A DNA stretch of 64,000 nucleotides from Promicromonospora sp. AC04. Lineage in GTDB: Bacteria > Actinomycetota > Actinomycetes > Actinomycetales > Cellulomonadaceae. The notes below the pieces were generated by a model. The model did no database searches. It was not told where the DNA came from and was given only the letters and a program-made list of their open reading frames with translations. Position 1 is the stretch's first letter. Every line of letters starts with the position of its first letter. This document shows positions 1 through 64,000 of this stretch, in pieces. The translations under genes were made by a program, and so were the position numbers. The stretch lies in contig NZ_QBUG01000006.1 in the NCBI RefSeq assembly GCF_003058225.1, positions 248,001 through 312,000 of the forward strand, read 5' to 3'.

Positions 1-79
1 CGACAGCCGCCCGGTCGCTCTCGCCCTCCACGAGCACCGCGGTGCTCGTGGAGGCGGCGAGAATTCCGGCGAGATTCAT
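1..79 (-). CDS. TOPRIM/OLD-type ATP-dependent nuclease, N-terminal fragment
   Basis: Only the first 26 codons are in the window; the rest lies beyond base 1. The peptide begins MNLAGILAASTSTAVLVEGE and continues SDRAAV. The run LVEGESDRAA matches the first TOPRIM motif (hydrophobic strand, then VEGxxD with the metal-binding Glu) of TOPRIM proteins annotated as ATP-dependent endonucleases in actinobacteria. The ATG follows a GGAGA Shine-Dalgarno-like stretch. No ATPase domain precedes the TOPRIM motif here, so this may be a stand-alone TOPRIM protein. A perfect 30-bp palindrome lies inside this coding fragment. The family call rests on one motif only. Confidence 0.55.
   Translation of the reverse strand, partial: MNLAGILAASTSTAVLVEGESDRAAV
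25..54. repeat. Perfect 30-bp palindrome inside the TOPRIM gene
   Basis: Positions 25-39 are the exact reverse complement of 40-54 with no spacer (centre at 39/40, core CACCGCGGTG). It lies in codons for residues S-T-S-T-A-V-L-V-E-G of the TOPRIM fragment. Confidence 0.9.
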
Positions 80-171
80 GGTCTCCGGATCGTATGCCTC
101 GGGCGCTGGGAGGGGCCGCAGGATTTTCGGGCTGCTACCGTGTTGATCTTGGTTCGTGTTGAAAGACAGTT

Positions 172-191
172 GTGTTGCGCTATACACAATG
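172..191. promoter_or_regulatory. MarR/OhrR-like operator dyad overlapping a promoter-like -10
   Basis: TTGTGT and ACACAA form a 6-bp inverted repeat with an 8-nt spacer, overlapping the candidate -10 TATACA. The TTGTG..CACAA shape resembles sites of OhrR/MarR regulators, but no such gene adjoins it. Which gene it would serve is unclear. Confidence 0.3.
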
Positions 192-266
192 CTTTAGATG
201 AGTTGGGGCGACGCGATCGGGGTAGGGGCGTGGAACGAGAACCGGTCGCACGCGCCCCAGGGCCGC

Positions 267-294
267 CGTATTGCTCGGCCCGTATTGCTCGGCC
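267..294. repeat. Tandem 14-bp direct repeat (2 copies)
   Basis: CGTATTGCTCGGCC occurs twice back to back (267-280 and 281-294) with no mismatch, in the non-coding interval just before the large hairpin. Confidence 0.85.
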
Positions 295-344
295 CGGGCT
301 GCGGGGCACGTGCTGCGAAGCCCGACTCGTCCCGCGAAGCCCGC

Positions 345-472
345 GAGTTCGGTCGAACGCATGGCTCCGGCTCGTGGCTTCGGTCGGCTGCCTTGAGATC
401 GGTCCAATAAGCGACCGATCTCAAGGCAGCCGACCGAAGCCACTCAGGGCGAGGGGGCAAGTGACCGAACTC
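345..472. repeat. Large nested inverted repeat: 31-bp perfect hairpin with outer arms
   Basis: Bases 374-404 are the exact reverse complement of 413-443, leaving an 8-nt loop (CAATAAGC). A second pair of 10-bp arms (GAGTTCGGTC at 345-354 and GACCGAACTC at 463-472) encloses it. There is no downstream T tract, so a simple intrinsic terminator is unlikely. It could form a cruciform or a very stable RNA hairpin. Confidence 0.85.
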
Positions 473-850
473 AGCGCCACGTAGAGTCCGGCGACCGCGT
501 GACGTGGACGCGAAGAGTCCGGCTGTGCCGTGCGGCGGAGGGCACCACCCGGGGGCGGGCCTCAGGGCCTCTTCCACCGCCGTAATGACATAATGTGCAT
601 TATCGGATGTAACCCGATCTGCCGCAGAAGCCCGTCCGTACGCCGATGACGGCCGCTGGAGATGACGGCCGCCGGGACGGTACGCAGCCCCGAAGATCGA
701 GCTCGCCGCCGTCGACCGCGGTCGACGCCGGTCCGGGGAGGCTCTTTGATCGGCGAGCCCACGGAACGCTCGCAAGCCTGGAACATCAGGCCGCGAGCCC
801 AGTCCGCTGACATAACTGACCCGGACCGTCTCCCCGGCACAATGGGCGTG

Positions 851-1795
851 ATGGCACCCGAACCCTCAGCACCCACTCTGGCCGAGACCCTGCGCACCCG
901 TCCGACCGTGTCTGTAGGCGACGACGTCGACAACGGTCTGCGTGAAGCGCTCCTCACGTGGGCGCACACCCACGGCCTGGAGATCCTGGATCGCGGCGCG
1001 ACGCTCGCGATCACGACGAAGCCCGAGTACGCGGCGGACGCCGCCTGGGTGCACTCTCCCTTCGCGGGTGTCGAGCACCTGGCGCCCGCCCTGCCGGACG
1101 ACGTGCTCCTGACCCGCACCACCGGGACGATGCCCTGGCGCATCGCCGAGTACGTGCTCGCCTGGGTCCTTGCCGAACGCTGGCAGACAGCCCGCTACCT
1201 CGCCGACTCGGCGTCGGCCACCTGGGACCCGTCGAACCCGCCGATGCCGCCCGACCGGGATAGAGCCGTAGTGGTCGGCACCGGTGCCATCGGAAGGTCG
1301 ATCGCCCGGTCACTGGCCGCCGTCGGGCATCGGGTCACGGGCCTCAGCAGGACCGGCCGTCCCGACGACGCGTTCGACGCCGTGCTGCCCTTCGCCGAGG
1401 CACACGCTCCCGCGCTCGCCGGGGCGGGTGTCGACGTCCTCGTGCTCGCGCTCCCCCACACCCCGCAGACGACCGGCCTGATCAGCCCACAGCTGCTCCA
1501 GACGTTCGACCGCGTGCACCTGCTCAACATCGGACGAGGGTCGGCGATCGGCACGGACACGCTGGTCGGGGCGCTCGACGCCGGCCGGGTACGGCACGCG
1601 ACCCTCGACGTCGCCGAACCAGAACCGCTCGACCCGGCATCGCCCCTGTGGCGCCGCCCGGACGTCACGATCACGCCGCACGTCTCGGGGCTGACGCTGC
1701 CGTCCGACGTCGTCACGAGCCTGGACGCGGCGCTCATGCAGGTCCGCGACGGCGTTCGTCCGGCATCGGCCGTCGAGCGGGATCGCGGCTACTGA
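851..1795 (+). CDS. D-isomer-specific 2-hydroxyacid dehydrogenase family protein
   Basis: 314-residue cytosolic NAD(P)-dependent oxidoreductase. The Rossmann motif VVGTGAIGRSIA lies near residues 139-150. The catalytic triad of the family is in order: Arg229 (NIGRGS), Glu256 (VAEPEP) and His277 (TPHVSG). The substrate-binding N-terminal domain is short. The hydroxyacid substrate cannot be told from sequence. Start: the ATG at 851 follows a possible -10 CACAAT (838-843) by 7 nt, suggesting a leaderless transcript; an in-frame ATG at 842 overlaps that hexamer and is less likely. The preceding 770 bp are non-coding. The next gene is convergent. Confidence 0.88.
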   Translation: MAPEPSAPTLAETLRTRPTVSVGDDVDNGLREALLTWAHTHGLEILDRGATLAITTKPEYAADAAWVHSPFAGVEHLAPALPDDVLLTRTTGTMPWRIAEYVLAWVLAERWQTARYLADSASATWDPSNPPMPPDRDRAVVVGTGAIGRSIARSLAAVGHRVTGLSRTGRPDDAFDAVLPFAEAHAPALAGAGVDVLVLALPHTPQTTGLISPQLLQTFDRVHLLNIGRGSAIGTDTLVGALDAGRVRHATLDVAEPEPLDPASPLWRRPDVTITPHVSGLTLPSDVVTSLDAALMQVRDGVRPASAVERDRGY

Positions 1796-1831
1796 GCCGT
1801 CGGTTGCCCAGCCGTCGGTTGCTGGGCGCGG

Positions 1832-2209
1832 TCAGTGGCCGTCCGGCTGCTTCGGCGCGAACGGCCACTCCTCGAAGGCGGCACAGCGCCCGTCGTCGTC
1901 GAACGTGAGGACCCACAGGTCGCGCCAGCGGCCGCCCGGTGCGGCATAGTCCACGCTCACGCGCACGACCGCCGTCGGACCGTCCACGGCGAGCACCTCG
2001 CTGGTCATCGTGAACGACTCGTCCGGCCCGTCACGTCCGGCCTCCCAGAACTCCGTCACCGCGGGCAGCCCCACGATCGGCGACGCCCACGGTGACGTCA
2101 GGTAGGACGCGTCGGCGCTGAACAGGTCGGAGAGGCCGTCCGTTCCCGCCGTCCGCCAGAGCCGTTCGTAGTCGCGGACCCAGGTCTCGACCGTCGCGCG
2201 GTTCGTCAT
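1832..2209 (-). CDS. SnoaL-like / NTF2-fold protein
   Basis: 125 residues with the layout of SnoaL-like NTF2-fold proteins: an N-terminal helix (TVETWVRDYERLWRTAG), a middle ending in VGLPAVTEFWEAGRDG, then beta strands to RDLWVLTFDDDGRCAAFEEW. The fold forms small-ligand pockets in cyclases, isomerases and many uncharacterised proteins; no specific reaction can be assigned. The -10 hexamer TAGGGT (2216-2221) lies 6 nt before the ATG, so transcription is probably leaderless. It converges with the dehydrogenase and lies downstream of the MmcQ-like gene. Confidence 0.8.
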   Translation of the reverse strand: MTNRATVETWVRDYERLWRTAGTDGLSDLFSADASYLTSPWASPIVGLPAVTEFWEAGRDGPDESFTMTSEVLAVDGPTAVVRVSVDYAAPGGRWRDLWVLTFDDDGRCAAFEEWPFAPKQPDGH

Positions 2210-2222
2210 GTCTCGACCCTAC

Positions 2223-2606
2223 TCAGCCCGCGTCCGGCACGCCCGGCCGGCTCACCTGGTCCGCGAGACTCTGCGGCGCCTGGATGCAGAAGGAGTCAGT
2301 GAGCAGCTCTGCCAGCTCCTCCCAGTCCGTGCCCTCGTCCAGCACCAGTCCGACCACGTTGGTGCCCCAGCTCGCCTTGAAGTACCGCGGGCCGAGGTGC
2401 TGGAACGCCTCCACCTCGTCGGGCTCGGCGCGGAAGGTGATCCGGATCAGGCCGTCCTCTCCCCCGAACACGTGTGCCACCGTGGCCTGCCGGACCTGCC
2501 AGGCCACGCCGGTCCAGGCGTCCTTCTCGGAGCACTCCGGAAGACGCTCGAACAGTGCGGCGAGCCGCAGGACGATATCGGTCGGGACGGTTGCACGTTC
2601 GCTCAC
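2223..2606 (-). CDS. MmcQ/YjbR family protein
   Basis: 127 residues matching the MmcQ/YjbR family over nearly full length: LPECSEKDAWTGVAWQVRQ, FGGEDGLIRITF, DEVEAFQHLGPRYFKASWG, VGLVLDEGTDWEELAELLTD. The fold is CyaY-like, and members are often annotated as DNA-binding though the function is poorly established. The GTG start follows the weak hexamer GAGACT by 6 nt. Only 13 nt separate its stop from the SnoaL-like start, but that gene has its own -10. Confidence 0.83.
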   Translation of the reverse strand: MSERATVPTDIVLRLAALFERLPECSEKDAWTGVAWQVRQATVAHVFGGEDGLIRITFRAEPDEVEAFQHLGPRYFKASWGTNVVGLVLDEGTDWEELAELLTDSFCIQAPQSLADQVSRPGVPDAG

Positions 2607-2684
2607 GCCAGGAGTCTCGCACCAGCCACTGACATCGTCCGCTGACCCGATCCGCCGGCGCCGAGCCGGGCGAGTACCAGGGCG

Positions 2685-3356
2685 TCAGACGAGGCCGAGC
2701 TCTCGCGCCCGCACGCCGGCCTGGAACCGCGACCCGGCGCCCAGGGCGTCCATCAGCTCGGCCACCCGGCGCCGGTAGGTGCGCACACCGAGGCCCAGCG
2801 TCCGGGCCGCCGCCTCGTCCTTGACCCCCTGGCTGAGCAGGTCCAGCACCTGGGGCGCGAGCTGCCGGATCTCGGCGATCCGCGTGTCGTAGACGGCGAG
2901 GTCGATGGCCGACCGCCAGGCCGCGTCGAACAGGGAGGTGACGCCCTGCACCGCCTCGCGCTGGGTGATCACGCTGTAGCTGCGCCGGCCGGCGCTGACG
3001 TCGCCGGCCAGGATCACCAGCCGGCGGTCGAGGATGATCGTCTCGTTGATCTCCTCGCTCGTGATGCGGATCTGCGCACCGTGCCGGTCCCGGTCCCGCG
3101 CCAGCCTCTGCGCCGCCACCGGGTCCAGCAGCAGCGCGGACCGGTAGACCTTGCGGATCCGTATGTCACTCGGGTGACGCGTCCGGATCATCTCGGCGAG
3201 CTCCCCCGACGCTTGCGTCCTCGCCCAGGTGGAGAGGTCGTTGGCGGCGCAGGCGACGTCTGTCGCGGACGTGAACAGGTGCGCCGTCCGTTCCATCAGC
3301 TCCTGTTCGCCGCGCACGATGGTGACGGCCTCGCCTGTCTGCATGGCTTCGATCAT
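2685..3356 (-). CDS. LuxR-type helix-turn-helix regulator
   Basis: About 223 residues. The last 65 (VLDLLSQGVKDEAAARTLGLGVRTYRRRVAELMDALGAGSRFQAGVRARELGLV, quoted in part) form a LuxR/NarL-like HTH; the N-terminal region resembles the sensor part of actinobacterial HTH regulators with a phospholipase-D-like fold, lacking a receiver domain. The ATG at 3356 was chosen for an upstream GGGGAG; an ATG at 3344 is possible. It is divergent from the aldo/keto reductase, and a perfect 14-bp dyad (3386-3399) sits between them, suggesting control of itself, the reductase or both. Confidence 0.75.
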   Translation of the reverse strand: MIEAMQTGEAVTIVRGEQELMERTAHLFTSATDVACAANDLSTWARTQASGELAEMIRTRHPSDIRIRKVYRSALLLDPVAAQRLARDRDRHGAQIRITSEEINETIILDRRLVILAGDVSAGRRSYSVITQREAVQGVTSLFDAAWRSAIDLAVYDTRIAEIRQLAPQVLDLLSQGVKDEAAARTLGLGVRTYRRRVAELMDALGAGSRFQAGVRARELGLV

Positions 3357-3385
3357 CCCCGGCGCCACTCCCCCGCGCCAGGCTC

Positions 3386-3399
3386 GGCAACAAGTTGCC
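3386..3399. promoter_or_regulatory. 14-bp dyad GGCAAC-AA-GTTGCC between divergent genes
   Basis: A perfect inverted repeat lies 30 bp upstream of the regulator start and 41 bp upstream of the aldo/keto reductase start. It is a likely operator for the adjacent LuxR-type regulator; that assignment is inference. Confidence 0.5.
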
Positions 3400-3440
3400 A
3401 TCGTCGTGGAATCGGGCCCCCGTGGAGCAAGGCTGGCCGC

Positions 3441-4397
3441 ATGACCACTGACACCACCACAACCACCCCGAACGCCGCCGACGCCGGAACGTGGCAGCTC
3501 GGCGACCGCACGATCAACCGCATCGGCCTAGGTGCGATGCGGCTCATGGGCATGCCCTGGGACAAGGCGCCCCGCAGCCGGGACGCCTCGATCGCCGTCC
3601 TGCGGCGCGCCGTCGAGCTCGGCGTGAACCACATCGACACCGCAGCCTTCTACTTCGTCCCGCTCCGCTCGGCCAACGAGCTGATCAGCACGGCCCTCCA
3701 GCCCTACCCCGACGACCTGGTGATCACCACGAAGGTCGGCCCGGGCCGTTCGCGCGACGGCGGGTTCGAGCCGATGGCGCGCCCCGACCAGCTCCGCGGC
3801 CAGGTCGAGGAGAACATCCGCCAGCTCGGCCGCGACCACCTCGACGTCGTCAACCTGCGCTGGGGCACGACCATGGCGGGCCAGGGACGAGAGCCCGAGT
3901 CGGTGGCCGAGCACTTCGGCGCCCTCGCGGAGCTTCGTGAGGCCGGCCTGATCCGGCACCTCGGGATCTCGAACATCCTTCCCGAGCAGCTGACCGAGGC
4001 GATGAGCATCGCGCCGGTGGTGTGCGTGCAGAACCAGTACGGCCTGACCAGCCGCGAGGACGACGCCCTGGTCACGCTGTGCGGCGAGCACGGCATCGCG
4101 TTCGTGCCGTTCTTCTCCGTCGGAGCGGCAGTCGAGGGCGCCTCTCCGGCGGGCGGTGCCGACAAGACCGGCCAGGCAGAGGTCGCCGCGATCGCCGAGG
4201 CCCAGGGCGCCACCCCGGCACAGGTCCGCCTGGCCTGGACCCTGCACCGGGGCCCGCACGTCCTCGCGATCCCCGGGACCGGCAGCACGGCGCACCTGGA
4301 GGAGAACGTCGCCGCCGGCGCCCTCCGGCTGAGCGAGGACCAGCTCGCGACGCTCGACGGGATCGTCCCGGGAACGGGCGTGTCGGCGCTCAGGTAA
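3441..4397 (+). CDS. Aldo/keto reductase family oxidoreductase
   Basis: 318-residue TIM-barrel NADPH oxidoreductase. Seen in order: the N-terminal strand INRIGLGAMRLMG, the catalytic Asp/Tyr motif HIDTAAFYF, the Lys in DLVITTKVGPG, LDVVNLRWG, the barrel strand LGISNI, the cofactor region NQYGLTSRE, and IPGTGSTAHLEEN near the end. In the segment where classical members have the catalytic His (DLxLxH), this protein has VNLR, as in a subgroup of short reductases. Start: the ATG at 3441 gives the normal family N-terminus. It is divergent from the LuxR-type regulator across a perfect dyad. Substrate unknown. Confidence 0.87.
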   Translation: MTTDTTTTTPNAADAGTWQLGDRTINRIGLGAMRLMGMPWDKAPRSRDASIAVLRRAVELGVNHIDTAAFYFVPLRSANELISTALQPYPDDLVITTKVGPGRSRDGGFEPMARPDQLRGQVEENIRQLGRDHLDVVNLRWGTTMAGQGREPESVAEHFGALAELREAGLIRHLGISNILPEQLTEAMSIAPVVCVQNQYGLTSREDDALVTLCGEHGIAFVPFFSVGAAVEGASPAGGADKTGQAEVAAIAEAQGATPAQVRLAWTLHRGPHVLAIPGTGSTAHLEENVAAGALRLSEDQLATLDGIVPGTGVSALR

Positions 4398-4493
4398 CCC
4401 GACGAGGACGCGGCCGGCCTGGCGAGCCTGGCGCTGCGGGCGGCGGACGGGACCTGACGGCCGAGGTAGGCCCCGCCGCCAGGCCCCGTCCCG

Positions 4494-5579
4494 CTACCGG
4501 TACTGCGCGGCGACCGGGCAGTCCATCGGGTCGGCGTGGCCGAGCCCGACACGGTTCAGATAGCTGACGATGATCCCGTACGACTCGAACAGCCCGGTCT
4601 CGGTGTACGGGATGTCACGCTCGGCGCAGAACGCCTGCACGAGCGGGCGCGCGTGCCGCAGGTTGACGCTGGGCATCCGCGGGAAGACGTGGTGCTCGAT
4701 CTGGTAGTTGAGGCCGCCCATGGCCACGTCGACGAACCAGCCGCCCCGGATGTTGCGCGACGTGAGCACCTGGCGGCGCAGGAAGTCGATCTTGAGGTCC
4801 TTGGGGAGCAGCGGCATCCCCTTGTGGTTCGGCGCGAAGGTCGCACCCATGTACAGACCGAACACGGCGAGCTGCACGGCCATGAACGCGACGCCGAGGG
4901 CGGGCCCGAGCGTGAGCACGACGAGGGTCGGGAAACCGACGAGCCGGATGCCCAGGAGCCAGCCCTCCGCGGCCCGGTGCTTGATCGCGGGTGTCGTGGC
5001 CAGGGTCTGGACGGCGTTGGCGTGAAGCACCGGGCCGAACAGCGTAAGGATCGGGAAGAACAGCCAGCCCTGGCGGCGGGTGACCCAGCCCATGAACCCG
5101 GTACGCCCGACCTCCTCGCCCGGCACGAACACGAGCGGACCGGTGTCGATGTCGCCGTCCTTGCCGATCACGTTGGGGTTCGCGTGGTGCTTGTTGTGCT
5201 TGCGGGCCCACCAGCCGTGGCTGAGCCCGACCACGAGGTTGGCGATGATCCGTGCGAACCACTCGTTGCGGCGTCCGGAGCGGAAGATCTGGAGGTGCCC
5301 GGCGTCGTGGCCCAGGAACGCGCCCTGGGTGAACACGACGCCGAACAGGACGGCCACGGCGAGCTGCCACCACGTGTCGCCCAGCGTGAACAGCAGCCAG
5401 AAAGCGAGCGCCAGGCCCGCCGCGATCGCGGCGGTGCGGCCGGCGTACCAGCCGACGCGTCGCTCCATCAGGCCTGCGGCGGTGGCGCGTTCCGCGAGGT
5501 CGAAGTAGTCGTTCGTCTGCTTGTTGCGGGCCGGGCGGGACTGGCGGGCCGGGCGTGGCGGTGCGTCGGTCGTCGTCAT
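4494..5579 (-). CDS. Membrane fatty acid desaturase
   Basis: 361-residue integral membrane di-iron enzyme inserting a double bond into acyl chains. The three histidine boxes are present: HDAGH (91-95), HNKHH (128-132) and QIEHH (293-297), with hydrophobic pairs near 48-85 and 170-250. The last box type is typical of front-end and acyl-lipid/acyl-CoA desaturases. The ATG follows a -10 TACCTT (5586-5591) by 6 nt, with no recognisable -35, suggesting a leaderless transcript that may need an activator. It sits 61 bp downstream of a DesK-like histidine kinase, so cold or membrane-fluidity control is a reasonable inference. The regiospecificity is unknown. Confidence 0.92.
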   Translation of the reverse strand: MTTTDAPPRPARQSRPARNKQTNDYFDLAERATAAGLMERRVGWYAGRTAAIAAGLALAFWLLFTLGDTWWQLAVAVLFGVVFTQGAFLGHDAGHLQIFRSGRRNEWFARIIANLVVGLSHGWWARKHNKHHANPNVIGKDGDIDTGPLVFVPGEEVGRTGFMGWVTRRQGWLFFPILTLFGPVLHANAVQTLATTPAIKHRAAEGWLLGIRLVGFPTLVVLTLGPALGVAFMAVQLAVFGLYMGATFAPNHKGMPLLPKDLKIDFLRRQVLTSRNIRGGWFVDVAMGGLNYQIEHHVFPRMPSVNLRHARPLVQAFCAERDIPYTETGLFESYGIIVSYLNRVGLGHADPMDCPVAAQYR

Positions 5580-5640
5580 AGGGTCAAGGTAGAAAGTGGT
5601 TTGCCCCCTTCGCGTCCCCCGCAGGAGCCAACCTGACCCC

Positions 5641-6942
5641 CTACGTGAGTAGTGGGTCGTCGTCGAGGACGACGACGGGCAGGGTCGCGGTGAGCTGGAA
5701 GCCGCCGTCCGGCGTCGGGCCGGCAGCGACCTTCCCGCCGAAGGCGGCGGCGCGTTCGCGGATGCCGGCCAGGCCGAGCTGCGCGCCTGGCGTGGGCTCG
5801 TCGCTGCGCGCGGGGGCCGAGTTGGTGACGCGGACCCGTAGGTCGTGCCCGTCGTCGGTGATCGCGACGGTGACGGCGATCGAGGACCCGGGGGCGTGCC
5901 GCAGGGCGTTGCTCAGTGCCTCCTGGACGACGCGGAAGCCGGTGAGCCCGACGGCGTCGGGTACCACGGCGTCGGTGCCGGCGTAGGTGATCTCGACGCC
6001 GGAGGCTCGGGTGGAGTCGATGAGCCCGGCGACGTCGGGCAGGCCAGGCAGTGGCGCGGTGGGTGCGGTGTCCTGGCCGCGCAGGATGCCGAGCAGCCCG
6101 CGCATCTCCCCCAGGGCGCGTCGTGAGGAGGCCGCGATCTCCTCGAACTCCTGCTGTGCTGCCTCGTCGAGGCCGGGCTGGCGGTAGCGCGCGGTGGAGG
6201 CCTGGACGGTGATGACCGACATGCTGTGTGCGACGACGTCGTGCAGCTCCCGGGCGATCCGGTTGCGTTCCTCGAGCTCGCGGCGGCGGCCGGCCTCGGC
6301 GGCGCTGAGCCGTTCGGCCTGCTCCATGCGGATCATGCTCAGGATCCACAGCCGGACGAGCACGCCGACCAGGGCGATGCCGCCGCTCAGGGAGACCAGC
6401 ACGACGCCGTTGGCGACGGCGGCCTCGCCCGCGTCGTCGACGATGGCCGCAGGGGCGAGGACCGTCAGCATCGCCCCCGCCGACCAGAGCGAGGCAGCCC
6501 AGTACCACGGGTGCCGCAGGGCGAGGACGAAGACCGTCAGGCAGTGCGCGAGCAGCACCGTGACCGGCCACGGCCATGGCCACACGGGTGTCGCGTCGGC
6601 TGTCACCACCATCAGGGCCAGGGCTGCCGGGACGGATGCGCCGAGCCCGGCCCACGGCCATCGCACGGCGAGGATGGGCGCGGCGCAGTGCACGAGCGTG
6701 AAGGCCATGGCGGCTGCGGGGTGGGTGCCGTACCCGGACGCGGTCAGCGGCCACCCGATGGCGACGAGCGCCACCGCGGCGATCGAGACCACCGTCCACA
6801 TCCATACGACCTCGCGCCGGGCGATCGAGACCGCGGTGAGGTCCAGCCGGGTCAGGGAGCGCAGCCGCCAGAACCGCGTGCCGGGGCTGGGTGCGGCCGC
6901 GAGCGGCCCGGCTACGTGCGGCGCATCACGTGGGTAGTCCAT
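5641..6942 (-). CDS. NarL-family sensor histidine kinase (DesK-like arrangement)
   Basis: 433 residues. Five or six hydrophobic segments (about 47-205) are followed by a HisKA_3 dimerisation domain with phospho-acceptor His234 in NRIARELHDVVAHSMSV, then a HATPase domain with N box (QEALSNALRHA) and G box (LGLAGIRERAAAFGG). There is no extracellular sensor domain, so sensing within the membrane, as for DesK, is plausible. Start: ATG at 6942, 7 nt after -10 TAACCT; the GTG at 6945 is too close. It is divergent from the response regulator at 7050, its probable partner, and upstream of the desaturase. Confidence 0.9.
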   Translation of the reverse strand: MDYPRDAPHVAGPLAAAPSPGTRFWRLRSLTRLDLTAVSIARREVVWMWTVVSIAAVALVAIGWPLTASGYGTHPAAAMAFTLVHCAAPILAVRWPWAGLGASVPAALALMVVTADATPVWPWPWPVTVLLAHCLTVFVLALRHPWYWAASLWSAGAMLTVLAPAAIVDDAGEAAVANGVVLVSLSGGIALVGVLVRLWILSMIRMEQAERLSAAEAGRRRELEERNRIARELHDVVAHSMSVITVQASTARYRQPGLDEAAQQEFEEIAASSRRALGEMRGLLGILRGQDTAPTAPLPGLPDVAGLIDSTRASGVEITYAGTDAVVPDAVGLTGFRVVQEALSNALRHAPGSSIAVTVAITDDGHDLRVRVTNSAPARSDEPTPGAQLGLAGIRERAAAFGGKVAAGPTPDGGFQLTATLPVVVLDDDPLLT

Positions 6943-6986
6943 CACTAGCAGGTTATGCCGTCAGGTAGGTCCGCCGCGTCACCCGG

Positions 6987-7018
6987 AAGAGGGAACCGGC
7001 GTCATACTTCCGGGCTTC
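6987..7018. promoter_or_regulatory. Operator-like inverted repeat in the kinase/regulator divergent promoter
   Basis: CCGGAAG and CTTCCGG are 7-bp perfect inverted arms about 18 nt apart, midway between the divergent kinase and regulator genes. A binding site for the response regulator is plausible; nothing else here marks it as such. Confidence 0.35.
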
Positions 7019-7049
7019 GTCTGCTGGTGCCTTCGGCTAGTTTGTTCTC

Positions 7050-7739
7050 ATGCCGCCAGCCCCCGACACCGCCGAGCACGCGATCCGGGTGCTCATCGTC
7101 GACGACCAGTCGATGATCCGTGCGGGCTTCGCGGCGCTCCTGGACGCGCACGAGGGGATCACGGTGGTCGGCACGGCCGACGACGGCGCGGGGATCTCCG
7201 ACGTCGTGCGGCGCACGCAGCCCGACGTCGTGCTGATGGACATCCGGATGCCGAAGGTCAACGGGCTGGACGCGACCCGCACGATCATCGGTATGCCCGG
7301 CACTCCGCCGAAGGTGATCATGCTGACCACGTTCGACGCCGACGAGTACGTGTTCTCGGCTCTGCGCGCCGGCGCGAGCGGGTTCCTGCTGAAGGACTCC
7401 CCTCCCGAGGAGCTCACCCACGCGGTCCGCGTGGTGGCCGCAGGCGAGGCCCTCCTGTCCCCGAAGGTCACGCGGGCGCTCATCGCCGACTACGCGGCGC
7501 GCCCGACCCTGCCGGGGTCGCCGAACGCCACGCTGTCCGCGCTGACCGACCGCGAGCTCGACGTCATGAAGCTGGTCGCCGCCGGGCAGTCGAACGCGGA
7601 GATCGCCACCGAGCTGGTCCTGGCCGAGCAGACGGTCAAGACGCACGTCTCGCGCATCCTGAACAAGCTCGACCTGCGTGACCGGACGCAGATGGTGGTC
7701 TGCGCCTACGAGTCGGGACTGGTGCGGGCCGGGAGCTGA
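7050..7739 (+). CDS. NarL/FixJ-type response regulator (partner of the adjacent kinase)
   Basis: 229 residues. The receiver domain (13-135) has acidic pair DD (VLIVDDQ), phospho-acceptor Asp64 (VVLMDIRMP), Thr in MLTTF and Lys in FLLKDSP; a LuxR-type HTH lies at about 165-225 (LTDRELDVMKLVAAGQSNAEIA, TVKTHVSRILNKL). The ATG follows -10 TAGTTT (7038-7043) by 6 nt, so the transcript is probably leaderless. It is divergent from the histidine kinase. In Bacillus the equivalent DesR activates a desaturase; here the desaturase lies beyond the kinase, making it the leading target candidate. Confidence 0.92.
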   Translation: MPPAPDTAEHAIRVLIVDDQSMIRAGFAALLDAHEGITVVGTADDGAGISDVVRRTQPDVVLMDIRMPKVNGLDATRTIIGMPGTPPKVIMLTTFDADEYVFSALRAGASGFLLKDSPPEELTHAVRVVAAGEALLSPKVTRALIADYAARPTLPGSPNATLSALTDRELDVMKLVAAGQSNAEIATELVLAEQTVKTHVSRILNKLDLRDRTQMVVCAYESGLVRAGS

Positions 7740-7750
7740 TACGTCAGCCC

Positions 7751-10147
7751 CTAGTCCCCCACGTACTGCGCCAGGTGCTCCCCCGTCAGCGTCGCCTTCC
7801 CCGCCCGGGCCTGGGCCACGAGATCGGCGGGCGTGCCCTCGAAGACGACCCGGCCGCCGTCGTTCCCCGCGCCCGGACCGAGGTCGATGAGCCAGTCCGC
7901 ATGCGCCATGACCGCCTGGTGGTGCTCGATAACGATGACTGATTTGCCCGATTCGACGAGCCGGTCGAGCAGCGCGAGCAGGTTCTCGACGTCGGCCAGG
8001 TGCAGGCCCGTGGTGGGCTCGTCGAGCACGTAGACCCCGCCCTCGCGGGCCATCTCGACGGCCAGCTTGAGGCGCTGCCGCTCTCCCCCGGACAGCGTGG
8101 TCAGCGGCTGGCCGATGCCGAGGTAGCCGAGTCCGACGTCGGACAGCCGCTCGAGGATCTTGTGCGCGGCCGGGACCGGAGCGGGGCCGTCCTTGGCGAA
8201 GAACGCCACGGCCTCGGCCACCGGCATCGCGAGCACCTCGCTGATGTCCTTGCCGCCACCGCTCTCGCCGCCGCCGAGCGTGTAGACCAGGGCCGAGGCG
8301 TCGAACCTCTTGCCGCCGCAGTCCTCGCAGGTGGTGGCAACGGTGTCCATGAAGCCGAGCTCGGTGTAGATGACGCCGGCCCCCTTGCACGTGGGGCAGG
8401 CGCCCTCCGAGTTGGCGCTGAACAGCGCGGGCTTGACGCCGTTGGCCTTGGCGAACGCCTTGCGGATCGGGTCCAGCAGGCCGGTGTACGTGGCGGGGTT
8501 GGACCGGCGCGACCCCTTGATCGCGCCCTGGTCGACGGTGACGACGCCGGCGCCGCCCGGGAGCGACCCGTGGATCAGGGAGCTCTTGCCCGACCCGGCC
8601 ACCCCGGTGATGACGGTCAGGACACCGAGCGGCACGTCGACGTCGACGTCGCGCAGGTTGTGCGTGCTCGCCCCGCGTATCTCCAGCGCCCCGGACCCCG
8701 GACGCACCGAGTCCTTGAGCCGCGAGCGGTATCCGAGGTGGCGGCCGGTCAGGGTGCCGCTGGCCCGGAGCTCGTCGACCGTGCCCTCGAACTGGATGGT
8801 CCCGCCCGCGGAGCCCGCGCCGGGCCCGAGGTCGACCACGTGGTCGGCGATGGCGATGGCCTCCGGCTTGTGCTCGACGACGAGCACGGTGTTGCCCTTG
8901 TCCCGCAACTCGACCAGCAGGCGGTTCATGCGCTGGATGTCGTGCGGGTGCAGCCCGATGGTGGGCTCGTCGAAGACGTACGTGACGTCGGTCAGCGCCG
9001 AGCCGAGGTGCCGGATCAGCTTGGTGCGCTGCGCCTCTCCCCCGGACAGCGTGCCCGATGGGCGATCGAGCGAGAGGTAGCCCAGGCCGATCTCGGCGAA
9101 CTTGTCGAGCTGGTGCTGCAGGCCGGCCAGCAGCGGGCCGGCGGACGCCCCGTCGTCGGTGGTGGCGAGCTTGCGTACCCAGACGGCCAGGTCGCTGATC
9201 TGCATAGCGCACGCGTCGGCGATGCTGATCCCGTCGATCTTGGCCGACCGCGCCGCCTCTGCCAGGCGAGTGCCGTCGCACTCCGGGCAGGTCACGAACG
9301 TGACCGCCTGCTCGACGAACGCCCGGATGTGCGGCTGCAGGGACTCGACGTCCTTGCTGAGCATCGACTTGCGGATCTTGGGGACCAGGCCCTCGTAGGT
9401 GAGGTTGATGCCCTTGGCCTTGATCTTGGTGGGCTCCTTGTACAGGAAGTCCGCGAGCTCCGTCTCGGTGTAGTCGCGGATCGCCTTGTCCGGGTCCAGG
9501 AAGCCCGACTCGCTGTAGGTCGCCACCATCCACCCGTCGGCGGTGTAGCCCGGGATCTTGATCGCACCCTCGTTCAGCGACTTCGAGTCGTCGAAGAACT
9601 GCGTCAGGTCGAGGTCGGTGACCTGCCCGCGCCCCTCGCACCGCGGACACATGCCGCCGTGGTAGACCAGCTCCCGCACTATCGTCTTCTCACCGGTGGA
9701 CGACGTCATCACGCCGCTCGCCTTGCGCGCCGGGATGTTGAACGAGAACGCGATCGGCGGCCCGACCTGCGGCTGCCCGAGCCGGCTGAACAGGATGCGC
9801 AGCAGTGCGTTGGTGTCCGTGACCGTGCCGAGGGTGGACCGCGGGTTGGACCCGAGGCGCTCCTGGTCGACGACGATCGCGGTGGTCAGCCCGTCCAGCT
9901 GGTCCACCTCCGGCCGGTCCAGGGACGGCATGAAGCCCTGCACGAACGCGCTGTACGTCTCGTTGATCATCCGCTGCGACTCGGCGGCGACCGTCGCGAA
10001 CACCAGCGAGCTCTTGCCCGACCCGGAGACGCCCGTGAACACGGTCAGCCGACGCTTCGGGATGTCGAGGCTGATGTCCTTGAGGTTGTTCTCGCGAGCG
10101 CCCTGGACCCGGATCAGGTCATGGCTGTCGGCGGGGTGGGTGTCCAT
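7751..10147 (-). CDS. UvrA-like ABC excinuclease paralogue (short, UvrA2/DrrC type)
   Basis: 798 residues, about 150 shorter than housekeeping UvrA. There are two ABC ATPase halves: Walker A GVSGSGKSSL near residue 39 and GVAGSGKSSL near 515, with LSGGEAQRTK and LSGGERQRLK signatures and Walker B VFDEPTIGLH and VLDEPTTGLH. Zinc-binding Cys pairs are seen (CPRCEGRG, CPECDGT, CPTCKGAG, CEDCGG). The reduced length fits the UvrA2 class lacking the UvrB-interaction insert, linked in some actinobacteria to tolerance of DNA-binding drugs (DrrC-like). The ATG at 10147 was chosen because -10 TAGTGT lies 7 nt upstream; the in-frame GTG at 10156 overlaps it. It converges with the response regulator. Confidence 0.92.
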   Translation of the reverse strand: MDTHPADSHDLIRVQGARENNLKDISLDIPKRRLTVFTGVSGSGKSSLVFATVAAESQRMINETYSAFVQGFMPSLDRPEVDQLDGLTTAIVVDQERLGSNPRSTLGTVTDTNALLRILFSRLGQPQVGPPIAFSFNIPARKASGVMTSSTGEKTIVRELVYHGGMCPRCEGRGQVTDLDLTQFFDDSKSLNEGAIKIPGYTADGWMVATYSESGFLDPDKAIRDYTETELADFLYKEPTKIKAKGINLTYEGLVPKIRKSMLSKDVESLQPHIRAFVEQAVTFVTCPECDGTRLAEAARSAKIDGISIADACAMQISDLAVWVRKLATTDDGASAGPLLAGLQHQLDKFAEIGLGYLSLDRPSGTLSGGEAQRTKLIRHLGSALTDVTYVFDEPTIGLHPHDIQRMNRLLVELRDKGNTVLVVEHKPEAIAIADHVVDLGPGAGSAGGTIQFEGTVDELRASGTLTGRHLGYRSRLKDSVRPGSGALEIRGASTHNLRDVDVDVPLGVLTVITGVAGSGKSSLIHGSLPGGAGVVTVDQGAIKGSRRSNPATYTGLLDPIRKAFAKANGVKPALFSANSEGACPTCKGAGVIYTELGFMDTVATTCEDCGGKRFDASALVYTLGGGESGGGKDISEVLAMPVAEAVAFFAKDGPAPVPAAHKILERLSDVGLGYLGIGQPLTTLSGGERQRLKLAVEMAREGGVYVLDEPTTGLHLADVENLLALLDRLVESGKSVIVIEHHQAVMAHADWLIDLGPGAGNDGGRVVFEGTPADLVAQARAGKATLTGEHLAQYVGD

Positions 10148-10227
10148 GACGGCCACACTAGGCGGGGACCCGCGAGCGCCGCTTCTCGATATCTGATCGG
10201 TTGTTCCCGGGCCCTTACAGTTGCGCT

Positions 10228-11145
10228 GTGAATGATGCGAGCAAGGTGCCGTTTGTGCTGGTGGACGTCTTTGCGGAGGGGCCTTTGGCCGGTAATCCGG
10301 TGGCTCTGGTGCCTGACGCCGACGATCTGCCTGTCGGGACGATGCGGGCGATCGCGCGGGAGTTCAACCAGTCGGAGACGACGTTCGTGCTGCGGCCGTC
10401 GGACGGGCGGGCGGACGTCCGGTTCCGGTCGTTCACGCCGATCGGTGAGGAGGTCGGTGGGGCGGGGCACAACATCGTGGGTGCGTGGATCTGGCTGGCG
10501 GGTGCTGGTCGGCTGCCGGTGGGGCGGGAGGCGTTCGTCCAGGAGATCGGTGCTGACCTGATGCGGGTCCGGGTGGCGTACGGGTTGGGCGGGGTCTCGG
10601 GGTTCGGTGGGGTCGCGGTGACGATGACCCAGCTGGCGCCGGTTGCGGGTGGGGTGCTGCCCGCTGGTCGTCGGGGCGGGCTGGCGGGTGCGCTCGGGAT
10701 CAGGGCGGCGGACCTTGCCGAGAGTTCGCCGTTGGTGATCTCGACGGGTGCGGGGCATCTGCTGACGGAGGTGCGGTCGCGGGCGGTGGTCGACCGGGTG
10801 GTGCCGGAGCCGAGGCCGCTGGCGGATGCGCTGCGGGCGGTGGGTGCGGAGGGGTGCTACGTGTATGCGCTGGAGGACGGGGCGGATCCGTATGCGCGGT
10901 TCTTCAACCCGATCATGGGGATCCCGGAGGATCCGGCGACGGGCACGGCGGCGGGGCCGCTGGCGGCGCGTCTGGTCGCGGAGGGTGTGGTCGGCCCGGG
11001 GGCTGTGGTGCGGGTCGAGCAGGGTACGGCGTTGGGGCGGCGGAGCCTGATCCGGGTGCGTGCGCTGCCTGACGGTGTGGAGCTGACCGGCGGTGGGGTC
11101 GTCTCGGCGGAGGGTGTGCTGCACCTGGGTGCGGACCGCTTCTAG
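10228..11145 (+). CDS. PhzF family isomerase-like protein
   Basis: 305 residues with the PhzF/diaminopimelate-epimerase-like double-barrel fold: FVLVDVFAEGPLAGNPVAL, then FNQSETTFV with the family's catalytic Glu (about residue 50), RSFTPIGEEVGGAGHNIVGA, and the second half with PIMGIPEDPATGTAAGPLAARL. Substrates of most members are unknown. GTG start 6 nt after -10 TACAGT (10216-10221), so probably leaderless. Base use differs from its neighbours: the coding strand is strongly G-rich, with many GGT/GGG/GTG codons. It is divergent from the UvrA paralogue. Confidence 0.87.
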   Translation: MNDASKVPFVLVDVFAEGPLAGNPVALVPDADDLPVGTMRAIAREFNQSETTFVLRPSDGRADVRFRSFTPIGEEVGGAGHNIVGAWIWLAGAGRLPVGREAFVQEIGADLMRVRVAYGLGGVSGFGGVAVTMTQLAPVAGGVLPAGRRGGLAGALGIRAADLAESSPLVISTGAGHLLTEVRSRAVVDRVVPEPRPLADALRAVGAEGCYVYALEDGADPYARFFNPIMGIPEDPATGTAAGPLAARLVAEGVVGPGAVVRVEQGTALGRRSLIRVRALPDGVELTGGGVVSAEGVLHLGADRF

Positions 11146-11196
11146 CGGGGCACCCCGGTGCGCGGCACGCGGGCGAGGGGGGGTCGCTGTCGGGCC

Positions 11197-11616
11197 TCAG
11201 AGCTGCTTGATGCGGATGGTGTTGCCCGCGGGGTCGCGGAAGGCGCAGTCGCGGAAGCCGTAGGGCTGGTCGATGGGTTCCTGCATGACCTCGGCGCCGC
11301 TGGCTGCTACGCGTTCGAAGGTGCCGTCGAGGTCCTTGGTGCCCAGGATGACGGCGGCGTAGGTGCCCTTGGCCATCATCTCGGCGATGGTCTGGCGTTC
11401 GACGTCGGTGACCCCTGGGTCTGCGGCGGGTGGCGTCAGGACGATGGACGTGCCGGACTGGCCGTCGGGCCCGACGGTGATCCACCGCATGGTGCCTTTG
11501 CCGACGTCCAGGAGGACGTCGAAGCCGAGGGCGTCGCGGTAGAAGGCGAGCGAGGCCTCCGGGTCGGTGTGCGGGAGGAAGGTCTGCTGGATGGTGATCG
11601 CTGTGTCTGTGCTCAT
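11197..11616 (-). CDS. VOC/glyoxalase superfamily protein
   Basis: 139 residues with one vicinal-oxygen-chelate unit: the beta-alpha start QQTFLPHTDPEASLAFYRDALGFDV, LDVGKGTMRWITVGPDG, IVLTPPAAD, then FERVAASGAEVMQEPIDQPYGFRDCAFRDPAGNTIRIKQL. It is probably dimeric; the reaction (dioxygenase, glyoxalase or binding) cannot be assigned. The ATG follows -10 TAGCGT (11624-11629) by 7 nt, inside the 3' end of the AraC gene. It is next to and in the same direction as an AraC regulator, a pairing common in actinobacteria. Confidence 0.87.
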   Translation of the reverse strand: MSTDTAITIQQTFLPHTDPEASLAFYRDALGFDVLLDVGKGTMRWITVGPDGQSGTSIVLTPPAADPGVTDVERQTIAEMMAKGTYAAVILGTKDLDGTFERVAASGAEVMQEPIDQPYGFRDCAFRDPAGNTIRIKQL

Positions 11617-11621
11617 GACGG

Positions 11622-12086
11622 TCACGCTAGATCCCGGTTGGGGGTGCGCGCTTCTCGATTCCTGACCGGTCTGGTCACCTGCTTGGCGATGCAGGCCGGG
11701 AGGCCGGCGGTGTCGATCGACTCGGCGGCGAGCAGCGGGTCGCTGCGGTAGACGCTCGGCGGTACGCCGACCAGCTCGGTGAAGCGGGTGCTGAAGGTGC
11801 CCAGCGACGAGCAGCCGACGGCGAAGCAGACCTCGGTGACGCTGAGCTCGCCGCGGCGCAGCAGCATCATGGCGCGCTCGATGCGCCGGGTCATGAGGTA
11901 GCTGTACGGGGACTCCCCGTAGGCCGCCTTGAACTGGCGGGACAGGTGCCCGGCTGACATGTGGACCCCGGCCGCGAGCGCCGCGACGTCCAGGGGCTGG
12001 TCGTACTCGCGGTCCATGCGGTCGCGGACGCGGCGCAGGAGGGCGAGGTCGCGCAGGTGCTCCGCGTCTGCGGGTTTGCCGGTCAC
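11622..12086 (-). CDS. Short AraC-type transcriptional regulator
   Basis: 154 residues consisting mainly of the two-HTH AraC DNA-binding domain: helix 1 LDVAALAAGVHMSAGHLSRQFKAAYGESPYSYL, RIERAMMLLRRGELSVTEVCFAVGCSSLGTFSTRFTELVGVPPS. There is no cupin sensor domain, so an effector may bind elsewhere, or the VOC protein alongside may serve as sensor (inference). GTG start 7 nt after -10 CAATAT (12094-12099). It lies 5 nt upstream of the VOC gene. Confidence 0.87.
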   Translation of the reverse strand: MTGKPADAEHLRDLALLRRVRDRMDREYDQPLDVAALAAGVHMSAGHLSRQFKAAYGESPYSYLMTRRIERAMMLLRRGELSVTEVCFAVGCSSLGTFSTRFTELVGVPPSVYRSDPLLAAESIDTAGLPACIAKQVTRPVRNREARTPNRDLA

Positions 12087-12382
12087 CTGTGTGATATTGC
12101 CACGTGGTCGTGCTGGGCGGCTGAAGAAGTCGAGGTAGCCGGAATCGCCAGATCGGGAACAAAAGTGGGCGTTTATACCGTTCTACCAGGCGTAATGAGC
12201 ATCTGTCCGACGTCCGTGGCCCAGGGCTTCCCCGACACCTGGCGTGTGCCTGCGCACCCGACACCCTGGCCCGTGAACCCCGGTCCGTGAACCCGGTCCA
12301 GCACCCTCTCAGGGCGCTCCCGGCGATCCTGGATCGGCCCGCGCGATGCTGCTCACCCGGCCCCCTACGTCTGGAGGACCAC
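12087..12382. other. Intergenic region with a possible ECF-type promoter
   Basis: No gene seen. It holds the AraC -10, an AT-richer patch at 12156-12190 with GGAAC (12156-12160), a 19-nt spacer and GTT (12180-12182) facing the kinase-like gene, and a good Shine-Dalgarno (GGAGGA) at 12373. GGAAC-N18/19-GTT resembles ECF-sigma promoters, but the match is short. Confidence 0.3.
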
Positions 12383-13066
12383 GTGACAACACCCGCCCTA
12401 CTCCCCCGCCTGCGCCCAGTCCCCGACTCCCCCGCCGCTGCTCCCGGCCCGCTGATGATCGTCGTGGGGGGCGTGCCGGGAGCCGGCAAGAGCACCCTCC
12501 TGGCCCGCGTCGCCGACGACGTCCCCCGCGCCGTCGTGCTCGACCCCGACCTGCACCGTCGCCGGATCGCCGCACGCCTGCCCTCCTGGGTGCCGTACGG
12601 CACCTACCGCTGGGCGGCGCACACCCTGCACGCCGCCGCGACCATGGTGAACGTGCTGCGCGGCCCGCGCTCCGGCGCCCCGCTCCTGGTGCACGACACC
12701 GCCACCCGCGAGCGCCGTCGGGAGACCCTGGGCCTGCTGGCGCGGTTGCGGGGCTGGGACCCCGTGCTGGTGGCGGTCGACGTGTCGCTGGCGGAGGCGC
12801 TCGACGGGCAGCTGGACCGGGGCCGCGTCGTGCAGCCGGACGAGTTCGTGCGGCACTGGGAACGGTGGACGTCGCAGCGCTCGATGCTCGCGGCGTCCGA
12901 CGGCGACCCGCGCGGCCCGTGGTCGAGCGTGTACCTGATGCCTCGTTGCGATGCGTTCCAGCAGGTCCGTGACCTGGCAAGGCGCCGATCGGTAGTCCTG
13001 GCGGCGAGCCGGCCCGAGACGGGCCTCGAGGCATCACGGAGCGCCGGCACGCCCTGCGCCGCCTAG
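12383..13066 (+). CDS. P-loop kinase-like AAA family protein
   Basis: 227 residues. The Walker A motif GGVPGAGKST at about residues 30-39 follows a hydrophobic strand (PLMIVVG); LLVHDTATRERRR is a Walker-B-like strand, and VLVAVDVSLAEALDGQLDRGR fits a lid region of gluconate-kinase/zeta-toxin-like P-loop kinases. The substrate is unknown. The GTG at 12383 is set by a strong GGAGGACC Shine-Dalgarno. The last 33 bp overlap the convergent CMD-family gene. Confidence 0.75.
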   Translation: MTTPALLPRLRPVPDSPAAAPGPLMIVVGGVPGAGKSTLLARVADDVPRAVVLDPDLHRRRIAARLPSWVPYGTYRWAAHTLHAAATMVNVLRGPRSGAPLLVHDTATRERRRETLGLLARLRGWDPVLVAVDVSLAEALDGQLDRGRVVQPDEFVRHWERWTSQRSMLAASDGDPRGPWSSVYLMPRCDAFQQVRDLARRRSVVLAASRPETGLEASRSAGTPCAA

Positions 13067-13633
13067 AGGCCCGCCCACAAGGGCTTCCCGCAGGGTGTCC
13101 GGCAGGTCGGGTGGTACGTCCGGAGGGACGGCGAGCGCGTGCAGGGCCCGGCTGAAGTAGTTCCGGGCCGCGGCCGCCAGCACGACGTCGACTATCTGCC
13201 GGTCGGTGAGCCCGAGCTCGCGCAGGCGCAGGGTGTCCTCCCGGGTCATCGCCGACGAGTCGCGGCTGATGCGCTCGGCGACCTCCATCGCCGCGACCTC
13301 CAGCTCCGTGAGGTCAGCGGTGTGGAAGTCCCGGGCGATCCGCTCGAGCTGGGCGTCGTCGAACACCGTGCGGGACTTGCGCCCGTGCGCCAGGCGGCAC
13401 GCCTGCGACCCGATCGCGCCGGCCGCGGCGAGCGTCACCAGCTCGTACATGCGCAGCCCGATGCTCGGCACGAGGGCTTTCGTCAACGCTTCGAACGCGT
13501 GCTGTGCCTCCGGGTTGGTGGCCATCACCCGGGTGTGGCTCGGCACGTAGCCGAGGGCCTCGAGGTCTCCGGCGTACTGCTCGGCCCAGGCACCGGTGGC
13601 CTCGGCAGGCTCGGGCGTCCTGATGATGGTCAT
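13034..13633 (-). CDS. Carboxymuconolactone decarboxylase/AhpD-like protein
   Basis: 199 residues with the all-helical CMD/AhpD fold: RMYELVTLAAAGAIGSQACRLAHGRK around the active-site position, then LTDRQIVDVVLAAAARNYFSRALHAL. In AhpD peroxidases the motif is CxxCxxxH; here it reads SxxCxxxH, so the first Cys is replaced by Ser and two-cysteine thiol chemistry is doubtful. The ATG at 13633 follows GACCCT by 6 nt. It is downstream of, and in line with, the LLM flavoprotein (97 bp gap), and overlaps the convergent P-loop gene. Confidence 0.8.
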   Translation of the reverse strand: MTIIRTPEPAEATGAWAEQYAGDLEALGYVPSHTRVMATNPEAQHAFEALTKALVPSIGLRMYELVTLAAAGAIGSQACRLAHGRKSRTVFDDAQLERIARDFHTADLTELEVAAMEVAERISRDSSAMTREDTLRLRELGLTDRQIVDVVLAAAARNYFSRALHALAVPPDVPPDLPDTLREALVGGPLGGAGRAGAP

Positions 13634-13729
13634 GTTCGCAGGGTCCCACCGCCGTCGTCGGCCCGACAGCCGGTGGGCGGGTGAGATCATCGCCCGCCCA
13701 CCGGCGTCCCCGTCAGAGCAACAACCGGG

Positions 13730-14752
13730 TCACCGCCAGCCGAGCGCCGGCGCCACGTGCTTGATGATGTTCTCGATGACGTGCGCGTTGTAGTCCACGC
13801 CGAGCTGGTTGGGCACCGTCAGCAGCAGCGTGTCGGCCGCCGCGACCGCCTCGTCCTCGCGCAGGTCCTCGACCAGCGCGTCGGGCTCGCCCGCGTACGT
13901 CTTGCCGAACCGGGCGGGCCCGGTGTCGAGGTGGCCCACCTGGTCCTCGCTGTAGACCTCCATGCCGAAGTACTGCCGGTCACGCTGGTCGGTGATCGGG
14001 AAGATGCTGCGGCTGACGGACACGCGCGGCTCGTGCTCGTGTCCCGCCTCCGCCCAGGCGTCGCGGAACCGCTGGATCTGCTCGGCCTGCAGCCGGTGGA
14101 ACGGCACGCCGGTGTCCTCGGTGAGCAGCGTGGACGACATGAGGTTCATGCCCTGGGCCGCCGTCCACTCGGCCGTCGCACGGGAGCCGGCGCCCCACCA
14201 GATGCGCCGCCGCAGCCCGTCGGAGTGCGGCTCGACGCGCAGCAACCCCGGCGGGTTGGGGAACATGGGGCGCGGGTTCGGCTCGGCGAAGCCCTCGCCG
14301 TCGAGCAGCTCCAGGAACCGGGCGGTGTGCTCCCGGGCCAGGTCCGCACCGCCGGCGTCCTTCGGCGCCGGCTCGTACCCGAAGTGCCGGTAGCCCTCGA
14401 TGACCTGCTCGGGTGATCCACGGCTGATGCCGAGCTGCAGCCGCCCGCCGGAGATCAGGTCCGCCGAACCGGCGTCCTCCGCCATGTACAGCGGGTTCTC
14501 GTAGCGCATGTCGATCACGCCCGTGCCGATCTCGATGCGGCTCGTGCGCGCCCCGATCGCCGCCAGCAGCGGGAACGGCGAGGCGAGCTGCCGCGCGAAG
14601 TGGTGCACGCGGAAGTAGGCGCCGTCGGCACCCAGCTCCTCGGCGGCCACGGCCAGGTCGATCGACTGCAGCAGCGCGTCCGACGCCGAGCGGGTGCCCG
14701 ACTGCGGATGCGGCGTCCAGTGACCGAAGGACAGGAACCCGATGTTCTTCAC
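13730..14752 (-). CDS. LLM class flavin-dependent oxidoreductase
   Basis: 340 residues with the bacterial luciferase-like TIM barrel: FLSFGHWTP, LAVAAEELGADGAYFRVHHFARQLASPFPLLAAIGARTSRIEIGTGVIDMRYENPLYMAEDAGSADLISGGRLQLGISRGSPEQ (partial quotes). It uses reduced FMN or F420; the substrate is unknown. The GTG start follows GAGG. The CMD-family gene just downstream may be co-transcribed. It is divergent from a small membrane protein gene. Confidence 0.88.
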   Translation of the reverse strand: MKNIGFLSFGHWTPHPQSGTRSASDALLQSIDLAVAAEELGADGAYFRVHHFARQLASPFPLLAAIGARTSRIEIGTGVIDMRYENPLYMAEDAGSADLISGGRLQLGISRGSPEQVIEGYRHFGYEPAPKDAGGADLAREHTARFLELLDGEGFAEPNPRPMFPNPPGLLRVEPHSDGLRRRIWWGAGSRATAEWTAAQGMNLMSSTLLTEDTGVPFHRLQAEQIQRFRDAWAEAGHEHEPRVSVSRSIFPITDQRDRQYFGMEVYSEDQVGHLDTGPARFGKTYAGEPDALVEDLREDEAVAAADTLLLTVPNQLGVDYNAHVIENIIKHVAPALGWR

Positions 14753-14862
14753 GCTGACCTCAACTCCCCCGGGGACTGTGCCCGTCCCGCGACGTCGGAC
14801 CGTTCCCGAACCGTTATCGGCGCGTGGGCATCGTTTCCGGTATCCCGAGCGTCTCTATCAGT

Positions 14863-15057
14863 GTGAGCAACAACGACGCCTTCCTCGACCGCACCAACCC
14901 TCGACCCCACCGCCCCTTCGACGGCTCCGCACAGCCCGAGCCCGTCCGCTGGTGGATCCCCCTGGTGGCCTCCACCGGCGCACTGCTCGTCCTCGTCCTC
15001 GGCACCGCCGCGGTGGTCAGCGGCATCGTGAACTCGACGATCGGCAGCATGGGCTGA
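14863..15057 (+). CDS. Small single-pass membrane protein
   Basis: 64 residues from the GTG at 14863. A polar, proline-containing N-terminus (about 38 residues, ending in PVRWWIPL) precedes one transmembrane helix (VASTGALLVLVLGTAAVVSGIV) and a short tail. I do not recognise the family. An in-frame GTG at 14824 would add 13 residues, but their codons lose the strong GC3 bias seen after 14863, favouring the downstream start. It lies between the divergent LLM gene and a convergent LacI regulator. Confidence 0.55.
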   Translation: MSNNDAFLDRTNPRPHRPFDGSAQPEPVRWWIPLVASTGALLVLVLGTAAVVSGIVNSTIGSMG

Positions 15058-15091
15058 CTCGTCCGGCCAGCTCGGCCGTACCGCTCGACCG

Positions 15092-16099
15092 TCAGGGCGC
15101 CGGCACGGGCCCGGTGCTGTCCCTGACGACCAGCTCGGTCGGCAGCGTGTGCGACGACGCCGCGCGGCCGGCCAGCAGATCTGCCAGAGCCCCCGCGGCC
15201 AGGTGCCCCTTGGTCGTGACGTCCTGCCGCACGGTGGTCAGCGCGGGAACGCCTGCCGTCGCAACCCGGCTGTCGTCGTAGCCGACGACCGACAGGTCCC
15301 CCGGCACCGACCGCCCCAACGCCGTCGCCGCCGTGATCACGGCACGGGCGAACACGTCGTCGAAGCACAGCACCGCCGTGACGTCGGACGACTCCAGCAG
15401 CTCCGTGGCCGCGGCGAGGGCCGCCGACCGCGGCAGGAGCGGCGTCCGCGCGACCACCGGCTCCACACCATGCTCCGCGAGGGTCTCCCGCCACCCGAGC
15501 AGGCGGTCCCGGTTGGGCGGGTCGAGGGCGAACTGCTCGGTCAGGGCGAGAACCCCGATCCGGCGGTGGCCGAGATCGAGCAGATGCTGCGCCCCGACCC
15601 GGGCGCCGCCGCGGTCGTTGACACCGATGGTCGTGACGCTCCGGCCCAGGTCCTGGTCGACGGCGACGACGGGCAGCTTGCGCCGCTCCAGCCACGCGAC
15701 CCCCGCCGAGGCCGGGTCGCAGGTGTAGACCAGGGCGCCGTCGACCGCGACGTCGCGCGCCGGCAGGAACCCGTCACCCTGCGGCGGGGTCAGGACGGTC
15801 AGCGCCAGCCCGCGGCGGGTCAGCTCGTCGGCGACGGCGGCCACGAACTCCGCCGACACGTCGTCCTCGAACGCCTCGCTGAGCGGGCCGTTCAGCAGGA
15901 GCCCGACGGAACCCGTGCGGCCCCGGGCCAGTGCCCGGGCGGCCGGATCGGGCCCGCTGTACCCGAGCTTCTCCGCGGTCGCGAGAATCCGTTCCCGCAG
16001 GTCCTTGGACAGCTGGTCGGGGCGCGAGAAGGCGTTCGAGACCGTCATCCGGCTCACGCCTACCTCGTCCGCGACGGACTGCAGTGTCACCTTGGCCAT
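15092..16099 (-). CDS. LacI-family transcriptional regulator
   Basis: 335 residues. The N-terminal LacI HTH and hinge read VTLQSVADEVGVSRMTVSNAFSRPDQLS, ending PAARALARGRTGSVGLLL; a periplasmic-binding-protein-like effector domain follows to the C-terminus (VGYDDSRVATAGVPALTTVRQDV is the usual late motif). The ligand is probably a sugar or nucleoside but no transporter or catabolic operon adjoins. ATG at 16099. It lies 17 nt downstream of the small basic protein gene and probably shares its promoter at 16400-16430. Confidence 0.9.
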   Translation of the reverse strand: MAKVTLQSVADEVGVSRMTVSNAFSRPDQLSKDLRERILATAEKLGYSGPDPAARALARGRTGSVGLLLNGPLSEAFEDDVSAEFVAAVADELTRRGLALTVLTPPQGDGFLPARDVAVDGALVYTCDPASAGVAWLERRKLPVVAVDQDLGRSVTTIGVNDRGGARVGAQHLLDLGHRRIGVLALTEQFALDPPNRDRLLGWRETLAEHGVEPVVARTPLLPRSAALAAATELLESSDVTAVLCFDDVFARAVITAATALGRSVPGDLSVVGYDDSRVATAGVPALTTVRQDVTTKGHLAAGALADLLAGRAASSHTLPTELVVRDSTGPVPAP

Positions 16100-16116
16100 A
16101 TCCAGGCCAGTATCGC

Positions 16117-16374
16117 TCAAGCCGCTCCTCCGCCGGCACGCGCCGCTGTGCGCGGCACGGTCTGCGGCGTCGCGCACGGCGGGTCGAGCCGCGCCGCCAC
16201 CGCGCGCAGCGCCGCCGCGAGCGCCGCTCGCGACCAGAGGTGCGAGCGGGCCGCACTGCGGCGTGGCCGACGCCGGCCGGGTGGATCGTCCACGACCGGA
16301 GCGTGCGGGCGAGCGCTGTTCATCTGGGCGATCGCGCGCCGTAGCGCAAGGTTCCCGCCGGAGTACTCGTGCAT
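16117..16374 (-). CDS. Small basic hypothetical protein
   Basis: 85 residues starting MHEYSGGNLALRRAIAQMNS, then Arg/Ala-rich (RRRPRRSAARSHLWSRAALAAALRAVAARLD). No family recognised. Support for a real gene: a very good Shine-Dalgarno (GGGGAGG, 8 nt before ATG), a strong promoter just upstream, and a LacI gene 17 nt downstream on the same strand. The C-terminal third is low-complexity and its end could be misread. Confidence 0.5.
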   Translation of the reverse strand: MHEYSGGNLALRRAIAQMNSARPHAPVVDDPPGRRRPRRSAARSHLWSRAALAAALRAVAARLDPPCATPQTVPRTAARAGGGAA

Positions 16375-16396
16375 CGTAGCCACCTCCCCATAGGCT

Positions 16397-16439
16397 TCTT
16401 GACCGGTACAGTAACCACTATTTTCTGTACCGGTCAAGA
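16397..16439 (-). promoter_or_regulatory. Promoter bracketed by a 15-bp perfect inverted repeat
   Basis: On the minus strand TTGACC, an 18-nt spacer and TACTGT make a near-consensus sigma-70-type promoter reading towards 16374. Arms TCTTGACCGGTACAG (16397-16411) and CTGTACCGGTCAAGA (16425-16439) are perfect complements 13 nt apart; one arm contains the -35 and the other the -10. Repressor binding to both arms would occlude both elements. The binder is unknown; the nearby LacI protein is one candidate. Confidence 0.7.
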
Positions 16440-16498
16440 GGCCTGTCGAGGCGATGACGAATCGCCTGGTGGGAAGCGTGCGGCCGGGGGCCGCGGCC

Positions 16499-17875
16499 TC
16501 ACGCCTGCTTGCGCACCGCGTCTGCGACGGCCTCGGCGACCCGGTGGTCGAACACGCCCGGGATGATGTAGGCGCTGTTCAGCTCGTCCGGGCCGACGAC
16601 CTCCGCGATCGCCACGGCGGCCACCCGCAGCAGCTCCGTGGTGATGTCCGTGGCGCCCGTGTCGAGCAGACCCCGGAACAGGCCGGGGAAGGCCAGCACG
16701 TTGTTGATCTGGTTCGGGTAGTCGCTGCGCCCGGTGGCCACCACTGCCGCCGTCTCGGCGGCCTCCAGCGGGTCCACCTCCGGCGTCGGGTTGGCCAGGG
16801 CGAACACGACGGCGTCGGCGGCCATCTGCGCCACGTCCGCGCCCGACAGGATGCCGCCCGCCGAGACCCCGACGAACACGTCGGCGCCCTTGAGACCCTC
16901 CTGCAGCGTGCCGGCGAACCCGTCCACGTTCGTGTTGTCCACGATCCAGCGCCGGTGCGGGTCGTCGGTGACCACCCCGGGGTGCAGGGCGCCGTCGCGC
17001 CCGAACGCCACGATGTGCCGCGCGCCCTGCGCCTTGAGCAGCCGGATGATCGCGTTGCCCGCCGCGCCGACGCCGGACACGACGATCCGCACGTCCTCGA
17101 GCTTCTTGTCGACCACCTTGAGGGCGTTGACCAGCGCCGCCAGCACCACGATCGCCGTGCCGTGCTGGTCGTCGTGGAAGACGGGGATGTCCAGCTCCTC
17201 GCGCAGCCGCGCCTCGATCTCGAAGCAGCGCGGCGCCGCGATGTCCTCCAGGTTCACACCCCCGTACACGGGTGCGATCGCCTTGACGATGCGGATGATC
17301 TCCTCGGTGTCCTTGGTGTCGAGGCACACCGGCCACGCGTCGACCCCGCCGAACTCCTTGAACAGCGCCGCCTTGCCCTCCATCACCGGCAGCGCCGCTG
17401 CCGGGCCGATGTCGCCCAGGCCGAGCACCGCGGTGCCGTCCGTGACCACGGCGACGGTGTTGCGCTTGATCGTCAGCCGGCGGGCGTCCTCGGGGTGCTC
17501 CGCGATGGCCAGGCACACCCGCGCCACACCCGGCGTGTACGCACGCGACAGGTCACGGCGCGTCTTGAGCGGCACCTTGTTCGTGACCTCGATCTTGCCG
17601 CCCAGGTGCATCAGGAACGTCGAGTCGCTCGACTTGAGCACCTCCGCACCCTCGAGCGCGTTCACCGCCGCCACGACCCGCTCGCCGTGCTCCGCATCGA
17701 TCGTGTCGCACGTGACGTCCACGACCAGGCCGTGCGACGTCGAGTGCGCGATGTCCACCCCCATGACCGCAGCTCCGGCGTCGGCTACCGCGGCTACCAC
17801 CGTGCTCGTGGCGCGCTGCGACGCGGCCACCTCCACGCGCAGGGTGATGGTGTAGCTCGGGCTGGGCAACGACAT
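16499..17875 (-). CDS. NAD(P)-dependent malic enzyme with N-terminal ACT-like domain
   Basis: 458 residues. It converts malate to pyruvate, CO2 and NAD(P)H in central carbon metabolism. An ACT-like regulatory region (YTITLRVEVAASQRATSTVVAAVADAGAAVMGVDI) occupies residues 1-80; the malic domain has SRAYTPGVARVC, TDGTAVLGLGDIGPAAALPVMEGKA, and DIPVFHDDQHGTAIV with metal-binding DD; the NAD domain has VVSGVGAAGNAI and ALANPTPEVDP. It is the short bacterial type without a phosphotransacetylase extension. The ATG at 17875 is set by a GAGGAGA Shine-Dalgarno. ACT domains usually bind amino acids; the ligand is unknown. Confidence 0.93.
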   Translation of the reverse strand: MSLPSPSYTITLRVEVAASQRATSTVVAAVADAGAAVMGVDIAHSTSHGLVVDVTCDTIDAEHGERVVAAVNALEGAEVLKSSDSTFLMHLGGKIEVTNKVPLKTRRDLSRAYTPGVARVCLAIAEHPEDARRLTIKRNTVAVVTDGTAVLGLGDIGPAAALPVMEGKAALFKEFGGVDAWPVCLDTKDTEEIIRIVKAIAPVYGGVNLEDIAAPRCFEIEARLREELDIPVFHDDQHGTAIVVLAALVNALKVVDKKLEDVRIVVSGVGAAGNAIIRLLKAQGARHIVAFGRDGALHPGVVTDDPHRRWIVDNTNVDGFAGTLQEGLKGADVFVGVSAGGILSGADVAQMAADAVVFALANPTPEVDPLEAAETAAVVATGRSDYPNQINNVLAFPGLFRGLLDTGATDITTELLRVAAVAIAEVVGPDELNSAYIIPGVFDHRVAEAVADAVRKQA

Positions 17876-18027
17876 CGTGGCTCTCCTCGGTTTCCGGTCC
17901 GTACCGGGCCGGTCTGCAGCGCGCGGCGGTCCGCGCACGAGGAGATTCCTACCCCTGCAGCGTGACGTGCGCCACATGGGCCCGCGATGCGGACGGTGCG
18001 GCCCTCCCGCCCGCAGAGGATGGTGCC

Positions 18028-18522
18028 GTGAACATCGCCCCCGACTCCCCCTCTCGTGACGACGTCCGCCGGCTCCTCGACGAGCACCTGACCGACATGT
18101 TCGCCACGTCCCCGCCCGAGAGCGTGCACGCACTCGACCACTCGGCGCTGCTCGCGCCGTCCATCACCTTCTGGACCGCGCGCGACGACGACGGCACGCT
18201 GCTCGGGTGCGGCGCGCTGAGCGAGCTTCCCCTGCCGGCCGAGACACGCCAGGGCGAGATCAAGTCCATGCGCACCGCCGCCGACGCCCGCGGCCGGGGC
18301 GTGGCGTCGGCCGTTCTGGAGACGGTCCTGGCCGAGGCCAGGCGGCGCGCGTACTCGCGGGTGAGCCTGGAGACGGGGGCGCAGGACTACTTCGTGCCGG
18401 CGCGCCGCCTGTACGCACAGCACGGGTTCGTCGTGTGCGGTCCGTTCGGGGACTACACGGCGGACCCGCACAGCGTGTTCATGACCCTGGAGCTACCGGA
18501 ACCGCGGCCCGCCGAGCGGTAG
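18028..18522 (+). CDS. GNAT family N-acetyltransferase
   Basis: 164 residues with the GNAT core: FWTARDDDGTLLGCGALSEL, GEIKSMRTAADARGRGVASAVLETVLAEA (motif A, with the acetyl-CoA loop RGRGVAS), RVSLETGAQDYFVPARRLYAQHGFVVCGPFGDY. The GxGP-like loop and ARRLYAQHGF are typical of small-molecule or peptide acetyltransferases. The GTG at 18028 follows AGAGGA by 7 nt. It is divergent from malic enzyme. Confidence 0.87.
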   Translation: MNIAPDSPSRDDVRRLLDEHLTDMFATSPPESVHALDHSALLAPSITFWTARDDDGTLLGCGALSELPLPAETRQGEIKSMRTAADARGRGVASAVLETVLAEARRRAYSRVSLETGAQDYFVPARRLYAQHGFVVCGPFGDYTADPHSVFMTLELPEPRPAER

Positions 18523-18559
18523 GCCGAGCGGTAGGCCGGACGCCAGCTCCGGCGCTCAG

Positions 18560-19312
18560 CTACCGAAGGAGCGCCCGCAGGCCCTTGATGCGCGGCTCGT
18601 CGAGCCCGACGTACCGGAGGTAGGCGGCCGGGTCCAGGTCCACGAGCCACGCCAGGAGGGCCGCGCGGCGCTCGCCGACGCGCTCCTCCAGCTGCTGGGC
18701 CGTCCAGGTCTCGCCCCGGTGCTGGACCCAGGCGCCCCGCTCGACGTCGTAGGAGACGCCGCCGCCCCGGTGCGTGGTCCCGCGAAAGGCACGCTCGTAG
18801 TCGTCGGCGATCGCCTGGTGCTCGACACCGGTCAGGGACAGCAGCATCGCGGTGATCATTCCCGTGCGGTCCCGGCCGGCGGCACAGTGCACCAGCACGG
18901 GGCCGGGAGCGTCGGCGATCGCCCGGAAGACCCCGGCGAACAGGTGCGGGTACATCGCGGTGTTGGGCGCGTAGGAACGCGGATGGTCGAGCCAGGGCCC
19001 GCAGGTCTCCAGGAAGTGGGGGTCGCCCGGATCCTCGGTAGGGGTGTTGCGGGTGACGAGCTCGCGAGGGCGTGCGGCGTCGGGCATGAGGTCGCGGGCC
19101 TGCTTGATCTCGGCGGGGTTGCGCAGGTCGACGACGGCGGTGAGCCCGTCGTCGAGCGCCTCCGCCCAGCCGGTGGGAGTGATCGGCTCGGGCGCCCCGG
19201 AGCGCCAGACGCGCCCGGGCGCAGTGCTTTCGCCGTCGTCGAGCGGGAGACCACCGAGATCGCGGAGGTTGACGGCTCCGTCCCAGGTCTGGAGGTTCAC
19301 CACGTTGCTCAT
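18560..19312 (-). CDS. Tyrosine-protein phosphatase (DUF-type dual-specificity)
   Basis: 250 residues. The P-loop HCAAGRDRTGM matches the Cx5R(T) signature of the bacterial tyrosine/lipid phosphatase family, with the Cys nucleophile about residue 147. The N-terminal WDGAVNLRDLGG and WRSGAPEP are characteristic. Possible substrates are phosphotyrosine proteins or phosphoinositides. The ATG at 19312 lies 7 nt after -10 CACGAT (19320-19325), with -35 TTGACC (19343-19348) at 17 bp, so transcription is probably leaderless. Confidence 0.88.
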   Translation of the reverse strand: MSNVVNLQTWDGAVNLRDLGGLPLDDGESTAPGRVWRSGAPEPITPTGWAEALDDGLTAVVDLRNPAEIKQARDLMPDAARPRELVTRNTPTEDPGDPHFLETCGPWLDHPRSYAPNTAMYPHLFAGVFRAIADAPGPVLVHCAAGRDRTGMITAMLLSLTGVEHQAIADDYERAFRGTTHRGGGVSYDVERGAWVQHRGETWTAQQLEERVGERRAALLAWLVDLDPAAYLRYVGLDEPRIKGLRALLR

Positions 19313-19319
19313 GGGCGGC

Positions 19320-19348
19320 ATCGTGGTTCGGGTCCAGGAGCAGGTCAA
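19320..19348 (-). promoter_or_regulatory. Sigma-70-type promoter of the tyrosine phosphatase gene
   Basis: TTGACC (19343-19348), 17-nt spacer, CACGAT (19320-19325), 7 nt before the ATG. One of the few leaderless genes here with a consensus-like -35. Confidence 0.6.
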
Positions 19349-19415
19349 CGGGGAGAACTGCCCCTGGACGCCGAGAGCCGGTGCGTTTGGACGGCGTTTG
19401 GACGGCGTTGACCCG

Positions 19416-20477
19416 TCAGGCCGCCGACGCGGCCGCGTCGAGGTCCGCCACCACGACCAGGTAGTTGTCGGGCGCACCGGCCGCCTCGACAGCGTCAGCC
19501 ACCTGCTGCGTGACGTCGTCCGGCTCGCCCGGATGGGTCAGGAGCCGGGCAAGGTGCTCGGGCTCGAGGACGGCGTGGACGCCGTCGGCAGTCAGGACGA
19601 GCCGGTCCCCCGGAAGCAGGTCGACCACGAACACGTCAGGCTCGGCCCACTCCGGCGCACCACCGAACGCCCGGTTGAGCAGCGCACGGTCAGGGTGCGA
19701 CCGGGCCTCGTCCTCGGTGAGCCGCCCCTCCTCGACCAGCGCCGCGGCCACCGTGTGGTCCCGGGTGAGGGGTTCGGCCCCGCCGTCCCGCACGAGCCAC
19801 GCCCGCGTGTCACCGATGTGCACGACCCGCCCCTGGTCGCCGTCGAGCAGGACGGCCGTCAGGGTCGTGCCGGCATGGTCGGCCCGCTCGGCCCGCACGC
19901 GGGCAGCCTCCGCAGCCTGTTCGACGGCGACCGCCAGCCCTGCGTCAGACACCCCTGCGCCGGACACGCCCTGGGCGAACGTGTGCAGCGCGATCGATGC
20001 AACCTGGTCGTCCCCGAAGCCGTCAGCGACGGCGATCAGCCCCGGCCGGACGAGACAGGCGTCGTTCATCGACGACCTCCCGCCGATGCCCATGCGCGCG
20101 GCGGCGCTCGCGGCCAGGGTGGTTCCGGTGCGTTCCATGGTGCTCTCCTTCGTACGGAGCCGGACGAGGAGCTCGGACACGATCGCGCGGCGTGAGGCCG
20201 TGTCGGCCTCGACCTGGCGCCAGTACGCCTGCACGGCGTCAGCCGCCATGCCCGACGGCGCCGACGCGACCTCGCGGATGCGCGCCAGAGGCATGCCGAT
20301 GAGGCGCAACTGTGCCACCAGGCGTGCCCGGTCGAGCTGGGCGGACACGTACCAGCGATACCCGGTGAACGGGTCCACCCGGTCGGGGCGAAGCAGCCCG
20401 AGATCGTCGTACAGGCGCAACGCCTTCGGCGTCAGGCCGGACGCTCGGGCGAACTCACCGATGCTCAGGTGCTCCAC
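19416..20477 (-). CDS. MerR-type DNA-binding domain fused to a PP2C-like Ser/Thr phosphatase
   Basis: 353 residues. Residues 1-75 are a MerR HTH (LSIGEFARASGLTPKALRLYDDLGLL, FTGYRWYV, AQLRLIGMPLARIREV). A helical linker follows (76-115), then a PP2C-like domain (about 116-353) with VADGFGDD, HIGDTRAWLVRDG, LTRDHTVAAALVEEG, GDRLVLTADGVH and APDNYLVVVAD; the metal-binding Asp positions of PP2C are retained. It may couple dephosphorylation or signal binding to transcription. GTG start set by AGGA at 7 nt. A MerR-type promoter with 19-bp spacer lies just upstream, implying autoregulation. Confidence 0.87.
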   Translation of the reverse strand: MEHLSIGEFARASGLTPKALRLYDDLGLLRPDRVDPFTGYRWYVSAQLDRARLVAQLRLIGMPLARIREVASAPSGMAADAVQAYWRQVEADTASRRAIVSELLVRLRTKESTMERTGTTLAASAAARMGIGGRSSMNDACLVRPGLIAVADGFGDDQVASIALHTFAQGVSGAGVSDAGLAVAVEQAAEAARVRAERADHAGTTLTAVLLDGDQGRVVHIGDTRAWLVRDGGAEPLTRDHTVAAALVEEGRLTEDEARSHPDRALLNRAFGGAPEWAEPDVFVVDLLPGDRLVLTADGVHAVLEPEHLARLLTHPGEPDDVTQQVADAVEAAGAPDNYLVVVADLDAAASAA

Positions 20478-20518
20478 GTGACCATCCTCGTCTCCGGCGA
20501 CTGTCGCCGGTGTGCAGG

Positions 20519-20549
20519 AGGTTGGCGCTTCCCCCTGGGGCAAGGTCAA
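20519..20549 (-). promoter_or_regulatory. MerR-type promoter/operator with 19-bp spacer
   Basis: On the minus strand -35 TTGACC (20544-20549) and -10 CAACCT (20519-20524) are 19 bp apart. A 17-bp dyad with one mismatch pair (20528-20544, CTT-C-CCCC/GGGG-C-AAG) fills the spacer. A long spacer with a central dyad is the hallmark of MerR-activated promoters. It drives the MerR-PP2C gene. Confidence 0.75.
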
Positions 20550-20778
20550 GGGCTGCGGGAGATCGAACCGGCGGCCGAGCAGTGGTTGGTGTCCCACCAG
20601 GTGGTGTCGACGGTCATCGCGGAGATGCCCGAACCTGCCCCAGAAATGCCTGACGGCCCCCTCAGTGAAAACTGAAAGGGCCGCGGCCGAACTTTAACCG
20701 GGAGACCTGCCCCGGCTTTCGTGTACCAGCCTAGACCACTCACACCATCAGTGGCACCGTTCCGCGCATCCCGGGACC
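20550..20778. other. Intergenic region with an imperfect hairpin
   Basis: No convincing gene. A hairpin with arms GGCCCCCTCAGT (about 20656-20667) and ACTGAAAGGGCC lies near 20656-20683, with two mismatches. On the minus strand a 23-codon frame (MTVDTTWWDTNHCSAAGSIS...) ends inside the -35 region; it has no Shine-Dalgarno of note. The purpose is unknown; a 3' UTR of the RNase Z gene or a small RNA are possible. Confidence 0.35.
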
Positions 20779-21735
20779 TCACCTTCGCCGCGGCACCGGC
20801 ACCCGGTCCAGGTCGGCCGCCACCGTGAGCTCGCCGTCGAACACGGTGCGGGCCTCCTTCTCGAACTCCGTCGGGTCGGTGTACCGCTGCGAGAAGTGGG
20901 TCAGCACGAGGCTGCGCACTCCGCACCGCGCGGCCACGGTCGCCGCCTGCAGTGCGGTCAGGTGCCCGTGGTCCCGCGCGAGGTCGCGGTCGCGGTCCAG
21001 GAACGTGGACTCGATGACGAGCAGGTCGACGCCGTCGGCGAGGCTCCACACGGCGTCACACATCCTGGTGTCCATCACGAACGCGAACGACTGCCCAGGG
21101 CGTGGCTCGCTGACGTCCTCGAGCCGCACCGTCCCGTACCGGGTCCGGAGCGTTCCCTCCCGGGCGAGCCGGCCGACGTCGGGCCCGGAGACGCCTGCGG
21201 CGGCCAGCCGGTCCGGGTCCATGCGGCGACCGTCCGGCTCGTCGAGCCGGTACCCGTAGGCCTCCAGCGAGTGGTCCAGCCGGGCGGCCCGCAGCGTCGT
21301 CGTGCCGTGCAGCTCGCCGGGCACGCGTGGCACGACGCCGTCGCGGGACAGCCCCTGCAGCGCGAGGCGCTCCTGGTGGTAGTACGCGGTGGCGTCACAG
21401 AGCGCCTCGATCCATCGGCGGCCCGACGCCGGGAACGTCACCGGAACCGTCTGCGGCACGGCGTCGAGGCTGATGCGCTGCACGACGCCGGCCAGGCCCA
21501 GGCTGTGGTCACCGTGCAGGTGCGTGATCGCGATCCGGGTCAGGGCCGTCGCGGAGATCCCCGCGTACAGCATCTGGCGCTGGGACCCCTCGCCCGGGTC
21601 GAACAGGATGACCTCGTCGTCCCAGAACAGCACGTAGCCGTTGTGGTTGCGGGTCCTCGTGGGCACCTGGCTGGCGGTGCCGAGCGCGACGAGCTCGCGG
21701 CTCGAGACGCGATGGTTGGCGGGGCGCTGGAACAC
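20779..21735 (-). CDS. rnz: Ribonuclease Z (tRNA 3'-processing MBL-fold nuclease)
   Basis: 318 residues. Metallo-beta-lactamase fold: [22 protein letters not shown], the Zn motif [63 protein letters not shown]. RNase Z cleaves tRNA precursors after the discriminator base. The GTG at 21735 lies 6 nt after -10 CACAAT (21742-21747), so probably leaderless. Upstream in-frame ATG would add 15 residues across the promoter. Confidence 0.9.
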
Positions 21736-21814
21736 GCTCGCATTGTGTCGCGACCGCGCCGTGACGGCACGGGAAATCACCAGCGATACCGTCAGGGTCC
21801 TAACTTTCTAAAGA

Positions 21815-22150
21815 TCACCCGCAGCCGGGCAAGACGTTCAGCGGGTCGCACCCGTACTTGGCCTGAGCGAGCACGAGCACGGCCCAGGCGAAGCCGATCA
21901 GCATGGCTCCACCGACGAGGATGTTCAGGATCGGGTAGGTCCCGCCCTGCAGCACGGGGGCAAGCGCGAGGCCGGCTCCCGCAAGCAGGCAGCCGAGTGT
22001 CACAATGGTGATTGGGCTGGTCAGAGCGTCGGATGCCGACGGTTGAAGCCACCCGAACCGTTCCCCGGAGAGGACCAGCGCGACGTACGGAAGAGCGAAC
22101 GCAAGCGCCGCGATGGCGCGCCAGTCCATGATCGAGAGCTTCGACAGCAC
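21815..22150 (-). CDS. Small polytopic membrane protein
   Basis: 111 residues from the GTG at 22150 (GAGGAGG Shine-Dalgarno). Three to four hydrophobic segments (about 11-28, 44-68, 74-100) and a short tail with two Cys (CDPLNVLPGCG). No family recognised. It is divergent from the exonuclease-like/Lsr2 gene; the 200 bp between them are the most AT-rich stretch of the neighbourhood. Confidence 0.7.
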   Translation of the reverse strand: MLSKLSIMDWRAIAALAFALPYVALVLSGERFGWLQPSASDALTSPITIVTLGCLLAGAGLALAPVLQGGTYPILNILVGGAMLIGFAWAVLVLAQAKYGCDPLNVLPGCG

Positions 22151-22244
22151 CGTGACCTCCTCTTTTGACCTACCCCAGACAGTGGCCAAACACCCTGCAC
22201 AAGTGTTAATAATCGGGGGGCGGTCCGCTATCTTTGGTAGTGAT

Positions 22245-22273
22245 TTTCACAGAAACCGACATATTCGTACGAT
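22245..22273 (+). promoter_or_regulatory. Sigma-70-type promoter of the exonuclease-like/Lsr2 gene
   Basis: TTTCAC (22245-22250), 17-nt spacer, TACGAT (22268-22273). It leaves an untranslated leader of about 78 nt before the ATG at 22359, which has an AAAGGA Shine-Dalgarno. The surroundings are unusually AT-rich for this window. Confidence 0.5.
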
Positions 22274-22358
22274 CTCCACTTTCAGGACTCTCGCGCCGAT
22301 GGCACGCTGTGGCGCGTCGTAGCGCCACCGGCGGCACGGCTGTCGAGAAAGGACGCGC

Positions 22359-23702
22359 ATGGCGAGGGACGAACGCGTGGGCAAGCCCGCGTACGCAGCA
22401 GTGTCGACCCGGGTCACCGGAATCCAGCTGGCTGGTGCGCGCCTACGGGAGATAGCCGTCGTACGCATCGACGAGCGAGGGGGCGTCGTCGACGAGTGGT
22501 CGGCGGTCCTGCATCCCGACGGCGCATGGATCGCGCTGGCGGACGTCGCCTCCACCCTCCGTGAGCGGCTGTCGCAGATGGCGATCGTCACGCACAACGG
22601 CCGACTCGGCATCGAAGTGCTGCGGGCGGAGCTGTCCCACCTGGGCTGGGAGCTGCCCACGCTCGCCCAGCTGACGATCAGCGACGCGAGCTACCACTAC
22701 CTGCCCGGCCTGGTGCACCGCCGCCTGTCGGACTGCTGCACCGCCGCCGGTGTGCCGTTCGAGGGCGGCCAGCTGAGCTCCAGCCCCCTGGGCGAGGCAC
22801 GTGCCGTGGCCGGCCTGCTGGCCCGGTTCGTGGAAAGCGCGAACGGGGTCCCCGACCTGCCGGAGCTCCTGCAGGTCACACTCCGCGCGTGGGTCTACCC
22901 GTGGCCCGCGGGGCCGAGCCGGACACCCGACGCCCCGCGCCCGTGGCCCGGCCGCCGCGGCCCCGGGATCCTGACGACACTCGCCGGGCAGCCGCTGGCC
23001 GACGCGGTGTCCGCCGTCGCGGACGTGCGCACCCACGGCTACCTGACCCTCATCGCGGAGACGCTCCACGACGGCCGGCTGACGCCCGAGACGGCCGCCG
23101 GGCTGGCCGAGGTCGAGCCGCTCTACCGGCTCACCCCCGAGGCCGCGGCCACCATCCGCGGTCAGTTCCTCGACGCGCTCGTGCACCAGGCGATCGAGGC
23201 CGACCGCTACCACCTGGAAGCACGCCAGGAGCTGTGGCGCGTGGCGGACACCCTCGGCTGCCCGCGGGACGCCGTGATCGAGCCGATCGTCGAGGCGACG
23301 CCGGTCGAGTTCCCCAAGCTGGTCGACGACTCGGGGAGCAAGAAGCCGACCGACGGCCGCCGCAAGGCGACCCCGGCGCAGATGCGCGCCTGGGCCATCG
23401 CCAACGGGTTCGACGTCGAGGGCTACATCCGGCTGCCCTGGTCGATCGTGCGGGCCTTCGAGGAGGCGCACGCCGAGCCGGTGGACCGGACGATGCGCCT
23501 GACTGTGCGCGAGGAACCGGCGCCCGAGGCCGCTCCCCGGCACGACTCCAGGGGCGCCACCGGGCCGGAGCTACGGCCCATCCTGATGCCGGACCCGCGG
23601 CCAGCCACCCGGCCCGCGCGTGGCCCGGATGCCGAGGACGACGTGCCCCAGCTCGACTTCGACCGGCTGGAGACGCCGCCCATCGGCAACCCGGTGATCT
23701 GA
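22359..23702 (+). CDS. Catalytically degenerate DnaQ-like exonuclease fold fused to an Lsr2-like DNA-binding motif
   Basis: 447 residues. Residues 10-160 follow the DEDDh exonuclease layout (AAVSTRVTG, LREIAVVRIDERGGVVDEWSAVLHP, AIVTHNGRLGIEVLRAEL, RRLSDCCTAAG, SSPLGEARAVAGLLARF). The catalytic acids are missing: the first motif DxE reads S16-T-R18, the second has Gly84 for Asp, and the third lacks His/Asp. Residues 335-371 (RKATPAQMRAWAIANGFDVE, then PWSIVRAFEEAH) resemble the Lsr2 C-terminal DNA-binding domain but lack its RGR hook. Probably a DNA-binding, non-nuclease protein. Convergent with galE. Confidence 0.75.
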   Translation: MARDERVGKPAYAAVSTRVTGIQLAGARLREIAVVRIDERGGVVDEWSAVLHPDGAWIALADVASTLRERLSQMAIVTHNGRLGIEVLRAELSHLGWELPTLAQLTISDASYHYLPGLVHRRLSDCCTAAGVPFEGGQLSSSPLGEARAVAGLLARFVESANGVPDLPELLQVTLRAWVYPWPAGPSRTPDAPRPWPGRRGPGILTTLAGQPLADAVSAVADVRTHGYLTLIAETLHDGRLTPETAAGLAEVEPLYRLTPEAAATIRGQFLDALVHQAIEADRYHLEARQELWRVADTLGCPRDAVIEPIVEATPVEFPKLVDDSGSKKPTDGRRKATPAQMRAWAIANGFDVEGYIRLPWSIVRAFEEAHAEPVDRTMRLTVREEPAPEAAPRHDSRGATGPELRPILMPDPRPATRPARGPDAEDDVPQLDFDRLETPPIGNPVI

Positions 23703-23704
23703 GG

Positions 23705-24727
23705 TCAGCCCTCCGGGAAGCCCTTCGGGTTCTGGGACTGCCAACGCCAGGTGTCGGCGCACATGTCGTCGATCGTCTTGGTCGCGCGCCAGCCGAGCTC
23801 GGTGTTGGCGCGCGTCGGGTCGGCCCAGAACGCGGGCAGGTCCCCGGCCCGCCGCGGGCCGATCTCGTACGGCAGCTCGCGGCCGACCGCCCGCTCGAAG
23901 GCCTTGAGCAGCTCCAGCACCGAGGTCCCGGTACCGGTGCCGAGGTTGAACGCACGCGCCGGCTCGGACATGGCGTCCAGGTGCTCGAGCGCCGCGACGT
24001 GCCCGGCGGCGAGGTCGGTCACGTGCAGGTAGTCGCGCTCGGCGGTGCCGTCGGCGGTCGGGTAGTCGTTCCCGAACACGGTGAGCTTGTCGCGGCGCCC
24101 TACGGCGACCTGCGCGATGAACGGCATCAGGTTGTTCGGGATGCCCTGCGGGTCCTCGCCGATGTCGCCGCTCTCGTGCGCCCCGACCGGGTTGAAGTAG
24201 CGCAGCAGCGCGACCTTCCAGCCCTCGGAGATCTGCGCGATGTCCGACAGGACCCGCTCGATCATCACCTTGGTCTGCCCGTACGGCGACGACGAGGACA
24301 GGTACTCGTAGTCCTCCGTGTACGGCACGGGAGCCTTCTCCCCGTACACCGTGGCCGACGACGAGAACACCAGCTTGGTCACCCCGTACTTCATCATCGA
24401 GGTGGCCAGGGCGAACGTGGAATCCAGGTTGTTGCGGTAGTACTCCAGCGGCTTGACCACCGACTCCCCCACCGCCTTGAACCCGGCGAAGTGGATCACG
24501 GCGTCGATCCGCTCGTGCGCGAACAGCCGCTCGGTCTTGTCGGCGTCGGTCAGGTTGAACGCGTGGAACGGGATCGCACGGCCCGCGAGCGCCTCCAGGC
24601 GACCGTGCACCGAGGGCTTCGAGTTGGAGAAGTCGTCGACGACTATGACGTCGTGACCGGCAGCTACCAGGGCAAGGACGGTGTGTGAGCCGATGTAGCC
24701 GGCCCCACCGGAGACGAGAACGCGCAT
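23705..24727 (-). CDS. galE: UDP-glucose 4-epimerase
   Basis: 340 residues, usual length. It interconverts UDP-glucose and UDP-galactose (Leloir pathway, surface glycan precursors). NAD-binding GGAGYIGSH at the N-terminus, SSSATVYG, catalytic YxxxK in SPYGQTK, RYFNPVGAHESG, and the C-terminal ADPTRANTELGW motif. ATG 6 nt after -10 TAGTTT (24734-24739), so leaderless. Gene ends 2 nt from the convergent exonuclease-like gene. Confidence 0.95.
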   Translation of the reverse strand: MRVLVSGGAGYIGSHTVLALVAAGHDVIVVDDFSNSKPSVHGRLEALAGRAIPFHAFNLTDADKTERLFAHERIDAVIHFAGFKAVGESVVKPLEYYRNNLDSTFALATSMMKYGVTKLVFSSSATVYGEKAPVPYTEDYEYLSSSSPYGQTKVMIERVLSDIAQISEGWKVALLRYFNPVGAHESGDIGEDPQGIPNNLMPFIAQVAVGRRDKLTVFGNDYPTADGTAERDYLHVTDLAAGHVAALEHLDAMSEPARAFNLGTGTGTSVLELLKAFERAVGRELPYEIGPRRAGDLPAFWADPTRANTELGWRATKTIDDMCADTWRWQSQNPKGFPEG

Positions 24728-24836
24728 GACTCCAAACTACCGGCTCGGTCGCGTGTGCCGGCATCGGTGAGACAGGCACGGGCGGAACAGGCAATGGCCA
24801 GACGTGCAGGACGGGCACACTGGTACGTTCGCGCGC

Positions 24837-25532
24837 GTGACGGTCCTTGAGGCGATGCTCCTGTTCGCGCTGGTCGCGATCCCCCTGACGGTCATGCCGG
24901 GCCTGGACAGCGCGCTGGTGCTGCGGACCGCCGTCGTCAGCGGCCGCAGGCACGCCTACGCCACGGCGCTCGGCATCAACGCGGGCGTCCTGGCCTGGGG
25001 AGTCGCGGCCGCCGTCGGCGCGACGGCGGTGCTTGCCGCCTCCGAGACGGCTTACCGGGCGCTCACCCTGGCGGGCGCGGCCTACCTCGCGTGGCTCGGC
25101 GGCCGGATGCTGTGGTCCAGCTTCCGCGCCGGGCGGTACGACGCTCTGCCCGACGGCGCCGGGGGCGCGCTCCCGGATGCTCTCCCGGGCGCCGCACCGG
25201 TCGTCGAGCGCTCGGCCTGGCGCTCCTTCGCGCTCGGCGCTACGACTAACCTGCTGAACCCCAAGGTCGGCGTCTTCTACCTGGCCACGATCCCCCAGTT
25301 CCTGCCCGACGGCGTGCCGCACCTCCTGATGGGCCTGCTGCTGGCGGTCGAGCACGACGTGCTCGGGCTGGCCTGGCTCGCGCTGCTGATCAACGCCGCG
25401 GGCCTGGCGAAGCGGTGGCTGTCCGGGCGCGCGATCGCGCGGGTGACCGACCGGGTGACCGGCGTCGTGCTGCTGGCGCTCGGCGGGCGCATCGGCTGGA
25501 ACGCGCTGACGGGGCAGGCCCGGGCGATCTGA
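24837..25532 (+). CDS. LysE family amino-acid exporter
   Basis: 231-residue inner-membrane exporter with about six hydrophobic segments. Typical LysE/RhtB features: PGLDSALVLRTAVVSGRRHAYATALGINAGVLAW near the N-terminus, LTLAGAAYLAWLGGRMLW, and ATTNLLNPKVGVFYLATIPQF after the central loop. The amino acid exported is unknown. GTG start 7 nt after -10 TACGTT (24824-24829). The 40-residue central loop is longer than usual and Ala/Pro/Gly-rich. Confidence 0.9.
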   Translation: MTVLEAMLLFALVAIPLTVMPGLDSALVLRTAVVSGRRHAYATALGINAGVLAWGVAAAVGATAVLAASETAYRALTLAGAAYLAWLGGRMLWSSFRAGRYDALPDGAGGALPDALPGAAPVVERSAWRSFALGATTNLLNPKVGVFYLATIPQFLPDGVPHLLMGLLLAVEHDVLGLAWLALLINAAGLAKRWLSGRAIARVTDRVTGVVLLALGGRIGWNALTGQARAI

Positions 25533-25566
25533 CGGTTCCGCACGGACCGGGCCGAGCGGCACGGAC

Positions 25567-26469
25567 CTAGCCGCGCGCGGGCTGCCCGGTCTCCGCGCGG
25601 CCGGCCTCGGCGCGCACGGCGTCGAGCATGTCGTCCACGGAACCCGCCGGGTCGGTCACCGGTGCCTGGACCCGGCGGACGGTGCCGTCGGGCGCGATCA
25701 GGAGCGTGGTCCGCTTGAGCCGGTCCGTCCCGGCGGCCCGGAACACCGGCAGGCGCAGGGCCGACGCCGCCAGGCCGTCCTGGTCCGAGGCCAGCGCATA
25801 GGGCAGCTCGGCGTGCGCGGCGAAGGCCGCGAGCTGGTCGGGGCGCTGGGTGGACACGCCGAGCACCCGGGCGCCGGCGTCGGCGAGCGCCGCGGTGCGC
25901 CCGGCGTACGTGACGCACTCGAGCGTGCAGCCGCGGGTGCCGGGGATGTCGCTCCAGCCGGTGGGGTACCCGTCCGTGCCGGGGGCGTAGGCGCCCGGGA
26001 AGAGGAACAGCACGGTCCAGCGGTCGGGGTCCACGAGGCCGACGGCGGTGCCGTCGTGGGCCGTGAGCGTCACGTCCGGCACCCGCGTCCCCACGAGCGC
26101 GTGCACGCGCCGCGCCTCGGCGTCGCCGACGGCGCCCGAGACGGCGCCGTCGCCCATCACGTAGCGCGTCCCCCACTCCTGCAGCGCGACGAGCACGGGC
26201 ACGAGCCCCTCGCCGCGGCGGGTGAGCCGGTAGTCGAACCGGGGCGGGTGCGTCGAGTACGGGACCCGCTCCAGGACGCCGTCGTCCACGAGCCGGCCGA
26301 GCCGCTCGGTCAGGGCTCGTCTGCTGAACCCGAGCTCGTGGGCGAGCGCGTCGAAGCGTGAGACGCCGGCCGCGGCCTCGCGCACGATCAGCAGGCTCTG
26401 CCAGTCACCCACGACGCCGAGCGACTGCGCGATCCCGCAGTCGGCGTCGGCCAGGTCCTCCTTGCGCAT
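25567..26469 (-). CDS. HxlR-type HTH fused to a PrxQ/AhpC-like peroxiredoxin
   Basis: 300 residues. Residues 1-110 are an HxlR winged helix with the family's N-terminal Cys (C11 in DADCGIAQSLGVVGDWQSLL), FDALAHELGFSRRALTERLGRL and YRLTRRGEGL. Residues 140-295 are a thioredoxin-fold peroxiredoxin: FLFPGAYAPG, then GTRGCTLECVTYAG with C181 and C185 spaced as in BCP/PrxQ enzymes, and VLGVSTQRPDQLAAFA. Peroxide or disulphide state of the peroxiredoxin could gate DNA binding (inference). The ATG at 26469 has AGAGG 9 nt upstream. Divergent from an MFS exporter across a 25-bp dyad. Confidence 0.88.
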   Translation of the reverse strand: MRKEDLADADCGIAQSLGVVGDWQSLLIVREAAAGVSRFDALAHELGFSRRALTERLGRLVDDGVLERVPYSTHPPRFDYRLTRRGEGLVPVLVALQEWGTRYVMGDGAVSGAVGDAEARRVHALVGTRVPDVTLTAHDGTAVGLVDPDRWTVLFLFPGAYAPGTDGYPTGWSDIPGTRGCTLECVTYAGRTAALADAGARVLGVSTQRPDQLAAFAAHAELPYALASDQDGLAASALRLPVFRAAGTDRLKRTTLLIAPDGTVRRVQAPVTDPAGSVDDMLDAVRAEAGRAETGQPARG

Positions 26470-26557
26470 GCGCGCCATCCTCTCGCACGTCCTCATCCGG
26501 GTGCCGTCACCCGGCCCCGCCATCCGGGCCGCGTTGCGCCCGCCGCCGTCCTTCTGC

Positions 26558-26594
26558 CACTGTACCGCCAGTGAGTTCCACAATGGAACTCACT
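26558..26594. promoter_or_regulatory. Perfect 25-bp operator dyad overlapping the HxlR-Prx promoter
   Basis: Arms at 26570-26580 (AGTGAGTTCCA) and 26584-26594 are perfect complements around CAA. On the minus strand TTCCAT, 18-nt spacer and TACAGT form a promoter for the fusion gene whose -35 and spacer lie in the dyad. HxlR dimers bind such dyads; autorepression plus control of the divergent exporter is likely. Confidence 0.65.
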
Positions 26595-26640
26595 CCTGGT
26601 TCATCGGTTCAACCCATCGGCTCACCGTGGAGGCACACCA

Positions 26641-27893
26641 TGACGACGACGGCCCCGACCGCCGCACGCTCCTTCTGGACCTTCTGGGCGGCCACGACGA
26701 CCAGCAACATGGGTTCGGCGGTCACGAAGATCGCCCTGCCCCTGACCGCCGTGCTCGTGCTCGACGCCGGACCGTTCGAGACGGGGCTGCTCGCCGCGGC
26801 GTCCTACCTGGCCTGGATCGTCATCGGGCTGCCCGCCGGCGCGATCGTGCAGCGCTGGCCGCTGCGCGCCACCCAGATCGTCACCGACCTCGTCCGGGCC
26901 GCCGCCATCGTGTCGGTGCCGCTGGCCTGGTGGGCCGGTCACCTGACCCTGGCCCAGCTGTTCGTCGTGGCGCTCACGCTCAACTTCGCGGAGGTGCTCT
27001 TCTTCAGCGCCAGCACCACGTTCATCAGCTCCGTGGTGCCGCGCGACCAGCTCACGAGCCGCAACTCGCTCATGTCCGGGACGCACGCGGTGACCGAGCT
27101 CGGCGGACCCTCGCTGGGCGGGCTGGTCGTCCAGCTCGTCGGCGCCGCACCCGCGCTGCTGTTCGACGCGGTGTCCTACGTCGCCTCCGCCGTGCTGCTG
27201 CGCGCCCTGCCCGAACGGCGCCAGCCGGGCGACGACGACCCCACCCCGCTGCGCCGCCGGATCGCCGAGGGCTGGCGGTTCGTGACCACCCACCCCGTCC
27301 TGGCGCCGTGCACCTGGTGGGCGTGCGTGGTCAACACGGTCTGCGGCGCCCAGCACGCCCTGTTCGCGATCTACCTGGTCCGTGAGCTCGACGCGCCGGC
27401 CGCCGTCGTCGGGCTGCTGCTGGCGACCGAGGGCGTCGGGGCGCTGCTCGCCGCGGCGGCCACACCCTGGCTCGTACGGCGGTTCGGCTCGGCGCGCGTC
27501 GTGCTGTTCGACGGGCTCGTCGGATTCGCGGGGGCACTGCTGATCCCCGCGGGCATCGGCCACTGGGGCTGGATCTGCTTCGCCGCCGGCAACCTCCTCT
27601 TCGCGGCCAGCGTGGTCCCCGGCAGCGTCGTCACGCGCACCTACCGGCAGGTCGCGAGCCCGCCCGAGCTCCTGTCCCGCGTCATGGGCACCGTGCGCTT
27701 CGTGTCCTGGGGCTGCATCCCCCTGGGCGGCCTGATCGCCGGCGCGGTCGCCGAGACCGCCGGGACCCGCGCGGTGCTGTTCGGGTCGGCCTTCGTCATG
27801 CTCCTCGGGCCTGCGATCCTCGCGGCGAGCCCCGTACGGCGCCTGCGGAACCTGGAGGACCACGAGAGCGTCCCGCAGCCCGTCGCACCGTGA
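26641..27893 (+). CDS. MFS transporter (drug-efflux type)
   Basis: 417 residues with about 12 hydrophobic segments. Typical MFS_3 layout: RSFWTFWAATTTSNMGSAVTKIALPL, GLPAGAIVQRWPLRATQIVTDLVRAAAI, the central loop with RRRIAEGWRFVTTHPVL, and SRVMGTVRFVSWGCIPLGGLIAG near the end, as in enterobactin/macrolide exporters. ATG set by GGAGG at 7 nt. Divergent from the HxlR-peroxiredoxin fusion, suggesting export of a redox-active or electrophilic compound. Confidence 0.88.
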
Positions 27894-28009
27894 CCCGCCG
27901 CACCGTGAGGTCGTGCGCGACCAGTCGTGCGCGACCCGTGCCGGGGCGCCGTCGTCGACACGCCCCGCACGACCACGACCAGGCCGAACGCCCCGACTAC
28001 GCTGCCCCC

Positions 28010-29590
28010 GTGGCGTACACCGAGCAGCGCACCGACTCCGACGGCCGCACCGGCTACATCGGCCGGTACCGGGTCGACGGCCGCCTGCGCAGCACCCGCC
28101 GCTTCACCGCCAAGCGCGAGGCGCTCGCGGAGGCCCGGCGTCAGGAGGAGGCCGGCAAGCACGCCGAGTGGGTCGACCCGGCCTCCAGCAGGGTCACCGT
28201 CGCCGAGTGGTTCGCGATCTGGCAGGAGTCGCGTGTCGATCGCGCTCCCCGGACCATCGAGGGTGAGCGTGAGCGCTTTCGTTCCCTCGTTGCTCCCGCC
28301 TTCGGCGACCGGCCGCTGCGGCAGGTCACCCACGAGGACGTCGCCCGCTGGGCCGCCACCATGACCTCCCCCACCACCGGCGAGACCGCCTCGCCCGCCC
28401 GGCGGCGCGACGCGGCACGCCTCCTGGTCGCCCTGCTCGACGCCGCCGTCGACGCACGCCGCCTGCGCAGCAACCCGGCGCGGACGCCGTCGGGCAAGGT
28501 GCCCGCGCTGCCGCGCGCGCCGAAGACCAAGCCGCACCGCTACCTCTCCCACGAACAGCTGCGCCGCGTGGCGGACGCGGCCACGTCCTCGCAGACGCGC
28601 ACGCTGATCCTGCTCACCGCCTTGACCGGTCTGCGCTGGGGCGAGGTCAGCGCGCTCACGGTGGCCGACGTCGACCCGCTGCGCCGCCGTGTGCACGTCA
28701 CCAAGGCGTACACGCGCCTCGACGACGGGACCCTCCTGCTCGGCGACACCAAGACCCACGCCCGCCGCGAGGTCCCCCTGCCGTCGACCCTCACCGGGGC
28801 GGTCGCGGCGCAGGCCGCCGGCCGGGCGCCCGCCGACCTGCTGTTCACCGGGGCGCGCGGCGGTCCGCTGCGCCGGGAGAGCTTCGACCGGTCCGCGTTC
28901 CGGCCCGCCGTCCTGGCGGCCGGGCGCGCGGTCCGCACGCTGCGCGAGGCCCTGGGCCTGCGGGCCTCCGGCCTGTACGACGACGGGGTGGTCGCCGCGG
29001 TCCGTCGTCTCCAGTCCGACGGCGGGCTCGAGCCCACGGGCGTCTGCGGGCCGGAGACCTGGACCCTGGTGGCCGACGTCGACCGGGCACGCCGGGGCGG
29101 GCGGGCGACTGGGACTGGGACTGGGACTACCGAGACTGGCACTACCGGGACTCCCGCTGCCGGGACTCGCCCCGCCGGGACTGCCGGGGCCGAAGCCATG
29201 ACTCGTGGCGAGAAGGTGAGCCGCACGCGGCTGCTGGCCACCCTGTCGGGGACCACCATCGGGCCGGGCGCCCAGGACTTCGACACGCTCACCCTGCACG
29301 ACCTGCGCCACACCGCCGCGTCGCTCGCCATCTCCGGCGGGGCGACGGTCAAGGCGGTGCAGCGCATGCTCGGGCACGAGTCGCCGGTGCTCACCCTGTC
29401 CACCTACGCGGGTCTGTTCGAGGACGATCTCGACGCGCTGGGCGACACGATGAGCGCGGCGTTCCACGCGTCCGCCGTCGTGCCGGGACCTGTCCCGGAC
29501 CGCACTGCGGATGCCGCACAAAACGGCCCCGCGAGCGGCACTGCGAACGTCACCGCGATCGGGGCAGCGCGGGCCCGCACCGTGGGCTGA
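28010..29590 (+). CDS. Tyrosine-type site-specific integrase with an inserted peptidoglycan-binding-like domain
   Basis: 526 residues. An arm-binding N-terminus (GYIGRYRVDGRLRSTRRFTA), a core-binding SAM-like domain, and a catalytic domain with Arg209 (TGLRWGE), H430-x-x-R433 (HDLRH), His456 (LGHES) and Tyr466 (TYAG), so catalytically complete. Between Arg209 and HDLRH lies an insertion of about 115 residues: residues 308-357 resemble PG_binding_1 (LREALGLRASGLYDDGVVAA, then AVRRLQSDGGL, GPETW), followed by a Gly/Thr-rich linker. GTG start 6 nt after -10 TACGCT. No excisionase, phage genes or tRNA att site adjoin, so it may be a solo integrase. Confidence 0.87.
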   Translation: MAYTEQRTDSDGRTGYIGRYRVDGRLRSTRRFTAKREALAEARRQEEAGKHAEWVDPASSRVTVAEWFAIWQESRVDRAPRTIEGERERFRSLVAPAFGDRPLRQVTHEDVARWAATMTSPTTGETASPARRRDAARLLVALLDAAVDARRLRSNPARTPSGKVPALPRAPKTKPHRYLSHEQLRRVADAATSSQTRTLILLTALTGLRWGEVSALTVADVDPLRRRVHVTKAYTRLDDGTLLLGDTKTHARREVPLPSTLTGAVAAQAAGRAPADLLFTGARGGPLRRESFDRSAFRPAVLAAGRAVRTLREALGLRASGLYDDGVVAAVRRLQSDGGLEPTGVCGPETWTLVADVDRARRGGRATGTGTGTTETGTTGTPAAGTRPAGTAGAEAMTRGEKVSRTRLLATLSGTTIGPGAQDFDTLTLHDLRHTAASLAISGGATVKAVQRMLGHESPVLTLSTYAGLFEDDLDALGDTMSAAFHASAVVPGPVPDRTADAAQNGPASGTANVTAIGAARARTVG

Positions 29591-29613
29591 ACGGCCCCCG
29601 GTGCGCCGCGCAG

Positions 29614-29630
29614 ACTTCCACGAAGTTTTT
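29614..29630 (+). terminator. Short intrinsic terminator candidate after the integrase
   Basis: ACTTC-CAC-GAAGT followed by TTTT, 24 nt after the stop codon; flanking CGCAGA/TCTGCG could add an outer stem. Confidence 0.35.
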
Positions 29631-29650
29631 CTGCGAATCGGCGATCCTGA

Positions 29651-29677
29651 TGTCGAGACGAGCGAAGCGGCTCCGTC
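29651..29677 (+). promoter_or_regulatory. ECF42-type promoter of the DGPF/sigma operon
   Basis: TGTCGA (29651-29656), 17-nt spacer, CGTC (29674-29677), 73 bp upstream of the DGPF gene. ECF42 sigma factors are known to recognise TGTCGA at -35 and a short CGTC/CGAC-like -10, so autoregulation by the downstream sigma factor is expected. Confidence 0.7.
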
Positions 29678-29749
29678 CTAGGGTCGAGGGCGCGAACGGC
29701 GTCCATGACTCAGGGCCTCGTGCGGGGCTCTCGAACCAGGGAGAAAATC

Positions 29750-30166
29750 ATGGCGAAGTACCTGCTGCTCAAGCACTACCGGCACAGCGGCCCCAAGCCC
29801 GTCCCCGGCACCGAGGCGATGATGGACCAGTGGACGCCCGAGGAGATCACTGAGCACATCGACTACATGCGCCGGTTCGCCGACAAGCTGACCGAGAGCG
29901 GTGAGTACGTCAGTGGTGACGCGCTCTCGCCGGAGGGCACGTTCGTCCGGTACGACGGCGAGGGCCGGCCCCCGGTGACCGACGGACCGTTCGCGGAGAC
30001 CAAGGACCTCATCGCGGGCTGGATGATCATCGACGTCGAGTCCCAGGAGCGGGCCTACGAGGCGGCGGCCGAGCTGTCCGCGGCGCCAGGCCAGGGTGGG
30101 CGCCCGATCTACGAGTGGCTCGAGGTGCGGCCGTTCCTGGCCGACCCGCCGGCCACCGCCGAGTGA
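29750..30166 (+). CDS. DGPF/YCII family protein
   Basis: 138 residues. A ferredoxin-like fold starting KYLLLKHYRHSG, with the diagnostic DGPFAETKDLIAGWMIIDVES motif. DGPF proteins are the conserved partners of ECF42 sigma factors and are thought to be signal or enzyme components of the response, with no proven reaction. ATG set by GGGAGA at 5 nt. The sigma factor starts 60 bp downstream in the same direction. Confidence 0.92.
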   Translation: MAKYLLLKHYRHSGPKPVPGTEAMMDQWTPEEITEHIDYMRRFADKLTESGEYVSGDALSPEGTFVRYDGEGRPPVTDGPFAETKDLIAGWMIIDVESQERAYEAAAELSAAPGQGGRPIYEWLEVRPFLADPPATAE

Positions 30167-30225
30167 CCACGACCCGCTGAGTCACGATCGAGCGACCAGA
30201 CCGAGCGAGCGAGCGAGGGCCACGC

Positions 30226-31401
30226 ATGCACACGGACCAGGTGAATGACCTGATGCGGACCCTCGCGCCCCAGGTCCTGGGTGTCCTCGTCCGTCGCGGA
30301 GCAGACTTCGCGACGGCCGAGGACGCCGTGCAGGAGGCCTTGATCGAGGCCGTGCGCCACTGGCCCGACAGCCCGCCCGACGATCCGAAGGCGTGGCTCC
30401 TGCGCGTCGCCGGCCGCAAGCTGATCGACGCCCAGCGTTCCGAGGCGGCCCGACGGCGGCGGGAGGAACGTGTCCACGACGAACCAGCACAGGGCCCCAC
30501 CGAGCAGTCGGACGACACGCTGCTCCTGCTGAGCCGCTGCTGCCATCCGGCACTGAGCCCGGCGTCGGCCATCGCCCTGACGCTGCGCGCCGTCGGCGGG
30601 CTCACCACTGCCCAGATCGCCCGGGCCTTCCTGGTTCCCGAGGCGACGATGGCCCAGCGGATCTCCCGCGCCAAGCGCACGATCACCGGCGAACGGTTCG
30701 ACACGCCCGGCGACGTCCGGGCCGTGCTCCACGTGCTGTACCTGATCTTCAACGAGGGGTTCACCGGCGAGATCTCGCTCGCCGACGAGGCGATCCGCCT
30801 GACCCGCCAGCTCGTCGCCGCGACTTCCACGGACGCCCTTGACACCGCGGACCCCGAGCTTCCCGGCTTGCTGGCACTGATGCTGCTGCACCACGCCCGC
30901 CGGGCCGCCCGGTACACGGCGTCGGGCGAGCTGGTGCCGCTGGACCAGCAGGACCGGTCGCTGTGGGACACGTCGATGATCACCGAGGGTGTGACAGTCC
31001 TGCAGCGCGCCCTCACCCGGGACCGGCTCGGGGAGTACCAGGCCCAGGCCGCCATCGCCGCCCTGCACGACGACGCCCCCACTGCCGACGAGACCGACTG
31101 GCCCCAGATCCTGGAGTGGTACGACGAGCTGACGCGGCTCACCGACAGCCCCGTCGTCGCGCTCAACCGGGCGGTCGCCGTCGGCCAGGTCGACGGGCCC
31201 CGCGCGGGACTGGCCGCCCTGGGCGACGTCGACCCCGGACTCGCGCGGTGGGACGCCGTCGCGGCCCACCTGCACGAACGCGCCGACGACGTCGACGAGG
31301 CGATCCACCGCTACACGGCCGCCGCGGACCGAGCCACCAGCGCGGCGGAACGTACCCACCTCATCAAGCAGGCGGCTCGGCTGCGGCTGGCGTCGGCGTG
31401 A
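30226..31401 (+). CDS. ECF42-group RNA polymerase sigma factor with C-terminal extension
   Basis: 391 residues, about twice the length of a simple ECF sigma. Region 2 (VLVRRGADFATAEDAVQEALIEAVRHWP, LLRVAGRKLIDAQRS) and region 4 (LTLRAVGGLTTAQIARAFLVPEATMAQRISRAKRTI) occupy residues 10-165. The C-terminal 200 residues are a TPR-like extension with VLYLIFNEGFTG, LDQQDRSLWD and SPVVALNRAVAVGQVDGPRAGLAAL, diagnostic of ECF42, which is regulated through this extension rather than an anti-sigma. Paired with the upstream DGPF protein. Confidence 0.93.
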   Translation: MHTDQVNDLMRTLAPQVLGVLVRRGADFATAEDAVQEALIEAVRHWPDSPPDDPKAWLLRVAGRKLIDAQRSEAARRRREERVHDEPAQGPTEQSDDTLLLLSRCCHPALSPASAIALTLRAVGGLTTAQIARAFLVPEATMAQRISRAKRTITGERFDTPGDVRAVLHVLYLIFNEGFTGEISLADEAIRLTRQLVAATSTDALDTADPELPGLLALMLLHHARRAARYTASGELVPLDQQDRSLWDTSMITEGVTVLQRALTRDRLGEYQAQAAIAALHDDAPTADETDWPQILEWYDELTRLTDSPVVALNRAVAVGQVDGPRAGLAALGDVDPGLARWDAVAAHLHERADDVDEAIHRYTAAADRATSAAERTHLIKQAARLRLASA

Positions 31402-31411
31402 AGCCGATGTC

Positions 31412-32170
31412 TCACGCGCGCCGGCGGAGGTACGCCTCCAGCGCGGCGGCGCCGGTCAGCAGCGCGCTCCCCCGGGCGGCCAGCCGGCCGTGCCAGTCGT
31501 CCAGTGCGGCCTCCAGCGGCCCCAGGCCGCCGGCCGACCGCACCTGGGCGATCAGCGGTGCGATCTGCTCCAGCAGGTAGCCGCCCCGTCTGAGCTGGTG
31601 GGCCAGCTTGGCGTCCCGCACGTCGGCCTCGTCGTAGACCCGGTACCCGGTCTGCGGGTCCCGGCGGGGACGCACGAGCCCCGCGTGCTCCCACTTGCGC
31701 AGCGTCGCGGGCCGGATCCCGAGCTTCCGTGCCAGCGGCCCGATGAACGTGTCGCCTGGTCCGGACACCGCGGCCGGCTCGGAAGCCGTGCCGGGCCCGG
31801 ATGCGGGCTCGGGAGCGGTGGGCTCCAGGTCACGGAGGGCGCTCTCCACGGCCTGGAGCGTCCGGCGGTCGTCGAGGAGCTGGGCGTGGCTCTCGTCGAT
31901 CAGGCGGAAGACGTCGGCGTCGGCGCCGTCGTTCACCGCGCGCATGATCAACGTCGCCGTCTGGTGGCCGTGACCGGGCACGAGGGCGAGGAATGCGCGC
32001 AGCGCGCTGGCATGCAGCGGGGTATAGGTGCGGTAGCCGTAGGGCGTGCGAGCGGATTCCGGGAGGATCCCGGCCTCCTCGTAGTTCCTGATCGCCTGCG
32101 TGGACAGACCGTGCTCGCGCGCCAGGTCGACGGGCCTGAGCCGAACATCGTTTTGAAGGTTCTGCCCCAT
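31412..32170 (-). CDS. Double-MerR-domain transcriptional regulator
   Basis: 252 residues with two MerR HTH units. The first (residues 13-70) reads LRPVDLAREHGLSTQAIRNY, EEAGILPESARTPYGYRTYT; the second (about 142-205) reads FIGPLARKLGIRPATLRKWEHAGLV, RRDPQTGYRVYDEADVRDAKLAHQL, then LEQIAPLIAQV. A Pro/Ala/Ser-rich linker joins them. Tandem MerR units could let one chain fill both halves of a dyad. ATG at 32170. Divergent from the erythromycin-esterase-like gene with a 16-bp-arm dyad between them, its probable target. Confidence 0.85.
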   Translation of the reverse strand: MGQNLQNDVRLRPVDLAREHGLSTQAIRNYEEAGILPESARTPYGYRTYTPLHASALRAFLALVPGHGHQTATLIMRAVNDGADADVFRLIDESHAQLLDDRRTLQAVESALRDLEPTAPEPASGPGTASEPAAVSGPGDTFIGPLARKLGIRPATLRKWEHAGLVRPRRDPQTGYRVYDEADVRDAKLAHQLRRGGYLLEQIAPLIAQVRSAGGLGPLEAALDDWHGRLAARGSALLTGAAALEAYLRRRA

Positions 32171-32206
32171 CGGCCCGCCCGTGTCAGCGAAAAGTCTCAA
32201 TCGAGG

Positions 32207-32226
32207 CTTCAACGATACCGTTGAAG
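32207..32226. promoter_or_regulatory. Operator dyad between double-MerR regulator and esterase-like gene
   Basis: CTTCAACG (32207-32214), ATAC, CGTTGAAG (32219-32226): 8-bp perfect arms ending 3 bp before the esterase-like ATG and overlapping its candidate -10 (TACCGT). Likely site of the double-MerR regulator. Confidence 0.6.
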
Positions 32227-32228
32227 GA

Positions 32229-33434
32229 ATGGCGACAGATATCAAGGACACCATTCATCCCGTCGACTCCGCCGCGGTCATGAGCCTGCTTCCGACCCGG
32301 CCGCGGCTGCTCGCCCTGGGCGAGCCCACCCACGGCTCGGACACTCTGCTCACCCTGCGCAACGGGCTCTTCCGGCAGCTCGTCGAGCAGGAGGGGTACC
32401 GAACGATCGCGCTGGAGAGCGACTGCCTGATGGGCCTGCTCGTGGACGAGTACGTGACCACGGGCGAGGGCACGCTCGACGAGGTCATGGAGCTCGGCTT
32501 CAGCCACGAGTGGGGCGCCTTCCCGGCCAACCGCGAGCTGGTGCGCTGGATGCGCGCGTACAACGAGGGCCGGCCCGCGGCCGACCAGCTCCACTTCGCC
32601 GGTTTCGACGGCCCGCTGGAGATCAGCGCGGCCGCGAGCCCGCGACAGGTGCTCACCGCGCTCCACGGCTATCTCTCGGCACACGTGGACGCGGCCCTGC
32701 ACCCCTGCACCGCGGATGCGCTCGACCGCCTGCTCGGTGCCGACGACCAGTGGACGAATCCCGCCGCGATGATGGATCCGTCCCAGTCAGTGGGGCAGTC
32801 GGCCGAGGCCAGGGAGCTGCGGCTGCTCGCGGACGACCTGGTGACCCTGCTCGACGCGCAGACGCCGCACCTGATCGCGGCGACCTCACGGGACGACTGC
32901 GAGCGGGCACGCCTGCACGGACGCACCGCCACCGGCCTGCTGCGGTACCACTTCTGGATGGCCGAGCCCTCGCCGGGCCGCATGACGTGGCTGCTCAGCG
33001 TGCGGGACTCGATGATGGCCGCCAACCTGCTCGCGCTGGCCGAGCGGGGCCCGGCCCTGGTGAACGCCCAGAACGGCCATCTGCAGCGGGGCAAGAGCAC
33101 CATGAGCATGTGGGACCACCCGCTGCTGGAGTGGTGGGGCGCCGGGGTGCTCGTGAGTGCTCAACTGGGTGAGAAGTACGCGTTCCTGGCCACGGCTGTC
33201 GGCACCATCCAGCACCAGGGCGTGGACGCCCCGCCGTCGGACACCATCGAGGGGCTCCTGTACGCGCTCCCCGAGGACCGCTGCGTCGTCGACGCTCCTG
33301 GCCTGGCCGCGGCCCTGGGTGACCCGCCGCCCGCGGCCCGGGTGTCGTCCTGGTTCGGCTACTCCCCGCTGGACCCGGCGCACCTGGCGGGGACCGACGG
33401 GATCGTGTTCGTCAAGGACGTCCCGCAGCCGTAG
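32229..33434 (+). CDS. Erythromycin esterase family protein
   Basis: 401 residues. Family motifs: LLALGEPTHGSDTLLTLRNGLFRQLVEQEGYRTIALESDC (with the E and H of the EreA active-site region), FAGFDGPLE, YHFWMAEPSPGRMTWLLSVRDSMMAANLLAL and NAQNGHLQRGKSTM with the late catalytic-type His. Ere enzymes hydrolyse macrolide lactones; many chromosomal members have other, unknown substrates, so resistance is not implied. The ATG at 32229 follows a candidate -10 TACCGT by 7 nt. Its 3' end overlaps the convergent AraC gene by 23 bp. Confidence 0.88.
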   Translation: MATDIKDTIHPVDSAAVMSLLPTRPRLLALGEPTHGSDTLLTLRNGLFRQLVEQEGYRTIALESDCLMGLLVDEYVTTGEGTLDEVMELGFSHEWGAFPANRELVRWMRAYNEGRPAADQLHFAGFDGPLEISAAASPRQVLTALHGYLSAHVDAALHPCTADALDRLLGADDQWTNPAAMMDPSQSVGQSAEARELRLLADDLVTLLDAQTPHLIAATSRDDCERARLHGRTATGLLRYHFWMAEPSPGRMTWLLSVRDSMMAANLLALAERGPALVNAQNGHLQRGKSTMSMWDHPLLEWWGAGVLVSAQLGEKYAFLATAVGTIQHQGVDAPPSDTIEGLLYALPEDRCVVDAPGLAAALGDPPPAARVSSWFGYSPLDPAHLAGTDGIVFVKDVPQP

Positions 33435-34404
33435 GGACCGGGCCGACCTCGCGCTTGGCCCAGGCGCTCGGGCTCACGCCCCGGGTCCGCTTGAACGCCA
33501 CGCTGAAGGCGAATGCGTCGGAGTAGCCGACGGCCCGCCCGATCTCGGCGACGGTCGCCGTACCGCGCTCGGAAAGCAGGTCGGCCGCCAGCGTCATGCG
33601 CCAGCGGGTCAGGTAGGTCAGCGGCGGTTCGCCGACGTGGTCGGCGAACCGCTTCGCCAGCGTGGAGCGCGAGACCCCGGTCCGGTCGGCCAGCGCCGCG
33701 ACGGTCCAGGGCGCCGCCGGCTCGGCGTGCAGCAGGCGCAGCGCGTCGCCGACCACCGGGTCCCGCTGGGCGGCCCACCAGGGCGGGGGCTCGCCGCCGG
33801 GCCGGTCGAACCACTCGCGCAGCGTGCAGACCAGCATCCAGTCCAGCAGCCGGTCGAGCACCACCTGCTGGCCGGGGGTGTCGACGGCGACCTCGGCGGC
33901 GAGGTGCTCCAGCACGGCGTCGCCCGTACCGCCGACACCCACGCGGAGCACGACAGGCAGAGCGTCCAGCAGACGCTGGCTGATCTCACCGCGTACCGGG
34001 TAGGCGCCGACGATCAGGGTGGTGGCGCCGGAACCTCTCCCGGCGCCATCGCCGACGTTCTCACCATGGCTATCGCCGGGGTCGTGCCAGCCGAGCCGGT
34101 GCCGGGTCCCGCCCTGCTCGGGCGAGGCGCAGTCCTCACCGCACTCGATCGGCTCGGCCGAGGTGCCGACCTCGTCGACGAAGGTGAACGTCGACGGGCC
34201 GCGCACCACTATCGTCTCGCCGGCGCGCAGCTGCTCGGGCGGCCCGTGCTCCGGCACGATCCACCCGTCGCCGCCCAGGACGGTGCACAGGGTCAGCGGC
34301 GCGCCGTCCACGAAGTGCAGTGCCCAGGGCGGGGACAGGGTCGAGCTGCCGAACAACGAGCCGTGGGCTCGCACCCCACGGATCAGGTCACTGAACGCGT
34401 CCAC
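33412..34404 (-). CDS. AraC-family regulator with cupin sensor domain
   Basis: 330 residues. The N-terminal cupin_6-type domain (FSDLIRGVRAHGSLFGSSTLSPPWALHF) is followed by the AraC DNA-binding domain (WTVAALADRTGVSRSTLAKRFADHVGEPPLTYLTRWRM, VAEIGRAVGYSDAFAFSVAFKRTRGVSPSAW; partial quotes). The region 118-135 (GDSHGENVGDGAGRGSG) is a loop insertion. GTG start 7 nt after -10 TAACCT (34412-34417). Divergent from a PPOX-type flavoprotein, a likely target. Confidence 0.9.
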   Translation of the reverse strand: MDAFSDLIRGVRAHGSLFGSSTLSPPWALHFVDGAPLTLCTVLGGDGWIVPEHGPPEQLRAGETIVVRGPSTFTFVDEVGTSAEPIECGEDCASPEQGGTRHRLGWHDPGDSHGENVGDGAGRGSGATTLIVGAYPVRGEISQRLLDALPVVLRVGVGGTGDAVLEHLAAEVAVDTPGQQVVLDRLLDWMLVCTLREWFDRPGGEPPPWWAAQRDPVVGDALRLLHAEPAAPWTVAALADRTGVSRSTLAKRFADHVGEPPLTYLTRWRMTLAADLLSERGTATVAEIGRAVGYSDAFAFSVAFKRTRGVSPSAWAKREVGPVPTAAGRP

Positions 34405-34485
34405 GGCACCGAGGTTAGACGATGGCACATGCGATCTGGCTCTTCAACCATGGATTCGTCCGAGCGGCTGCCGTTGAATCGCCGC

Positions 34486-34923
34486 ATGAGCACCCCCATG
34501 AGCACCGCCGGTCCGCTGACCGCCGAGGATCTCCAGCTCCTCTCCCGACCGCTGCACGGTTTCCTGTCGGTGGCGGGCGCGACCCAGCCGCCGCAGCCGC
34601 GGCCGGTGTGGTTCGAGGTCACCGCCGAGGGGACCCTCCAGCTCTTCACGGAGCCGGACTCGCTGAAGGTGCGGCGCCTGAACAGCGACCCGCGTGCGTC
34701 GATCGTGGTCGCGACCCCAGTGGGCGAGCGGGAGCACTGGGTCTCTGTCGCCGGCCGCACCACGATGGAGGCCGACGGCGCCGCCGACCTGTGCTCGCGT
34801 CTCGCTGCCCGCTACTGGGACCTCGAGGACCAGGCCCGGGCCGACGACCTCGCCACGATGCTGCGTGGCGACTTTCTCCGCGTGGTCATCCACCCGGAGA
34901 AGGTGCTCCGTTACGCGTCCTGA
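34486..34923 (+). CDS. Pyridoxamine 5'-phosphate oxidase-fold (PPOX) protein
   Basis: 145 residues with the split-barrel flavin-binding fold: LSRPLHGFLSVAGATQPPQPRPVWFEV, LQLFTEPDSLKVRRLNSDPRASIVVA, HWVSVAGRTTMEADGAADL, LRVVIHPEKVLRY. Small actinobacterial members bind F420 or FMN and reduce diverse substrates. The ATG at 34486 lies 6 nt after TTGAAT (34474-34479); an ATG at 34498 is an alternative. Divergent from the AraC/cupin regulator. Confidence 0.83.
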   Translation: MSTPMSTAGPLTAEDLQLLSRPLHGFLSVAGATQPPQPRPVWFEVTAEGTLQLFTEPDSLKVRRLNSDPRASIVVATPVGEREHWVSVAGRTTMEADGAADLCSRLAARYWDLEDQARADDLATMLRGDFLRVVIHPEKVLRYAS

Positions 34924-34943
34924 CCTCGGTCGTCGTCCCGGAG

Positions 34944-34971
34944 CGCCGGCGGCGACCCTGCGGCGCCGGCG
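34944..34971 (+). terminator. Hairpin after the PPOX gene
   Basis: CGCCGGCG (34944-34951) and the same palindrome at 34964-34971, 12-nt loop, 20 nt past the stop codon. No T tract. Confidence 0.3.
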
Positions 34972-35069
34972 AATCGCGCACGCATTCGCTGCTCACTATG
35001 TGCTCTCGGGAGCGACTCTGGCGCGCCCGGGAGGGCCATCAATCGTTCGTATCTAGCCACTCTGATAAC

Positions 35070-35106
35070 CAGTGCGCACCCGCTTCAGGAAAGCGGGTGC
35101 GCACTG
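35070..35106. terminator. Strong 16-bp hairpin upstream of the kfrA-like gene
   Basis: Perfect arms 35070-35085 and 35091-35106 with a 5-nt loop (CAGGA). It lacks a T tract. It may terminate transcription from the left or insulate the kfrA-like promoter. Confidence 0.55.
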
Positions 35107-35118
35107 TGTGGGATCAAA

Positions 35119-35159
35119 AGTAGTAGTAGTATTGCGGTACTACTCGTACTACTACGAGT
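35119..35159. promoter_or_regulatory. Triplet-repeat palindromic operator of the KfrA-like gene
   Basis: GTA units on the left (35120-35131) face TAC units on the right (35138-35155). Perfect sub-dyads are AGTAGTA-TTGCGG-TACTACT (35125-35144) and ACTCGTA-CTAC-TACGAGT (35142-35159). It lies 41 bp before the gene. KfrA proteins bind repeats over their own promoter, so autorepression is likely. Confidence 0.7.
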
Positions 35160-35199
35160 CGCCAAAAGTGTGCTGCGGACAAGCTGAGCGGGGAACAAC

Positions 35200-36138
35200 G
35201 TGCGAGACAAGGAACGGGTCTTCCAGGCCGCGGAGGCGCTGACGGCCGAGGGTGCGGCGGTCACGGTGACCAACGTGCGCGAGCGCGCCGGCTGCTCCAA
35301 TGCCGCGGCCACGAAGTACCTGCGGGAGTGGCGCGACACGAAGGCCTCGGAGAACGAGGCGCGACAGGCGCTCCCCGAGCTGCCCGCCGCGGTGAGCGCC
35401 CTGGCGGAGCGCGGCATTGAGGCGTTGTGGGGCGCGGCGGTCGAGGTGGCTCGGGCTGAGCACGAGGCGGCGGCCGCGGCGTCGGAGGAGGCGCTGACCG
35501 CCGTCGTCGGCGAGGCGGACGCCCTGGCCGCCCGCGTGGACGAGGCCGATGCCGAGCTCGCGCAGTTCCGCGCGCTGCTGGAGACCGCGCGTGAGCACGC
35601 CCGTTCCGCGGAGGAGGAGCGTGGCGCGGCGGAGAAGGGCCGGGCCGACGCCGCGACGGCCGCCGCACGATCGGAGGGCGAGCTCGCTGCCGCGCAGCGG
35701 TCGCTCGACGCCGTGCGTGACGAGCTGGCTCAGGAGCGGTCCGCCGTGGCGGCCGCCGAGCGTGCCCGGTCCGACGCCGAGGCGGCCCGCGCGCAGGCGG
35801 ACGGCGCCGCCGTCGGGCTGCGGGAGTCCCTGGCAGACGTGCGGGGCGCGCTCGAGGCCGCACGGGGCGACGTCGCCCAGGCGCACCGTGACCGTGCTGG
35901 CGCGGAGGCGGCGCGCTCTGCCGCGGAGGCTTCGGTCGCGCGGCTGGAGGGCGAGCTCTCCGCGGCACGCGACGCACTGGAGTCGGCGCGCAAGCAGGCG
36001 GCGGAGGCCGAGCAGGCACGCATCGCGGCGATCGCGGGCCAGGCGCAGGCAGAGGGCACGGCCGCCGGCCTGCGGGAGGCGCTGGAGGCTGCCGCCGTGA
36101 AGACATCCGTGAAGACACCGGAGACGTCGAGCAGCTGA
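35200..36138 (+). CDS. KfrA-like DNA-binding coiled-coil protein
   Basis: 312 residues. Residues 1-55 form a KfrA_N-type HTH (DKERVFQAAEALTAEGAAVT, NVRERAGCSNAAATKYLREWRD). Residues 80-290 are an almost unbroken Ala/Glu/Arg heptad coiled coil with few hydrophobic interruptions. KfrA is known from broad-host-range plasmids as an autoregulated, filament-forming partition accessory. Here no repA, parA or parB adjoins, so this is a chromosomal or formerly plasmid-borne copy. GTG start after GGGGA at 5 nt. Confidence 0.87.
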   Translation: MRDKERVFQAAEALTAEGAAVTVTNVRERAGCSNAAATKYLREWRDTKASENEARQALPELPAAVSALAERGIEALWGAAVEVARAEHEAAAAASEEALTAVVGEADALAARVDEADAELAQFRALLETAREHARSAEEERGAAEKGRADAATAAARSEGELAAAQRSLDAVRDELAQERSAVAAAERARSDAEAARAQADGAAVGLRESLADVRGALEAARGDVAQAHRDRAGAEAARSAAEASVARLEGELSAARDALESARKQAAEAEQARIAAIAGQAQAEGTAAGLREALEAAAVKTSVKTPETSSS

Positions 36139-36170
36139 TGGGCGCTGACCAGCCCGGCTGACCGGCGGAG

Positions 36171-37268
36171 CTACGCGGCGAATGCCCAGACGCGCACTTC
36201 GCCGTCGTGTCCCGCGGTGACAACGACTGGCGGACCGTCGAGCTCCATGACGGCGATGGCGCGTATCTCCGCGTCGCTCCCCCGGAACGGTTCGCCGATC
36301 ATCCGCCGTGCCGACAGGTCCCACGCGCGCAGAGTGCCGTCCTCGGCCCCGGTCACCGCGACGGGGCGGCCGTTCGCGAGGCCCACGGCGAGGCAGCGGA
36401 TGTTGCCGCCGCCCTCATCGCTTGCTCCCGAGCCGGTTCCTGTGGTTGTGAGCAGGGGTGGGCCGGTGAACGGCTCGTCCCACGCCCCGGTCTCCGGGTT
36501 GCCCACCACGATGCTCCGGTCGCCGGCGGCCACCACGCGTGTGGCGCCGTCCACGATCGCCAGGGCGAACTGGTGCAGGTCTTCCTCGTGCTCGTCGAAC
36601 TCGGTGAGCGGCTCCTCCTCCGCGATGTCCCAGACCAGGACGTGGTCGTCCGCGCCGTCGCCTATCCCGACCGCGACAGCACGGTCCCCCAGCACGCCTG
36701 CGGCGACAGCAGAGGCGGCGTAGGAGTCGGCTCGCAGCTCCTCGGTCTCGACCAAGAGGTCGTAGGGCGATGGCTCGGACGCACTGTCGGCCTCGATCTT
36801 GTTGCCCATGTCTTCGCTGTCATCGTCGGGCTCGGCCGCCGACGGGTCCCAGAGCTGAATGCCGGTGCCCGAGGTGTTGCCGACGACGAACAGCGGGCGC
36901 CCGCCGACGTCAGCAGTGGTGGCCGAAGCGACGCCGCCCTCCCACGCGGACAACCTGACCTTGCCGGACTCCAGGTCCCACTGCGCGAATCCCTGATGGT
37001 CGCCACCGCCTCCGATCACTACGCGGTCGTCGATGACCGCCGCGCAGAGCGCTGTGAGCTCGGTGTATCCGTCCCCGTCGTCTCCGTACGGGTCATCGAG
37101 CGAGTACTCGGTCCAGTGATCGCTCGCCGGGTCCCACGTGCAGGCGCGGAGGCTGACCTCGTGGGTACAGACGAGCAGCTGACGACCGTCGAGGAGGACG
37201 ACGTCGAAGTCGTTGACCCGGCCCTCGAAGGGCGGGGCGCTCACGATCACGGGGGTGAAAACTGTCAT
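36171..37268 (-). CDS. WD40-like beta-propeller protein
   Basis: 365 residues with repeating WD40-type blades: VWDIAEEEPLTEF, LRAWDLSARRMIGEPFRG, VVVTAGHDGEVRVWAF, QLWDPSAAEPDD, with an acidic loop at about 165-185. No signal peptide or membrane segment, so cytosolic, and probably a protein-interaction scaffold; no enzyme domain is attached. ATG 7 nt after -10 TACGAT, so leaderless. Divergent from a VOC protein. Confidence 0.83.
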   Translation of the reverse strand: MTVFTPVIVSAPPFEGRVNDFDVVLLDGRQLLVCTHEVSLRACTWDPASDHWTEYSLDDPYGDDGDGYTELTALCAAVIDDRVVIGGGGDHQGFAQWDLESGKVRLSAWEGGVASATTADVGGRPLFVVGNTSGTGIQLWDPSAAEPDDDSEDMGNKIEADSASEPSPYDLLVETEELRADSYAASAVAAGVLGDRAVAVGIGDGADDHVLVWDIAEEEPLTEFDEHEEDLHQFALAIVDGATRVVAAGDRSIVVGNPETGAWDEPFTGPPLLTTTGTGSGASDEGGGNIRCLAVGLANGRPVAVTGAEDGTLRAWDLSARRMIGEPFRGSDAEIRAIAVMELDGPPVVVTAGHDGEVRVWAFAA

Positions 37269-37401
37269 GGCCGAGATCGTAGGGCCTGCCTCCGACAGCG
37301 AGCCCAGTGCCAAGCCCGATGCCGCAGTCGACGGCGGTGGCGGTGGTCGTGGCGGTGGTCGTGGCGACGCGAGTGTCAGTAGCTGGTGCTGTGATGGCCT
37401 G

Positions 37402-37830
37402 ATGAACCTTCGAGGATTTGCCACCATCAGCTACTGGGCCGACGACGTCCCAGCGGCCGCCGCCTGGTACACCGAGCTGCTCGGCATCGAGCCGTACTTC
37501 CAGCGTCCCGGGCCGGACGGCGTGCTCGCCTACGCCGAGTTCCGGATCGGCGACAACGAGGCCGAGCTCGGCCTCGTCAGCCGGGCTTTCGCGCCGCCCG
37601 GCCTGCCGGCAGAGCCCGGCGGGGCGCTCATCTACTGGCACGTCGACGACCTGGAGGGCATGGTCGCGCGACTGCTGGAGCTGGGCGCTACCGAGTACCA
37701 GCCCGTCACGCAGCGTGGGCACGAATTCGTCACGGCTGCCGTCGTGGACCCGTTCGGGAACGTGCTCGGGGTCATGTACAACCCGCACTACGTGGAGCAG
37801 TTCGGCCCGGGGAAGCCTGGTCCCGAGTAG
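37402..37830 (+). CDS. VOC/glyoxalase superfamily protein
   Basis: 142 residues: one complete VOC unit, FATISYWADDVPAAAAWYTELLGIEPYFQR, FRIGDNEAELGLVSRAF, ALIYWHVDDLEGMVARLLELGATEYQPVTQRGHEFVTAAVVDPFGNVLGVMYNPHY (partial quotes). Substrate not assignable. ATG at 37402 follows TGTGAT by 6 nt, a weak -10. Convergent with the HEAT-like gene. Confidence 0.85.
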   Translation: MNLRGFATISYWADDVPAAAAWYTELLGIEPYFQRPGPDGVLAYAEFRIGDNEAELGLVSRAFAPPGLPAEPGGALIYWHVDDLEGMVARLLELGATEYQPVTQRGHEFVTAAVVDPFGNVLGVMYNPHYVEQFGPGKPGPE

Positions 37831-37868
37831 CAGACTTGCCCGTCACGGCTCATCAGCGGCTCGGCCTT

Positions 37869-39692
37869 TCAGCGTGACCCGATTTCAGCGTCACGGGTCT
37901 CCAGCGCGGACCGGACGATCCGGGCTCCGGGCTCATAGTCGCCCATGTCCTGTGGCCACGACGCGAGCAGGTCTCGGAGCAGCCCTTGATGCTCGTCGAG
38001 CAGGTGCTCGGTGCTGAGGCAGACCGCCGCTTCTGCCTGGATCGGCAGCTCGGCGGACCGGACAGCGCGCAGGAGGACCGCGGTGACCTGCGGCGTGGAC
38101 AGGTTGAACAGCGCGCCGATCGCCAGGACGCGCAGGTCCAGGTCCTCGGAGGTGTCGAAGGCCAGCTCCTCGAGTGCCGCCACGACCTGCTCGTCCGGCG
38201 TCTCCCACCGTTCCAGGCAGGCCCATGCGGCCTGCACCGCACGCTGCCGAACGAGCGGAGCGCCGTCGGACCGAAGTGCGTTCGCGATCCACTGCGCGTC
38301 GCCGGGGCCCGCGAGCTCCAGCATGATGTTCAGCGCGCCGGCGTGGTTCGCTCCGGCTCCGGTCCGTGGACTGAGGGCGGCCGCTGACGGCGGCTGGTTC
38401 AGGATTTCGCGGGCTGTGGCCAGTGCTTCGGGGGCGTGCTCCTGATCGTCCAGGCCGAATCGGGTGAGGCCCTCGGTGCTGTGGAAGTGGTCCAGCGCAA
38501 CTCCCACTGCGACCGGGGAGCCGCTGTGCAGCAGGGTGCGAAACGCTTCCCGGTGGCTGGCCTCGCCGGTGGGTGAGCGCAGCTCCCTGTGCGCGGCACG
38601 CAGCTCCGCGTCCGTCGGCAGTGCGCTCCCGACCTCGCTCCCTTCCCAGTACAGGCTGTGCGGGCCGTCGGACAGCGCCTCGCGGACCTCGTCCGCGGCG
38701 GCGGAGCGTTCGTCCTCGGTCCAGGCGTCGACGAGACGCTCCAGCAGGGACCGGTGCGCGTAGAAGTTCCTGCCCGATGCCAGCGCTGCGGCCGCCTCCT
38801 GCCGGACCCGCCACTCGTCGTCGTTGGTCGCCTCGACCAGGGTCGCGGTGGCTTCGTCGGCGGACATGTCGCTGGGCACTCCACTGGGCACGTAACCGCC
38901 ATCGCCGGTGGATACGCTGCGCAGCGCCTGGATCTCGTCGAGCCGCTTCCTGCAGCGTCGGACCCGAGCGGTCAGCGCTGCCAGCTCCGGGTCGCGAGTC
39001 GCCCCACCGTCGGCGTCATGGTCGGCGTCATGGTCGGCGTCATGGTCGGCGTCATGGTCGGCGTCATGGTCGTCCTGGTGGTCGCGGTCGGCGTCCCCGG
39101 GTTGATCTCCCGACGGCTCCTCCGTCTGAGACTCCAGGAGCATGTCTGCGGCCTCCAAGGCATGCTCCATCAGCTCGTCGGCCGGCAACCGCTTCAAGAT
39201 GTCGACGATCACGTCCCTGTCGGTTCGCACGGTCTCGTCGGCCCGACTCGGACCAGCTGGGCCCGGGAGGTTCGGGCCCGGACCGGCGGCTCGGTCGCCG
39301 TCCTCCTCGCCCAGGTAGCCGCCGCGCAGCAGCATGCTCAGCGCGCTCGCGTGGCTGGCGCCCTCGAAAGTCGACTCGCCTGCGGGGCTGGGCGGCTCGT
39401 GAAGCAGCTTCCGGCCGACTCGCAGCACTTCGTCCCAGTGCGCCTCGAGGGGGTTCCCGCCCACGTAGCGTTCGGTCATCTCTGCGCGGTCGAAGTAGTC
39501 CAGCGCGATGCTCCGGGCGATAGTCCCTTCGCTGCGCAGCAACGTGAGGAATCCACGCTCGAACTCTTCGGGGGTTGTCGGGTCGCTCGTCGCCTCGTAG
39601 CAGTTCTGCAGCTCAGGATCCGCGGTCTCGGCGTGCCAGTACTCCGACCAGTGCCACGATCCGAACTCCAGCAGAAAGGGGGTGAGATACAC
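37869..39692 (-). CDS. HEAT-like repeat protein with an Asp-His-Asp-Ala repeat tract
   Basis: 607 residues, mostly helical. The HEAT-type pairs are clearest at 270-330 (VEATNDDEWRVRQEAAAALAS) and 480-600 (VQAAWACLERWETPDEQVVAALEELA, LRVLAIGALFNLSTPQVTAVLLRAV; partial quotes). Residues 208-230 are five near-perfect DHDA units, encoded by a 12-bp tandem repeat and probably metal-binding or disordered. A similar PSPA-type helical segment near 85-135 repeats the layout seen near 400-450, suggesting internal duplication. Family and function unknown. GTG start. Confidence 0.7.
   Translation of the reverse strand: MYLTPFLLEFGSWHWSEYWHAETADPELQNCYEATSDPTTPEEFERGFLTLLRSEGTIARSIALDYFDRAEMTERYVGGNPLEAHWDEVLRVGRKLLHEPPSPAGESTFEGASHASALSMLLRGGYLGEEDGDRAAGPGPNLPGPAGPSRADETVRTDRDVIVDILKRLPADELMEHALEAADMLLESQTEEPSGDQPGDADRDHQDDHDADHDADHDADHDADHDADGGATRDPELAALTARVRRCRKRLDEIQALRSVSTGDGGYVPSGVPSDMSADEATATLVEATNDDEWRVRQEAAAALASGRNFYAHRSLLERLVDAWTEDERSAAADEVREALSDGPHSLYWEGSEVGSALPTDAELRAAHRELRSPTGEASHREAFRTLLHSGSPVAVGVALDHFHSTEGLTRFGLDDQEHAPEALATAREILNQPPSAAALSPRTGAGANHAGALNIMLELAGPGDAQWIANALRSDGAPLVRQRAVQAAWACLERWETPDEQVVAALEELAFDTSEDLDLRVLAIGALFNLSTPQVTAVLLRAVRSAELPIQAEAAVCLSTEHLLDEHQGLLRDLLASWPQDMGDYEPGARIVRSALETRDAEIGSR
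39011..39070. repeat. 12-bp coding tandem repeat, five identical copies
   Basis: CGGCGTCATGGT occurs five times without a mismatch (units at 39011, 39023, 39035, 39047 and 39059), encoding Asp-His-Asp-Ala units on the minus strand. Identical copies imply recent slippage. Confidence 0.92.
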
Positions 39693-39791
39693 GCCGGAAT
39701 CAGACCACCGGGGCCGCGGTCACCGCGAGCGAATAACCGGCGTGCCCCGCTTTTGAACGACTACCGGGCGTTCCCCCGCTAGGTTGCCTCC

Positions 39792-41720
39792 GTGACTTCC
39801 GCACCCCTGACCTCAGCGCCGGCGATCATCGGCTCCCTGCTCGACCTGACGGCCTGGACCGCGTTCGACGTCGACCCGGACGGCCGGATCCTCGCCGGGA
39901 ACGACGAGTCCGGCAGCATGCAGCTCGTCGAGATCGCGCCCGACGGCACCCGGACGCAGCTCACCGCGCTGCCATCCCGCTGCTCGGGCCGGTACATCCC
40001 CGGCACGCGCCGCGTGGTGGTGCAGCACGACAACGGTGGCGACGAGCAGATACAGCTCAGCCTCCTGGACCTCGCGCCCGCATCCGGCACGGCGTCCCTG
40101 CCCGCGACCCTGGCCGACCTCACTCCCCTGGTCCACGATCCCGCGCACAAGCACGACCTGGCCGACGTCTCGGCCGAGTCCGTGGTGTTCCTGACCAACC
40201 GGCGCAACGGCGTCGACTTCGACGTGGTGGTCCACGACCTGGCGACGGGCACCGAGACCACGCTGTACGACGGCGGCGGGTACCTCGTGAACGCCGTCGC
40301 CTCCCACGACCGGCGCACCGTCGCGATCACCGTGCTGAGCAGCCGTCCGCGCTCCACCCAGATCCTCATCGCAGGAAAGGACGTCGCAAGGACGGAGGAC
40401 ACCGGAAGCCGCACACGTGCCGTCACCGCACCGGACGAGCACGCCCACCACACGCAGGCCAGCTGGACCGCCGCCGACGACGCGCTGGTCATGGCCTCCG
40501 ACCACGAGCGGGAGTACGCCGCCGTCGTCCGGGTGAGCGCTGCCGGCAGTGCCGACGTCAGTGCGGATGACAGCGCGGACGGCACTGTCTGGGAGACCCT
40601 CGTCGCCGCCGACGACCACGACCTCGAGGTGGTCCTCTCCCCCGACGGCTCCGCCATGGTCGTCGGGCACCACCAGGACGGCGTCACCACCCTGGCCGTG
40701 CACGAGCAGGACGGCGCCCACCGCCGCGACGTCGCCCTGCCCGACGCCGGCATGCCCACCGTCATCTGGGCCCCGGACTCCTCCCGGTTCGCCGTGCACC
40801 TCACCACCTCCGGCGACCCCGGCTCGATCCACCTCGTCGACGCCGCCACCGGCACCGTCACCACCCTGGTCGACGGACGCGCCCAGATCCCCGAAGGCCT
40901 GCCGATCTCCCTGCCCACCGTGCACCGCGTCCCCACCCCGGACGGCGAGCAGGTGCCCTGCTTCGTCTACCGCCCGGCGTCCGACACCGACACGGCCGCC
41001 GGTTCGGCAAGCGCGACAGGCGTCGGTTCCGCAGTCTCCGGCGCGTCCGTCCTCGTCGTGCACGGCGGCCCCGAAGGCGAGGCCACCCGCCTGTTCTCCC
41101 CCGTCATCCAGGCGCTCGCCGGCGCCGGACTCACCGTGCTCGTCCCGAACGTGCGCGGCTCCGCCGGCTACGGCAAGCGCTGGGTCAGCCTGGACGACGT
41201 CGACAAGCGACTCGACTCCGTCGCCGACCTCGCCGCCCTGCGCGCCTGGCTCCCCGAGCTCGGCCTCGACCCCGAGCGCAGCGCCCTGTGGGGCGGCTCC
41301 TACGGCGGCTACATGGTGCTGGCCGGCACCACCATGCAGCCCGACCTGTGGGCCGCCGGCGTCGACATCGTCGGCATGTCATCGCTCGTGACGTTCCTCG
41401 AGAACACCTCCGAGTACCGCCGCGCCGCCCGCGAACGCGAGTACGGCAGCCTCGAGCACGACCGCGACTTCCTCGTCACCGCCTCACCCATCACCTACCT
41501 CGACCAGCTCCGCGCACCACTCTTCGTGATCCACGGCGCCAACGACCCCCGCGTCCCTCTGTCCGAGGCGGAGCAGATCGCCGCGGCGCTCGCGGACCGC
41601 GGGATCCGGCACGAGCTGCGGGTGTATCACGACGAGGGCCACGGGCTGGCGAAGCGGGCGAACCGGAAGGACGCCTACCCGGCCGCCATCGAGTTCCTCA
41701 CCGAGATCCTCGGGCGCTGA
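39792..41720 (+). CDS. S9 family serine peptidase (prolyl oligopeptidase/acylaminoacyl type)
   Basis: 642 residues. The N-terminal beta-propeller (20-390) precedes an alpha/beta hydrolase domain with VLVVHGGPEGEAT (oxyanion region), GGSYGGYM with the nucleophile Ser, HGANDPRVPLSEAEQ with the Asp, and YHDEGHGLAK with the His. It cleaves short peptides. There is no signal peptide, so cytosolic. GTG start 6 nt after -10 TAGGTT (39780-39785), so leaderless. The C-terminal half is markedly C-rich on the coding strand. Confidence 0.92.
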   Translation: MTSAPLTSAPAIIGSLLDLTAWTAFDVDPDGRILAGNDESGSMQLVEIAPDGTRTQLTALPSRCSGRYIPGTRRVVVQHDNGGDEQIQLSLLDLAPASGTASLPATLADLTPLVHDPAHKHDLADVSAESVVFLTNRRNGVDFDVVVHDLATGTETTLYDGGGYLVNAVASHDRRTVAITVLSSRPRSTQILIAGKDVARTEDTGSRTRAVTAPDEHAHHTQASWTAADDALVMASDHEREYAAVVRVSAAGSADVSADDSADGTVWETLVAADDHDLEVVLSPDGSAMVVGHHQDGVTTLAVHEQDGAHRRDVALPDAGMPTVIWAPDSSRFAVHLTTSGDPGSIHLVDAATGTVTTLVDGRAQIPEGLPISLPTVHRVPTPDGEQVPCFVYRPASDTDTAAGSASATGVGSAVSGASVLVVHGGPEGEATRLFSPVIQALAGAGLTVLVPNVRGSAGYGKRWVSLDDVDKRLDSVADLAALRAWLPELGLDPERSALWGGSYGGYMVLAGTTMQPDLWAAGVDIVGMSSLVTFLENTSEYRRAAREREYGSLEHDRDFLVTASPITYLDQLRAPLFVIHGANDPRVPLSEAEQIAAALADRGIRHELRVYHDEGHGLAKRANRKDAYPAAIEFLTEILGR

Positions 41721-41726
41721 GAACAG

Positions 41727-41777
41727 CACTGCGGCCCTGGCTCGACGTACCGGATAGGTCGAGTCAGGGCCGCAGTG
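41727..41777 (+). terminator. Hairpin terminator after the S9 peptidase
   Basis: 20-bp stem (41727-41746 with 41758-41777, one G-U pair) and 11-nt loop, 6 nt after the stop codon. No long T tract, as usual in high-GC actinobacteria. Confidence 0.65.
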
Positions 41778-41863
41778 TGTGACTGGCATGCGCGATTCGT
41801 CCGGCATCGCGTGCCGGTATCGGTCTCGCGGAGCGTAGCTGAAGCACGCCGTAGGCTCATGGC

Positions 41864-43180
41864 GTGACCCGCGAGGAGCGCCGTCTGCGCCTGTCGATCG
41901 ACGACCAGATCGAGAACCGGTACCTCGAGGTGCCGTTCGAGATCCCGGCAGGACATGGCGCGGACGCCTTGGAGGTCACGCTCGCCTACGACCGGGACGC
42001 CGCGGTGATCGATCTCGGTTGTCGCGACCCCGAGCGCTGGCGCGGCTGGTCGGGCGGCGCCCGGTCCCGCTTCGCGATCCAGCCGGCCGCGGCCACGCCC
42101 GGGTACGAGCCGGGCGAGCTCGTCCCGGGCCACTGGGCGGTGGTGCTGGGCCTGCACGGGATGCCGGCCGAGCCCGTCGACGTCACGGTCACCATCGCCA
42201 CGGGCGTCGACGCCGGCGGCGTCGAGGACGAGCCGACGGCACCGCCGCCGTCGGAGGGCGGGTCCGGCTCGAGCGGCCCAGGGGGCCGGACCAGGCTCGG
42301 CCGGGGCCTGCCCGCGCCCGACGGCCTGACCTGGTACGCGGGCGACCTGCACGCGCACACCACGCACTCGGACGGCACGCTGAGCATCGCGCAGCTCACG
42401 GCCGCCGCGGTCGGCAGAGGCCTGGACTTCCTCGCCGTGACCGACCACAACACCGTCTCCCACCACCCGCACCTGCCCGGCGTCGGCGCCGCGTACGACA
42501 TCTGCCTCCTGCCCGGGCAGGAGGTGACCACGCACGCGGGCCACGCGAACGCGTTCGGCGACATCGGCTGGGTCGACTTCCGCCGTCCGGCGGCGCGGTG
42601 GCTGTCCGACGTCGAGGAGCGCGGCGGCCTGCTGTCCGTGAACCACCCGATCCAGGACGACTGCGGCTGGCTGTATCCCGTGCGGACCGGGTTCCTCGAG
42701 CTGTGGCACATCTCGTGGTTCCTCGACCTGACGGCCACCGGCCCCTGGGCCCACCTGCGGGCATCAGCGGGAGCGCCCGGCCTGCCCGGCTACCCGGTGC
42801 TGCTGGGCGGCAGCGACTTCCATACGCCCGACCAGGGCTTCCCGCCCGGCACACCCACCACCTGGGTCGCTGCCGAGGACCGCACACCCGAGGCGATCCT
42901 CGACGCCGTCCGGCACGGGCGGACCGCCCTCAGCCGGTTCCCCGGGCCGGGCGAGCCCGTCCTGGTCCGGGTGGGCGACGACCTGGTGGCCGTCGACGCG
43001 GACGGCACGGTCCTGGTGGGCGGTCCGGCGGCGGACGGTCTCGCGTTCGACAACCCGGAAGGCGGCACGGGCCGCCGGCGTCGGGTGCGCGGCGAGCGGG
43101 TGACGTTCTCCGCCCCGCCCGAGCGCGGCCCGTACCGGCTGGAGGCCGCCGACCGGACCCTGCTCGCGATCAGCGCGTGA
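41864..43180 (+). CDS. CehA/McbA-type PHP metallohydrolase
   Basis: 438 residues. The PHP domain has YAGDLHAHTTHSDGTLSIAQL (first metal motif), FLAVTDHNTVSHHPHLP, LLPGQEVTTHAGHANAFG, SVNHPIQDDCGW, and GGSDFHTPDQG (last metal motif). Members act as phosphoesterases or carbamate hydrolases; the substrate here is unknown. The N-terminal 130 residues form a separate beta-rich domain. No secretion signal is evident. GTG start 6 nt after -10 TAGGCT (41852-41857). Confidence 0.87.
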   Translation: MTREERRLRLSIDDQIENRYLEVPFEIPAGHGADALEVTLAYDRDAAVIDLGCRDPERWRGWSGGARSRFAIQPAAATPGYEPGELVPGHWAVVLGLHGMPAEPVDVTVTIATGVDAGGVEDEPTAPPPSEGGSGSSGPGGRTRLGRGLPAPDGLTWYAGDLHAHTTHSDGTLSIAQLTAAAVGRGLDFLAVTDHNTVSHHPHLPGVGAAYDICLLPGQEVTTHAGHANAFGDIGWVDFRRPAARWLSDVEERGGLLSVNHPIQDDCGWLYPVRTGFLELWHISWFLDLTATGPWAHLRASAGAPGLPGYPVLLGGSDFHTPDQGFPPGTPTTWVAAEDRTPEAILDAVRHGRTALSRFPGPGEPVLVRVGDDLVAVDADGTVLVGGPAADGLAFDNPEGGTGRRRRVRGERVTFSAPPERGPYRLEAADRTLLAISA

Positions 43181-44573
43181 CCGGCTCCTGCTTCGAGTCG
43201 CCTTCGGGCTCGGGCTCCGGCGTCGGTGCTGCCTGCGGGGCGGCCGGCAGCCGGATGAACCGCGAGACCGTCGTACCGATCACGAGCAGCGCGAACGGGT
43301 ACAGGGACAGGTAGACCCGGAACGCCTGCCCGGGGTCGGGCCCGGGATCGGCGCCGGACCGGTAGCCGAACCACAGCGCGAGCGACGCCAGCGCCCCCGC
43401 CGTCACCAGGCCGTTGAGCCGGCCCAGCACACCGAACGCCGCCAGGAAGAGCCCGCTGCGGTGGGTTCCGTAGCGGGCGGCGTCGGCGTCGAGCACGCGG
43501 GCGATGACCAGGTCGTTCGTCGCGAGCACACCGGAGTACCCGACGGCCACCGCGAGCCCGGCGAGGATCCCCGTGATCAGGTCGGTAGCGAAGTACATCG
43601 GCACGAACCCGACGGCAGCGACCGGCAGCGCGAGCCGCCAGGTCCACGCGGCACCCTTACGCCGCACGACGGCGGCCCACACGCTCAGCATGCCGATCGA
43701 CACGGCGATCACGACGAGCTGCAGGATGCTGGCATCCAGCGCCGAGCCGCCGAGCGTGTGGTCCACGTACAGCTGCAGCCCGCCCAGGACCAGCGCCATC
43801 GCGGCCCCGTAGCAGGCGTTGACGACCCCGACCGTCCAGAACTGGGACGTCGACAGGATCTGCCCCACCGACCGGAAGAACTGCGGCTTGGGTTCCGCGT
43901 CGAGCGCCGGGTCCTCCCGCACCCCGAACGCCGTCCACAGGATCACGGCCGCCGCGACCACACCGAAGATCACCGCCAGCCGCCCGTAGCCGCCGGCGGA
44001 CCCCTCGGTGCCCAGCACGTTCCGCGCCAGGACCGGCGTCAGCGCCAGGGCGATCACCAGCGCGATCAGCTGCGCACCCTGCCGCACCGCGTTCGCGGTC
44101 GCCCGGCGCCGCTCGTCGGAGAACAGCTCCGGCAGGAGCGCGCCGTAGCTGGCGTTGATCAGGGAGTCGGCCATCTCGGTGGTGATCGCGAAGACGGCGA
44201 ACCACACCGCCAGCCCCACCGCGGACTCGGCCACCGGACCCGGCACGGAGAACAGGGCGATCGTCGTGCCGGCCAGCACCAGCGCACCGGTCACCAGATA
44301 GGGCCGACGCCGCCCCCAGCGCGACCGCGTCCGGTCCGACAGATACCCGAAGACGGGGTTGTCCAGCGCGTCCAGCACCCCGTACACCGCGTACACGGTC
44401 GCGTAGACGACGGCGTCCAGGCCGAGCAGCTCGACGTACACATAGAGCATCGAGCCCTTGACCAGGTTGATCGGCAGCGAGGTGCCGAACATGCCGGCGC
44501 CGTAGCGCAGCGGCGACGTCGTCCCTGCAACCCTCGGCGCGTCCTCGGCGTCCACGCTGGTGAGCCTACTCAC
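43170..44573 (-). CDS. GPH-type MFS sugar:cation symporter
   Basis: 467 residues with about 12 hydrophobic segments. GPH-family features: SPLRYGAGMFGTSLPINLVKG at the start, LDALDNPVFGYLSDRTRSRWGRRRPYLV (the conserved cytoplasmic loop motif), INASYGALLPELFSDERRRATANAVRQG. The stop of the ChbG-type deacetylase overlaps this start by 4 nt (GTGA), so the two are translationally coupled: uptake plus deacetylation of an acetylated sugar is a natural inference. Confidence 0.9.
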   Translation of the reverse strand: MSRLTSVDAEDAPRVAGTTSPLRYGAGMFGTSLPINLVKGSMLYVYVELLGLDAVVYATVYAVYGVLDALDNPVFGYLSDRTRSRWGRRRPYLVTGALVLAGTTIALFSVPGPVAESAVGLAVWFAVFAITTEMADSLINASYGALLPELFSDERRRATANAVRQGAQLIALVIALALTPVLARNVLGTEGSAGGYGRLAVIFGVVAAAVILWTAFGVREDPALDAEPKPQFFRSVGQILSTSQFWTVGVVNACYGAAMALVLGGLQLYVDHTLGGSALDASILQLVVIAVSIGMLSVWAAVVRRKGAAWTWRLALPVAAVGFVPMYFATDLITGILAGLAVAVGYSGVLATNDLVIARVLDADAARYGTHRSGLFLAAFGVLGRLNGLVTAGALASLALWFGYRSGADPGPDPGQAFRVYLSLYPFALLVIGTTVSRFIRLPAAPQAAPTPEPEPEGDSKQEPVTR

Positions 44574-45370
44574 CACCGGCTGACCAGGTCGATGCCCTGC
44601 CGCTCGATCTCCCGGATGAAAACCGCGTCGCCCAGCAGGCGCAGCTCCCACGTCCGCTTGCGCCACCACGGCGCCGACAGCTCCCGCACGCGCGCGGTGT
44701 CCGGGGCGGGATGCAGGAAGATCTCGCTCGCCCCCTCGGGCAGCCGGCCCAGCAGCCGCAGGTAGTGGTCACGCAGCGTCGGGTAGTCCCGGGCCTCGGC
44801 GTCGCCGCCTCGATGGGTGGCGATCACCTGCGGCAGGCGCACCCCCGCGGCGTCGGCGGCCGCGACGGCGCTCGCGTGCCGCGCTCGGACGGCGGGCGAG
44901 GTCAGCACCGGGTCGCCGTCGCCGTACAGGTCCAGGCCGCGTGGCAGGCGGAACGCGAGTCCCCGCTCCGCGCACACCCCGATCGCCTCGGTGAGGTAGG
45001 AGCGGCCCAGCAGCCCGTACAGCGTGCCCTGGTGGGAGTCGAGGCGGTCGGGCGGGGGCGAGCCCGCGGCGGCCGCGGCCCGTGCCAGGGCATCGGTCTG
45101 GGCGGTGATCCGGTCGACGACGTCGTCGAACCCGCCGTCCGGCGCGGGTGTCGGGAGCACTATGTGCACCCCGGGCGCGACGCCGGGCGCGGACCGGGCG
45201 ATGAGCCGGACGGCGCGTGCGGCGCCCGGGTTCTCCTGTCCGGTCTCCGGTCCTGTGGTTATCACGCTGACCGCCGTCAGCGGCGAGCCGGCCAGCAGTG
45301 CGGCGATCTCGCGGTCGGCGTCGGGGTCGGTCCCGGCGTCGTCCGCGGTGAGGACGAGGCTGCGCGTCAT
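44570..45370 (-). CDS. ChbG/HpnK (YdjC) family carbohydrate deacetylase
   Basis: 266 residues. Metal ligands of the family: Asp in LTADDAG (residues 8-12), His in DRLDSHQGTLYGLLG, and the late FLHPAPD. The fold is that of YdjC/ChbG, which removes an N-acetyl group from chitobiose-type sugars. It overlaps the downstream GPH transporter gene by 4 nt. ATG 6 nt after -10 CAGACT. Most plausible role: deacetylation of an imported N-acetyl sugar. Confidence 0.9.
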   Translation of the reverse strand: MTRSLVLTADDAGTDPDADREIAALLAGSPLTAVSVITTGPETGQENPGAARAVRLIARSAPGVAPGVHIVLPTPAPDGGFDDVVDRITAQTDALARAAAAAGSPPPDRLDSHQGTLYGLLGRSYLTEAIGVCAERGLAFRLPRGLDLYGDGDPVLTSPAVRARHASAVAAADAAGVRLPQVIATHRGGDAEARDYPTLRDHYLRLLGRLPEGASEIFLHPAPDTARVRELSAPWWRKRTWELRLLGDAVFIREIERQGIDLVSRW

Positions 45371-45427
45371 GCGCCCAGTCTGGCCCAGCGACCCACCGGA
45401 ATCAGCCGCCGACCAGTACCGATGAGC

Positions 45428-45985
45428 TCAGAGCCTGCCGATGACGCTCGTGTCGAGGACCGACTTGACCTTGGCGAGCTCCACCTCGAGCTCCCAGGGC
45501 GTGGTCACGTGCGGGATGGCCGCCGGGACGCAGGACGGCTCGGCCGTGTACAGCGTCAGGCTGGCGCCCAGGGTGTCGGCTCGCCAGACGCCGGGGCCCA
45601 CCACCTCGAACTCCCCCGCGGCGGTGCGGTGCAGTGCGACCACGTACTCGTGGCCGTCCCGCAGGACCGACGACAGGCCCGCTCCGGGCGGGGAGGAGGC
45701 CGACCCGACCTGGGTGACGGCCAGCCCGGCGTTCTTCGCCACCGCGCCCAGCAGCACCTTGCGCAGCTGGAGCTCGGTGCGGGTGTACGGCACCCGGTCG
45801 ACGACGTCGACCGCCGAGCTGCCCGCCTGCACCAGGGCGACGACGTCCGCGTCGGCGACCAGCTGCTCGATCGTCCCGTACTCCTCCGGCACCGTGAAGT
45901 TGGCGGCGCTGGCGTCCTGGACGCAACCGCTCAGGAGCCCGGCCACGACGAGTGCCCCGAGCAGTGTCCACGCGTGAGTACGCAT
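45428..45985 (-). CDS. Lipoprotein, predicted
   Basis: 185 residues. Signal peptide with lipobox: MRTHAWTLLGALVVAGLLSGC, acylated Cys at residue 21, so anchored to the outer face of the membrane. The mature part is a globular mixed alpha/beta domain (FTVPEEYGTIEQLVADADVVALVQA, VVALHRTAAGEFEVV) with no recognised family. ATG at 45985 after AGGA at 7 nt. Confidence 0.8.
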   Translation of the reverse strand: MRTHAWTLLGALVVAGLLSGCVQDASAANFTVPEEYGTIEQLVADADVVALVQAGSSAVDVVDRVPYTRTELQLRKVLLGAVAKNAGLAVTQVGSASSPPGAGLSSVLRDGHEYVVALHRTAAGEFEVVGPGVWRADTLGASLTLYTAEPSCVPAAIPHVTTPWELEVELAKVKSVLDTSVIGRL

Positions 45986-46244
45986 CGCCCGGTCCTGCCC
46001 CCTCGTCCTGGTCGTCAGGTGCCCCGTTCGACGCCCTCTGTCTGAGAGAGCGACGAGACGCGCTGCCTGGTGCGTCTGCTGCACGCATCGGCGTGCAGTG
46101 CAACGAATGTTCCCCCGCTGCAAGAACCCGGGACAAGGGCCTATCTGGGCGAACCCGACAGGATCGGGCGGCTAGTTTTCCACGATGTGAAAACCCGGCG
46201 GGTAGCCGGGAAAAACGGCCGAGAAACGCCGAGAAGGGGGCCGG
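45986..46244. other. Intergenic region with hairpins
   Basis: No gene seen. It contains CTGCACGC-ATCG-GCGTGCAG (46079-46098) and a T-rich patch GTTTTCCAC..GTGAAAAC near 46175. Either could be a transcription stop between the lipoprotein and the proline-rich gene. Confidence 0.4.
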
Positions 46245-47024
46245 TCAGGCGGCGTGTGCTCGGCCGATCGCGCGCACGAGGCCCGACGTGGAGATCGAAC
46301 CCTGGCGGTAGCGCTCGACGGCGGCGACGAGGGCCTCGCTGACATCGCGTGACGGACGCGAGGACCGCGCCACGGGGTGCCAGATCTCTCGCTCGAAGAC
46401 GGCCGTCCGGCGGGCTGGGCCGCGGAACAGCCGGCCGGCCAGGGCAGGGGGCGCAGGGACGGGAGGCGGCGGGACCGGGCCGTGCCCAGTGAGCGGGCCC
46501 GTGGGCTGCGGCGTGGGCGCGTCAGCGGCGCCGGCGGGCGCGGGAGCGGAAGACGCAGGAGCAGGAGGTGCCGGAACGGGGGGTGCCGGAACGGGAGGAG
46601 TCTGAGCGGGCGACACGCTCGGTGCGGGCGGCCCCTGCGTGGTCGGCTGGTGCGCGGCCGGCTGGCTCGCGAGCCGCGAGGCGCGGTAGCGGGCGCCGGG
46701 GTTCCAGCGCAGGCTCGGGGTGCTCGGCGGGGCAGGCCGCACCCCGGTGGTCTCCCGGCGAACAGCGGGAACGTCCGGTGCGACGGCATCGGCGTTGGCG
46801 TTGGCGGCAGCCTGCTCGGCGTGGGCCTTCCGCAGGGCCGCGACGATCCGGGCGACTCGTCCGGTGTCGGCGCGCGGGTCCCTTGCGTCCGCCTCGGAAT
46901 CGCTCAGGTCCGGACCGCTCAGGTCGGGGCCATCTGCGTGGCGAACGTTGTCGTGGGGACCGTGCGTGCCCGGACCTTCAGTGCTCGAGCCGTCCGACAC
47001 CTGGTCCTGCGTACCGTCCGCCAT
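46245..47024 (-). CDS. Proline/alanine-rich hypothetical protein
   Basis: 259 residues, no recognised family. The middle (100-195) is Pro/Ala/Val-rich low complexity (SPAQTPPVPAPPVPAPPAPA); the C-terminal 60 residues look structured and conserved: FEREIWHPVARSSRPSRDVSEALVAAVERY, RQGSISTSGLVRAIGRAHAA. No signal peptide. ATG set by GGGAG. Downstream of the FMN-reductase/LLM pair in the same direction, but 110 bp of AT-richer sequence separates them. Confidence 0.65.
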   Translation of the reverse strand: MADGTQDQVSDGSSTEGPGTHGPHDNVRHADGPDLSGPDLSDSEADARDPRADTGRVARIVAALRKAHAEQAAANANADAVAPDVPAVRRETTGVRPAPPSTPSLRWNPGARYRASRLASQPAAHQPTTQGPPAPSVSPAQTPPVPAPPVPAPPAPASSAPAPAGAADAPTPQPTGPLTGHGPVPPPPVPAPPALAGRLFRGPARRTAVFEREIWHPVARSSRPSRDVSEALVAAVERYRQGSISTSGLVRAIGRAHAA

Positions 47025-47136
47025 GACCGCTCCCTCACCATCGTCTCGGCCACGACCCGTTGCGACCGCTGTCCCATATGTTCCCCGCCATGCCCTGGGC
47101 ATGCAAGCCCCGGACATGGCGTGCCGACCTGAGGAC

Positions 47137-47790
47137 TCAGTCCCCGCCCAGCATGTCCAGGAAGCTCGGGGTGCTCGAGAACGGGTCGGCGGACTTGGCG
47201 TGCTCCTCCCGTGCCGATACGAGCTCGGCGAGGGATCGGCCCGCCCGCTCGATGCGCTGCGGCAGGGAGCTGGCCCCGTCGTCGTGCCTGGTGCTGTCCC
47301 CGGCCTGCGCCCAGTCGTCCGTGGCCGCGAAGACCGACGTGGTGACGACGTCGGCCCGCAGGTAGGTGAACAGGGGCCGGAGCGAGTACTCGAGCGCCAG
47401 GGAGTGCCGCGGCGTGCCACCGGTCGCGCCGAGCAGTACAGGCATGCCCGTCAGCGCTTCCTTGTCGAGGATGTCGACGAACGACTTGAACAGCCCCGAG
47501 TAGGTGGTGGTGAACAGCGGGGTGACGGCGATGACGCCGTCGGCCTGGGTGATCACCTCGATGGCACGGGCGAGGTCGCCCGTGGGGAACCCGGTGAGCA
47601 TGGCGTCCACGATCGCGTGGCCGTGGTCGCGCAGCTCGACCACCTCGACGGTCACGTCGCGGCCGAGGGCCTCCAGCTCGCGCGCCGTGGCGTCGGCCAG
47701 GCGGTCCGCCAGCAGGCGCGTGGACGAGGGCTGCCCCAGCCCGGCGTGCACGACGGCGATGGTGCGGTGGGTCCGGTCCTCGACGGTCAT
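47137..47790 (-). CDS. NADPH-dependent FMN reductase (partner of the LLM protein)
   Basis: 217 residues with the flavodoxin-like FMN-reductase fold: RTIAVVHAGLGQPSSTRLLADRLADA, DGVIAVTPLFTTTYSGLFKSFVDIL, LLGATGGTPRHSLALEYSLRPLFTYLRAD (partial quotes). It supplies reduced FMN to the LLM oxygenase encoded immediately upstream; the ATG overlaps that stop codon by 4 nt (ATGA), so the two are translationally coupled. Confidence 0.92.
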   Translation of the reverse strand: MTVEDRTHRTIAVVHAGLGQPSSTRLLADRLADATARELEALGRDVTVEVVELRDHGHAIVDAMLTGFPTGDLARAIEVITQADGVIAVTPLFTTTYSGLFKSFVDILDKEALTGMPVLLGATGGTPRHSLALEYSLRPLFTYLRADVVTTSVFAATDDWAQAGDSTRHDDGASSLPQRIERAGRSLAELVSAREEHAKSADPFSSTPSFLDMLGGD

Positions 47791-48944
47791 GAGAGGACCT
47801 CTTCGGCCCGCTTGCCGGTGTACTCGTCCTCGCCGTCGCCGACGTGCGTGGCGCCGGCCTCGCCCTTGGCCTGCGCCGCGGCCACGCGCTCGGCGTGGGT
47901 GGGCGGGTTGGCGGGCACGTCGGCCGGCCGCTTGGCGTCGGCGATCTTGCGCAGCTCCGGCACGACGTCGGACGCGAGGATGTCGATCTGCTCCAGGACC
48001 GTCTTGAGCGGCAGGCCGGCGTGGTCGGTGAGGAACATCTGGCGCTGGTAGTAGCCGACGTCGTCGATGAAGGACCCGTACCGGTCGATGACCTGCTGCG
48101 GGGAGCCGACGGTCAGCGGTGTGTCGCGCGTGAAGTCCTCCATGGTGGGGCCGTGGCCGTAGACGGGCGCGTTGTCGAAGTACGGGCGGAACTCGTTCCA
48201 GGCGTCCTGGCTGTTCTTGCGCATGAAGGCCTGGCCACCGAGCCCGACGATCGCCTGGTCGGCGCGGCCGTGGCCGTAGTGCTCGAAGCGCTCGCGGTAG
48301 AACTGCACCATCTGCTTGGTGTGGCTCATCGGCCAGAAGATGTTGTTGTGCAGGAACCCGTCGCCGTAGTAGGCGGCCTGCTCGGCGATCTCGGGGCTGC
48401 GGATCGAGCCGTGCCACACGAACGGCGGGACGCCGTCCAGCGGGCGCGGCGTGGCGGTGAAGCCCTGCAGCGGGGTGCGGAACTTGCCCTCCCAGTCCAC
48501 GACGTCCTCGGTCCACAGCCGGCGCACGAGCGCGTAGTTCTCGATCGCGAGCGGGATGCCCTGGCGGATGTCCTGCCCGAACCACGGGTAGACGGGGCCG
48601 GTGTTGCCGCGGCCCATCATGAGGTCCATCCGCCCGTCGGAGATGACCTGGAGCATCGCGTACTCCTCGGCGATGCGGACCGGGTCGTTGGTCGTGATGA
48701 GCGTCGTCGCCGTGGACAGCGTGATGTTCTTGGTGACTCCGGCGAGGTAGCCGAGCATCGTCGTCGGGCTCGAGGCCACGAACGGCGGGTTGTGGTGCTC
48801 ACCGGTGGCGAAGACGTCGAGGCCTGCCTCGTCCGCGTGCTTCGCGATGGTGAGCATGGCCCGGACGCGCTCGGTGTCGTCCGGGGTGTGGCCCGTGGTC
48901 GGGTCCGTCGTCACGTCGCTGACACTGAAGATCCCGAACTGCAT
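47787..48944 (-). CDS. LLM class flavin-dependent monooxygenase
   Basis: 385 residues, luciferase-like TIM barrel: FGIFSVSDVTTDPTTGHTPDD, GLDVFATGEHHNPPFVASSPTTMLGYLAGVTKNITLSTATTLITTNDPVRIAEEYAMLQVISDGRMDLMMGRGN (partial quotes). This is the CE1758-type group found beside a dedicated FMN reductase, encoded directly downstream. Substrate unknown. ATG at 48944 set by GAGGGAG. Confidence 0.92.
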   Translation of the reverse strand: MQFGIFSVSDVTTDPTTGHTPDDTERVRAMLTIAKHADEAGLDVFATGEHHNPPFVASSPTTMLGYLAGVTKNITLSTATTLITTNDPVRIAEEYAMLQVISDGRMDLMMGRGNTGPVYPWFGQDIRQGIPLAIENYALVRRLWTEDVVDWEGKFRTPLQGFTATPRPLDGVPPFVWHGSIRSPEIAEQAAYYGDGFLHNNIFWPMSHTKQMVQFYRERFEHYGHGRADQAIVGLGGQAFMRKNSQDAWNEFRPYFDNAPVYGHGPTMEDFTRDTPLTVGSPQQVIDRYGSFIDDVGYYQRQMFLTDHAGLPLKTVLEQIDILASDVVPELRKIADAKRPADVPANPPTHAERVAAAQAKGEAGATHVGDGEDEYTGKRAEEVLS

Positions 48945-49240
48945 GCTGTGCTCCCTCTCAGGTTTGTCCATGCAGATGCATGCACATGGCCCTCAACTGG
49001 CCTGCGGTGTCGATTGTTCCCACCACCAACCCTCCCACCTGCCGCGACGTACGTGAGATCGCGCACATCCACGCCCAGTTTGACCGGAGTGCGCTTGCGA
49101 GCGCACTTCTGACGCGTAGCCTGATGAGACGGCTGGAATATGGACGGCCGAAAACTGGGCTGGAACATCACAGAGGGTCCCTGCGTTGGCACTACGGACC
49201 TTTTTCCGCCACCTATCCCGACAACCCTCTGGAGGACATC
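48945..49240. other. Intergenic region between LLM pair and RbpA
   Basis: No gene seen. It contains AGTGCGCT-TGCG-AGCGCACT (49088-49107), a perfect 8-bp-arm dyad that could be a repressor site for the LLM operon, and the rbpA promoter candidate described separately. Confidence 0.45.
49162..49187 (+). promoter_or_regulatory. SigR/SigH-type promoter candidate of rbpA
   Basis: GGAAC (49162-49166), 18-nt spacer, GTT (49185-49187). In Streptomyces rbpA is induced by thiol stress through SigR, whose promoters read GGAAT-N18/19-GTT. The spacing and position (about 55 bp before the GTG) fit. Confidence 0.5.
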
Positions 49241-49585
49241 GTGCCTGACCGGTCCCTGCGCGGTATGAGCATCGGTAGTAAGAGCATGGAGTCCGACGAG
49301 GGCGTGGACTTCGCCCCTCGGTTCCAGGCCTACTACGACTGCCCCAACGGCCACACCATCATCCTGCCCTTCGCCACCGACGCGGACGTACCCCCGATCT
49401 GGGAATGCCGCTGCGGCGAGGAGGCCCTCCTGCGCGACGCCGAGAAGCCCGAGCCGAAGGCGACCAAGCCGCAGCGCACCCACTGGGACATGCTGCTCGA
49501 GCGCCGCACGGTGAAGGAGCTCGAGGACCTGCTCGACGAGCGCCTCGAGCTGCTGCGCGCCGGCAAGCTCCGCCGCTCGGCCTGA
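49241..49585 (+). CDS. rbpA: RNA polymerase-binding protein RbpA
   Basis: 114 residues. Nearly the full family signature: DRSLRGMSIGSKSMESDEGV, DFAPRFQAYYDCPNGHTI with the zinc-site Cys/His, WECRCGEEALLRD, and KPQRTHWDMLLERRTVKELEDLLDERLELLRAGK, the sigma-interacting domain (partial quotes). RbpA binds RNA polymerase and primary sigma factor and stabilises the open complex. GTG set by GGAGGACATC. A 20-bp terminator hairpin follows. Confidence 0.96.
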   Translation: MPDRSLRGMSIGSKSMESDEGVDFAPRFQAYYDCPNGHTIILPFATDADVPPIWECRCGEEALLRDAEKPEPKATKPQRTHWDMLLERRTVKELEDLLDERLELLRAGKLRRSA

Positions 49586-49615
49586 GCAACGAGCAGCCTG
49601 AGCAGCTAGCAGGAC

Positions 49616-49659
49616 AACGACCGTCGGTCCGGGCCACAAGGCCCGGACCGACGGTCGTT
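49616..49659 (+). terminator. Strong hairpin terminator after rbpA
   Basis: Perfect 20-bp arms (49616-49635 and 49640-49659) around ACAA, 30 nt after the rbpA stop; it also faces the 3' end of the convergent lnt gene, so may act in both directions. Confidence 0.8.
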
Positions 49660-49699
49660 CTGTGTCTGCTCGTGTCTACCCCGTGCAGCTCCCCGGCGC

Positions 49700-51439
49700 T
49701 CACCTGCTGCCGTGGCCCACCAGCTCCGCGCCACCGGCCTTGGCCCGGGCCACCTGCCGCGCCCGCCGCCTGGACCGGATCCCGCCCACGACGCCCGCGA
49801 CCACCAGGACGACGGCGAGACCCCCGACCACCCAGCCCGGCCAGTACCCGGCCGCCACCGCCGGCGTGATCGACGACCGCAGCGGCAGGTTCGTCACGAA
49901 CTGGTCGTCGGTGAACAGGCCCGTACGCCGCACCACCGTGCCGTCCGGGGTGATGACACCCGACACACCCACCGTCGAGATCTGCACCGCCGCCCGCCCC
50001 GTCGTCATCGCCTGCATCCGCGACATCGCCAGCTGCTGCGTCGACTCCGCAGTGAACCCGAACGACGCGTTGTTCGTCGGGATCACCAGCACCTGCGCAC
50101 CGTCCAGGACCGCGTCCCGGATGATCTCGTCGTACGCCACCTCGAAGCAGATGATCGTGCCCAGCCGGTAGGCACCCTGACCCAGCCGGCTCGGCACATC
50201 GACGAACGGCGGGTTGACCCCCGCGATCATGTCCGTCGTCACCCGGTCCACCTGGTCGGAGAGGAGCCGCAGGATCGACCGCATCGGGATGTACTCACCG
50301 AACGGAGCCGGGTGCTGCTTCGCATACCGCCCGATCACACCGTTACCCGCCTGCCACAGCAGCGACACGTTGTACCGCCCACCCGTCTCCGGAAACTCCT
50401 GCGCCCCCACCAGGATCGGCGCACCGACCGCGCTGGACGCCGCATCCAGCCCACGCGCGACCTCGGGCGTCGTCTGCGGGTCCAGGTCGCTGCCGTTCTC
50501 CGGCCACAGCACCACGTCCAGCTCACCCGCGAAGTCCTCGGCCAGGACGTACGTGCCCTCCAGGTGGTTGTTCAGCACCTCCGCACGATTCGCGAACGCA
50601 CCAGCACCCGGCTCCGCGACGTTGCCCTGGACCGCGCCGGCCCACAGCGTGCCGTCCTCGGCCAGGTCGCTCCCGGCGTCGTACACCTCGGCCCCGTCCG
50701 GCGTCTCGACGGGACCGGCGCTCGCGGACGTGGGCAGCGGCAGCACCAGCGGTACGACGGCGACCGCGACACCCAGCGCGAGGGCTCCCACGGCGCGGCC
50801 CACGTCGGGCAGGGCCCGGCCCGGCTGACCCTGGCTCTGCGGGCCGTCGTGCCGGCCGCCCTGCTGGCTCCGGCGTCGTACCGCGCGGAGCAGGCCCGCC
50901 ACGGCCAGGGCGAGCAGCGCGCCCGAGAAGGCGACGAGCAGGCTCACCGCGACGGTGCCGCCGAGCCAGGCGGCGCGCCCGGTCGGGGCGTCGACCATGG
51001 TCCACGCGAGGCGACCCCAGGGGAACCCGCCGAACGGCACCTCGGCGCGCCACTGCTCCACGGCGACGAACAGCACGGCGAACGCGGCGGCGAGCCGCCA
51101 GCCCCGGCGGCGCAGGAACCGCGCTCGGCGGGCCCACGTCCACAGCACGCCGAACGCGCCGAGGAACAGGGCCTCCACGACCGACATCGCGATCCACGGG
51201 GCGGTGGCGGTCGACTCGTACGCCCACCACAGGTGCGGCAGGAAGAACGCGAGGCCGAAGAGGAAGCCGGCCAGGAGGTTCCACCAGGCGCTGTCGCGGC
51301 CGAGCGCCCAGTACAGGACGGCGATCGCGACGAATGCGGCGGGCCAGACGCCGGCGTTCGGGAACGCTGACCAGAGGACGAGGCCACCGGCCACCGCAAG
51401 GAACAGGGACAGCAGCCGGGACGGCTCACGCAGGCGCAC
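49700..51439 (-). CDS. lnt: Apolipoprotein N-acyltransferase
   Basis: 579 residues. Five to seven N-terminal membrane segments (SLFLAVAGGLVLWSAFP, AFVAIAVLYWALG, LAGFLFGLAFFLPHLWW), then a carbon-nitrogen-hydrolase domain with catalytic Glu (LWPENGSD), Lys (YAKQHPAPFGEYIP) and Cys (GTIICFEVAYDE), and a final membrane anchor. It adds the third acyl chain to lipoproteins. GTG start 6 nt after -10 TAGGCT. The interior (49900-50640) is C-rich on the plus strand. Confidence 0.95.
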   Translation of the reverse strand: MRLREPSRLLSLFLAVAGGLVLWSAFPNAGVWPAAFVAIAVLYWALGRDSAWWNLLAGFLFGLAFFLPHLWWAYESTATAPWIAMSVVEALFLGAFGVLWTWARRARFLRRRGWRLAAAFAVLFVAVEQWRAEVPFGGFPWGRLAWTMVDAPTGRAAWLGGTVAVSLLVAFSGALLALAVAGLLRAVRRRSQQGGRHDGPQSQGQPGRALPDVGRAVGALALGVAVAVVPLVLPLPTSASAGPVETPDGAEVYDAGSDLAEDGTLWAGAVQGNVAEPGAGAFANRAEVLNNHLEGTYVLAEDFAGELDVVLWPENGSDLDPQTTPEVARGLDAASSAVGAPILVGAQEFPETGGRYNVSLLWQAGNGVIGRYAKQHPAPFGEYIPMRSILRLLSDQVDRVTTDMIAGVNPPFVDVPSRLGQGAYRLGTIICFEVAYDEIIRDAVLDGAQVLVIPTNNASFGFTAESTQQLAMSRMQAMTTGRAAVQISTVGVSGVITPDGTVVRRTGLFTDDQFVTNLPLRSSITPAVAAGYWPGWVVGGLAVVLVVAGVVGGIRSRRRARQVARAKAGGAELVGHGSR

Positions 51440-51507
51440 GTTCGCAGCCTACCTGCGTGTACACCCGCCCCGGCGCTGCCCGCCGAGCCCTTGGTCGGAG
51501 CCCTTGG

Positions 51508-53304
51508 TCAGAGGGTGTCGTACAGGACGGCGCCGTCGCGCATCGTGTGCAGGCACTCGGGCTCGACGGCGTCGGGCGCGAGGTCGGGCAGCAGGGGCGT
51601 TCCCGCGCGGGCCTCCTCGCTCCAGGAGCTGAGCCGCCCGGGCGCGGCCTGCACGCCGAGCTGCTCGGCCCGCCAGACGGCGAGGTGCGCGGGTGCGCCG
51701 ACCCGGAGCTGTCCGGCGCCGGTGTGGTCCAGCCCGGCCAGGCGCCAGCCGCCGCGGGTGTGGGCGCGGAACGCGGCGCCCGCGGAGATGCGCTGGTCGG
51801 GGTCCTCGTGGCTGGTCGCGGCGCGGACGCCCTGCCAGGGGTCGACGGGCGTGACCGGTGTGTCGGAGCCGAACGCGAGCGGTACGCCGGCCTGCGCGAG
51901 GTCGGCGAACGGCATGATCGATCCGGCGCGCATCGCGCCGAGCCGGGAGGCGTACACGCCCTTGGTCCCGCCGAACGCGGACTCGAACGCGGGCTGCATC
52001 GACAGGCCGATGCCGTGGACCAGGAGCGCGGCGAGGGTCACGGCGTCGACGAACAGCCCGTGTTCGATGCGGTGGTGCCCTGCGCGCAGGGCGCTCTCCC
52101 CGCTCACCTGGGCCGCGAGCTGCAGGCCGAGCACCATCTCGTCCATGGCGCGGTCGCCGATGACGTGGAACGCGGCCTGCACCCCGGCGTTCTGCCCGCG
52201 CGCGTTCTGTACTGCCGACAGGTGGTTCGCGATCTGGCCTGCGGTCAGGTACAGGTTGCCGGTCCACGGTGTGCCGTCGGCGTTGGTCAGGGCGCCGGCG
52301 AAGGATCCGGAGGACGGGTCCGCGGGCAGGTCGGAGTACGGGCTGCGCATGGCGGCGGTGCGCGAGCCGATCGACCCGTCGACGTTGAGGTCCCCGCCGA
52401 TCCCGGTGAGGAAGGGCAGCTCGTCGAGCAGGGCGCCGGCGTCGTCCGCGCTCTCGCACAGCTCGCCGCGGTAGGCGGCCAGGTGCGGCAGGGCGAGCGC
52501 GCCCGGTTCGGACAGCGCGTCGGCCGTCATCGAGTCGACAGTCATGGCGTACAGCTCGGCCAGGCCGGCGCGGGTGTCGAGGTGCTGGCCGCTCATCTCG
52601 TGCACGGACACGATGCCGCGGGCGGCCCACGCGGCGAGGGTCTGGCGGTAGATGCGGGTGCGGCGTTCGGGTGACAGCGCGTGGGCGACGTCGCGCACGG
52701 TGTGGTGCAGGTCGGCGGTGACGAGGCCGGTGTCGGAGGGGGCGTCGGACCAGCCGGAGCCGGACAGGCCCATGCCCGTCCAGGCGGGGTCGCGCTCGAT
52801 GCCCGCGCGGGCGGCCATCGAGGTGGAGACCACCGCCGAGTGCACGTCGACGCGGGCCGCGTACACGGGGCGGCCGCCGCAGGCGGCGTCGAGCTCTTCG
52901 CGGGTGAAGGTGCGCTGCTCGGGCCAGGACTGCTCGTCCCAGCCGTAGGCGAGCAGGACCTCGTCCCCGGACGGGTCGGTCGCCGCGAGCCGGCGGGCTC
53001 CCTGGTGCAGGGCCGCCAGCGCGTCGGCGAGCGAGTGCACGCCGCCTGCGGGGGTGAGGTCCACGGAGTCGGTGGACAGGCCGGTCTCCAGCACGTGGGC
53101 GTGCGCGTCGACGAAACCGGGGGTCACCAGCGCGCCGTCGAGGTCGATCACGCGGTCGGCGCGTGCCGCGAGCCCGGCGGCGGTGTCGTCGGCGCCCAGC
53201 CAGGCCACGACGCCGTCGTCCACGAGGATCGCCTCGGCGAACGGGTCGGCGGCGGAGTGGACGACTCCGTTGCGGTAGAGGATGGATCGGGCGGGCTGGC
53301 TCAC
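51508..53304 (-). CDS. Amidohydrolase family 3 (YtcJ-like) protein
   Basis: 598 residues. Metal-binding and family motifs: GALVTPGFVDAHAHVLETG, LHQGARRLAATDPSG, VQAAFHVIGDRAMDEMVLGL, and late PLAFGSDTPVTPVDPWQGV. YtcJ-type proteins hydrolyse amide bonds of unidentified substrates. Cytosolic, no signal. GTG start 7 nt after -10 TACAGT, so leaderless. It lies between lnt and helY, all on the minus strand, but with its own promoter. Confidence 0.92.
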   Translation of the reverse strand: MSQPARSILYRNGVVHSAADPFAEAILVDDGVVAWLGADDTAAGLAARADRVIDLDGALVTPGFVDAHAHVLETGLSTDSVDLTPAGGVHSLADALAALHQGARRLAATDPSGDEVLLAYGWDEQSWPEQRTFTREELDAACGGRPVYAARVDVHSAVVSTSMAARAGIERDPAWTGMGLSGSGWSDAPSDTGLVTADLHHTVRDVAHALSPERRTRIYRQTLAAWAARGIVSVHEMSGQHLDTRAGLAELYAMTVDSMTADALSEPGALALPHLAAYRGELCESADDAGALLDELPFLTGIGGDLNVDGSIGSRTAAMRSPYSDLPADPSSGSFAGALTNADGTPWTGNLYLTAGQIANHLSAVQNARGQNAGVQAAFHVIGDRAMDEMVLGLQLAAQVSGESALRAGHHRIEHGLFVDAVTLAALLVHGIGLSMQPAFESAFGGTKGVYASRLGAMRAGSIMPFADLAQAGVPLAFGSDTPVTPVDPWQGVRAATSHEDPDQRISAGAAFRAHTRGGWRLAGLDHTGAGQLRVGAPAHLAVWRAEQLGVQAAPGRLSSWSEEARAGTPLLPDLAPDAVEPECLHTMRDGAVLYDTL

Positions 53305-53384
53305 GGTGGGAACTGTATGCGATCGGGACGATCCGTGCCCTGGTCAGCGGGGCGTCGTCCGCCACAGTCACCCGGCGCTCACCC

Positions 53385-53418
53385 CCGGTCGCCCGGCGTG
53401 TGCTCGCCGGGCGACCGG
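53385..53418 (-). terminator. Hairpin terminator after helY
   Basis: Perfect 14-bp arms (53385-53398 and 53405-53418) around TGTGCT, starting 17 nt past the helY stop codon. Confidence 0.7.
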
Positions 53419-53434
53419 CAGTGCTGCGGCCTGC

Positions 53435-56395
53435 TCAGAGGCTGGAGTAGGCCACGACCCCGCGCAGGACCGCGTCCTGTGCCTTGCGTGCGGTCGAGCG
53501 CAGCTTGTCCGACGGCGCGGCGCCGCCGAGCTGGTCCAGCACGTCGATGACCTGCTTGCACCAGCGCACGAAGTCGCCGGCGGCGAGGTCGGAGCCGCGC
53601 AGCACGCTGTCCAGGCCCTTGCCGGACGCCCACTTGTACATCGCGCCGACCAGGCCCAGGTCGAGCGGTCCGGTGGCCTCGATGCCGTGCGCCTCCTCGA
53701 GGTCGTCCACCTCGGACCACACGCGCTGCGTGTCGTCCAGCACGCCCGCGAGGCGGCCGGTCGGCCCGCCGGGGATGTACGGGTCGGGGGCGTCGTCGCG
53801 GCGACCCTGGTACACGACGGTGGAGACGACGGCGGCCAGGCCGGCCGGGTCGAGCCCGTCCCACACGCCGCGGCGCAGGCACTCGGCCAGGAGCAGGTCG
53901 TTCTCGGCGTACAGGCGGCGCAGCCAGCGGCCGTCGTCGGTCACGCGGATCCGGCCGCTGTTGCCGGCGCTGTGCCCGTTGCTCTGCCCGTTCCCTGCGC
54001 CGGTTCCGGTGCCGGTTCGTTGCAGGTAGCCGAGGGTGAGCAGCACGTCGAGGGTGCGGTCGAAGGTGCGGGCGATGGAGCCGGTGCGTCCCTCGACGCG
54101 GCGCACGAGCTGGTCGTGCTCTCGCTTGAGCTTGTTCCAGCGTTCGGCCCAGCGGGCGTGGTCGTCGCGCTCGGAGCAGGCGTGGCACGGGTGTGCCTTG
54201 AGGGCCCTGCGCAGGCGGGCGAGCTCGGCGTCGGTGGCGGCGTCCGAGCGGCGTCCGACGGGAGTCCTGCCGCCGCGTGCGGCCCTGTTGGCGGGGCTGC
54301 TGGTGGAGTGGGCGGAGGGGACGTCGTCGGCCAGGACGCCCAGCGCGTTGCGCATGCTGGAGACGAGGTCGCGGCGGGCGTCGGGCTTGCGGGGGTTGAA
54401 CGCCTTGGGGATCTTGACGGTGGTGACGGTCTCCAGGCCGTCGGGCGCGTCGGCCAGGGTGAGCTTCTTGACCTGGCGTTCCTGGGTCAGGACCGTGGGG
54501 CGGGGCCCGTCGAACCCGCCGGGCTCGCCGGGGTCGAGCACGAGGACGTAGCCGCGCCTGCGCCCGGACGGCACCTCGACGACGTCGCCGCGGCGCAGCT
54601 GTTCCAGGGAGGCGACGACCTCGGCCCGGCGGGCGCCGGATGCCGCGCGTGACAGGTCCTTCTCGCGGTCCTTGATGGCGCGGCGCAGCTCCATGTACTC
54701 ACCGAAGTCGCCTTCGGTGCAGGACATGGCCTTGGCGTACCCGTCGAGGGCTTCGGCGTGCGCCTGGGCCTGCTTGGCCAGGCCGACGACGCCGCGGTCG
54801 GCCTGGAACTGCGCGAACGAGGTCTCCAGGACCTCGCGGGCGCGGTCGCGGCCGACCTGGGCGACGAGGTTGACGGCCATGTTGTAGGTGGGCCGGAAGC
54901 TGGACTTGAGCGGGTACAGGCGCTTGGACGCGAGGCCGGCCAGCGCCACGGGGTCGAGCGCGGGGTGGTCGACGACGACGGCGTGGCCCTCGATGTCGAT
55001 GCCGCGGCGTCCGGCGCGGCCGGTGAGCTGGGTGTACTCCCCCGGCGTGACCGGGACGTGGCTGGAGCCGTCCCACTTGACGAGCTTGTCCAGGACCACG
55101 GACCGGGCGGGCATGTTGATGCCGAGCGCGAGGGTCTCGGTGGCGAACACGACCTTGACCAGGCCGCGCGAGAACAGCTCCTCGACGGTCTCCTTGAACA
55201 CCGGAAGCATGCCGGCGTGGTGGGCGGCCACGCCGCGGGCCAGGGCCTGGGACCAGGACCAGTAGCCGAGCACGTCGAGGTCCTCGGGCGGGAGGGCGGC
55301 GGTGCGTTCCTCCACGATCGAGCGGATGGTCGCTTCCTCCTGCGGGCTGGTCAGCCGCAGCCCGGCCTTGAGGCACTGGTCGACGGCGGCCTCGCAGCCC
55401 GCGCGGGAGAACACGAAGTAGATGGCGGGCAGCAGGGCGTCCGCGTTGAGGGCGTCGATGACGATGAACCGCGGCGGGGTGCGCCGGCTGGGCCCGATGC
55501 CCCCTCCGCCGTCGCCGGTGCGTCGCCCGTTGCCGCCGCGGTACCCGCGGTCGCCTCGTCCGCGCCCGCGACCTCGTCCGCCGCCGTGGTCGCCGGGGCG
55601 GTTGCCGCCGCGCCCGGACCGGAAGGCCGCGGTCAGGTCGGGGTTGATGGGCGGGCTGGTGCCGGGGTCGGTCGGGTCGACGTGCCCGGCGTACAGGTCC
55701 AGGAGGCGCGGCGTGCCGCGCGGTTCCGGCGAGGACATGAGCACGTGCTGCCACAGGGGCACGGGCCGGCGTTCGGAGACGACGACGGCGGTGTCGCCGC
55801 GCACCATCTCCAGCCAGTCGCCGAACTCCTCGGCGTTGGACACCGTGGCGCTCAGCGAGACGAGCTGCACGTCGTCGGAGAGGTGGATGATGACCTCTTC
55901 CCAGACGGGGCCGCGGAACCGGTCGGCGAGGTAGTGCACCTCGTCCATGACGACGTAGGCGAGCCCGTCCAGGGTGGTGGACCCGGCGTAGAGCATGTTG
56001 CGCAGCACCTCGGTGGTCATGACCACCACCGGTGCGTCGCCGTTGATCGTGGAGTCGCCGGTGAGGAGGCCGACGTTCTCGGGGCCGTGGCGGCGCACGA
56101 GGTCGGCGTACTTCTGGTTGGACAGGGCCTTGATCGGCGTCGTGTAGAACGCCTTGCGGCCGGAGGCCAGCGCCAGGTGGACGGCGAACTCGCCCACCAC
56201 GGTCTTTCCCGCCCCGGTCGGGGCCGCGACCAGCACGGCTCGTCCCTGTTCGAGGGCCTCGCAGGCCTGGACCTGGAAGTCGTCGAGCTGGAATCCGATG
56301 ACCTCCCGGAACCGGCTCAGCTCAGGGTGCTCGGCCACGTGGCGGCTCTGTGACCGGAAGGCCGTGTACCGCTCGGCGGGGCTCAGGTCGCTCAT
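53435..56395 (-). CDS. helY: HelY-type Ski2-like RNA/DNA helicase
   Basis: 986 residues. Helicase motifs in order: I APTGAGKT (about 58), Ia TTPIKALSNQKY, II MDEVHYLADRFRGPVWEEVI, III LSATV, IV IYFVFSRAGCE, V VFATETLALGINMPA, VI QLTGRAGRRG; then the Ski2-specific C-terminus (LDPVALAGLASKRLYPLKSSFRPTYN, DLGLVGAMYKWASGK; partial quotes). Actinobacterial HelY acts in DNA/RNA metabolism. Two low-complexity insertions are visible: an RGG/GRG-rich segment at about 259-300 and a Gly/Thr/Asn linker near 800. ATG 7 nt after TAGGCT. Confidence 0.94.
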   Translation of the reverse strand: MSDLSPAERYTAFRSQSRHVAEHPELSRFREVIGFQLDDFQVQACEALEQGRAVLVAAPTGAGKTVVGEFAVHLALASGRKAFYTTPIKALSNQKYADLVRRHGPENVGLLTGDSTINGDAPVVVMTTEVLRNMLYAGSTTLDGLAYVVMDEVHYLADRFRGPVWEEVIIHLSDDVQLVSLSATVSNAEEFGDWLEMVRGDTAVVVSERRPVPLWQHVLMSSPEPRGTPRLLDLYAGHVDPTDPGTSPPINPDLTAAFRSGRGGNRPGDHGGGRGRGRGRGDRGYRGGNGRRTGDGGGGIGPSRRTPPRFIVIDALNADALLPAIYFVFSRAGCEAAVDQCLKAGLRLTSPQEEATIRSIVEERTAALPPEDLDVLGYWSWSQALARGVAAHHAGMLPVFKETVEELFSRGLVKVVFATETLALGINMPARSVVLDKLVKWDGSSHVPVTPGEYTQLTGRAGRRGIDIEGHAVVVDHPALDPVALAGLASKRLYPLKSSFRPTYNMAVNLVAQVGRDRAREVLETSFAQFQADRGVVGLAKQAQAHAEALDGYAKAMSCTEGDFGEYMELRRAIKDREKDLSRAASGARRAEVVASLEQLRRGDVVEVPSGRRRGYVLVLDPGEPGGFDGPRPTVLTQERQVKKLTLADAPDGLETVTTVKIPKAFNPRKPDARRDLVSSMRNALGVLADDVPSAHSTSSPANRAARGGRTPVGRRSDAATDAELARLRRALKAHPCHACSERDDHARWAERWNKLKREHDQLVRRVEGRTGSIARTFDRTLDVLLTLGYLQRTGTGTGAGNGQSNGHSAGNSGRIRVTDDGRWLRRLYAENDLLLAECLRRGVWDGLDPAGLAAVVSTVVYQGRRDDAPDPYIPGGPTGRLAGVLDDTQRVWSEVDDLEEAHGIEATGPLDLGLVGAMYKWASGKGLDSVLRGSDLAAGDFVRWCKQVIDVLDQLGGAAPSDKLRSTARKAQDAVLRGVVAYSSL

Positions 56396-56473
56396 GGGGC
56401 ACAGCCTACGGTCCGTGTGTGACAGCCGTGTGCGACACCCAGCGGGTGACGAGCAGCGGGGAACGGCGGAGGG

Positions 56474-56512
56474 TGACAGCCCGCCCCGCCCATCGGGCGG
56501 GGCGGGCTGTCA
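56474..56512 (-). terminator. Terminator hairpin overlapping the tatC stop codon
   Basis: Perfect 18-bp arms (56474-56491 and 56495-56512) around ATC. The first three bases of the hairpin on the transcript are the tatC TGA stop. Confidence 0.85.
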
Positions 56513-57283
56513 GACCTCGGCGTCCGCCAGTCGCTTCTCGGCGCGCCGGTCATGCATGAGCGATACGCCGACGGCGCCGAAGTAGAGCACGCAGATCGGC
56601 AGCGCCACGAGGATCATCGTGAGCGCGTCCGGCGTCGGCGTCGCGATCGCGGCGAACACGAACGCGACGAGGATGGCCCACCGCCAGCCGCCGAGCAGTG
56701 CCTTGCCCGACATCAGGCCCGCGAAATTGAGGCCCACCAGCAGCACAGGGGACACGAACGCGACGCCGAACGCCAGCAGGAGCCGCATCACGAGGTCCAG
56801 GTACATCTGGGCGTCGGTGAAGTTCGTGGCGTTGTCGGGCAGGAACCCCGTCAGGATCCGCACCGCGTGCGGGATCACCACCCACGCCATGTATGCGCCG
56901 CCGAGGAACAGCGGCACGGACGCGCCGACGAACCCGTAGGCGTAGTACTTCTCCCGCTTGTTCAGGCCGGGCGTGATGAACGCCCACACCTGGAACAGCC
57001 ACCACGGGCACGACAGGAACACGGCAAGGAACAACGCCGCCTTGATCCTCAGGTCCAGCGCCGATGCCGGCCCCGTGAAGTTCAGCGTGACGTCGTTGCC
57101 CGTGATCTCCGCGGCGGACACGAGCGGCCGCTGGAGCATGACCAGCAGCGGATCGTAGAGGAACCAGCCGACGATCGCCCCGGCCAGGAGCCCCGCCGCG
57201 ATGAGAACAAAACGCTTCCGAAGCTCGAGAAGATGCTCGAGCAGAGGCATCCGGCCGTCGGACGACCGCCCCGTACGTGCCAC
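56510..57283 (-). CDS. tatC: Twin-arginine translocase subunit TatC
   Basis: 257 residues with six membrane segments. N-terminal MPLLEHLLELRKRF carries the conserved Glu of the Tat signal-binding site; FTGPASALDLRIKAALFLAVFLSCPWWLFQVWAFITPGLNKREKYY (partial quote) is the TatC core. It recognises twin-arginine signal peptides. GTG start 4 nt after the tatA stop, so part of the same operon. A hairpin at 56474-56512 overlaps its stop codon. Confidence 0.95.
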   Translation of the reverse strand: MARTGRSSDGRMPLLEHLLELRKRFVLIAAGLLAGAIVGWFLYDPLLVMLQRPLVSAAEITGNDVTLNFTGPASALDLRIKAALFLAVFLSCPWWLFQVWAFITPGLNKREKYYAYGFVGASVPLFLGGAYMAWVVIPHAVRILTGFLPDNATNFTDAQMYLDLVMRLLLAFGVAFVSPVLLVGLNFAGLMSGKALLGGWRWAILVAFVFAAIATPTPDALTMILVALPICVLYFGAVGVSLMHDRRAEKRLADAEV

Positions 57284-57286
57284 CGG

Positions 57287-57577
57287 TCAGGCCTTGGGGG
57301 CGTCGCCGCCCTTGTCCGCCGGTGAACCCGTGCCCGAGCTCGTCGTCGAGCCGGTGGAGGAACCCGTCGGCGCATCCGCCGTCCGGTCGGCAACCTTGCC
57401 GTCGTCCGCGTCGGTCTTGCCATCGGCCTTGTCGTCGCGCAGCTCGTTGATCTCCTTCTTGAAGATCTTCATCGACTGACCCACGCTCTTGGCCAGACCC
57501 GGAAGCCGCGCCGTACCGAAGAGCAGCAGGACGATGACGAGGATGAGGACCCAGTGCTGCCACTGCATGGCGCCCAT
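57287..57577 (-). CDS. tatA: Sec-independent translocase subunit TatA
   Basis: 96 residues. One N-terminal membrane helix (QHWVLILVIVLLLFGTARLP) with the FG hinge, an amphipathic helix (LAKSVGQSMKIFKKEINEL), and a disordered acidic, Ser/Thr/Gly-rich tail. It multimerises to form the Tat pore. The ATG at 57577 follows GGAG by 7 nt; an ATG 9 nt later is possible. Followed by tatC. No tatB seen in the window. Confidence 0.93.
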   Translation of the reverse strand: MGAMQWQHWVLILVIVLLLFGTARLPGLAKSVGQSMKIFKKEINELRDDKADGKTDADDGKVADRTADAPTGSSTGSTTSSGTGSPADKGGDAPKA

Positions 57578-57700
57578 GGTGTAACTCCATTCGGATAAAT
57601 GCGGTGTCCAGGTCGATCCTATGCGCGATCGACGCCGCGATGGTACGACGACTCCTGTGTGACACGGTGACCACCGGGTGAACGGCCGGTTCCCCGAGAC

Positions 57701-58030
57701 CTAGTCGTTGAAGTGCTTCCACTTCTGCCACGTCGCCACGTTCCTCGCCCGGCGCGCGTCCTTGCGCCCCGCACGGGCCACCCGCTGCGCGTTGACGCGC
57801 TGGTAGTGGATCGTCACGTCGTCGAACAGGCTCGGGCCCGCGTGCTGCGTCGCCGTCTCCCGCGCCCGGTCCGACAGCTCCTGCAGCCGGTCGGCCGACT
57901 CGCCGATCCGACGCGAAGCCCGGCCCAGCTCCTGCATCAGGCCCTTCGCCGACCGCCACAGCGAGCGGGCCAGGAAGAACGCTCCGACGAGGCTGCCAAT
58001 GATCAGCAGGGTCCACACCCAGAACCACAT
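57701..58030 (-). CDS. Small membrane protein with helical tail
   Basis: 109 residues. One N-terminal membrane segment (WFWVWTLLIIGSLVGAFFLA) is followed by a basic/amphipathic helical cytosolic part (LMQELGRASRRIGESADRLQELSDRARE). Family not recognised. Lies between tatA and pafC, all on the minus strand. ATG 8 nt after TAGGCT. Confidence 0.75.
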   Translation of the reverse strand: MWFWVWTLLIIGSLVGAFFLARSLWRSAKGLMQELGRASRRIGESADRLQELSDRARETATQHAGPSLFDDVTIHYQRVNAQRVARAGRKDARRARNVATWQKWKHFND

Positions 58031-58041
58031 GGTCGCTCAGC

Positions 58042-59073
58042 CTAGTGCGGATTCGGCGATGTGGCTGCGTCTGCGGCCGTCACCCGGTCCGCATCCCAGG
58101 AACCAGCACCCGCTCCATACACCGCCAGCGCCTGTGCGGCGGCGCCCGCGACGTCGTCGGCCAACGCCCTGGGCGAGACGGACCGCACGTACGGGGCGAG
58201 CCGGATCAGGGAGCTGCGCAACCAGCCCGGGTTGGTCACCCGCAGGGTCACCTCGAAGTCGCCGTCGGGCAGGTTACGCACCGACTCCACCGGGGTCTCC
58301 TCCGCGAACCACCGCGCCCGCGGCGCGAACCGGATCGTCGCCAGCGGCGACGAACCACCCGCGAACAAGGCACCGAAATCAATCTCCGACGGCTCCCCCG
58401 GATGGGACCGCACCGGGATGTCCGTCTCCGTGGCCTCCAGGATGCGGTCCACCCGGAACGTTCGCGGCGCCTCGGCCCGGTAGCACCAGGCCGCGAGGTA
58501 GGCGAACTCGTCCTGCGTGTGCAGCCGCACCGGGTCCACGTCCCGCTCGCTGACCACGTCCGACGACGTCACGTACCTGATCCGCAACCGGTGCCGCGCC
58601 GCCAGCGCCGACGAGATCGCCGACACCACCTGCCGGTCCCCGCCCGGCGCGAGCCGCACGTCCACGGCGCTCGCGGCCTCGCCGGTGGCGTCGGTGAGCT
58701 TGCGCAGGGCGGACTCGACGACGGCGGAGCGTGCGGGGTCGGCCTTGACGGCGTCGGTGGCCTTCATGGCCCGCAGGGCCGCGACCAGGGCGACCGCTTC
58801 GCGGGTGCCGAGCCGCAGGGGTCTGGTCATGCCGCGGGCCTCGGTGAGGTGCACGACGCCGCGGTCGATGGACGCGGCGTCGAAGTCGATGAGGTCGTCG
58901 GGCCAGTACCCGGGGGTGCCGGAGACCCAGAGCGCGTCGACGTCCTTCTGGATCTGTGCGGGTGTGGTCCCGAACCTCCTGGCGAGGTCGGCCACGGAGA
59001 CCGGGCCGGCGCCGTCGAGGTAGGCGACGATGCCGAGCAGGCGCAGGAGCCGGTCGTCGGCGCGCTCAGCCAC
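58042..59073 (-). CDS. pafC: WYL-domain transcriptional activator PafC
   Basis: 343 residues. N-terminal winged helix (RLLRLLGIVAYLDGAGPVSVADLARRFGTTPAQIQKDVDAL), then WYL domain (LRIRYVTSSDVVSERDVDPVRLHTQDEFAYLAAWCYRAEAPRTFRVDRI) and C-terminal extension (partial quotes). With PafB it activates the LexA-independent DNA-damage response of actinobacteria. The pafB stop overlaps this start by 8 bp, so the two are translationally coupled. Confidence 0.93.
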   Translation of the reverse strand: MAERADDRLLRLLGIVAYLDGAGPVSVADLARRFGTTPAQIQKDVDALWVSGTPGYWPDDLIDFDAASIDRGVVHLTEARGMTRPLRLGTREAVALVAALRAMKATDAVKADPARSAVVESALRKLTDATGEAASAVDVRLAPGGDRQVVSAISSALAARHRLRIRYVTSSDVVSERDVDPVRLHTQDEFAYLAAWCYRAEAPRTFRVDRILEATETDIPVRSHPGEPSEIDFGALFAGGSSPLATIRFAPRARWFAEETPVESVRNLPDGDFEVTLRVTNPGWLRSSLIRLAPYVRSVSPRALADDVAGAAAQALAVYGAGAGSWDADRVTAADAATSPNPH

Positions 59074-60154
59074 GGGACGCCTCCGTCCCGGTGCCCGGTA
59101 CAGCGGTGCCTGCGGCCGTGCCGAGCGCTGCCGCGGCGGTGAGCCGGCGCAGGGTCTCGGCCCGGACGGGTTCGGGTTCGAGCACGACGAGCGCGGCGCC
59201 GTACCCGGCGGCCTCGGACGCCATGCCGGTCAGGGACCGGTAGGGCACCTGCAGGATGTCCCAGCCGGCCGGATCACCGACGGGGCCGCCGGCGCCACCG
59301 CCTGGTCCGGCCAGGCGTTCGGTGTAGGCCGCGCGCTCGCCGTCGGGCACGGCCTTGGCGCGGGCGCGCAGGGCCCCGGCACGTTCGGGGCGGACGGCGA
59401 CTACCGCCTCCTTGACCTCGCCGTGGGCCTTGCCGAGCATGACGTCGGTCTCGAAGTCGGGGATCTCGTAGGCGTTCGCCGGGCCGGTGACGCGGACGCG
59501 GGACTCGATGCGGGACATGCGGAACACGCGGGGTGCCTGCCGGTCGCGGTCGAAGCACATGAGGTACCAGCCGCCGTCGCGCGCCGCGATGCGCCAGGGC
59601 TCGGCGTGCCGGGTCAGGACCGTCCCGTTGTACGCGGCGCGGTAGGCGAACGTGACCACGCGGCGGGCCTCGATCGCCTCCATGAGGGGCCCGTAGGCGT
59701 CGCCGACGGCGCGCACGGACGGCGCGAGCCCGGCCAGCGCGTCGGCGGACGGGTCCCCGGCTCCGGCGGCGCGGAGCTTGACCATGGCGCGCGTGATGTC
59801 GGTCTGCAAGGTCTTGTCCTGCCAGAATTGGGCCGCCAGGGACAGCACGCCGAGCTCGGCCGGCGTGAGGTCGATCGACGGCAGCGCGTAGGCGTCCTGG
59901 TCGATCCGGTACCCGAGCTCGTCGGTGTGCCCGCCGGTGCCGACCGTCACCACGGGGACGCCCAGGGCCCGCAGCATGTCCTTGTCCCGCTCGAACATCC
60001 GCTCGAACGCCTCGTCGCTGGGCGCGTCGGAGTAGCCGGCGACGGCGGTGCGCACCTGCTGCTTGGTCATTGCCGCGTTCGTGTTCACGAGCGCGATGAC
60101 GAGGTTCAGGAGCCGCTCGGCGGGGTTCAGGGTGGGGGGCAGGTCGGTGGACAT
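59066..60154 (-). CDS. pafB: WYL-domain transcriptional activator PafB
   Basis: 362 residues. HTH (LNPAERLLNLVIALVNTNAAMTKQQVRTAVAGY), WYL domain (RRVVTFAYRAAYNGTVLTRHAEPWRIAARDGGWYLMCFDRDRQAPRVFRMSRI) and C-terminal module (partial quotes). Forms a heterodimer with PafC. ATG 7 nt after -10 TAGCGT, so leaderless. Its promoter is almost back to back with that of the divergent DUF3866 gene. Confidence 0.93.
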   Translation of the reverse strand: MSTDLPPTLNPAERLLNLVIALVNTNAAMTKQQVRTAVAGYSDAPSDEAFERMFERDKDMLRALGVPVVTVGTGGHTDELGYRIDQDAYALPSIDLTPAELGVLSLAAQFWQDKTLQTDITRAMVKLRAAGAGDPSADALAGLAPSVRAVGDAYGPLMEAIEARRVVTFAYRAAYNGTVLTRHAEPWRIAARDGGWYLMCFDRDRQAPRVFRMSRIESRVRVTGPANAYEIPDFETDVMLGKAHGEVKEAVVAVRPERAGALRARAKAVPDGERAAYTERLAGPGGGAGGPVGDPAGWDILQVPYRSLTGMASEAAGYGAALVVLEPEPVRAETLRRLTAAAALGTAAGTAVPGTGTEASRG

Positions 60155-60161
60155 CAGGGCA

Positions 60162-60181
60162 ACGCTATCGTTGGGTAGCCT
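60162..60181. promoter_or_regulatory. Back-to-back divergent -10 elements for pafB and the DUF3866 operon
   Basis: Minus-strand TAGCGT for pafB at 60162-60167; plus-strand TAGCCT at 60176-60181, 7 nt before the DUF3866 GTG. Only 8 bp separate the two hexamers; initiation in one direction should hinder the other. No LexA box is visible. Confidence 0.6.
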
Positions 60182-60188
60182 CCACGGT

Positions 60189-61451
60189 GTGATGACGTGG
60201 CGGATCGGGACCGTGATTTCCACAGGCAAGGCGTGGCGGGGTGCCCTCGAGCTCGAGGTGACGCTGAACCGGCCCTTGCCCGGCCGGGCGGTCGAGGGCA
60301 CGGCCGCGGGTGGAGCCGACGGCGCCGTCGCGCCCGTGACCGTGCGCGCGCTGGCGTACACGGACCTCGTCGGCGAGCCCGTCCCGGGTGACGCCCTGCT
60401 GCTGAACGTGTCCGCCCTGGCGCGCGGGCTGGGCACCGGCGGGTACGCCCTAGTCGTCGGCCCGGCGGCCGGCACGACCAGCCTCCCGCCGGACCCGCCC
60501 GTCGGACCGGGCCACCTGGTCAAGGCCCGGTACACCCCCCTGCAGACCATGGTGCTCGGCGTCGACGAGCAGGAGTCGCCCCACCACGCCACCCTGGCCG
60601 ACGCCGACAGCCTCGACGGCCTGCCCGTCGTCGTCGCGGACCTGCACTCCGCACTGCCCGCCGTGGTCGCAGGGCTGCGCCACGCCGCCGCCGTGTCCGG
60701 CACCGCTCCCGACACGCTGAAGGTCGCCTACGTCATGACCGACGGCGGCGCCCTGCCCGCCGCGTTCTCCCGCACCATCGCCGCCCTGCGGGAGACCGGC
60801 TGGCTCACCACCTGCGTCACCGTCGGCCAGGCCTACGGCGGCGACCTCGAAGCCGTCACCGTGCACACCGGCCTCCTGGCCGCCAGGCACGTCGCCGGGT
60901 GCGACGTCGCGATCGTCACCCAGGGCCCCGGCAACCTCGGCACCGGCACCCGCTGGGGCTACTCCGGCGTCGCCGCCGGCGAAGCCGTCAACGCCGCCGC
61001 CGCCCTCGGCGGCCGGCCCGTCGCCTCCCTGCGCGTGTCCGGCGCCGACCCCCGCGACCGGCACCTCGGCATCTCCCACCACTCCCTGACCGCCTACGGC
61101 CGCGTCGCCCTCGCCCCCGCCGACATCCCCGTCCCGGCCCCCACCGCCGACGTCGAGAACCTGCCCGCCTGGGGCGCCGACCTCACCCACCGCATCCACG
61201 AACAGGCCCGATCGCTGGTACCGCCCGCTGAGACCAGCCGAAACGCCGCCCGGCACACCCTCGTCGACATCCCCGCCGACACCACCCTCCTCGACACCCT
61301 GCGCACCTCCCCCGCCGGGCTACGCACCATGGGCCGCAGCCTCGATCGCGACCCCGCCTCCTTCGTCGCAGCCGCCGTCGCAGGCCTCCACGCCCACCAC
61401 CTCACGACCACCGACACCCCAGCAGCCCGCAACCCGGCACAGCCCGCATGA
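60189..61451 (+). CDS. DUF3866 family protein
   Basis: 420 residues from the GTG at 60189. Matches the actinobacterial DUF3866 family: ATG after MTWRIGTVISTGKAWRGALE, GHLVKARYTPLQTMVLGVDEQESPHH, VYVMTDGGALPAAFSRTIAAL, VAIVTQGPGNLGTGTRWGYSG, VASLRVSGADPRDRHLGISHHSLTAYGRVA (partial quotes). Biochemical role unknown; a Rossmann-like glycine loop is visible. Leaderless. The next four genes overlap or abut, forming one operon. The coding strand becomes strongly C-rich after about 60500. Confidence 0.88.
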   Translation: MMTWRIGTVISTGKAWRGALELEVTLNRPLPGRAVEGTAAGGADGAVAPVTVRALAYTDLVGEPVPGDALLLNVSALARGLGTGGYALVVGPAAGTTSLPPDPPVGPGHLVKARYTPLQTMVLGVDEQESPHHATLADADSLDGLPVVVADLHSALPAVVAGLRHAAAVSGTAPDTLKVAYVMTDGGALPAAFSRTIAALRETGWLTTCVTVGQAYGGDLEAVTVHTGLLAARHVAGCDVAIVTQGPGNLGTGTRWGYSGVAAGEAVNAAAALGGRPVASLRVSGADPRDRHLGISHHSLTAYGRVALAPADIPVPAPTADVENLPAWGADLTHRIHEQARSLVPPAETSRNAARHTLVDIPADTTLLDTLRTSPAGLRTMGRSLDRDPASFVAAAVAGLHAHHLTTTDTPAARNPAQPA

Positions 61452-62188
61452 AAGCCACCACCCGCCTGGCCATCACCTGCGCACTCGTCGCCACAGTGGT
61501 CCTCGGCGCCGCCACCGCCACCCCCTGGCAGCTCAGCCCGCCCCAGCTACCCACCCCGGAGCTCTCCATCCCCCAGGCCCAGCCCAGCACATCCAGCGAC
61601 CCCAGCCCGTCCCCGGCCCCGGCGCAGCAACCCCCTCCGCTCGACACCCGCTGGATCGTCCTGGTCGCCACCGTCCTCCTCGGACTCCTGGTCGCCGCCA
61701 TCATCACGGCCGCCGTACGGCAGCTCCTCGCCACCCACCGCGAACGCACCAGCACCAAACCCGACAACCTCGCCGCCGGCACAGCCGCAGGCAGCATCGG
61801 CACCGACGTCGACCTCCCCGAGCTGCAGGACGCCGTCACCCGCGCCCTCGCCCACCTCGACGGCCACGCCCGCCCCCGCGACGCCGTCATCGCCGCCTGG
61901 GTAGCCCTCGAAGAAGCCGCCGAACGCGCAGGCACCCACCGCGACCCCGCCCAGACCCCCACCGAGTTCGCCGGAACCGTCCTGGCCGCCACCCCCGCAC
62001 CACCCACCGCCGTCAACCGGCTACGCACCCTCTACCAACGCGCCCGCTTCACCGACCGGCCCATCGACCGCCCCGCCGTCGACCAGGCCCGGACGGCGCT
62101 CGCCGACATCGCCCGCAGCCTCGACGTCCACGAGCCCGCCCTCGACCCTCCCGCCAACCGCACCGACAGCGAGCGGGACCCCGCGTGA
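61448..62188 (+). CDS. DUF4129-type membrane protein
   Basis: 246 residues. N-terminal membrane segment (LAITCALVATVVLGAATA), a Pro/Ser-rich extracytoplasmic stretch, a second segment (WIVLVATVLLGLLVAAIITAAV), and a cytosolic helical domain with the DUF4129 signature (ALAHLDGHARPRDAVIAAWVALEEAAERAG, TPTEFAGTVLAATPAPPTAVNRLRTLYQRARF; partial quotes). ATG overlaps the DUF3866 stop (ATGA). Such proteins occur with MoxR/DUF58/transglutaminase sets. Confidence 0.85.
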   Translation: MKATTRLAITCALVATVVLGAATATPWQLSPPQLPTPELSIPQAQPSTSSDPSPSPAPAQQPPPLDTRWIVLVATVLLGLLVAAIITAAVRQLLATHRERTSTKPDNLAAGTAAGSIGTDVDLPELQDAVTRALAHLDGHARPRDAVIAAWVALEEAAERAGTHRDPAQTPTEFAGTVLAATPAPPTAVNRLRTLYQRARFTDRPIDRPAVDQARTALADIARSLDVHEPALDPPANRTDSERDPA

Positions 62189-62730
62189 GGCCCTGGAACC
62201 GGCGGCGCATCGTCACCGTCACGACAGTGACCGGCCTGATCGCCGCAGGGCTCGTCTTCTGGCAGATCATCAGCCTCTGGCACGCCATCGCAGCCGTGGC
62301 GCTCGCCGTCGCCGCGAGCGTCCTGTGGTCCGGGACCGAGGCCACCGTCGACGACCCGCAGTGGCCACCCGTCGCCATCGAGGCCCGCGCCGGCGGGCGG
62401 CACGACGTGTCCGACCTCGGCTGGTCCGTGTTCGGCCGCGACGGACTCATCACCGACCGGGTGGTGCGCCGCGTGCGGGCACTCGCCGCGGACCGGCTGC
62501 GCGCGCACGGCGTCGACCCGTCCGACCCCGCCGCCCGGCCCGACGCCGAACGCCTGCTCGGCGCCCGCGTCCACCGGCAGCTCCTGTCCCACGCACCGCC
62601 GACGGCGCGCACCATGCAGACCTGGCTCGACGCGATCGAACGCCTGGGCGCCGCGCCCACCACCGCGCCCGCCGTCGTGCCCACTGCCGCGCCCACCACC
62701 GTGCCCACCACCGAGGAGAACCGTGCCTGA
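62185..62730 (+). CDS. Membrane protein of the MoxR cluster
   Basis: 181 residues. Two adjacent membrane segments near the N-terminus (VTTVTGLIAAGLVFWQIISLW, AAVALAVAASVLW), then a soluble domain (LGWSVFGRDGLITDRVVRRVRALAADRLRAHGVD) ending in a Thr/Ala/Pro-rich tail. No family name recognised. GTG overlaps the previous stop by 4 nt. Conserved position between DUF4129 and MoxR genes supports a common membrane complex. Confidence 0.8.
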   Translation: MRPWNRRRIVTVTTVTGLIAAGLVFWQIISLWHAIAAVALAVAASVLWSGTEATVDDPQWPPVAIEARAGGRHDVSDLGWSVFGRDGLITDRVVRRVRALAADRLRAHGVDPSDPAARPDAERLLGARVHRQLLSHAPPTARTMQTWLDAIERLGAAPTTAPAVVPTAAPTTVPTTEENRA

Positions 62731-63733
62731 CCCGAACACCCTCAGCCCGAACACGCCGGACACCCCCGGCCCCCTCCCCGTCGCCGACGTCGCGGCACTG
62801 GGCGAACGAGTCCTCGCCGAGGTCGGCACCGCCGTCGTCGGCATGCGCGACGCACTCCAGGTAGCCCTGGCCACCATCCTCGCCGGCGGACACGTGCTCT
62901 TCGAGGACGTCCCCGGCCTCGGCAAGACCCTCGCCGCCCGCTCCCTCGCCACCGCCCTCGGCCTCGACTTCGCCCGCCTGCAGTGCACCCCCGACCTGCT
63001 CCCCGCAGACATCACCGGCTCCTCCGTGTTCGACCCCGCCACCCGCACCTTCGAGTTCCGCCCCGGCCCCGTCTTCACCGGCCTCTTCCTCGCCGACGAG
63101 ATCAACCGCACCGCCCCCAAGACCCAGTCCGCACTCCTCGAAGCCATGGCCGAACGCCAGGTCTCCATCGAAGGCACCAGCCGCCCCCTGCCCAACCCCT
63201 TCCACGTCCTGGCCACCTCCAACCCCGTCGAGTACGAAGGCACCTACCCCCTGCCCGAAGCCCAGCTCGACCGCTTCATGGTCCGCCTCGCCATCGGCTA
63301 CCCCGACACCACCCAAGAAGCAGAAGTCCTCACCCGCCGCCTCGCCCGCCGACAAGAAGCCGCACCCGTACGCAAGGTCGTCGACCCCACCACCGTCCTC
63401 GCCATGCAAGCCGGAACCGAAGCCGTCCCCATCGACCCCGACGTCGTCCGCTACTGCGTCGACCTCACCGCCGCCACCCGCGGCCACCACGCCCTCGAAG
63501 TCGGCGCCTCACCCCGCGGATCACAGAACCTCGTCCTCCTCGCCCGCGCCATCGCCGTCCTCGACGGACGCGACTACGTACTCCCCGAAGACGTCAAACG
63601 CGTCGCCGTACCCGTCCTCGCCCACCGCATCACCCTCACCCCCACCGCCTGGGCATCCGCCACCCGCCCCGAAACCATCGTCACCGACCTCCTGCACACC
63701 GTGCCCACACCCACCACGGTCCCCACCCGATGA
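62723..63733 (+). CDS. MoxR-family AAA+ ATPase
   Basis: 336 residues. Walker A is degenerate-looking but present as EDVPGLGKT, Walker B FLADEINRTAPKTQSALLEAM, then PFHVLATSNPVEYEGTYPLPEAQLDRF (sensor 1 and MoxR signature), and SPRGSQNLVLLARAIAVLDGRDYVLPEDV (sensor 2 region). MoxR ATPases act as chaperones for metalloprotein or surface-complex maturation. GTG start 8 nt inside the preceding gene. The next gene overlaps by 4 nt. Confidence 0.92.
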   Translation: MPDPNTLSPNTPDTPGPLPVADVAALGERVLAEVGTAVVGMRDALQVALATILAGGHVLFEDVPGLGKTLAARSLATALGLDFARLQCTPDLLPADITGSSVFDPATRTFEFRPGPVFTGLFLADEINRTAPKTQSALLEAMAERQVSIEGTSRPLPNPFHVLATSNPVEYEGTYPLPEAQLDRFMVRLAIGYPDTTQEAEVLTRRLARRQEAAPVRKVVDPTTVLAMQAGTEAVPIDPDVVRYCVDLTAATRGHHALEVGASPRGSQNLVLLARAIAVLDGRDYVLPEDVKRVAVPVLAHRITLTPTAWASATRPETIVTDLLHTVPTPTTVPTR

Positions 63734-64000
63734 CCATCGGCGGCATCATCGTCGCCCGCGGACGAACCCCCCAGGGCAAACCAGCCGACGGACACCACGG
63801 CTGGCGCCCCACCTCCGCACACACCGCCGCCGTCGTCACCGGCGTCATCCTCCTCGGAACCGGCGTACTCGCAGGCCGCGCCGACATCGCCCTCATCGGC
63901 GTCCCCGCCCTCCTCACCGCAGCCTGGGCCCACGCCACCCGCCCCCAGGCACCCCAGCACGGAACCCTCCACGAACCCGAGACCCCCGCCACAGCAGGCG
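63730..64000 (+). CDS. DUF58-type protein, 5' part
   Basis: The first 90 codons are in the window, then the sequence ends. After a polar start (MTIGGIIVARGRTPQGKPAD) there are two membrane segments (TAAVVTGVILLGTGVLAG, ADIALIGVPALLTAAW) as in DUF58 proteins, whose vWA-like domain would follow outside the window. ATG overlaps the moxR stop (ATGA). The gene position after MoxR is the main support. Confidence 0.65.
   Translation, partial: MTIGGIIVARGRTPQGKPADGHHGWRPTSAHTAAVVTGVILLGTGVLAGRADIALIGVPALLTAAWAHATRPQAPQHGTLHEPETPATAG

Follow-up and report, generated by a model that had tools for sequence, protein, structure and literature searches.

The window analysed here is a stretch of 64,000 nucleotides from Promicromonospora sp. 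AC04. On its minus strand lies a GTG-started gene for a 353-aa protein (19416..20477) in which a MerR helix-turn-helix (HTH) and a PP2C phosphatase fold are joined in one chain, as a preliminary description of this DNA had it. The N-terminus matches the MerR winged HTH family PF13411 with 46.9 bits against a cut-off of 21.6, the MerR_1 domain covers residues 5-72 (20262..20465, minus strand) and the NCBIfam models for CueR and SoxR match it partially, a likeness to the classical MerR activators CueR, BmrR and SoxR. A long helix predicted in a single-chain model for residues 75-112 (20142..20255, minus strand) is expected to be the dimerisation helix; it is followed by a complete PP2C phosphatase, and the junction between the MerR and PP2C halves is predicted by the model to be disordered.

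The fusion protein and its distribution

The C-terminal half is predicted to take the PP2C fold, with fold-search rows spanning residues 120-350; the matches listed in the fold search with the fusion protein were all occupied by this half, and the MerR half was absent among them. Conservation was followed across 61 fusion loci (the window, L016-L018, L021-L049 and L101-L128). Left out were PP2C-only and MerR-only matches (L002-L008, L019, L020, L050-L066), L010-L015 and the fusions L136-L141, and because the 61 loci are related, counts over them are not independent. The PP2C metal ligands, whose loss across homologues the preliminary description had named as the finding that would tell against it, persist in 60-61 of the 61 loci: R134, D139, D152, G153, D223 and D240 are kept in all 61, and D298 and D337 in 60. 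For the roles of the phosphate-binding Arg and of five Asp in PP2C enzymes we follow an excerpt of PMC3375153. From these residues and the predicted fold we infer that the phosphatase half is active on Ser/Thr proteins, as an enzyme of the MspP/PstP kind. The protein reaches 113.5 bits with the Stp1/IreP equivalog NF033484, below the required 230. In L138 the PP2C half holds a long Asp/Leu/Pro/Gly-rich repeat insert (DLPGDLPGD...), which is shorter in L139. In L018/L009 (Antribacter gilvus) the fusion frame stops early, at 294 residues and without the PP2C end, possibly as a decaying copy; L018 was left out of the PP2C tree described below.

A search for MerR-PP2C fusions, proposed in the preliminary description, shows that the architecture is not rare. 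With 7996 candidates scored and 2369 matching at E<=0.001, the best 120 of the 2369 were examined, and 117 of these 120 listed matches carry both the MerR and the PP2C Pfam domains. Where names are given for the listed matches, they are 'MerR family transcriptional regulator', 'protein phosphatase', PrpC and similar. MerR also stands among the linked domains in the legend to Figure 5 of a 2025 survey of bacterial PP2Cs (PMC12088040); going by the listed database matches and this legend, the architecture is known in catalogues. The fusion occurs in 3 of 13 genomes of the window's genus, in 4 of 150 genomes of its family (six matches, two of them PP2C only), in 3 of 35 of another family and, for a Nocardioides-like genus, in 31 of 118 at E<=1e-50. 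The class-level count is at least 36 in 394 genomes and includes that of the window; it combines 32 matches spanning both halves with four split matches joined in one frame. The fusions among the 61 loci cover nine genera; the Streptomyces-, Nocardioides- and Mycobacterium-like labels of genomes used here are inferred. As far as the searches show, the autoregulation and the internal start discussed below are undescribed for the MerR-PP2C family in the open-access literature. The matches listed from open-access PMC include no characterised MerR-PP2C protein and no account of its internal start, and the database fusions have the same architecture, with neither autoregulation nor two products described among the matches listed or in the excerpt of PMC12088040.

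Promoter, operator and neighbouring genes

The gene has a MerR-type promoter of its own, as also claimed at the outset, at 20519..20549 (minus strand), with the -35 element TTGACC, a 19-bp spacer and the -10 element CAACCT; a 17-bp dyad (20528..20544, 7 of 8 pairs) is the presumed operator. Spacers of 19 bp are the hallmark of MerR activators, and the promoters controlled by CueR, BmrR and SoxR combine such a spacer with a central dyad. Upstream of the fusion, TTGAC at -35 in the same 19-bp geometry is present in 49 of the 61 loci (TTGACC in 47); the other 12 depart from it with TTGAG, TTTAC or another form, and ten of these 12 are Nocardioides-like. The 31-base promoter lies 57-118 bp ahead of the first aligned codon in 59 of the 61 loci and 161 bp ahead in two, and across the loci the spacer-centred dyad has between 3 and 8 of its 8 possible pairs. 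Among 33 distinct sequences compared first, every one opens its 31-mer with TT(G/T)AC and has A at 27 and T at 31, letters that are partly built in because the site taken at each locus was the best by similarity; pairing in this set is maximal at the expected dyad centre (0.53 of pairs). A sigma-70 scan, which has a spacer limit, returned no site.

A degenerate operator pattern, allowed at most one mismatch in 14 genomes, gave 14 sites in 11 genomes, with a maximum of two per genome and three genomes without any site, and the reversed control pattern gave zero matches in the same 14. Ten of the 14 sites are MerR-PP2C promoters. The remaining four precede the sister MerR genes L098 and L100 and two ORFs named by eye, L091 ('MFS-like') and L094 ('serine-hydrolase-like'); the sites before these two ORFs lie in two other genomes, where a wider regulon is possible. 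In the window's 6.8-Mb genome the single match is the fusion gene's own promoter, with no second operator at up to one mismatch.

The synteny that the preliminary description had suggested examining did not yield a generally conserved neighbour; only close relatives share theirs. The window's genus and Antribacter (L009) show ordinary synteny, for example a beta-lactamase-fold gene upstream, and other neighbours too are common to close relatives and none is general. The idea of a conserved operon partner was rejected, as only the fusion gene itself and two clusters including ORFs antisense to it recur in more than 4 of 22 loci. A Y_phosphatase3 gene (18560..19312, minus strand, 250 aa), 103 bp downstream, is a possible partner and may share a transcript with the fusion gene. 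This pairing was looked for in the 61 loci and their duplicates, with flanks of mostly 1.5 kb, and occurs in five distinct loci (window, L016, L017, L022/L070 and L109). The ends of the two genes overlap in L022/L070, and the homologue that adjoins the MerR-PP2C gene in the Nocardioides-like genome of L070 is 46% identical. At eight loci (L129-L135, L142) a split version, with MerR beside a stand-alone PP2C, was found nowhere within 2-3 kb at E<=1e-3, and the window holds no tRNA genes and no Rfam families at the gathering threshold.

Taken together, the lack of a generally conserved neighbour and the results of the operator search suggest that the DNA-binding half serves mainly to regulate its own gene. 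We infer that the fusion gene is autoregulated, with the long form controlling mainly its own transcription, and by analogy with MerR activators its binding would activate rather than repress. The MerR half could instead serve mainly to carry the phosphatase to DNA or RNA polymerase, with autoregulation incidental or repressive. Such a role would agree with the near invariance of both the catalytic residues and the sampled residues of the DNA-binding domain, and with the single target found in the window's genome at up to one mismatch. We consider it highly improbable, since two or fewer operator matches per genome among the 14 searched would be poor for general anchoring, 19-bp spacers mark activators, and MspP persists without MerR in mycobacterium-like genomes.

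A start site at the domain junction

The feature that the preliminary description missed lies inside the gene. A Shine-Dalgarno (SD) sequence, AAGGAG (20145..20150, minus strand), stands in the coding sequence six bases ahead of an in-frame ATG at the domain junction (Met114, 20136..20138, minus strand), and the window reads GAAGGAGAGCACC-ATG there. Initiation at this codon would give a free PP2C phosphatase of 240 aa (19416..20138, minus strand). Met114 is kept in 119 of 120 proteins, with Leu in the other, despite the linker being predicted as disordered. A start codon and an SD-like stretch are found at the junction in all 61 loci (ATG 54, GTG 6, TTG 1), and where the Met is lost the codon is still GTG or TTG. 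Duplex energies were calculated against the anti-SD sequence. Their mean at the junction is -7.1 kcal/mol and all 61 loci lie at -5 kcal/mol or below, a number inflated by taking the best start within nine codons; the single-column count is 50 of 61. Elsewhere in frame, 159 of 924 start codons get that low (27 of 159 for ATG alone), as do 4350 of 18705 when every codon is scored. A small change to the anti-SD piece and the window leaves 58 of the 61 junctions at this level. Among the fusions left out of the set, the junction starts of L136-L139 and of L141, which is the gene of L128, score -5.9 or better, and that of L140 (the gene of L143) scores -6.1.

Position and codon choice are more specific. 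When alignment columns are scanned for a start codon with an SD, 50 of 61 loci score at the junction, and columns more than 25 away reach a maximum of 10 with a mean of 0.3; 7-codon windows give 53 at the junction against 13 elsewhere, and 19-codon windows 53 against up to 21. The codon of Met62 is a start codon in 60 of the 61 loci and has an SD (-5) in only 10. None of 300 synonymous shuffles of the six upstream codons reaches the observed mean (-7.13 vs -5.96, sd 0.21). Of the 48 Arg codons found at -7 to -3, 36 are AGG or AGA, compared with 123 of 1960 across whole genes. Within individual genes the junction SD outranks those of all other in-frame starts in just 27 of 61, and the main-start SD is as strong or stronger in 49; the window is one of the 12 loci with a stronger internal SD (-9.3 internal vs -7.2 main). 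The conserved internal start probably releases the phosphatase alone, so that one gene would supply both a regulator and a free enzyme.

The same residues might be read as peptide. On that account only the 353-aa protein is made, its PP2C fold is, much as the preliminary description suggested, an inducer-binding domain that sets promoter distortion, and the junction is conserved for the motif K/E/R-D/E-x-x-M, merely resembling a ribosome site. Position -4 relative to the junction start is indeed Glu, Lys or Arg in 58 of the 61 loci, the strength of the main-start SD fits a single product, and classical MerR proteins bind their inducers at the C-terminal position: in CueR, BmrR and SoxR this part binds a metal, drug or redox signal, and in the fusion protein an enzyme domain takes its place. 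Against it, GTG and TTG at the junction preserve a start codon and not Met, the SD exceeds every synonymous shuffle with the rare AGG codons clustered at the junction, and a fixed peptide is hard to explain in a stretch predicted to be disordered. Four mycobacterium-like loci, moreover, keep SD, ATG and phosphatase despite partial loss of MerR. We regard a single-product sensor as unlikely.

A known gene shows the arrangement that we propose. According to excerpts of PMC6078987 and PMC2893106, TipA of Streptomyces lividans has a MerR N-terminus, is autoregulated and yields TipAL and TipAS as alternative in-frame translation products, the second product being the effector half. The window's genome encodes a TipA homologue with MerR and TipAS (L006, G000:C2:93027-93308; PF07739 at 99.8 bits), and its junction has the same design as that of the fusion gene, GAAGGAGGACATC-ATG at -12.2 kcal/mol. 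Three MerR fusions of beta-clamp type (L004, L064 and L065) have no SD-start site near the junction; L004 is assigned by Pfam PF02767 and the other two by resemblance, judged by eye. The effector of TipA is the drug-binding TipAS domain, whereas the fusion protein has no match to PF07739 and PP2C instead, so that it would work like TipA and yet not be a TipA; its two products are predicted.

The reading we favour, and hold to be reasonably likely, is that of a TipA-type MerR gene with autoregulation and two products, in which the effector half is an active PP2C Ser/Thr phosphatase and the output is the free phosphatase. The two-product claim is carried by the single-column scan, the codon evidence and the TipA control. 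As a dimer, the long 353-aa product would bind the 17-bp dyad within the elongated 19-bp spacer of the gene's promoter; if it acts as MerR activators do, it would untwist this promoter when its C-terminal half is in the right state. Ribosomes would also initiate at the internal AAGGAG...ATG, making the 240-aa phosphatase from the same mRNA, and the free enzyme would dephosphorylate Ser/Thr proteins. The likely output would then be the phosphatase itself, with the DNA-binding half tuning its dose, as in a self-dosing gene. More tentatively, and with doubt prevailing, a metal or a phosphoprotein in the PP2C site could be the signal that switches the long form and provides feedback on the phosphatase level. 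The preliminary description was right to place a PP2C domain in the effector position behind the gene's own promoter; with the internal start, what looked like a regulator that senses through a phosphatase becomes an autoregulated gene that very likely makes free phosphatase too.

MspP, mycobacterium-like loci and a proposed wider dual-start layout

The closest solved phosphatase by sequence is MspP (MSMEG_1928), the soluble PPM enzyme of Mycobacterium smegmatis, whereas in the structural comparison PstP and tPphA come out level with it. PstP, an actinobacterial Ser/Thr phosphatase, shares the PP2C fold and metal residues and is not known to carry an HTH. An excerpt of PMC6554272 describes PstP as transmembrane and encoded at a different locus, and calls the function of MspP unknown, though the enzyme is active in vitro. 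MspP is stand-alone, without MerR. In the fusion L140, from a mycobacterium-like genome, the PP2C half matches MspP at E 6.7e-106, and the Met of MspP, whose crystal chain reads MASVLSAATATDQ from position 2, aligns with the internal start codon of L140. In a FastTree built from 104 PP2C domains, MspP falls together with the fused proteins into a single clade (support 0.939), which also takes in the phosphatases L003, L060, L062 and L135.

An MspP-like phosphatase is present at E<=1e-50 in 23 of 297 genomes of the mycobacterium-like genus, and since the upstream DNA aligns in all 23 loci, the reference included, these are the same genomic place. Five of the 23 are fused to MerR (L143, L147, L148, L162 and L165). 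Four (L149, L150, L151 and L153) keep pieces of MerR or linker DNA together with the junction (-5.8 each), other parts being absent, and the remaining 14 have no MerR match within 1.5 kb. The junction SDs of the five fusions range from -5.6 to -8.8, and a TTGACCTTG-type promoter lies 35-38 bp ahead of the aligned MerR start in each. Their operator scores are 18 to 21 of 31, with shuffle maxima of 19 or 20, so what speaks for these operators is that they start alike and occupy a common position: judged on score, just L143, L148 and L165 stand above chance, and all five begin TTGACCTTG at one place. The mycobacterium-like fusions are scattered inside the MspP clade, where L165 falls outside a group of the other 22 (support 0.712). 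This series, with MerR fused, partly lost or absent at one place and the phosphatase retained throughout, supports the two-product reading.

Repeated loss of the MerR half is the simplest reading of these loci, and MspP appears to have been derived in this way; gain rather than loss is conceivable for the 14 free phosphatases. MspP as a fusion-gene product in M. smegmatis itself was considered and rejected, because the closest locus, L145 (89% identical), is a free phosphatase with no MerR match within 1.5 kb, and only a shared origin is therefore claimed. The alignment of free MspP with the internal start would also suit a relic, with SD and ATG inherited from a captured free phosphatase gene and now unused. 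Conservation over nine genera in the 61 loci and the synonymous bias argue for present selection, and of the alternatives weighed here we give this one the least credence.

A second MerR family has a similar layout. The sister family of L098, L100 and L166-L195, from Streptomyces-like genomes, has nearly the same operator as MerR-PP2C, TTGAC in the promoter region in 30 of 31 loci, and GGGGAGGAG-CTCCGAG-ATG or a near form at the junction in 30 of 31, with TTG for ATG in three. Since 185 of 510 other in-frame starts in this family also reach -5, the threshold is less telling here than the fixed position. Its effector half matches no Pfam domain and is 'GyrI-like' by eye. These genes lead us to a broader proposal, which we believe and doubt in equal measure: actinobacterial MerR genes with one operator type would be 'dual-start' genes, in which an effector was captured at its own start codon with its own ribosome site, each making a long form that regulates itself as well as a free effector. 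In the PP2C branch this would amount to an autoregulated phosphatase, and MspP would be a member that lost the DNA-binding half.

Actinobacteria have an especially high number of kinase genes per phosphatase gene, according to an excerpt of PMC6554272, and MerR-PP2C would join one-component transcription control to Ser/Thr phosphorylation in this group. The results further propose an evolutionary origin for MspP, a crystallised phosphatase, and suggest that the two-product design of TipA is a recurring layout of MerR genes and not a curiosity of one drug-binding gene.

Two minor observations concern related loci. At G000:C13:127463-127873 (L004:811-1932), a MerR domain is joined to one that resembles the beta clamp of DNA polymerase III (PF02767); an ORF that is MFS-like by eye lies next to the gene, and L064 and L065, from the same genus, encode similar proteins. 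In the mycobacterium-like fusions L143, L147, L148 and L162 only 6-7 bases separate the end of the presumed -10 element from the MerR start codon, which hints that the long form is translated from a leaderless mRNA.
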